Source: a virus. From it: a stretch of DNA of 21,756 nt. Below the pieces are notes generated by a model, which made no database searches, was not told the origin of the DNA, and saw nothing but the letters and a program-made list of their open reading frames with translations. Below are positions 1-21,756 of this stretch, one piece after another. Within the stretch, counting starts at the first letter, position 1, and each line of letters opens with the position of its first letter. The translations under genes were made by a program, and so were the position numbers. The stretch is from IMG/VR virus record IMGVR_UViG_3300026292_000040, positions 1 to 21,756 of that record. The stretch is one strand, 5' to 3'.

Positions 1-1122
1 ATTATTGGTTCTCTTGTAACAGTTGTTGCATCATTATTGGCAGGTGAACCATTAGGTAAGGCACTCTTTAGAGGACTAGGTGCTGCATTAGGTGGTGTTC
101 TTGGTTCATTCATACCTATTCCAGTACTGGGTACAATGCTTGGAGAAGGTATTGGTATATTTGTTGCTGACTTACTCTATGAAGGATTCATGGGTAAGGG
201 ATGGAAAGCTGCGGGTGCTAAGTTAAAAGAAACATTCATGGGTCTTGTAACTGGTGCTGGTAAGATAGGTAAAGCAATAATCAGTTGGTTATTTGGTGGT
301 GGATTAAAGACTCTACTAGAGAAAGCTGGTACTGGTATCAAAGAGTTTTTCCAGAAAGGAACTAAGAGATTTGTAGATAACTTCCCTAAACGTAAGTTCC
401 CAACGGGTAACATTGGACAGTTCTTGACTGGTATCTTTGATAAGATGAAGTTGGGTTGGGCAATCAATCCTAAAGTCATTCCGATGCAAAGAGACGAGTG
501 GAAGACTAAAGGAGCATTGTCCTTGAACAAGCAGGGAATAGGAGTAGATAATTTACGTAATATATTTGAGAAAGATCTTAATTATAGTATTCCTCAGATG
601 TTTGGAAGTGCATTCACAGCTGTTGGAATGAAGGGTCTTGTAGATGATGATGGTGAAGTTAAGGGTATACCTGCTTTAGATCAATTGTTTAACCCTATCT
701 TTATGGCTAAACATATTGGTAGTTCATTCTTTGGTGGCGGTGAATCTGCTAAGGCAGAACCAGGTGGTAATGTAACACCTCAACCTAAGAAGAATATGTT
801 GGGTAAGATAATGCCTGATGAGTTCCAGAGTGAGGAGTATCTTGCACATAGGGATGGATCTGATAGTGATGCATCTCAGTTTGCTGATGGTGGAGGACAT
901 GAGGATGTCTTCTCTGATTATGCTAATGCTCCTGCTGAGGAGGAATCAGTTAAAGATGTATCATCTCAAGCAGCACTTGATAGTGCAACTGCTGATGTGG
1001 AAGAATCTGGTAGTGGACCAGTTCCTGTCATGCTTCCAGTAAGTAAAGCAGTAACTATAAATAGCCAAGGAGGGAAACCAACGGTTATCTTTAAGAGAAA
1101 ACTTGCCGCATATATTGAATGA
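1..1122 (+). CDS. Tape-measure-like tail/baseplate protein, 5' end missing
   Basis: The reading frame is open from the first base to the TGA at 1120-1122, so the gene begins left of the window and 373 residues are visible. A TTG at 37 is in frame, but nothing suggests it is the start. The visible N-terminal third is rich in Gly, Ala and hydrophobic residues (GALGGVLGSFIPIPVLGTML and following), as in membrane-active or tape-measure-like tail proteins. It is followed by basic Lys-rich helices. The last third is acidic, with Asp/Glu/Ser clusters and a short FADGGG motif, and the end is again basic. It overlaps the next gene by 4 nt (ATGA), so the two are probably translationally coupled. The next gene has the same kind of hydrophobic/Gly-rich region, which suggests a shared role in the tail interior or baseplate. 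I do not recognise a specific T4 counterpart; virion location is inferred from neighbours and composition. Confidence 0.75.
   Translation: MIGSLVTVVASLLAGEPLGKALFRGLGAALGGVLGSFIPIPVLGTMLGEGIGIFVADLLYEGFMGKGWKAAGAKLKETFMGLVTGAGKIGKAIISWLFGGGLKTLLEKAGTGIKEFFQKGTKRFVDNFPKRKFPTGNIGQFLTGIFDKMKLGWAINPKVIPMQRDEWKTKGALSLNKQGIGVDNLRNIFEKDLNYSIPQMFGSAFTAVGMKGLVDDDGEVKGIPALDQLFNPIFMAKHIGSSFFGGGESAKAEPGGNVTPQPKKNMLGKIMPDEFQSEEYLAHRDGSDSDASQFADGGGHEDVFSDYANAPAEEESVKDVSSQAALDSATADVEESGSGPVPVMLPVSKAVTINSQGGKPTVIFKRKLAAYIE
1056..1063 (+). promoter_or_regulatory. T4-type late promoter core TATAAATA inside gene end
   Basis: A perfect TATAAATA, the T4 late promoter consensus, lies inside the 3' end of the preceding coding region. 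In T4 the core sits at about -13 to -6, so transcription would begin near 1069. That is about 50 nt before the ATG at 1119 of the tail hydrolase gene. Only one other perfect 8/8 match was found in the window (9919). The coding context means chance cannot be excluded. Confidence 0.45.
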
Positions 1123-3035
1123 AAAAGCAAAAAGACGGAAGTAGTACTAAAATAAGGTTTTACAAGTTTGTTAACCCTCGTACCTCTGTGATGACTGAGA
1201 GTGAGGGTGTAGTTGCTGGCGACATTATTGCCCAGAAGACAGTTAAAGGTATTAATAGTTTAGGCATCACCTTTAATAGCTTTGCTATTATAATGAAGGA
1301 GATGAAGGAGTCCATGATAAGTGCTCATGGTGCTCAGAATGAACTCATAGATGACCTAGCACATTCTGCATTAGAACCAGATCCTAGTGATAATTTAACC
1401 CCTAAGAAAAAGAAAAGGTCTGGTTTTCAAGATTTTATTAAACCTGTTGTAGCAGGATTCTTTGAATCTCTTGCTAAGTTGGGTGGATTTTTGTTTAAGG
1501 CATTCGTAGGTCGTGCTATACTACAGTGGATTGCCGATCCTAAAAACATTGAAAAATTAGAGACCATCTGGAAGGGAATGATGGGTTTCGCCAAGTTCCT
1601 GATGGGTTTTGTTGGAGGTGTAGTTGGTAACATGCTGGATGGTATTGCTAAGGTGTTTGATCCGAACGCAAGTTGGTGGGAGAAGATAAAAGGGTTTGGT
1701 CAATTTTTCATTGCACTGGGGGCAGGATTACTGGCACTCAGGTGGTTAAAAAATCCGTTGAAATTAGTAAAGGACTTTATTTGGGTGCTTAAAACATTAT
1801 ACAAAAATCTAGTTAAAGGTATGAAACGCATGAAGATGCGTAAACCTAGGATTGGAGGAAAAGGAGGATTAGTTAAAGGACTTGTTTTGACTGCTGCTAC
1901 TGCTGTTACAGCAATGGCAGTAACTAATGCTATGAGTGGTGGTGATGATACTGAGGAAGGTGCACCAGAAATGGCGAAGGGTGGATGGATCTCAGGTCCA
2001 ATGTCAGGATATCCTGTATCTTTAACTGGTAAGGGTGTTGACTTTATTGGTCATGGAACTGAGTATGTTGCAACTAGATCAGAAGGTGGTAAGGTTGAAC
2101 CACAGAAATTTGCTGGTGGTGGATTTGTAGTACCATTTAACACTCCAGCAACTAAGACTAATCCTGGTTTAACATCACAACGTATGCTAGAAGCAGGTGG
2201 GATGGGATTTGACATGGGTGGTATATTCAATACTAAGAACATGCCAAGTTTCTCTGAAGGTGGTCTGATTGAAGGAACTAATGAAGAGAAGTGGGCACAG
2301 GTTAAAGGTATGGCAGAGAAATCAGGTGCTAAGTATCCTAATGTAGTTGCTGCACAGTTTGCTTTAGAATCTGATTGGGGTCGTGCAACAGGTGCTAAAA
2401 ATAATTTCTTTGGTATTAAAGCAACTCCAAGTGAATCATCTACTAATTCTGCAACTCAAGAGGTTGTAAATGGTAAAACTGTTAATACTGCTGCAAACTT
2501 CAAGAATTTTTCATCACCTCAAGCATCAATTGATCATCTAGTTACTCAATGGTATAAAGATTATAAAGGATATACAGGTGTCAATAATGCTGGTTCTGCT
2601 ATGGAAGCAGCAGGAATGCTTAAGTCTGAAGGATATGCTACTGATCCTGCCTATGCTAAAAAATTACAGCAATTGATTGCTAGATATGGTAAGATAGATT
2701 CTGTTGCACCTAAAGCACCAAGAGATAAAGGTAGTAATGCTGCTAACATAACTCCTGGTAATACAGAATCCTTAGTTGCACAACAAACTGCAACAACAGG
2801 AACTGCAAAGGTTGAAGCAGTTGCCACTCGGAAAGCAACTGCGGATGCTACAGTAACAGCAGCAACTGCTATTGCTACTTCTGTATCTGCTAAATCATCT
2901 CAGGATGCAACTAATGCTGCTGCTGCGGCACAAGGTGATGGAGGTGGTACAATTGTAGTTCCTATGAACGAATTACCAGAGATTGTACAATTCCGACCTA
3001 AGTTCGGACTATTTGGAGCAAGCGATGTCGGTTAA
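1119..3035 (+). CDS. Tail protein with glucosaminidase-type cell-wall hydrolase domain
   Basis: The product has 638 residues. Residues 1-100 are charged and end in a KKKKR run. Residues 100-275 carry hydrophobic, Gly-rich helices (for example MGFVGGVVGNML) and a basic stretch. Residues 287-340 contain a GGWISGPMSGYPVSL - FIGHGTEYVA - GGGFVVPFNTPAT pattern that I associate with tail/tape-measure proteins of cyanomyoviruses. Residues about 389-527 look like a FlgJ/endo-beta-N-acetylglucosaminidase-type domain: VVAAQFALESDWG with Glu417 as likely catalytic acid, then NNFFGIKA, then GYATDPAYAKKL. The remainder is Ala/Thr-rich. The likely role is local digestion of host peptidoglycan during infection, the job done in T4 by the lysozyme domain of gp5. 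It overlaps the upstream gene by 4 nt and the hub gene by 11 nt. The domain assignment rests on motif reading and family knowledge. Confidence 0.82.
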   Translation: MKKQKDGSSTKIRFYKFVNPRTSVMTESEGVVAGDIIAQKTVKGINSLGITFNSFAIIMKEMKESMISAHGAQNELIDDLAHSALEPDPSDNLTPKKKKRSGFQDFIKPVVAGFFESLAKLGGFLFKAFVGRAILQWIADPKNIEKLETIWKGMMGFAKFLMGFVGGVVGNMLDGIAKVFDPNASWWEKIKGFGQFFIALGAGLLALRWLKNPLKLVKDFIWVLKTLYKNLVKGMKRMKMRKPRIGGKGGLVKGLVLTAATAVTAMAVTNAMSGGDDTEEGAPEMAKGGWISGPMSGYPVSLTGKGVDFIGHGTEYVATRSEGGKVEPQKFAGGGFVVPFNTPATKTNPGLTSQRMLEAGGMGFDMGGIFNTKNMPSFSEGGLIEGTNEEKWAQVKGMAEKSGAKYPNVVAAQFALESDWGRATGAKNNFFGIKATPSESSTNSATQEVVNGKTVNTAANFKNFSSPQASIDHLVTQWYKDYKGYTGVNNAGSAMEAAGMLKSEGYATDPAYAKKLQQLIARYGKIDSVAPKAPRDKGSNAANITPGNTESLVAQQTATTGTAKVEAVATRKATADATVTAATAIATSVSAKSSQDATNAAAAAQGDGGGTIVVPMNELPEIVQFRPKFGLFGASDVG

Positions 3036-4392
3036 AAGACAAGCGGGTGAAACCTCGCTCAAAGTATATCTATTAGAAGATGATGCCAAGACCCCACGTA
3101 AGGGATCAGGTGGTGAACAAAACTTAGTTGAACTTGTATCTGAATTAAAGATTGTTGAGAGTATCAGTAGTCCTACCATCAGAGCAGAGATGGCAATGTT
3201 TGATGCTACTGATTTTATTAACACACTACATGGTAATGATTACTGGAAGATTATATTAGAAGCAGGTGATAAACAACATCAATATATTCTTCAATGTTAT
3301 GAAATAACTGCTAGACTACGAGAAGAGAAGAAGGAAGCATACGTTATCAATTTAGTATCTACTGAGTTCATCTATAATGAAACGATTAATATATTTGGTG
3401 CTAAAAAACCTATAGATGGTGGGGTTCATGTTAAAAATATTCTCAAGGATTCTGATAATAAGGGTTTAAACACTGGTAAGAGTGTATTCATTGAGAAGAC
3501 TAAGAAATTTAGATATACTGCTGTTAACTGGAGACCATTTGATGCTATTAATTTTATTGCCTCTAAGGTTGTAAGATCAGGATCTACTGGTGATAAATCA
3601 CAAGGTGCATTTATTTTCTTTGAGAATGCTAAAGGATTTCATTTTAAGAGTATTGATCAATTGATTGAAGATACTGTTCAGAATAAACAAAAACCAACCT
3701 ATGTGTATGGTCAGAAGAGTATTGAAGATAATCCTTTAAAGAATCAATTCCTTATTGATAAGGTATCATATCCAACAGCATATAATTCTTTAAAGAGTCT
3801 TAGATTGGGTGCATGGTCTGGATATGTTATGGGAATTGATCCAACTACTCTACGTGAATCATTCTTACCAACTAGGAGTAAGAAAGTTACTGCTAGGACT
3901 GATACCTATGAATATACAAAAATCTTTAAGAGTATGTCTATTCTAGAAAAAGGTGGTAAGATGCCTATTGATACTGCTAACAGTCAAATGAAATCTCTTC
4001 TAGGTAGACCTAAGAGAATTAAGTATCAGGTGTTGCCAACTCATTTATATGATGTACCAAAGGCACAAGCAGTTAAACAATGGGCATCAGAAAAAGCAGG
4101 TACATATCAGGGAAAGAACTTAAATGAGTATATGAATGTTGCATCATATAATTATGTGAGAAAGAAATCATTAGAAGCAATTCAACTTGTTATTGAGGTT
4201 CCAGGCAACCTTGGACTCTATGCTGGAGAGGGTGTGAAGGTTGAAATACCTAGAATGTTAGCAAAAGGAAAAAAAGTAGAACTTGACAAAATGTACAGTG
4301 GCAACTATCTTATAGGTGGTGTAGTACACACTTACAAAGTCACGAATACCCAGACTACACTGCATTTACTCAAAGATAGCATCAAAGTTTAA
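3025..4392 (+). CDS. Baseplate hub protein, gp27-like
   Basis: The product has 455 residues from the ATG at 3025. The frame is open further upstream (an ATG at 2983), but 3025 keeps the overlap with the preceding gene to 11 nt and gives the plausible N-terminus MSVKRQAGETSLKVYLLEDD. The N-terminal part contains a typical hub pattern (LVSELKIVESISSPTIRAEM, then AMFDATDFINTLHGNDYW). The C-terminus SGNYLIGGVVHTYKVTNTQ followed by LHLLKDSI is the pattern expected of gp27/gpD-type tail hub proteins, where the chain returns to a tube-like beta domain. It would form the trimeric hub joining the tail tube to the spike. Context agrees: the gp5-like spike gene follows shortly after. T4 gp27 is about 390 residues, so this is somewhat longer. 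Sequence similarity to T4 itself is low, so the name is by pattern and context. Confidence 0.68.
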   Translation: MSVKRQAGETSLKVYLLEDDAKTPRKGSGGEQNLVELVSELKIVESISSPTIRAEMAMFDATDFINTLHGNDYWKIILEAGDKQHQYILQCYEITARLREEKKEAYVINLVSTEFIYNETINIFGAKKPIDGGVHVKNILKDSDNKGLNTGKSVFIEKTKKFRYTAVNWRPFDAINFIASKVVRSGSTGDKSQGAFIFFENAKGFHFKSIDQLIEDTVQNKQKPTYVYGQKSIEDNPLKNQFLIDKVSYPTAYNSLKSLRLGAWSGYVMGIDPTTLRESFLPTRSKKVTARTDTYEYTKIFKSMSILEKGGKMPIDTANSQMKSLLGRPKRIKYQVLPTHLYDVPKAQAVKQWASEKAGTYQGKNLNEYMNVASYNYVRKKSLEAIQLVIEVPGNLGLYAGEGVKVEIPRMLAKGKKVELDKMYSGNYLIGGVVHTYKVTNTQTTLHLLKDSIKV

Positions 4393-4398
4393 TAAATA
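4391..4398 (+). promoter_or_regulatory. Late promoter core AATAAATA
   Basis: TTTAATAAATATT spans the end of the hub gene. The stop codon TAA (4390-4392) forms the left part of the core. The predicted start of transcription is near 4404, about 20 nt before the CP12-like ATG at 4426. It differs from the T4 consensus only at its left end (AATAAATA instead of TATAAATA). Confidence 0.5.
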
Positions 4399-4425
4399 TT
4401 AGGGTATTCATAGAATAAATTACAA

Positions 4426-4653
4426 ATGACTACAATTGAACAGCATATTGAGCATGATAAGGAGATCCTTGATGATCCTCAACTTAATCCTGCTGCACGT
4501 CGCCATTACAAAGAAGAATTACATGATCTCATAGAGTATGAAGAGCATCACCACGAAGAGATCGTAGCAGGAGATCATCACGATCCAAATTGTTTAGAAC
4601 TATTTTGTGACCAGCATCCAGATGAACCTGAGTGCTTAGTGTACGACGATTGA
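4426..4653 (+). CDS. CP12-like protein keeping only the C-terminal Cys loop
   Basis: The product has 75 residues, the usual length of CP12. The C-terminus LELFCDQHPDEPECLVYDD closely follows the cyanobacterial CP12 ending, in which two cysteines eight residues apart (here Cys61 and Cys70) are followed by an R/L-V-Y-D/E-D tail. In CP12 this loop enters the active site of NADPH-dependent GAPDH, and a second, N-terminal Cys pair allows phosphoribulokinase to bind, switching off the Calvin cycle. Here the N-terminal half has no cysteine; residues 28-42 (HYKEELHDLIEYEEH) resemble a degenerate AWDAVEEL helix. A third Cys lies at 56. The protein is very acidic and His-rich (HHHEE, DHHD). It lies between the hub gene and a small basic gene, behind a late promoter core. 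Inference: a phage effector of host carbon metabolism that can bind GAPDH but perhaps not phosphoribulokinase. An unrelated small structural protein is the alternative. Confidence 0.7.
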   Translation: MTTIEQHIEHDKEILDDPQLNPAARRHYKEELHDLIEYEEHHHEEIVAGDHHDPNCLELFCDQHPDEPECLVYDD

Positions 4654-4678
4654 CAAATTGCTAAATAAGTGGTATGCT
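4650..4678 (+). promoter_or_regulatory. Sigma70-like promoter with extended -10, late core in spacer
   Basis: TTGACA (4650-4655), then a 17-nt spacer, then TATGCT (4673-4678) preceded by TGG, which gives an extended -10. The spacer also contains CTAAATAA (4661-4668), a late promoter core. Start of transcription by the sigma70 reading would fall on about 4685, the A of the next ATG. By the late reading it would be near 4674. The TTGACA overlaps the stop codon of the CP12-like gene. Confidence 0.55.
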
Positions 4679-4684
4679 GGGCTC

Positions 4685-4816
4685 ATGATGAGACTCAAAA
4701 ACCACGAAACTCCAAGAAAGATGGGTCGGAACGTCAAGTCTAAACTTGCATCCGCCCGTCTTCGGCAGCTCAAGAAGCGTACAAAGACCTTGATTAAGAA
4801 ATTGAATTCACAATGA
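4685..4816 (+). CDS. Small very basic protein, 43 residues
   Basis: This short ORF fills the gap between the CP12-like gene and the oxygenase gene. It starts ATGATG at 4685 (a start at 4688 is equally possible) and ends TGA at 4814-4816, overlapping the next ATG by 4 nt (ATGA). The product (start MMRLKNHETPRKMGRNVKSK) is almost wholly Lys/Arg-rich with few acidic residues, suggesting nucleic-acid binding. Its base composition is more GC-rich than the neighbours (for example TCCGCCCGTCTTCGGCAG). The coupled ATGA overlap and a well-placed promoter support a real gene. I do not recognise a family. Confidence 0.6.
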   Translation: MMRLKNHETPRKMGRNVKSKLASARLRQLKKRTKTLIKKLNSQ

Positions 4817-5373
4817 ACATTATACCAACCTTCCCTTACCCTGTATTCATTGATGAGTACGATATCAAGGAGAAGTTTATTGATCAATTAGAAGAGCATT
4901 GGGATGAAACTATCAGAGAGAAAGAAAATCCTCTGTTCATGTTCAAGGGTAAAATGCATGAGTGTGATGAATTATATGATTATGTGACAGAGAAAGCACA
5001 GTTTATGATTACGGAAGTAATGGGTCTGAAGGGTGAAGTTGATATGATTCACACTGAAACTCATGCCTCTAACTTTGGTACTATTATTCCACCTCACATA
5101 CATCCTAACTCGTACTTAACAGCATATTATTTTGTTCAGTTTGATGAGGATAAAGGGCATACACCATTAGTAATTAATAATCCATTCTATCAGAGCAATG
5201 TTCCAGCATTTCGTTACGAGTCAACGAAACCTACAATGTGGTCTAGTGAGAATTTTATACCACCATTGAAAGAAGGTAACCTAATTATATTTCCTGCTAA
5301 TCTACAACACTTCTTTCCTAAGCAAGATGCGGATGATCGTATCATAGTGACGTTTGATTTCGTGGCTAAATAA
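4813..5373 (+). CDS. Putative 2OG-Fe(II) oxygenase (phage type)
   Basis: The product has 186 residues. Residues 92-108 (IPPHIHPNSYLTAYYFV) carry an H-x-H motif (His95, His97). Residues 155-166 (GNLIIFPANLQH) contain the distal His166, and Arg176 in DRIIVTFDF could hold the carboxylate of 2-oxoglutarate. This order, HPNS - hydrophobic strand - FP-x4-H - R, is the layout of the double-stranded beta-helix family of putative phage 2OG-Fe(II) oxygenases (PF13759 type). Substrates are unknown for most phage members; protein or nucleotide hydroxylation have been proposed for the fold. The start at 4813 overlaps the small basic gene by 4 nt. The gene ends just before a late promoter core. A purely structural cupin without catalysis cannot be excluded. 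Confidence 0.72.
   Translation: MNIIPTFPYPVFIDEYDIKEKFIDQLEEHWDETIREKENPLFMFKGKMHECDELYDYVTEKAQFMITEVMGLKGEVDMIHTETHASNFGTIIPPHIHPNSYLTAYYFVQFDEDKGHTPLVINNPFYQSNVPAFRYESTKPTMWSSENFIPPLKEGNLIIFPANLQHFFPKQDADDRIIVTFDFVAK
5366..5372 (+). promoter_or_regulatory. Late promoter core CTAAATA
   Basis: GGCTAAATAATC spans the end of the oxygenase gene; its stop codon TAA (5371-5373) forms the right part of the core. The predicted transcript would start near 5378, about 19 nt before the spike gene ATG at 5397. The spacing matches the other late promoters of the window. Confidence 0.5.
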
Positions 5374-5396
5374 TCAAGTATAGTTAACGTAGGTTC

Positions 5397-7901
5397 ATGG
5401 TTACCACAGTTGATAACATCATAGGAGAATCAAAATCCGATTTTATTGGAAAGGATGGTTTCTTTTGGTGGATTGGTGAGGTTGAAGATACTAGAGATCC
5501 TCAGATGATTGGTAGGGTCAAAGTTCGTGTGCTTGGATATTATACTGGTGCAGAAGCAGGATTTAGAAAAGATTTAGAAACAAAAGATTTACCTTGGGCA
5601 CAAGTACTTCAACCAACAGACCAACCAGGATGTGAAGGACTAGGAAAGTCTTCTCACCAAATGAGACCTGGTGCTATTGTTATGGGTTTCTTCCTTGATG
5701 GTGAAGAAGCACAGTTCCCCATTGTTATGGGTATACTGAGGATGACTCAGAATAGTGGTAAGACATTAGATCCTAAAAATAGTTCATTTATATTTTCAGA
5801 AGGTATTATCAGAGATAATATCAACCCTACTACTAATCAGATTGGTAACAGTCCTGTAGGTGGTAAACATCTTTCAACTAGCACTACTGCTGTTAAAGAA
5901 GCAGGTAATACTACTGCTGAGTTACCTAATGCTGCAAACCCTGGTTCTGGATTAGCAACTCAAACTGGTGTTGCTGGTTCTAGTGCTAACTCAAGTAAAC
6001 CAAAATTCCCAAGTAAACCTATACCTGCTGCTAGTGGTGTTGGTGGTCCTTGGCAGACATTAGATTATAAGTTAACACAACTGGTAGAAGATATTGCTGC
6101 TACTGCTGGACAGGTAACTAAGAATGAGAATGGTGACTTCATTAGTATTATAGAGAATAAGGTTGTTAACATGGAGGCACTGCTGGATAAAGCAGAGGCA
6201 TTCCTTGGTGCAGTTATGTCTCAGGTTATATCAGCATTTAAAGAGCAACTTACTATCATTGCTGGTAAAGTTCTAGAGATAGTTAATACCATAGCATCAT
6301 TAACTGGTATACCATTTGTAGTTCTAGCAATTGTACAGGCAGTTATTCAAGCATTATTATCACAGATTTGTGGTCTGGATGGATTGATTGGAGGTATGCT
6401 TGCTAATCCTATGGCAGCGATCAACGGTATTATTGATAATATCATTGGGAAAGCTATGGATGCCATGACTGCTGCTACTGCTGGTATGCAGAAGTTAATT
6501 GAGTCAGTTACATGTGCAGTTCGTGAAGGTTTAAGTGTTGTTACTTCTGCATTGCAACTTGTTAAAGCAGCAACATCTGTTGCTGAAGGATTCAGTACAC
6601 TTTCAAAAGCATGGGAAAGTGGCAAGGATATTATGAGTGCTGCTACTGATATGAATAAGATTAACCTAGCAAGTATAGGACAGTTAATCTCATTGATATT
6701 CAGTTTGTTTGACTTTGGTGGTTGTGGAAGAGAAGCAGGTAAGAATGCACAGGATCCGATGGGATTCTATCCACTACTAGGTTCTACACAATGTCCCGCA
6801 GATGATTTAGATAATTTAAAAGATAAGATCGGAGAGAAATATGGTCCTTGTGGAGGTGGAGGTAAGTCTAACCTCTTTGATGCCATATATGCTGATGCCT
6901 CACCATATCTAACTGCTGCCCAGAACTTTATTAATGGTGCATATAATATGCAGTTGAGCACACCAGGTCGTGATGCAACTGTAGTTAAGACTGCTAGTGG
7001 AATGACAGTCCATAGTGTGTCATTGGATAATAAACAACTCACAAGGTATAAAGCTCTTGTTGAGTCTGGAATGTCAGAAGAGGATGCTGCAAAGGAATCT
7101 ACTAGAGTTAACCCAGATCAAAAAGCAGAAGCACCAGATCCATTAGTCGCTACGCACATTCAGGAACCTGGCAACTTCACAATGGATGTTGGTAAGGATA
7201 AAGCAACAACCACAGGTGGTCATTGGATTGAAACTGTTGATGGTGATATAAGATTAAAATGTTCAGGTGACTTCCACCTTGATGTTGGTGGTGGTCTGTT
7301 TGTTAATGCTCAGTGTGCTCCTAACAAAGGAGGAAGTAAGAACCAGAAGGCAATGGTTAACATTGGTTCTGACTTATCAGTTGATGCTAAAGGACATATA
7401 CAAATACAGGGTATTGGATCCACTGTTGCTGGTAAGGGTGGAACTCAAGCACAGGTTATCAGTCCACAGGGTACTACTAAGATTGACGCAACATCATATG
7501 AAATCAATGCTGGTGAGATAAAATTATCTGCTGCTAACTCAATTACAATGACTGCTCCTGCGGAGTATCATTTCATCAATACTATTACAGGTATCATACC
7601 TAAAGGTAAGACAGGTATATTCAGTACAGTTGGTGGTCCTGTTGACTATGTACTATTCCCTGCTCCATCTGCTGATCCTATTCCAAGATTTTCTATTAAC
7701 ACAGTTGGTCCTTTCCTAGTCAACTGTGCTGCTGGTGGTGCTTTATTCACAGTCGCTGCTGGTGTATTCTCGGCAAACGTTGCTGCTGGTGCTGCTAATA
7801 TTACTGCTAGTGCTGCTGTAGCGATTACTGCTGGATTAGCAATGACTCTTACTGCTAAGGGAATTGTTAAGGTTTCTGGAGCATCTATCCAACTCAACTA
7901 A
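5397..7901 (+). CDS. Baseplate spike protein, gp5-like (OB fold plus beta-helix, no lysozyme)
   Basis: The product has 834 residues. Residues about 20-120 look like a gp5 OB-fold domain: GFFWWIGEVEDTRDPQMIGR then VKVRVLGYYTG, DLPWAQVLQP, RPGAIVMGFFLDGEEAQFPI and VMGILR. Residues about 120-225 are a Ser/Thr/Gly/Pro linker. Residues about 225-445 are long hydrophobic or amphipathic helices (for example IPFVVLAIVQAVIQALLSQI). From about residue 590 to the end the chain is beta-rich and repetitive (GGHWIETVDGDIRLKCSGDF, HLDVGGGLFV, then NIGSDLSVDAKGHIQIQG), as in the needle-like triple beta-helix of gp5/VgrG spikes. The role is the membrane-piercing tip of the tail, docked on the gp27-like hub. 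T4 gp5 carries lysozyme between OB fold and helix; no lysozyme motif is seen here. Cys residues around 325-490 are unexplained. Confidence 0.78.
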   Translation: MVTTVDNIIGESKSDFIGKDGFFWWIGEVEDTRDPQMIGRVKVRVLGYYTGAEAGFRKDLETKDLPWAQVLQPTDQPGCEGLGKSSHQMRPGAIVMGFFLDGEEAQFPIVMGILRMTQNSGKTLDPKNSSFIFSEGIIRDNINPTTNQIGNSPVGGKHLSTSTTAVKEAGNTTAELPNAANPGSGLATQTGVAGSSANSSKPKFPSKPIPAASGVGGPWQTLDYKLTQLVEDIAATAGQVTKNENGDFISIIENKVVNMEALLDKAEAFLGAVMSQVISAFKEQLTIIAGKVLEIVNTIASLTGIPFVVLAIVQAVIQALLSQICGLDGLIGGMLANPMAAINGIIDNIIGKAMDAMTAATAGMQKLIESVTCAVREGLSVVTSALQLVKAATSVAEGFSTLSKAWESGKDIMSAATDMNKINLASIGQLISLIFSLFDFGGCGREAGKNAQDPMGFYPLLGSTQCPADDLDNLKDKIGEKYGPCGGGGKSNLFDAIYADASPYLTAAQNFINGAYNMQLSTPGRDATVVKTASGMTVHSVSLDNKQLTRYKALVESGMSEEDAAKESTRVNPDQKAEAPDPLVATHIQEPGNFTMDVGKDKATTTGGHWIETVDGDIRLKCSGDFHLDVGGGLFVNAQCAPNKGGSKNQKAMVNIGSDLSVDAKGHIQIQGIGSTVAGKGGTQAQVISPQGTTKIDATSYEINAGEIKLSAANSITMTAPAEYHFINTITGIIPKGKTGIFSTVGGPVDYVLFPAPSADPIPRFSINTVGPFLVNCAAGGALFTVAAGVFSANVAAGAANITASAAVAITAGLAMTLTAKGIVKVSGASIQLN

Positions 7902-7906
7902 ATCTA

Positions 7907-7915
7907 TGGTATAAT
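7907..7915 (+). promoter_or_regulatory. Extended -10 promoter TGGTATAAT, predicts leaderless mRNA
   Basis: TGG followed by the perfect -10 hexamer TATAAT (7910-7915) lies just after the spike gene. No -35 match is seen (ATCCAA at the expected place), which fits an extended -10 promoter. Initiation seven bases after the hexamer would fall on 7922, the A of the next ATG. The same 6-nt gap is seen at 18620-18632 and 4673-4685. Confidence 0.6.
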
Positions 7916-7921
7916 ATCGCT

Positions 7922-8089
7922 ATGAACGATCTTTCAATGGAACGCCAACAACAACTAATAGAACTCAAGGAAATCCTTGAAGATACTATTCAGTATTTTT
8001 GTGACGAGAACATGGTCTCTGGTGAGACTGCATGGAACATGGTCGGTGCATTATCTGATGCAAAACTGAATGTTGAATTTAAACAATGA
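7922..8089 (+). CDS. Small unknown protein, 55 residues
   Basis: The ATG at 7922 lies 6 nt after the TATAAT box; the gene ends with TGA at 8087-8089, overlapping the next ATG by 4 nt. The product (start MNDLSMERQQQLIELKEILE) has a charged helix, then FCDENMVSGETAWNMVGALS, which looks like a compact helical protein. It has one cysteine and no membrane segment. There is no Shine-Dalgarno sequence, as expected if the mRNA is leaderless. The context (promoter, ATGA coupling to the next gene) supports it as the first gene of a short operon of accessory genes. I do not recognise a family. Confidence 0.65.
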   Translation: MNDLSMERQQQLIELKEILEDTIQYFCDENMVSGETAWNMVGALSDAKLNVEFKQ

Positions 8090-8322
8090 AACAACCATTA
8101 GATTTACCGATAGAACGTCTGTTCTCAAACATGGAGTTTGTAACAGATTTGTGTTATGATCAACAACAACCTTTCCGAATTGACCTAGGTAATGGTAAGA
8201 TGGTCATGTTAGTACCACTGGTTGAGAAACCTACCATACCAGTGGATATTGTTGAACAAGTGGAGGAACACAAAAAAGAATGGATGGCACAGGTGGAATC
8301 CAAAACTTCCTCAACACAATAG
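8086..8322 (+). CDS. Small unknown protein, 78 residues
   Basis: The product is 78 residues with LFSNMEFVTDLCYDQQQPFR in the N-terminal half, then a beta-like stretch (GKMVMLVPLVEKPTIPVD) and a charged helical end rich in Glu/Lys. No membrane segment, signal peptide or catalytic motif is visible. It overlaps the upstream gene by 4 nt and the CpeT-like gene by 43 nt (8280-8322), so the three are probably translated together. The long overlap is unusual in this window; the end of this protein (WMAQVESKTSSTQ) is encoded in the same bases as the CpeT-like N-terminus. No function is proposed. Confidence 0.62.
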   Translation: MKQPLDLPIERLFSNMEFVTDLCYDQQQPFRIDLGNGKMVMLVPLVEKPTIPVDIVEQVEEHKKEWMAQVESKTSSTQ

Positions 8323-8729
8323 CAGGAGTTTGGAGTAACAAGCAACAAGCACAATCTGACCCGACTGGTTATGTCTGGTCATGGATTCAGTGGGACTTAC
8401 TAGGCGATTCTCGTCTGAAGTCTAAACAGTGGTATCAGAACGATGGAGTAGTTTATCGTGAAAGATGCTTCAATGCACATGAAGATGCTAACGGTACGGT
8501 CATTCTTGACATACATAAGATAGACTGGACACCCATAGGTCATTCTCTTAAGTGGAGACCTCATGGTAGTGAGTGGCAGTTAGCAGGTGACTACGTTTAC
8601 GAAGGAACCGATGTCTTTTATGAAGGCAGATTAACTAAAAACAATTATTTTTCTTGGGATCGTGGATTTAAGAATGGAAAACTCACCTACGGGAGCAACA
8701 AAGGAGCGTTCAAATTTGATAGAGTATAA
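8280..8729 (+). CDS. CpeT/CpcT-like protein (phycobilin lyase family)
   Basis: The product has 149 residues. Residues 9-28 (NFLNTIAGVWSNKQQAQSDP) match the characteristic start of CpeT/CpcT proteins, a helix ending in a G-x-(F/W)-SN-x-x-QA-x-x-x-P motif. Residues 51-64 (WYQNDGVVYRERCF) correspond to the family's central YR-x-R strand, and residues 94-107 (PHGSEWQLAGDYVY) and 112-138 continue as beta-strands of a calycin-like barrel. In cyanobacteria these proteins attach or deliver bilin chromophores to phycobiliproteins; CpeT-like genes are recurrent in cyanophages. The protein is shorter than host CpeT (about 200 residues), so it may be a trimmed form. The ATG at 8280 is needed to keep the conserved FL-x3-AG motif. 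Lyase or chaperone activity is inference. Confidence 0.62.
   Translation: MDGTGGIQNFLNTIAGVWSNKQQAQSDPTGYVWSWIQWDLLGDSRLKSKQWYQNDGVVYRERCFNAHEDANGTVILDIHKIDWTPIGHSLKWRPHGSEWQLAGDYVYEGTDVFYEGRLTKNNYFSWDRGFKNGKLTYGSNKGAFKFDRV
8700..8706 (+). promoter_or_regulatory. Strong ribosome binding site AAAGGAG selecting a TTG start
   Basis: AAAGGAG lies at the end of the CpeT-like gene. It is 9 nt before an in-frame TTG (8716-8718). The alternative ATG starts at 8662 and 8677 have no comparable site, and their extra residues are just the out-of-frame reading of the CpeT-like 3' end. Confidence 0.55.
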
Positions 8730-9324
8730 GGTATATGACATAGAATTATGTCGTACCAAGCAAATTGAACTCTGTAATACATTATGTGAAGTCGCTGGTC
8801 GTGTATCAGAGAAATTAGATAACGTCCACATTCCATCTCAAAAAAATCCTAATCTTAGACATGAACACATTGTTGAACGACCTAACGTATCTTGGTGTTA
8901 CGGATACTATAATATATTTGGGTGTGCTGCTGGTAACACAGTAATGTATGATCTATACTGCCAAATGAGAGCAGCAATTAGAGATTACATTGGAAATGAT
9001 AGTAGAGCATGGATGCAATGTTGGGTTAACACTCATTCAGTTGATGATCTGATGGCATATCACAATCATTCGTATCCTACACATGGATATGTTTCAATAT
9101 ATCCTCAGAATACATCAACAGTATTCTATAAAGGTAAAGAAGAGGTACATAGAATACAAAATGAAGTTGGTAAATTATACATAGGACCAGGTAAAGTACC
9201 ACATGAAGTTGTTGCTGATGGTCCACCTGATGAACCAGATGCACCTCGTATCACAGTAGCATTTAATGTTATCACTGAGAACGATAACGGTACAGACTTA
9301 TCACTATCATTCATTCCTATCTAA
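8716..9324 (+). CDS. Putative 2OG-Fe(II) oxygenase, probable TTG start
   Basis: The product has 202 residues from TTG at 8716 (MIEYKVYDIELCRTK), chosen because of the AAAGGAG site; ATGs at 8677 and 8662 would add 13 or 18 residues. Residues 114-131 (AYHNHSYPTHGYVSIYPQ) carry His116-x-His118. Residues 152-163 (GKLYIGPGKVPH) carry the distal His163, and Arg178 (PRITVAFNV) is a candidate 2-oxoglutarate ligand. The order of motifs matches the oxygenase at 4813, but overall sequences differ clearly, so they are paralogues at best. Several cysteines (12, 20, 24, 61, 70, 82, 102) are present. It overlaps the CpeT-like gene by 14 nt, suggesting coupled translation. The substrate is unknown; virion-associated roles are possible because both oxygenases lie among tail genes. 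Confidence 0.68.
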   Translation: MIEYKVYDIELCRTKQIELCNTLCEVAGRVSEKLDNVHIPSQKNPNLRHEHIVERPNVSWCYGYYNIFGCAAGNTVMYDLYCQMRAAIRDYIGNDSRAWMQCWVNTHSVDDLMAYHNHSYPTHGYVSIYPQNTSTVFYKGKEEVHRIQNEVGKLYIGPGKVPHEVVADGPPDEPDAPRITVAFNVITENDNGTDLSLSFIPI

Positions 9325-9325
9325 A

Positions 9326-9466
9326 ATGATGAAACTTAATCCTGATCGCATAGAAAAAAAGTCCTTCACAAAAATAGACAAGAAGGGTCGTGAAGAAACT
9401 TGGGAGTGGGAAGAAGGACCAGAACTACGTGCTTTCATAGAAAAGCAAAAGAAAGATGTCACCTGA
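9326..9466 (+). CDS. Small charged protein, 46 residues
   Basis: The ATG at 9326 directly follows the stop of the oxygenase gene (9322-9324); a second ATG at 9329 is possible. The frame is open back to 9266, but that would overlap the oxygenase by 59 nt. The product (MMKLNPDRIEKKSFTKIDKK then GREETWEWEEGPELRAFIEK) is made of alternating basic and acidic blocks and is likely a helix with no membrane part. It overlaps the next gene by 11 nt. I do not recognise it. Confidence 0.55.
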   Translation: MMKLNPDRIEKKSFTKIDKKGREETWEWEEGPELRAFIEKQKKDVT

Positions 9467-9674
9467 GAAGACTCCCTTTCGTAAGTATTACGAGGAGTTT
9501 TGTGAAGTCTTTGGGCATCCTCTATGGCATCTGCCAATGATGATGATCATTTTCTTTGTTGGTATAGAAGTTATGCATACTTCATACCATATGGATGGTG
9601 AACAAGATGCCCACGGATTTTGTAGTCGTCAACAGTGGGTTAAAGACTTGCAAGGAGACGATGATGATTGGTAA
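9456..9674 (+). CDS. Small single-pass membrane protein, 72 residues
   Basis: The product starts MSPEKTPFRKYYEEFCEVFG and has one hydrophobic segment at about residues 22-42 (PLWHLPMMMIIFFVGIEVM). A His/Asp-rich tail follows (HTSYHMDGEQDAHGF) and ends in an acidic DDDDW. One transmembrane helix with a basic/charged N-terminal side suggests insertion in the host membrane. The size is compatible with a holin or an accessory membrane factor, but no family feature supports a specific role. It overlaps the upstream gene by 11 nt. Cys16 and Cys56 are the only cysteines. Confidence 0.62.
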   Translation: MSPEKTPFRKYYEEFCEVFGHPLWHLPMMMIIFFVGIEVMHTSYHMDGEQDAHGFCSRQQWVKDLQGDDDDW

Positions 9675-9692
9675 AATACAATACACTATAAC

Positions 9693-9699
9693 CTAAATA
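9693..9699 (+). promoter_or_regulatory. Late promoter core CTAAATA
   Basis: ACCTAAATAAAT lies in the 45-nt gap before the ATG at 9720. The predicted transcription start is near 9705, leaving a leader of about 15 nt. It is one of the few late cores of the window that does not touch a stop codon. Confidence 0.45.
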
Positions 9700-9719
9700 A
9701 ATCATAAGACTTTTGGTAT

Positions 9720-9923
9720 ATGAGAATCCAACTCTGGTACTCTGAAGACATGAAACAGTGGCGATGGTCACTATATACAAGACACTATGCACCTACTGGT
9801 AAGGACTATCACCAGGAAACTGGTCAGAGGCCAGAAGTAAGGGATGCAATGAATGATGTCGCCACTACTGTAGAATACCTCAAGGCCGAAAAGTATCAAG
9901 AACTTCAGGAAGATTCTGTATAA
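9720..9923 (+). CDS. Small unknown protein, 67 residues
   Basis: The product starts MRIQLWYSEDMKQWRWSLYT, an aromatic, beta-like stretch that resembles a small strand-rich domain. A helical part follows (EVRDAMNDVATTVEYLKAEK). No membrane segment or known motif is seen. The gene stands alone between two late promoter cores (9693 and 9919), so it is probably expressed late and could be a minor virion or assembly factor. The stop codon TAA lies inside the next late promoter. Confidence 0.6.
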   Translation: MRIQLWYSEDMKQWRWSLYTRHYAPTGKDYHQETGQRPEVRDAMNDVATTVEYLKAEKYQELQEDSV

Positions 9924-9926
9924 ATA
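9919..9926 (+). promoter_or_regulatory. Perfect late promoter core TATAAATA
   Basis: CTGTATAAATAAAC is an exact match to the T4 late consensus. The stop codon of the preceding gene (TAA, 9921-9923) lies inside it. The predicted start is near 9932, about 19 nt before the GTG at 9951. It is the best-placed late promoter in the window and precedes the fibre gene block. Confidence 0.65.
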
Positions 9927-9950
9927 AACTTGTAGCATAGCATATTTTCT

Positions 9951-11267
9951 GTGGCAACCAAAAAGATATCACAGTTAGATGGAATAGATGACGCTAACCT
10001 GTCGGGAGAAGCAATTCTCCCTGTTGTCGTATCTGACCCTCTAATTCCGAATAGAAAAGCAAAGGTAAATCAACTTTTCAAAACAATTCCAGCAGGTACA
10101 AAAGCTGCACCAGGACTGGCTTTTGACCTTGATAGGAATTCAGGGATCTATCAGAATGCTTACGATCAGATCGGAATAGCATTTGGTGATGGTGGTTTAT
10201 ATCTTTCTAGGATTGCTAATAATGATGGTTCTTCAACGAACTTATTGACTGTTGCTGATGACGGTGCTACAAACTCAAATATTATTATCTCACCTAAAGG
10301 TGCAGGTCGTGTAGAGGTTACGGGACAATTACTGTTGAATGATAACCTATTGGTTCTTCAAGATAGCAGTGATAATACTCGTAAAGCAAGGTTTGAAGTT
10401 GGTAATATAGGTAATACTGGTGGTACTAGGGTATTCACACTACCTGAAATATCCTCTGGTGGAGGTACAGTATTAATTGGTGATGACACAAACCAGATTA
10501 TTACTAATAAAGATATATTTGTAGAAGACCAAAGATTCACTATTCGTGATGGTGTTGGTAATACTGAAAAGAATGCTAGGTTTACATTTGACTGGGATAA
10601 TACTGTAACAGGTACTAAGACATATCAGTTACCTGATCCTGGTATTGCTGTTACTACTTCTGAATTGTTAGATGATCTATCAACTCAGACTGCTAGTGGA
10701 AAGAATTTTGTTAACTGTAAGTTTACATCAAGTACTGCTACTGATAACCCAACAGTCACCTATGATACTTCTGCATTAACATCCAATCGTATTGCTACCT
10801 ATCCTGATTTATCTGGTACTGTAGTATATGCTGAGGCAACACAGACTTTAAGTAGTAAGGTTATTCAAGGATTGATTCTAGCAGATATAACTACTGCTAC
10901 TAAACGTATCAATTTTGATCTTAGTAATCAGTTTGAAAACTTGAACTATGCGTTCAAGTTCCCATTCAAGGACATGAATCAGTCTACTGGTTCCAGTGAG
11001 ATTGCTACTGTCAATGCTTCCCAGAAGTTATCCAATAAGGAACTAAATAGACCAGTAGTTATAGATGATGTAGAGACAGATCGTAAGGTCACACTAGATC
11101 TATCAAATATCACTGATGCAAGAACAATTAAGTTCCCTGACTCAGATGCTACACTATTATCTACTCAGAACGTAACACTAGATGATGTTAACTTTGGTGC
11201 TGGTATTGGTGCTCAAAGATTAACAGCAAAAGTCCGTCAACAACAACTTTATCTATCTCAAATTTAA
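9951..11267 (+). CDS. Virion fibre-type structural protein with internal repeats, GTG start
   Basis: The product has 438 residues, starting with GTG at 9951. The N-terminus ATKKISQLDGIDDANLSGE then AILPVVVSDP and NRKAKVNQLF is a conserved attachment segment seen in neck/tail-fibre proteins of cyanomyoviruses. Residues 55-125 are Gly/Asn/Asp-rich. From about residue 178 a degenerate unit recurs: TNQIITNKDIFVEDQRF (about 178), STQTASGKNFVNCKF (242), ATQTLSSKVIQGLIL (295), ASQKLSNKELNRPVV (355), STQNVTLDDVNFG (403). Each is followed by a FDLS or LPD-like beta segment, as in a fibrous shaft. The role is probably an appendage or tail-fibre component exposed on the virion. It stops 3 nt before the next gene, so the two are co-transcribed. 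Confidence 0.72.
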   Translation: MATKKISQLDGIDDANLSGEAILPVVVSDPLIPNRKAKVNQLFKTIPAGTKAAPGLAFDLDRNSGIYQNAYDQIGIAFGDGGLYLSRIANNDGSSTNLLTVADDGATNSNIIISPKGAGRVEVTGQLLLNDNLLVLQDSSDNTRKARFEVGNIGNTGGTRVFTLPEISSGGGTVLIGDDTNQIITNKDIFVEDQRFTIRDGVGNTEKNARFTFDWDNTVTGTKTYQLPDPGIAVTTSELLDDLSTQTASGKNFVNCKFTSSTATDNPTVTYDTSALTSNRIATYPDLSGTVVYAEATQTLSSKVIQGLILADITTATKRINFDLSNQFENLNYAFKFPFKDMNQSTGSSEIATVNASQKLSNKELNRPVVIDDVETDRKVTLDLSNITDARTIKFPDSDATLLSTQNVTLDDVNFGAGIGAQRLTAKVRQQQLYLSQI

Positions 11268-11270
11268 GAA

Positions 11271-12740
11271 ATGGCAACTAATACAGGAGTGCTGGCGAAC
11301 TCAAAACCCGCTGCCAATACCGAAACAACTATATTTAAGAACGATGTGAAGAGTAGCACTACTGGTACTCTTGTCGCTAGTTGTGATGGTACAGGTTCAG
11401 ATACTTACGAAGTATCTTTAAGACCTTATGATCAAGATCTAACACTGAATGCAGCAACATATAAACTGCACCGAGGTGATGTAATTACTAATGTTAAGTG
11501 GACATTATCTGCTTCATTACCATTAGAGGATGCTATTCCTGGTACTAAATTTACAAGTACTGATGGTGAGAAGTGTGCATATCTATTAGATGTTGTTGAC
11601 CCTGCTGTTACTACATACCTCACAAAGTTTAAGTCTCTTATAGCATTTACTCTTGAAAACGTAGATGATGGTGCTAGTTCTGCTGAACCTGACTACGCAA
11701 ACGGTGAGACAGTCACCAATGGTGCAGGTGTGAGTGGTGTTGTTTATGAATTTGTTCCAGGTGAAAACGATGCTGGTGTTGTTTGGGTTGGTGATATAAC
11801 TGGTGGTACATTTGCTGAAGGTAACGTACTAACTGGTGGATCATCTACAACTGTAGGTACTATATCAACTGGTGGTATTGCTACTGCTGTTGGTAAATTA
11901 GTATTCAACGATGGTGCTGGTGGTTCTGTTTATCAGTATTACTTACAAGAACAACCACAATTATTAACTGATAGAACTTATAAGTTTGATGTTAGTGATA
12001 ACTCAATGACTGGTAAGGTACTACAGTTCTCTACTACTGCTGGTGGTACAAACAACGGTGGTGCTGAGTGGACTGAGGGTAAAACTACTTCAGGAACTGC
12101 TGGATCTGGTGGTGCTTATGTGCAGTATGATCTATCTGCTTCTGAACCTGTAAGTAACTGGTATCCACATGACCAAGCAGATGCTACTTATCAGGATAGT
12201 GATTCATTCTTTACTATGTCTAACCAGTTCGTATATAATGAGATCTGGGTATATTCACAAGAAGAAGAGAGTGGTCTTGGTGTTGTATCTGATTGGATAA
12301 CAACTAACCAGTTCCTATATCGTAACGCAACATATACTATTAACACTATTGCTGGTGATAGTTACAGTACTGTACTAAGTCACAGTGGTACAAGCACCAA
12401 GGTAGCAAATGGTCCTGGTTCTGCATTGTGGGTAGGATCAGATACATTCATTGAATCACCTAGACAGGTATCTGCTACTAAAAATACTGCTACTATTAGT
12501 AGTGTAAGTAATGATTCTGATGCAGACTTGTATGTGCAAGCAGATGCTATTGCTACTAATGTTTCTGAACATAATAAGGGTATTATAATCGGACCTGGAC
12601 AATCCATTAAAGTTAAAGCAACTAATGGTAAAGTGACGTTCATATTGGATGCGTTCCAAGATACAGTAGCAGAATACTCTACTACATTGTATCAGCGTTC
12701 AGATGCTTATCAAACTGATGGTGGAGAAGGTGGAGACTAA
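11271..12740 (+). CDS. Virion structural protein, beta-rich, 489 residues
   Basis: The product starts MATNTGVLANSKPAANTETT and is Thr/Ser/Gly-rich without cysteine clusters or catalytic motifs. The first 130 residues form a beta-rich domain (SLRPYDQDLTLNAATYKLHR, then GDVITNVKWTLSASLPLED). Residues about 140-210 contain a Gly-rich pattern (YANGETVTNGAGVSGVVYEF, EGNVLTGGSSTTVGT) like the short repeat found in other phage appendage proteins. The C-terminal part is again beta-rich (GIIIGPGQSIKVKATNGKV). Its position directly after a fibre-type gene with 3 nt between them, and behind the same late promoter, supports a virion component. I cannot name the T4 equivalent. Confidence 0.68.
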   Translation: MATNTGVLANSKPAANTETTIFKNDVKSSTTGTLVASCDGTGSDTYEVSLRPYDQDLTLNAATYKLHRGDVITNVKWTLSASLPLEDAIPGTKFTSTDGEKCAYLLDVVDPAVTTYLTKFKSLIAFTLENVDDGASSAEPDYANGETVTNGAGVSGVVYEFVPGENDAGVVWVGDITGGTFAEGNVLTGGSSTTVGTISTGGIATAVGKLVFNDGAGGSVYQYYLQEQPQLLTDRTYKFDVSDNSMTGKVLQFSTTAGGTNNGGAEWTEGKTTSGTAGSGGAYVQYDLSASEPVSNWYPHDQADATYQDSDSFFTMSNQFVYNEIWVYSQEEESGLGVVSDWITTNQFLYRNATYTINTIAGDSYSTVLSHSGTSTKVANGPGSALWVGSDTFIESPRQVSATKNTATISSVSNDSDADLYVQADAIATNVSEHNKGIIIGPGQSIKVKATNGKVTFILDAFQDTVAEYSTTLYQRSDAYQTDGGEGGD

Positions 12741-12759
12741 TCCCCATAGATCATTAACT

Positions 12760-12778
12760 CATATATAGATTCTAAATA
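12760..12778 (+). promoter_or_regulatory. CATATATAGATT repeat followed by CTAAATA, touching the ATG
   Basis: CATATATAGATT (12760-12771) is followed at once by CTAAATA (12772-12778). The ATG of the 1253-residue gene starts at 12780, so a late start (about 12784) would lie just inside the coding region. The 12-mer recurs at 17037 and 17066. Confidence 0.35.
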
Positions 12779-12779
12779 A

Positions 12780-15700
12780 ATGGCACTAACTAGACTCAAA
12801 AATATTATTACGTCCAGAACTGGACGTATTATATACGTCAACCCTGATGACTTTGATGCCTCTGATGCAATAGACAACAGAGGTAACTCTAGTTTGCGTC
12901 CATTTAAAAGTTTGCAACGAGCATTCCTTGAGGTAGCACGTTTCTCATATCGTGTTGGATTAAGTAATGACGAGTTTGATGCTTTTAGTATCATGCTCTA
13001 TCCGTCAGAGTATATTATTGATAACAGACCAGGCGAAGTATTATATACAAACATTCCACCACTTGATGCTAACTCTAACTTTGATATAACATCACCTAAC
13101 AATGTATTATATAAGTATAACTCAGTTGAAGGTGGATGTATAGTACCTAGAGGTTGTTCTATTGTTGGTATGGATCTTAGACGTACTAAGATTATTCCAA
13201 AATATATACCATATCCTACAACATATCCGTCTAAAGGTATTAACACTGTAGAGCAAGTACCAGGTGAATCTGCAATCTTTAGGGTAACTGGTGGTTGTTA
13301 TTTCTGGCAGTTTAGTTTATTTGATGGAGATGCTACTGGTGTATATTTCAAACCAGATAGTGCAGAAACAATTCCACCATCATATTCACACCATAGATTA
13401 ACATCATTCAACTTTGCTGATGGTAATAATAGTTTAAACTATTTAATTAATACTACTGGAACTGTTCCTAATAGTACAGAGATTACACAGTCTACTATAC
13501 CTGACTTACTAGAAAGAACTGACCTAGACATATATTATCAGAAGGTATCAAGAGCATTCGCAACTATCCCTGATACTTCAGGTGATCCAGCACAAGACCA
13601 GATACAGGCAAGAGTTGAAGAGAATAGAATTGTTGGACCTATTTCTGACGAGTTTAGAGTTCTACAGATCACACGTAATGGTAACACTGCTAGTGCTGTT
13701 ACTGTTGATGCTGATGGTAACCCTAAGAACCACGGATTCTCTGTTGGAGTTAACGTCAATATTTCTGGTGTTACAGGATCAACAGGTCCACAGTCAGAAC
13801 TTGATGCACTATTATATAATGGATCATTCGCTGTTACATCTGCGAGTGGTAACGTATTTACATACCAATTAGCAGAAGAACCTACTGGTAATGCTATTGG
13901 TTCTAACATGGTAGTTAAGGTTGAGATTGATACTGTTGACTCAGCATCACCTTATGTCTTTAACTGTTCCTTGAGATCTACATGGGGTCTACAAGGTATG
14001 CATGCAGATGGTAGTAAGGCAACTGGATTTAAATCTATGGTTGTTGCTCAGTTTACTGGACTATCACTACAGAAAGACGACAGAGCATTTGTTAAATATA
14101 ACGCATCAACTGGAAACTATGATGAAGGAGGAGCAGGTTCTCACCTAGATGGTTTCGCAGAGTATAAGAAAGGATGGAGACACACTCACATTAAAGCAAG
14201 TAGTGACGCATTCATTCAGGTCGTCTCGGTGTTCGCTGTTGGATATGCAGATCACTTCGCTGGATATGCTGGTGCTGACATGTCAATCACCAACAGTAAC
14301 AGTAACTTTGGTAACACAGCATTAAGATCAAAAGGATTTAAGAAAGCAGCATTCACTAAGGATAAGGCAGGTACGTTAACACACATCATACCACCTAAGT
14401 CATTGAGTGATGTACCAGAAGTATCAGTTAACTGGACTAACTTAGACATATCAAGAACTAAAACTATTAACGCAGCACTAGCAGCACAGGGTGGTACACT
14501 AGGAACAAGACTCTATATATACGGTTACACAAGTGAGACTGCACCACCACAGAATAAGGTACAGGGTTACGTTATAGGTGCTAGACAAACTTTAACAGTA
14601 CCAGATAAATTATATTGTTTGTTGATACCATCAGGTGCAACACAAGCAAGTGTACAATCAGCAAAGATTAACCCATATGGTCCTGCTGTATCAGGTACAA
14701 GTGCTGGTGGAACAGGATCACCATTACAATATGATAGTGCTACCTATACTATAAATGGTACACCTAATCAGGTTGGTGGTTGGTATCTATCAGTAGATGC
14801 AACTAACAATGAGATATATTCTACTCTTGTAAACAATACAATATACAATAGTCTAAACTTTACACCAACAACATTTATTAAGAGAGTACCTGACGCACGT
14901 AACTTGAAAGATAGAACATATCGTGTGCGTTATGTAATACCTAAAGATCAGAATCCACCTCTTCCAAGAGCACCTATTACTGGATTTGTTCTACAACCAT
15001 ATAATACTGACCAGACAAATTATAACCTTTCTAAATGTTATTATATCTACGAAGTTGAGACTGTAACTGCATTTGAACGTGGTATTGCTGATGGTGTATA
15101 TTACCTAACACTATTGTGTGGTTCAATAACACCAACTACATCAAACTTTGATGACTTTAGATTCTCACAAAACGTTAATGAAGTATATCCTTCATTTGAC
15201 AGAGATAACCCTAATGATGACCCAACGGAGTCAGTATCTATTGCAGATAATGAAACAATTGGTCTAGTATATGGTACTGATGGTGCATCACCTACACCTA
15301 ACAAAGACGACCAAAGAAGTATAACTAAGGAGTCAACTAAGTTCCTATTAGCAGACGCAGGTTGGGTCGCTGGTAGTAACCCAGGTTGGGATAGTATTAA
15401 CAATACATTATCAAATATTCCACTAACTTCTCGCTTAGGTGATGAAGAAACTAGAAAGATTCCTATCCTAGAAGATGCTGATGGTGATCTTAATCCTATC
15501 AACGTAGAGTTAAGACGACACTCAATTCTAAGATCAGGTAACCATACATTTGAATATACTGGATTCGGTCCAGGTAACTATTCAACTGCATTCCCTCAGA
15601 CACAAGTTGAGACACTAAGTGATGCTCAAGTTAGACTATCACAGTCATTGAAAGAAGAGGCAGGAGTTGCATTCTACTCTGGACTTAACTCTAATGGTGA

Positions 15701-16541
15701 CCTATTCATTGGTAACCAAGTTATTAACCCAGTTACAGGTCAGATAACTTCAGAAGATATTGCACAGTTGAATGTATTGGGTGAAGAGAATACTACGATT
15801 GAAACATTCTCTGAAGTTGTTATAACTGATAAACTAACAGTTATTGGTGGTGCATCTAACAACTTAGAATCAATCTTCAGTGGTCCTGCTACATTCCAAG
15901 GTACTATTACTGCTTCAAATAATATATTAGCGAAGAAATTAACATACAATAATAATGATGGTACTGTTCTTAAGACTACATTACTAGCACCTGAATTGGT
16001 TACTGGTGGTATAGCACAAGGAACACCAGACTTAACTAATGTACAGAACTACAATGCACCTAGTGATGGTGATATTGTATATAATATTGACTGGACACCT
16101 GGTGCTAACTTAGGTTGGATGTATTATAATTCAGCATGGGTTAAGTTTGGTCTAACTAATACTGGATTCATTAACATTGATACCTATGGATCAACACAAC
16201 ATATAGGTATAGGTAGAGCAACGTCAGCAACATATCGTGCAGAGGTTGAAGGATCAGTTAGATTAACTGGTGACCTTAGAGTTGATGGACGTGGTGGTGT
16301 TGCACCTGACAAGTATATCACTAGAAGATCACAAGGAGATGGTACAACATTAACGTATCCAATTACTTCATACTCTGGTGTTGTTCACAACTCTAAGTCA
16401 GTCATAGTCACTATCAATGGTGTCTTACAACATCCTGATGTGAACTATACTGTTGACACTAATGGTACTAACGTAGTGTTTGGTGCTGGTGACGCACCTA
16501 CAACTTCAGATCATGTAGAGATACGTGAGTTACCTATCTAA
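12780..16541 (+). CDS. Large virion appendage protein, beta-helix-like, 1253 residues
   Basis: This is the largest gene of the window. The N-terminus MALTRLKNIITSRTGRIIYV then NPDDFDASDAIDNRGNSSLR, PFKSLQRAFLEVARFSYR is a segment I associate with large structural proteins of cyanomyoviruses. Residues 70-150 read like a right-handed beta-helix start (SIMLYPSEYIIDNRP, GGCIVPRGCSIVGMDLR). A second helix-like block is around residues 400-540 (GMHADGSKATGFKSMVVAQF, GWRHTHIKASSDAFIQVVSV). The C-terminus contains ILAKKLTYNNNDGTV, a GSTQHIGIGRATS segment and KSVIVTINGVLQHPDVNYTV, which resembles a receptor-binding or fibre tip. The role is probably a baseplate-attached fibre or wedge protein. The length and Thr/Asn/Gly composition agree with a fibrous virion protein. 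No enzymatic residues were recognised. Confidence 0.72.
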   Translation: MALTRLKNIITSRTGRIIYVNPDDFDASDAIDNRGNSSLRPFKSLQRAFLEVARFSYRVGLSNDEFDAFSIMLYPSEYIIDNRPGEVLYTNIPPLDANSNFDITSPNNVLYKYNSVEGGCIVPRGCSIVGMDLRRTKIIPKYIPYPTTYPSKGINTVEQVPGESAIFRVTGGCYFWQFSLFDGDATGVYFKPDSAETIPPSYSHHRLTSFNFADGNNSLNYLINTTGTVPNSTEITQSTIPDLLERTDLDIYYQKVSRAFATIPDTSGDPAQDQIQARVEENRIVGPISDEFRVLQITRNGNTASAVTVDADGNPKNHGFSVGVNVNISGVTGSTGPQSELDALLYNGSFAVTSASGNVFTYQLAEEPTGNAIGSNMVVKVEIDTVDSASPYVFNCSLRSTWGLQGMHADGSKATGFKSMVVAQFTGLSLQKDDRAFVKYNASTGNYDEGGAGSHLDGFAEYKKGWRHTHIKASSDAFIQVVSVFAVGYADHFAGYAGADMSITNSNSNFGNTALRSKGFKKAAFTKDKAGTLTHIIPPKSLSDVPEVSVNWTNLDISRTKTINAALAAQGGTLGTRLYIYGYTSETAPPQNKVQGYVIGARQTLTVPDKLYCLLIPSGATQASVQSAKINPYGPAVSGTSAGGTGSPLQYDSATYTINGTPNQVGGWYLSVDATNNEIYSTLVNNTIYNSLNFTPTTFIKRVPDARNLKDRTYRVRYVIPKDQNPPLPRAPITGFVLQPYNTDQTNYNLSKCYYIYEVETVTAFERGIADGVYYLTLLCGSITPTTSNFDDFRFSQNVNEVYPSFDRDNPNDDPTESVSIADNETIGLVYGTDGASPTPNKDDQRSITKESTKFLLADAGWVAGSNPGWDSINNTLSNIPLTSRLGDEETRKIPILEDADGDLNPINVELRRHSILRSGNHTFEYTGFGPGNYSTAFPQTQVETLSDAQVRLSQSLKEEAGVAFYSGLNSNGDLFIGNQVINPVTGQITSEDIAQLNVLGEENTTIETFSEVVITDKLTVIGGASNNLESIFSGPATFQGTITASNNILAKKLTYNNNDGTVLKTTLLAPELVTGGIAQGTPDLTNVQNYNAPSDGDIVYNIDWTPGANLGWMYYNSAWVKFGLTNTGFINIDTYGSTQHIGIGRATSATYRAEVEGSVRLTGDLRVDGRGGVAPDKYITRRSQGDGTTLTYPITSYSGVVHNSKSVIVTINGVLQHPDVNYTVDTNGTNVVFGAGDAPTTSDHVEIRELPI

Positions 16542-16547
16542 TAAATA
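16540..16547 (+). promoter_or_regulatory. Late promoter core AATAAATA
   Basis: ATCTAATAAATAGA spans the end of the 1253-residue gene; its stop codon TAA (16539-16541) is part of the element. The predicted start is near 16553, about 16 nt before the ATG at 16569. Confidence 0.5.
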
Positions 16548-16568
16548 GAACAGGGATTGGAATAGCAT

Positions 16569-17045
16569 ATGGCACATACTAAGATTAATGGTAATAACAT
16601 TGATACCACAACGCAAGCACTGATTAAGATCTTGCAACTGAGTGGTAGTGGATCCTACCTTGAGATTCCTAAGTATGCTAATGCTGCTGCTATAACTACT
16701 GCTCTACCGTCACCTGCTTACGGTACAATAGTATATGATACTGCTGAAGACAGTGCCCAAATATACGTTGCTGACGCACAGCAAGGAAATCCAGGATGGA
16801 CTTCAGTAGGTGGAGGTGGTGCTGGTCTAGGTGCTAAGAGTATTATTAGAACTAACGCAGCAAATATTCAAGAGAATTTAACACTAGGTGCTGCAAGTAA
16901 CGCACCAGAGAATGCTAACTCAATATCAATTGGTCCAATAACTATAGACAATGGTTACACGATAAACATGGATGCCTCAGCAGAGTGGACTATAATTGGT
17001 GGTGGAAATAATGGTAGTGGCATGGCAACACGCAACCATATATAG
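16569..17045 (+). CDS. Short fibre-tip-like structural protein, 158 residues
   Basis: The product starts MAHTKINGNNIDTTTQALIK, a segment like the N-terminal attachment part of short fibre proteins. The middle has AYGTIVYDTAEDSAQIYVAD then GWTSVGGGGAG, a pattern common in phage fibre proteins (display of a value in a beta domain). The C-terminal half reads SIIRTNAANIQENLTLGAAS, then SISIGPITIDNGYTINMDA and AEWTIIGGG, a terminal beta-domain repeated at the ends of many cyanophage structural proteins. The TAG stop lies in the first copy of a 15-bp direct repeat. It is the last structural gene before the block of small genes and would be transcribed from the late promoter at 16540. Confidence 0.68.
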   Translation: MAHTKINGNNIDTTTQALIKILQLSGSGSYLEIPKYANAAAITTALPSPAYGTIVYDTAEDSAQIYVADAQQGNPGWTSVGGGGAGLGAKSIIRTNAANIQENLTLGAASNAPENANSISIGPITIDNGYTINMDASAEWTIIGGGNNGSGMATRNHI

Positions 17046-17077
17046 ATTGGGGGTTGACACCTAACCATATATAGATT
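17034..17077 (+). repeat. 15-bp direct repeat AACCATATATAGATT, two copies
   Basis: AACCATATATAGATT occurs at 17034-17048 and again at 17063-17077, 29 bp apart. The first copy contains the stop codon of the fibre-tip gene; the second fills most of the spacer of the promoter at 17054-17082. The inner 12 bp also occur at 12760-12771. Confidence 0.8.
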
Positions 17078-17082
17078 ATACT
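17054..17082 (+). promoter_or_regulatory. Sigma70 promoter TTGACA-17-TATACT
   Basis: TTGACA (17054-17059), a 17-nt spacer, and TATACT (17077-17082). Transcription should begin near 17089, about 16 nt before the ATG at 17105. This marks the switch from late-promoter structural genes to host-RNA-polymerase-type promoters. Confidence 0.75.
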
Positions 17083-17104
17083 GGTAGGGTCTTCAAATTT
17101 AGAA

Positions 17105-17374
17105 ATGACAAGGTTTAAGATTGTTGCAAACGACTATGACTCTGGCACAAAGGATGTCAAGGAGTTCAATGCCGAGACTCTCACAGACGTAGTAGATCAG
17201 TTCTCTGATTTCTTACGTGGTGTGGGATTTGTTTTTGATGACCTAACTGCAAACGTCTCCCCTTGGGAACAGACTACTGATGAATTAGATCCTAATTTAT
17301 TGCTAGAGATGGAGGGTGGTGAAACTACCACTTCAAGTTTTGATAACTTAGTTAAATTCAGTAAGACTGAGTAA
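17105..17374 (+). CDS. Small unknown protein, 89 residues
   Basis: The product starts MTRFKIVANDYDSGTKDVKE and continues FNAETLTDVVDQFSDFLRGV, an alternating strand-helix arrangement with an overall negative charge. GFVFDDL and an acidic C-terminal half (ELDPNLLLEMEGGETTT) follow. There is no cysteine and no membrane segment. It is the first gene behind the sigma70-like promoter, which suggests expression by host polymerase early or mid infection. The type is common among small cyanophage proteins, but no function is known to me. The ORF starts with ATG 4 nt after a TTTAG, with no clear Shine-Dalgarno sequence. Confidence 0.65.
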   Translation: MTRFKIVANDYDSGTKDVKEFNAETLTDVVDQFSDFLRGVGFVFDDLTANVSPWEQTTDELDPNLLLEMEGGETTTSSFDNLVKFSKTE

Positions 17375-17408
17375 CTATATATTAGTACCATCGCAATTTC
17401 ATTAACTA

Positions 17409-17588
17409 ATGGGACGTACATATAGACGAGGTGGAGACGAATCCACTCATTCTTATGGCAGCAAATCTCTTAGAGAAAAAAGACAGAAAGGTAAATCTAA
17501 ACGATACAATTCGTGGGACGAAGATAAGAATCAAAAGCGTAAAAAGTCTAACAAAGTAGACTATAACCCTCAAGATTGGAGTCTCTAA
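17409..17588 (+). CDS. Small basic protein, 59 residues
   Basis: ATG at 17409, TAA at 17586-17588. The product (MGRTYRRGGDESTHSYGSKS, then LREKRQKGKSKRYNSWDEDK and a KRKKSNK run) is strongly Lys/Arg-rich with low complexity and probably disordered. It ends in a more ordered DYNPQDWSL. A nucleic-acid-binding role is plausible from charge only. It lies 34 nt after the preceding gene and 2 nt before the next one. No family is recognised; a packed gap and coding-like composition are the reasons for calling it. Confidence 0.55.
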   Translation: MGRTYRRGGDESTHSYGSKSLREKRQKGKSKRYNSWDEDKNQKRKKSNKVDYNPQDWSL

Positions 17589-17590
17589 TT

Positions 17591-17758
17591 ATGCCTGATC
17601 CTAACGAAAAAGCGACACAAAATATACCTGGAATTGAAGTTACTCAATATCCAGGATTAATGCCCGAACATTTGTGGGATGAAGATGAAGAAGATGGTCT
17701 AGATTATGATGATATGTCGTACTCATCTTTAGACATTGATTATACAACTCAATCCTAA
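17591..17758 (+). CDS. Small acidic protein, 55 residues
   Basis: ATG at 17591, two bases after the stop of the basic gene; the frame is open to 17576, but the extra residues would overlap it. The product starts MPDPNEKATQNIPGIEVTQY and has an Asp/Glu-rich second half (WDEDEEDGLDYDDMSYSS). Its acidity directly follows a strongly basic protein, which might hint at a pair, but nothing else supports that. The stop codon is directly followed by the next ATG (TAAATG). The function is unknown. Confidence 0.55.
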   Translation: MPDPNEKATQNIPGIEVTQYPGLMPEHLWDEDEEDGLDYDDMSYSSLDIDYTTQS

Positions 17759-17956
17759 ATGAAAGACCAGAATAGTATTGACGACAACGAATCTTATGAT
17801 GCTAAGTATAACAGAGCATTAGATTTACTCGCTGAGTCATTACATAAACCTGATAATGTTCTTCGTGCATGTGCCCATAACCAGAAATGTTTTAACGAAT
17901 TAATGACAGTTAAGGCAGAAGTTCTCTCACTATTACCTACATTACGCAAAAGATAG
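17759..17956 (+). CDS. Small helical protein, 65 residues
   Basis: The ATG at 17759 begins the base after the previous stop codon. The product starts MKDQNSIDDNESYDAKYNRA and continues LDLLAESLHKPDNVLRACAH, NQKCFNELMTVKAEVLSLLP, mostly amphipathic helix with two cysteines. No membrane segment or known motif is present. It is tightly packed with its neighbours, so it is probably part of one operon from the 17054 promoter. Confidence 0.58.
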   Translation: MKDQNSIDDNESYDAKYNRALDLLAESLHKPDNVLRACAHNQKCFNELMTVKAEVLSLLPTLRKR

Positions 17957-17960
17957 TTTA

Positions 17961-18206
17961 ATGTCCTCAACACATTACCCACATTGTATGCCATTTAATG
18001 TCCCTGAAAAAGAGATATTAAAGAAAGCATTAGCACTCAAATTACATGAGTTGCAAGATAGATTCTTTAACAAAAGAACCTTAGATCGTGATACTTATGA
18101 CAACAAATTGTCTTTACTGGAAGATATAGTGGAGAAATTGGGCATTCAGGATGTAAATATTACAACCAATGAAGAAACTGGCACAATACAGCGTGTTATT
18201 CTCTGA
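17961..18206 (+). CDS. Small unknown protein, 81 residues
   Basis: The product starts MSSTHYPHCMPFNVPEKEIL; residues 16-65 form a helical region (KALALKLHELQDRFFNKRTL, then DTYDNKLSLLEDIVEKLGI). It closes with a short beta-like tail (VNITTNEETGTIQRVIL). It lies 4 nt after the previous stop. The helix could be a coiled coil for oligomerisation. Function unknown. Confidence 0.58.
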   Translation: MSSTHYPHCMPFNVPEKEILKKALALKLHELQDRFFNKRTLDRDTYDNKLSLLEDIVEKLGIQDVNITTNEETGTIQRVIL

Positions 18207-18245
18207 TTATCCTTTATAATAAGAGAGTCAAACGCATTTTACTAC

Positions 18246-18581
18246 ATGCCAACTGCTACCGCTTCCAAGTCAACACCTCGTAAAACTCGGACTCGTAAAG
18301 CAAAGAAAGCATCTGTAACAAATGTAACTTCACCTGCTAAATATTCACAACCTCGTGAGATTAAGCAAGTGACTAACACAAAACCCTCTACAGTTCGTCC
18401 TGAAAAACCTAACCTAACTTGGGAAGATTACAGAGATGATGTTAAAGTAAGATGGGAGATTCATTCATTTGAAGTGAAAGAACTCTGGACAGACTGTGTA
18501 TGGGGTTATCAACAACTCCAACCTTATTTCCAGAAGAGTGTTAGTTACGTGAAGGATTCATATAACAGAGCATTCAATTAA
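18246..18581 (+). CDS. Protein with basic histone-tail-like N-terminus, 111 residues
   Basis: Residues 1-50 are a disordered, basic, Thr/Ser/Pro-rich tail (SKSTPRKTRTRKAKKASVT) that resembles DNA-binding tails. Residues 55-111 are a Trp-rich helical domain (LTWEDYRDDVKVRWEIHSFE, ELWTDCVWGYQQLQPYFQ, SYVKDSYNRAF). The SYVKDSYNRAF ending is one I have met in small conserved cyanophage proteins of unknown function. DNA or RNA binding is a reasonable guess from the tail. A rho-independent terminator follows directly (18588), so the gene ends its transcription unit. A TATAAT at 18215-18220 could be a weak promoter for it. Confidence 0.62.
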   Translation: MPTATASKSTPRKTRTRKAKKASVTNVTSPAKYSQPREIKQVTNTKPSTVRPEKPNLTWEDYRDDVKVRWEIHSFEVKELWTDCVWGYQQLQPYFQKSVSYVKDSYNRAFN

Positions 18582-18587
18582 TATTTT

Positions 18588-18615
18588 AAAGATGGGTTTA
18601 CACCCATCTTTTTTT
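18588..18615 (+). terminator. Rho-independent terminator
   Basis: A 10-bp perfect stem AAAGATGGGT / ACCCATCTTT with a TTAC loop is followed by a run of T residues (18609-18615). It ends the operon of the 111-residue protein. The loop and the base next to it make up the -35 box of the following promoter. Confidence 0.85.
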
Positions 18616-18625
18616 ATGGTATAAT
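18597..18625 (+). promoter_or_regulatory. Promoter TTTACA-17-TGG-TATAAT overlapping the terminator
   Basis: TTTACA (18597-18602) lies in the terminator loop. A 17-nt spacer containing the T tract ends in TGG, and TATAAT is at 18620-18625. Initiation seven bases on would be at 18632, the A of the methyltransferase ATG, predicting a leaderless mRNA. The 20 bases around the -10 and ATG closely resemble those at 7905-7924. Confidence 0.7.
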
Positions 18626-18631
18626 ATTATT

Positions 18632-19564
18632 ATGAAAGATACTATTCTATTTGGTGACTGTAGAGAAACACTTAGTGCCTTTATTGATAAGGCAAGAATG
18701 TGTGTTACATCTCCACCTTATTACGGACTGCGTGATTATGGTGGTGAAAAGTTACAAATAGGACAAGAAGAATCACCTGAAGAATACATTCAGAACCTAG
18801 TTGAAGTGTTTAGATCAGTAAGAGATTGTCTTACTGATGATGGTACTTTGTGGGTGAACATTGGTGACTCTTATTATAACTATAGACCTGGAAAAGGTCA
18901 GGCATTAGTTAAACAAACTGTGTCTAAGACTAAACAAGATTTACCAGACAAATGTGCTAAACGTGCTAACAAACTAGAAGGACTAAAAGAGAAAGATTTA
19001 ATCGGTATTCCTTGGATGTTAGCGTTTGCATTACGAGCAGATGGATGGTACTTAAGGCAAGATATTATATGGCATAAACCTAATCCAATGCCTGAAAGTG
19101 TGAAGGATAGATGTACTAAATCACATGAATACATCTTCCTACTAAGTAAGAACAAGAAGTATTATTATGATAATGATGCTATCAAGGAGCCAGCCAAAGA
19201 TTGGGGAACCAGAGATAGATCAAAAGGCAAATATCATAATAAAGGTACAGGTTTACAACCTCATTCTGGTCTTACTAAATCATATCCAACAAAGAATAAA
19301 AGATCAGTTTGGAGTATAACAAATAAACCATATAAAGGTGCTCATTTTGCAGTATTTCCACCTGATTTAATTAAACCATGTATATTAGCAGGATCACGCA
19401 AGGGTGATATAGTATTAGATCCTTTTATGGGATCTGGAACTACTGCTATGGTTGCAAAAGAATTAGGTAGGTATTACTTAGGATGTGAATTACATGAGGA
19501 CTATGGTAATTTGATAAACGACAGAACAGCACCCTACCATGCCAACCTTGAAAATTTCTTATGA
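18632..19564 (+). CDS. Solitary beta-class DNA methyltransferase (N4-cytosine or N6-adenine)
   Basis: The product has 310 residues. The catalytic motif IV, TSPPYYGLRDYG, is at residues 26-37, and the AdoMet-binding motif I, LDPFMGSGTTAM, is at about 262-273 near the C-terminus, the order of beta-class amino-methyltransferases. The motif S-P-P-Y with a following GLRDYG is typical of many N4-cytosine enzymes (PvuII-like), though N6-adenine enzymes with SPPY exist. In between are IIWHKPNPMPESV and a YIFLLSKNKKYYYD segment, conserved in this family. No restriction endonuclease gene lies nearby, so it is a solitary methyltransferase, probably protecting phage DNA or altering promoter activity. The recognition sequence cannot be read from the sequence. 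The start at 18632 sits exactly at the predicted transcription start. Confidence 0.88.
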   Translation: MKDTILFGDCRETLSAFIDKARMCVTSPPYYGLRDYGGEKLQIGQEESPEEYIQNLVEVFRSVRDCLTDDGTLWVNIGDSYYNYRPGKGQALVKQTVSKTKQDLPDKCAKRANKLEGLKEKDLIGIPWMLAFALRADGWYLRQDIIWHKPNPMPESVKDRCTKSHEYIFLLSKNKKYYYDNDAIKEPAKDWGTRDRSKGKYHNKGTGLQPHSGLTKSYPTKNKRSVWSITNKPYKGAHFAVFPPDLIKPCILAGSRKGDIVLDPFMGSGTTAMVAKELGRYYLGCELHEDYGNLINDRTAPYHANLENFL

Positions 19565-19565
19565 C

Positions 19566-19629
19566 TGTGACACTTTGCTAAGCTGCACACTCTATAAACC
19601 ATTCGTCCTAAAATAGAGTATTATATAAA
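19566..19629 (+). promoter_or_regulatory. Composite upstream module, copy A: TGTGACA / AAGCTGCACA / CCATTCGTCCT / TATA box
   Basis: TGTGACA (19566-19572), TAAGCTGCACA (19579-19589), CCATTCGTCCT (19599-19609), then TATAAA (19624-19629) as a likely -10. The same order and near-identical spacing recur at 20567-20630 before another gene, while the DNA between the boxes is not conserved. It starts 2 nt after the methyltransferase stop. The CGTCC box occupies the -35 region, suggesting an activator-dependent promoter. Confidence 0.7.
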
Positions 19630-19686
19630 TGTTGAGAGATCACTGGGTTTCTAACTACTCTGACATTCATCTTAATTAGACTTCGT

Positions 19687-19693
19687 AAAGGAG
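19687..19693 (+). promoter_or_regulatory. Strong ribosome binding site AAAGGAG
   Basis: AAAGGAG lies 9 nt before ATG 19703, one of the best Shine-Dalgarno matches in the window. It supports the 64-residue start over the in-frame ATG at 19781. Confidence 0.55.
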
Positions 19694-19702
19694 TTAGCAT
19701 AG

Positions 19703-19897
19703 ATGATAAAGCAGAGAAATGATGTTAGAGTAAAAAACTTCCTAGTCTTTCAACACTTTCGTCCTATACTAACGATTATCATGTCAGTTCAAACTGAGCA
19801 AAACGATCTATTTTTCGCATTGGAAAATGCAGAGAGTGGTCGTGAACTACTTGAAGCTATTGATGCTTATGTAGAGGGAGGTAGTCAAGAAGTATAG
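19703..19897 (+). CDS. Small unknown protein, 64 residues (alternative start 19781)
   Basis: The ATG at 19703 is backed by the AAAGGAG site. An in-frame ATG at 19781 would give only 38 residues (MSVQTEQNDLFFALENAESG and an acidic helix) and has the same ATTATCATGTC context as the gene at 20253. It is 15 nt after another TTCGTCCT box (19758-19765), so it may be a second start. The extra N-terminal part (KNFLVFQHFRPILTIIM) is basic and hydrophobic. The C-terminal part looks like the more protein-like, conserved portion. No function is recognised. A terminator follows at 19926. Confidence 0.55.
   Translation: MIKQRNDVRVKNFLVFQHFRPILTIIMSVQTEQNDLFFALENAESGRELLEAIDAYVEGGSQEV
19758..19765 (+). promoter_or_regulatory. 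Isolated TTCGTCCT box
   Basis: TTTCGTCCTATACT carries the same 8-bp box as the composite modules, 15 nt before the ATG at 19781. Neither TGTGACA nor AAGCTGCACA is seen upstream. It lies inside the longer version of the reading frame, so it may be coincidental. Confidence 0.35.
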
Positions 19898-19925
19898 AAC
19901 CTATTGTGTAAGTGATTGGTATTTT

Positions 19926-19955
19926 AGGAGGGAGTAGTGACCCCTCCTTTTTCTT
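19926..19955 (+). terminator. Rho-independent terminator
   Basis: AGGAGGG (19926-19932), a 9-nt loop, and CCCTCCT (19942-19948) followed by a T tract broken by one C. It closes the unit of the 64-residue protein; a TTCGTCCT box follows at once. Confidence 0.8.
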
Positions 19956-19964
19956 ATTCGTCCT
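19956..19964 (+). promoter_or_regulatory. Isolated ATTCGTCCT box
   Basis: ATTCGTCCTAAATTATTAAC directly follows the terminator T tract, 16 nt before the ATG at 19981. The distance to the start codon is nearly the same as for the box at 19758 (15 nt). No TATA box fits the spacing used in the composite modules. Confidence 0.4.
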
Positions 19965-19980
19965 AAATTATTAACAACAA

Positions 19981-20121
19981 ATGAACAAAGATTTCGACAG
20001 AGAGTTATCACAATTAGGTGATGATTCATGGGATTCAGTATCAGAGTCATTCTTAAATGATGAGAGTGGTGTTAAAGAAACCCTAGAATATGAGACACAA
20101 AAGTTACTTAATTATTTTTAA
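19981..20121 (+). CDS. Small acidic protein, 46 residues
   Basis: ATG at 19981, TAA at 20119-20121. The product starts MNKDFDRELSQLGDDSWDSV, contains SFLNDESG and ends in a hydrophobic QKLLNYF. It is acidic and probably helical, with no known motif. It stands alone: a terminator lies before it and a 131-nt gap with a promoter after it. The start codon follows AACAACAA with no Shine-Dalgarno sequence. Small acidic early proteins of this kind often bind host proteins, but that is only a possibility here. Confidence 0.55.
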   Translation: MNKDFDRELSQLGDDSWDSVSESFLNDESGVKETLEYETQKLLNYF

Positions 20122-20199
20122 TTGTTAATTAAAGTAACTACAACGCTACATATAGTAGTGATATATTTGTACCTGTTAATACATTATGAGTTAGTGAAC

Positions 20200-20228
20200 T
20201 TGACAATACTCTAATAATCAAGTAAAAT
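20200..20228 (+). promoter_or_regulatory. Sigma70 promoter TTGACA-17-TAAAAT
   Basis: TTGACA (20200-20205), a 17-nt spacer and TAAAAT (20223-20228). Transcription should begin near 20235, about 18 nt before the ATG at 20253, with CCAGG in the leader as a weak ribosome site. The remainder of the gap 20122-20199 shows only AT-rich sequence with a short palindrome near TTAATTAA. Confidence 0.75.
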
Positions 20229-20252
20229 TAACACTATCACCAGGTAATTATC

Positions 20253-20435
20253 ATGTCTCAAACTATCACCGACAGAGAGAAATTAACACGCTATCGTGTT
20301 ACTTTAGACCTAATGATTGACGACACATCATGTACTAATCCCGAAGATTGGAATTGGTATAATTTACTTCAACTCGAAAGAAGAGAGCAAGTTAATGATG
20401 TTTATGTCGAGAATATGGGAGACTATGTAGCATGA
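20253..20435 (+). CDS. Small unknown protein, 60 residues
   Basis: The product starts MSQTITDREKLTRYRVTLDL, then MIDDTSCTNPEDWNWYNLLQ and LERREQVNDVYVENMGDYVA. It looks helical with a Trp-containing core and one Cys. It is driven by the clear promoter at 20200 and coupled to the next gene by an ATGA overlap. No family is recognised. Confidence 0.6.
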   Translation: MSQTITDREKLTRYRVTLDLMIDDTSCTNPEDWNWYNLLQLERREQVNDVYVENMGDYVA

Positions 20436-20548
20436 ATGAAGAGGAATTTCTACTTAAATTTGGTGATGATGATCTTGAATATGAAGAATTTTATTATGAA
20501 GATTCTTCAGGAATAGAGCAAGATATTACTATCGAAGCACATGAATAG
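20432..20548 (+). CDS. Very small acidic protein, 38 residues
   Basis: The ATG at 20432 overlaps the previous stop by 4 nt; TAG at 20546-20548. The product (MNEEEFLLKFGDDDLEYEEF, then YYEDSSGIEQDITIE) is almost wholly acidic and aromatic. Translational coupling and coding-like composition support it, but its size limits confidence. An acidic mimic of DNA is one idea that cannot be tested from sequence. Confidence 0.5.
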   Translation: MNEEEFLLKFGDDDLEYEEFYYEDSSGIEQDITIEAHE

Positions 20549-20566
20549 CACCACTAAATGTTATCA

Positions 20567-20630
20567 TGTGACAGTAATATAAGCTGCACATAATATTCCC
20601 ATTCGTCCTGATTATGGACTATATTATACT
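20567..20630 (+). promoter_or_regulatory. Composite upstream module, copy B: TGTGACA / AAGCTGCACA / CCATTCGTCCT / TATACT
   Basis: TGTGACA (20567-20573), TAAGCTGCACA (20580-20590), CCATTCGTCCT (20599-20609), then TATACT (20625-20630) as -10. Compared with copy A the three boxes are identical in sequence and differ in spacing by 1 nt at most. The predicted start is near 20637, about 12 nt before the ATG at 20649. Confidence 0.72.
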
Positions 20631-20648
20631 TAACAAACAAATTTTATT

Positions 20649-21011
20649 ATGAACGCAGTTCCAACAATCGCAGTATTTCCTGAAGAGAAACTCACTTTAG
20701 ATCAAAAGATCGAGAAGTGGGTATATTTTTATGTGCAATCTTTGGAGGAAAACTATAACAGAAGATACCCAAATTCTTCTGATCCTGTTAAGTTTAAAAT
20801 GGAATCTGGTAGAAAGTATTGGAAAGTGAACCAAGTAAATGGTGGAGTTCATTCATTTGTTGATAAGAAAACAGGTGAAGTTTATAAACCAGCATCTTGG
20901 AGAGGGCCAGCCAAATATGTAAGATTTGATCTTAGAATTATTAATCAACGTGAGAGATTACATGATCCTAATTTTACAGATTGGGCAGGTGGTTATCTTT
21001 ATTTGAGGTAA
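20649..21011 (+). CDS. Conserved phage protein of unknown function, 120 residues
   Basis: The product starts MNAVPTIAVFPEEKLTLDQK. The centre (SGRKYWKVNQVNGGVHSFVD, then KKTGEVYKPASWRGPAKYVR) matches a pattern that I have seen repeatedly in T4-like cyanophages: a short beta-domain in which a residue series KYWK...VHSFVDKKTGEVYKPASW is followed by PAK-x2-R. The meaning of the domain is not known to me. The gene follows composite module B with a 12-nt leader and so should be regulated by it. The C-terminal part (DLRIINQRERLHDPNFTDWA) is charged. No membrane segment is seen. Confidence 0.68.
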   Translation: MNAVPTIAVFPEEKLTLDQKIEKWVYFYVQSLEENYNRRYPNSSDPVKFKMESGRKYWKVNQVNGGVHSFVDKKTGEVYKPASWRGPAKYVRFDLRIINQRERLHDPNFTDWAGGYLYLR

Positions 21012-21014
21012 ATT

Positions 21015-21158
21015 ATGCTAGTTGACTTAACAAAAAAGGAATTACAATCGTTGTGTGAGTTTATTACTTACAACAACGATATTGACAAGGAGATTGACAA
21101 CATCTATGATAAATTGAAGAGCATTTCTATTGCTTGCACTTGTAAAGAATCTAACTAA
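21015..21158 (+). CDS. Small unknown protein, 47 residues
   Basis: ATG at 21015, TAA at 21156-21158, 3 nt after the preceding stop. The product (MLVDLTKKELQSLCEFITYN, then NDIDKEIDNIYDKLKSISIA) is a helical, charged peptide with an LTKKEL start common in small phage helical proteins. It ends in ACTCKESN with two cysteines. It should be co-transcribed with the 120-residue protein. Function unknown. Confidence 0.58.
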   Translation: MLVDLTKKELQSLCEFITYNNDIDKEIDNIYDKLKSISIACTCKESN

Positions 21159-21166
21159 TTATTACT

Positions 21167-21313
21167 ATGTCAAAGAATATGACTGCAAAAGAGAAATTAA
21201 TTTTTCTCTTTTCTTTTGTTTGGTGTTTACATTGGGGAACATGTATTTTCTCGAAATTAGTGGATACGGTTATCCTAAATCAGTCTGTCAAAATGTTACC
21301 TACTGGTTTTTGA
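21167..21313 (+). CDS. Candidate small membrane protein overlapping the metallopeptidase gene
   Basis: ATG at 21167 (9 nt after the preceding stop) and TGA at 21311-21313 give 48 residues: MSKNMTAKEKLIFLFSFVWC, then LHWGTCIFSKLV. The first half has a Lys-rich start and one hydrophobic segment (residues 10-28), as in a short membrane protein. It overlaps the next gene by 73 nt, so at most one of the two frames should be conserved there. The segment that would be the transmembrane helix also forms a hairpin in DNA (21187-21212). Real gene or shadow is open. Confidence 0.3.
   Translation: MSKNMTAKEKLIFLFSFVWCLHWGTCIFSKLVDTVILNQSVKMLPTGF
21187..21217 (+). terminator. Hairpin, possible terminator
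   Basis: AAAAGAGAAA (21187-21196), TTAATT loop, TTTCTCTTTT (21203-21212), then CTTTTG. The stem is AT-rich and weak. It lies before the metallopeptidase ATG, so it may end the unit of the 120-residue protein, or it may simply be part of the 21167 reading frame. Confidence 0.4.
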
Positions 21314-21720
21314 ATAAGTATCTACCAAGACACAAGATTAACATCGAAATATTACATCGAAGGCTAAAAAGTGATGGCGTTTGTGGTTACTGTGACGTGA
21401 ACGGTAGTAGTTACAAACCTCGTAATTTTTTGATTGAACTTGATACTTACATGAAGAAAGAGTTATACATAAAAACCTTATTACACGAGTTAGTACACTT
21501 AAAACAGTGGGTAATTGGGTCACTAAGAGAGAAGCGAGGTAAAATGTATTATGATAAAGAGTTAATTAATAATTATGAATACTTATATCAACCTCACGAG
21601 ATTGAAGCACGTAAGGAAGAATTAATACTATACGATTTGTTCACTAATCATAAAGAAATGTGGACACTTCATGAAGCTGCACACAAATCCCCCAAACGAT
21701 TCCAGTTCGTTGTATATTAG
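21241..21720 (+). CDS. Small HExxH metallopeptidase-like protein, 159 residues
   Basis: The start at ATG 21241 gives MYFLEISGYGYPKSVCQNVT; the frame is open back to 21130, but those extra residues are an out-of-frame reading of two upstream genes and pass through a hairpin. Residues 80-90 (LLHELVHLKQW) carry the zinc-binding HExxH motif (His82, Glu83, His86). Residues 117-125 (QPHEIEARK) could give a third ligand or Glu120, as in gluzincin-type or SprT/ImmA-like proteins. Cys48 and Cys51 (CGYC) and Cys16 are present. It is small, without a signal peptide, so it is probably cytoplasmic. Small proteins of this type cleave repressors or DNA-bound proteins in other systems; the target here is not known. 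Its 3' end overlaps a diverged copy of the composite module. Confidence 0.62.
   Translation: MYFLEISGYGYPKSVCQNVTYWFLNKYLPRHKINIEILHRRLKSDGVCGYCDVNGSSYKPRNFLIELDTYMKKELYIKTLLHELVHLKQWVIGSLREKRGKMYYDKELINNYEYLYQPHEIEARKEELILYDLFTNHKEMWTLHEAAHKSPKRFQFVVY
21659..21718 (+). promoter_or_regulatory. Diverged third copy of the composite module (within a gene end)
   Basis: TGTGGACA (21659-21666) and the exact AAGCTGCACA (21674-21683) have nearly the same spacing as copies A and B. CCAGTTCGT (21702-21710) and TATATT (21713-21718) follow further on; the distance from AAGC to TTCG is 10 bp longer. It lies in the 3' end of the metallopeptidase gene, before an ATG at 21747. Confidence 0.4.
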
Positions 21721-21746
21721 AAAAGTAAAGGAAATTCTATTTTTTT

Positions 21747-21756
21747 ATGAACCAAA
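21747..21756 (+). CDS. Start of a further gene, cut by the window end
   Basis: ATG at 21747 followed by AAC CAA and the end of the window. AAAGGA (21727-21732) upstream is a candidate ribosome site, although 14 nt away. Only the position behind the diverged module and the pattern of the region support it. Confidence 0.35.

Follow-up and report, generated by a model that had tools for sequence, protein, structure and literature searches.

The window, by which we mean the whole stretch of 21,756 bases that was analysed, comes from a T4-like cyanophage record. A methylase gene occupies positions 18632–19564, and its closest named relatives come from phages that infect Prochlorococcus and Synechococcus and belong to the Kyanoviridae or related groups. 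Beyond this gene, two promoter-like modules are found on the plus strand. The original prediction had described three identical boxes occurring twice in the same order, and this description proved exact: TGTGACA lies at 19566–19572 and 20567–20573, TAAGCTGCACA at 19579–19589 and 20580–20590, and CCATTCGTCCT at 19599–19609 and 20599–20609. The composite of the second and third boxes occurs twice in the window and not at all on its reverse strand, and a control pattern gave no occurrence. Single boxes recur elsewhere in the window (ATTCGTCCT at 19956, with a one-mismatch copy at 19757, and AAGCTGCACA within coding sequence at 21674), so the evidence rests on their combination.

Copy 1 of the module is followed by a structured leader RNA (19630–19755, plus strand), and the first ORF after this RNA encodes the 38-residue peptide MSVQTEQNDLFFALENAESGRELLEAIDAYVEGGSQEV (19781–19897, plus strand), starting 215 nt on from the first base of the site. 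A probable intrinsic terminator read in the sequence, AGGAGGG-agtagtga-CCCCTCCT-TTTT (19926–19954, plus strand), closes this unit of about 320 nt. The 38-residue ORF had no Pfam or PHROG match; a near-identical peptide is encoded in the close relative L007, in which a different hairpin sequence and a T run are present where the window has the terminator. Copy 2 lies upstream of a gene for a DUF7717 protein of 120 residues (20649–21011, plus strand; Pfam PF24835, E = 1.3e-31; hundreds of viral relatives), the start codon of which is 82 nt from the first base of the copy 2 site. By contrast, the ORF at 20253 is preceded by an ordinary host-like promoter, TTGACA-N17-TAAAAT, without the upstream site (20200–20228, plus strand, as read in the sequence). 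The sequence (A/T)TTCGTCCT is also present without the upstream site at 19956–19964, directly after the terminator and before a 46-residue ORF at 19980, and at 19757–19765, just past the outer helix of the leader RNA. Further downstream, the protein encoded at 21130–21720 strongly matches phrog_10499 (function unknown), and it has a weak SprT-like/DUF6782 metallopeptidase match below the curated cut-off.

TGTGACA and TAAGCTGCACA are paired arms of a single 24-bp site and not separate boxes. Arm spacing was analysed in 846 kb of relatives that were gathered via homology to the DUF7717 protein, together with cultured phages chosen by name, and that were not selected for the motif. Exact pairs of TGTGNCA and TGNCACA occurred there 20 times with 10 intervening nucleotides, twice with 9, and once with 17; when one mismatch was allowed, 62 pairs were found at a spacing of 10, compared with 0–6 for any other single spacing in the range 2–20. 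In an IMG/VR scan with a stricter form, 122 of the 126 sites counted among the matches listed had a total length of 24. The site of the window appears to be a variant member of an element that is widespread in cyanophages, TGTGNCA-N10-TGNCACA. Copy 1 (TGTGACACTTTGCTAAGCTGCACA, 19566–19589, plus strand) and copy 2 (TGTGACAGTAATATAAGCTGCACA, 20567–20590, plus strand) both have the exact left arm and the length of 24, whereas the first two bases of their right arm, CTGCACA, depart from TGNCACA. This variant right arm (AAGCTGCACA, where the family has AAGTGNCACA) is common, with small changes, to the orthologous copy 2 of L007 and L008, and could reflect a lower affinity or a variant factor. The TGTG and CACA elements that had been proposed to form a separate inverted pair are the ends of this 24-bp paired site.

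The element is linked at a fixed distance to a −10 sequence. The best −10 is most often placed 29–30 nt after the 24-mer in the family, and 29 nt after it in both window copies; among 163 sites taken in one orientation, a good −10 was present at an offset of 28–31 in 81 cases, compared with three at the control offset. A matrix that combined the site and the −10 was trained on loci from other viruses only, with the window excluded. Over the 21.7-kb window it matched only at 19566 (score 22.3) and 20567 (score 22.5; both best-strand scores), and ten shuffled windows together gave one match of at least 9. TATAAA and TATACT had been named as the −10 sequences, but the family geometry fits TATTAT (19619–19624) and TATATT (20620–20625), both on the plus strand and at an offset of 29. 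The predicted transcript 5′ end is at about 19630–19631 for copy 1, and the predicted start of copy 2 is at about 20632, which places the centre of the 24-mer about 54 bp upstream of the predicted start.

In this arrangement the third box, thought earlier to cover the −35 region, sits mostly in the spacer between −35 and −10 (about −32 to −22 for the first copy). The −35 hexamer of the window modules is poor. P-TIM40 carries a CACTACCG-like sequence in the same interval, and elsewhere a TTGAC-like −35 is found, which in many family members is a reasonable one. In the context of the module, CCATTCGTCCT is present outside the window only in the closest relatives, L007 and L008/L248, and the second copy has counterparts in the L007 and L008 orthologues. 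We read CCATTCGTCCT as a −35/spacer sequence particular to this lineage. The proposal of an activator that recognises the whole module stands as far as a promoter with a protein-type site is concerned, but CCATTCGTCCT, with its two closest relatives only, is no general activator box.

Variation within the arms bears on what recognises the element. The base at arm position 5 does not depend on that at position 20 (CG 278, AG 85, CT 85, and AT 32, where independence predicts about 274, 88, 88, and 29), and at positions 8 and 17 the prevailing combinations are G-G and C-C, neither of which can pair. The absence of covariation and these mismatches indicate a DNA site contacted by protein, most simply by a dimer, and not an RNA hairpin. 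A post-transcriptional role of the boxes as an RNA hairpin or terminator-type element would be in line with the inverted arms, with the good pairing on paper of some copies, and with the terminators that in some cases lie between the site and the −10. However, a hairpin would not be expected to prefer mismatches or to lack covariation between its arms, and the predicted transcript begins only downstream of the element, so this explanation is scarcely credible. The sequence that separates the boxes differs between the two copies, which upholds the earlier preference for protein-binding sites over a simple duplication. Recent duplication of one intergenic segment would account for two copies that are 1001 nt apart in one phage and have the variant right arm and CCATTCGTCCT in common. 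However, the unshared DNA between the boxes argues against it, as does L008, which has the module at both positions although the surroundings of its copy 2 have diverged beyond alignment; as a full account, duplication is refuted by the presence of the wider family in many phages. We therefore consider a recent duplication very unlikely, while a shared origin of the two window promoters is possible.

The original prediction had expected the module to recur before genes in related genomes. This was borne out for the 24-bp element, which precedes genes in many of them; the exact composite was not found in IMG/VR because the right arm and CCATTCGTCCT are clade-specific. In P-TIM40, eight sites lie 80–91 nt ahead of annotated CDS starts (9268 to 15408 of L238), a range that is matched by the 82-nt spacing of copy 2, and in the whole 188-kb record of this phage strict or one-mismatch matches occur only at 50.3–55.0 kb. 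The P-HM2 sites are located at 35.7–39.8 kb, apart from a single weaker site at 86 kb, and its minus-strand sites precede minus-strand genes. In Syn9, the matrix gave ten placements scoring at least 14, some of which represent a single site read on both strands, compared with none in three shuffles. P-SSM7 and Syn9 are similar to P-TIM40 and P-HM2, with a more scattered distance to the annotated start. In all four phages the element clusters in a region of small hypothetical genes adjoining a DNA methylase gene, and this location beside the methylase indicates that the window promoters are most likely early. In many relatives, the intrinsic terminator hairpin of the upstream gene (e.g. CCCCCACTAGGGGGTTTTTT) is located between the 24-mer and the −10, so that terminator and promoter are interleaved (L006 at 691 and 4177, L019 at 954, and L041 at 3297).

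The 24-mer is not used by every phage of the group: the matrix had no match in AG-345-O18 and several relatives, whose corresponding gene borders have a different repeated, promoter-like element. This element, TAAAGTGTCCYTATAGTG, is found in AG-345-O18 and in relatives without the 24-mer (L003 at 1739, 3946, 5755, 6427, and 7321; L013 at 146, 1540, 3003, and 4266; also L010, L254, L261, L271, and others) and occurs in 87 IMG/VR stretches. Some contigs, e.g. L271, seem to carry both promoter types. We take TAAAGTGTCCYTATAGTG to resemble promoters of the SP6/T7 type; a search of 20 records, most of them short, yielded no T7-type RNA polymerase gene, but it gave no signal in the control genomes either and is thus uninformative.

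Several known systems resemble the 24-bp element in part. CRP/FNR-type sites have the form TGTGA-N6-TCACA, and the cyanobacterial NtcA site has the form GTA-N8-TAC. The inverted TGTG...CACA arms and the class-I-like position are similar, but the CRP/FNR pentamers are separated by N6, whereas the outer pentamers of the cyanophage element are 14 bp apart, with a fixed inter-arm N10. Assignment to the CRP/FNR type was rejected, as the unbiased loci contained no exact TGTGNCA/TGNCACA pair at arm spacings of 2–8 and nearly all pairs were at 10. Assignment to NtcA was rejected as well, since the window sites do not contain GTA-N8-TAC. In T4 middle promoters, a sigma70 −10 and a poor −35 are combined with an upstream MotA box near −30 and with AsiA. 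In outline the window modules are alike, since a sequence-specific element precedes a poor −35 and a −10 of the sigma70 type. However, the MotA box is short and located near −30, whereas the cyanophage element is a 24-bp paired site of different sequence centred near −54, and no MotA-type box was seen in the window sequence read, so the comparison with the MotA box that had been drawn holds neither in sequence nor in position. Doron and colleagues are reported to have described, in 2016, a novel regulatory element that controls the early genes of Syn9 and to have obtained comparable results for P-TIM40, and we presume that the 24-mer is probably this early-gene element. Their element reportedly lies upstream in T4-like cyanophage promoters that are not of the T4 kind, and the 24-mer family is present in the small-ORF regions of both Syn9 and P-TIM40. 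Marine T4-like cyanophages are reported to be without motA and/or asiA and without T4-like middle promoters (PMC5780444), and their genes are reported to fall into three temporal classes (PMC5082946).

We consider it likely that the two modules are phage promoters with a host sigma70-type −10 and a 24-bp site for a helping dimeric protein, most likely active early. The polymerase of the host, bearing its principal sigma factor, would use TATTAT and TATATT, and a dimeric DNA-binding protein positioned in a class-I-like manner on TGTGNCA-N10-TGNCACA would most likely aid the binding of polymerase. Copy 1 would then drive the short unit of leader RNA, 38-residue ORF, and terminator, and copy 2 would drive the DUF7717 gene. 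We infer that the protein is an activator rather than a repressor. Near-palindromic sites beside promoters are typical of repressors, and the many family members with a TTGAC-like −35 in place might need no activation, both of which would suit an operator that silences the promoters at a later stage of infection (or until late). Such an operator is nevertheless improbable: the 24-mer lies upstream of the −35 and −10 and not over them, it keeps a constant distance to the −10, as activators in contact with polymerase do, and in both the window and P-TIM40 other sequence takes the place of the −35, so help seems to be needed.

The helping protein could in principle come from the host, with the phage copying a host regulatory signal. 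Promoters that act first in infection would need a factor that is already present or injected, and a few strict sites are indeed present in cyanobacteria, where two of them precede purH-like genes (L212 and L226). However, strict 24-mers were found in only 26 stretches of an 84,980-species collection, none of which bears the name Prochlorococcus or marine Synechococcus in its title; among 291 genomes from the cyanobacterial phylum, 3 had such sites. Such rarity would be unusual for the site of a global host regulator, although a looser host site is possible, and we regard a host factor as rather doubtful. The rarity of strict sites in bacteria instead leans towards phage-specific use and a factor that may be phage-encoded or packaged. 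A candidate for this factor, Syn9 gp230 (76 residues, annotated as 'transcriptional regulator'), had no Pfam or PDB match. The same 24-bp palindrome is present, mostly in intergenic positions, in the acidobacterial genome of Pyrinomonadaceae bacterium SSF56 (L211, L216, L219, L221, L229, and L231); there and in the cyanobacteria it possibly serves an unrelated regulator with a similar site.

The leader RNA downstream of copy 1 is the part of the locus that is most likely to be new. It was delineated by folding, by covariation, and by a model (R1), and comprises an outer helix (19630–19639 paired with 19746–19755) and a conserved core (19662–19711). The fold of the window leader has a z-score of −3.69, and the sequence scores 69.4 bits against R1, with the window sequence among the 30 used to build the model. 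The core consists, in order, of a covarying stem, UUAAUUA, a stem strand GACUNN, the loop GYAAA, the strand NNAGUU, AGCAUA, and a covarying stem, so that the consensus UUAAUUAGACUNNGYAAANNAGUUAGCAUA is held inside covarying helices. In 30 distinct leader sequences, 96.4% of cells pair, compared with 72.3% in shuffles, and slid structures pair at 21–38%. The covariation score is 0.629, compared with 0.149 ± 0.022 for 500 shuffles, none of which reached 0.629. The outer helix differs in sequence among loci. When leaders were folded from the 5′ end predicted by the promoter, the first bases paired beyond the core in 28 of 34 loci, some of which are near relatives and not all independent. In the window, the predicted 5′ end is also where the outer helix starts. 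This provides independent support for a start at about 19630, a point on which the original prediction had called for a check, and for the promoter call. At the promoter-like TAAAGTGTCCYTATAGTG elements, the leader helices begin right at the TATA/GTG boundary.

The Rfam 15 covariance models gave no match to positions 19560–19900 at E values up to 5, nor to five other leader loci at E values up to 1. The manA RNA (RF01745) is also a structured RNA of marine cyanophages, but the window leader matches neither this nor any other Rfam 15 family. A manA RNA was itself detected in the collected sequences, in Marine virus AG-345-P14 (L004, 12273–12474; 163 bits). The core pattern of the leader occurs in 59 IMG/VR stretches, with further cores located in L003 (5847–5896), L007 (2985–3034), L008 (4873–4922 and 5896–5945), and the cultured phage P-TIM68 (L300, 2994–3043); by similarity, the leader RNA is present in P-TIM68 and in a second cultured phage, P-RSM6. 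The leader RNA usually occurs once per genome, which weakens the idea that each early promoter carries a put-like site for antitermination.

Taken further, and only tentatively, the data may reflect a two-part system shared by marine T4-like cyanophages, in which a lineage-wide 24-bp site would recruit a phage-specific activator, and a new class of cis-acting leader RNA, at a subset of promoters and usually once per genome, would possibly control the elongation, stability, or translation of takeover genes. The outer helix of this RNA would start with the first bases transcribed, and the RNA would present a GNRNA-type loop and an internal loop that is conserved. These findings bear on how takeover starts without the T4 factors in T4-like cyanophages, which are very abundant viruses of the ocean. 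The exact definition of the element, a 24-mer with N10 between its arms and a −10 at 29–30 nt, allows probable targets to be listed for each genome and the binding protein to be sought with one oligonucleotide. The leader RNA adds to this a structured RNA that is supported by covariation, is absent from Rfam, and is found in dozens of viral contigs and two cultured phages.
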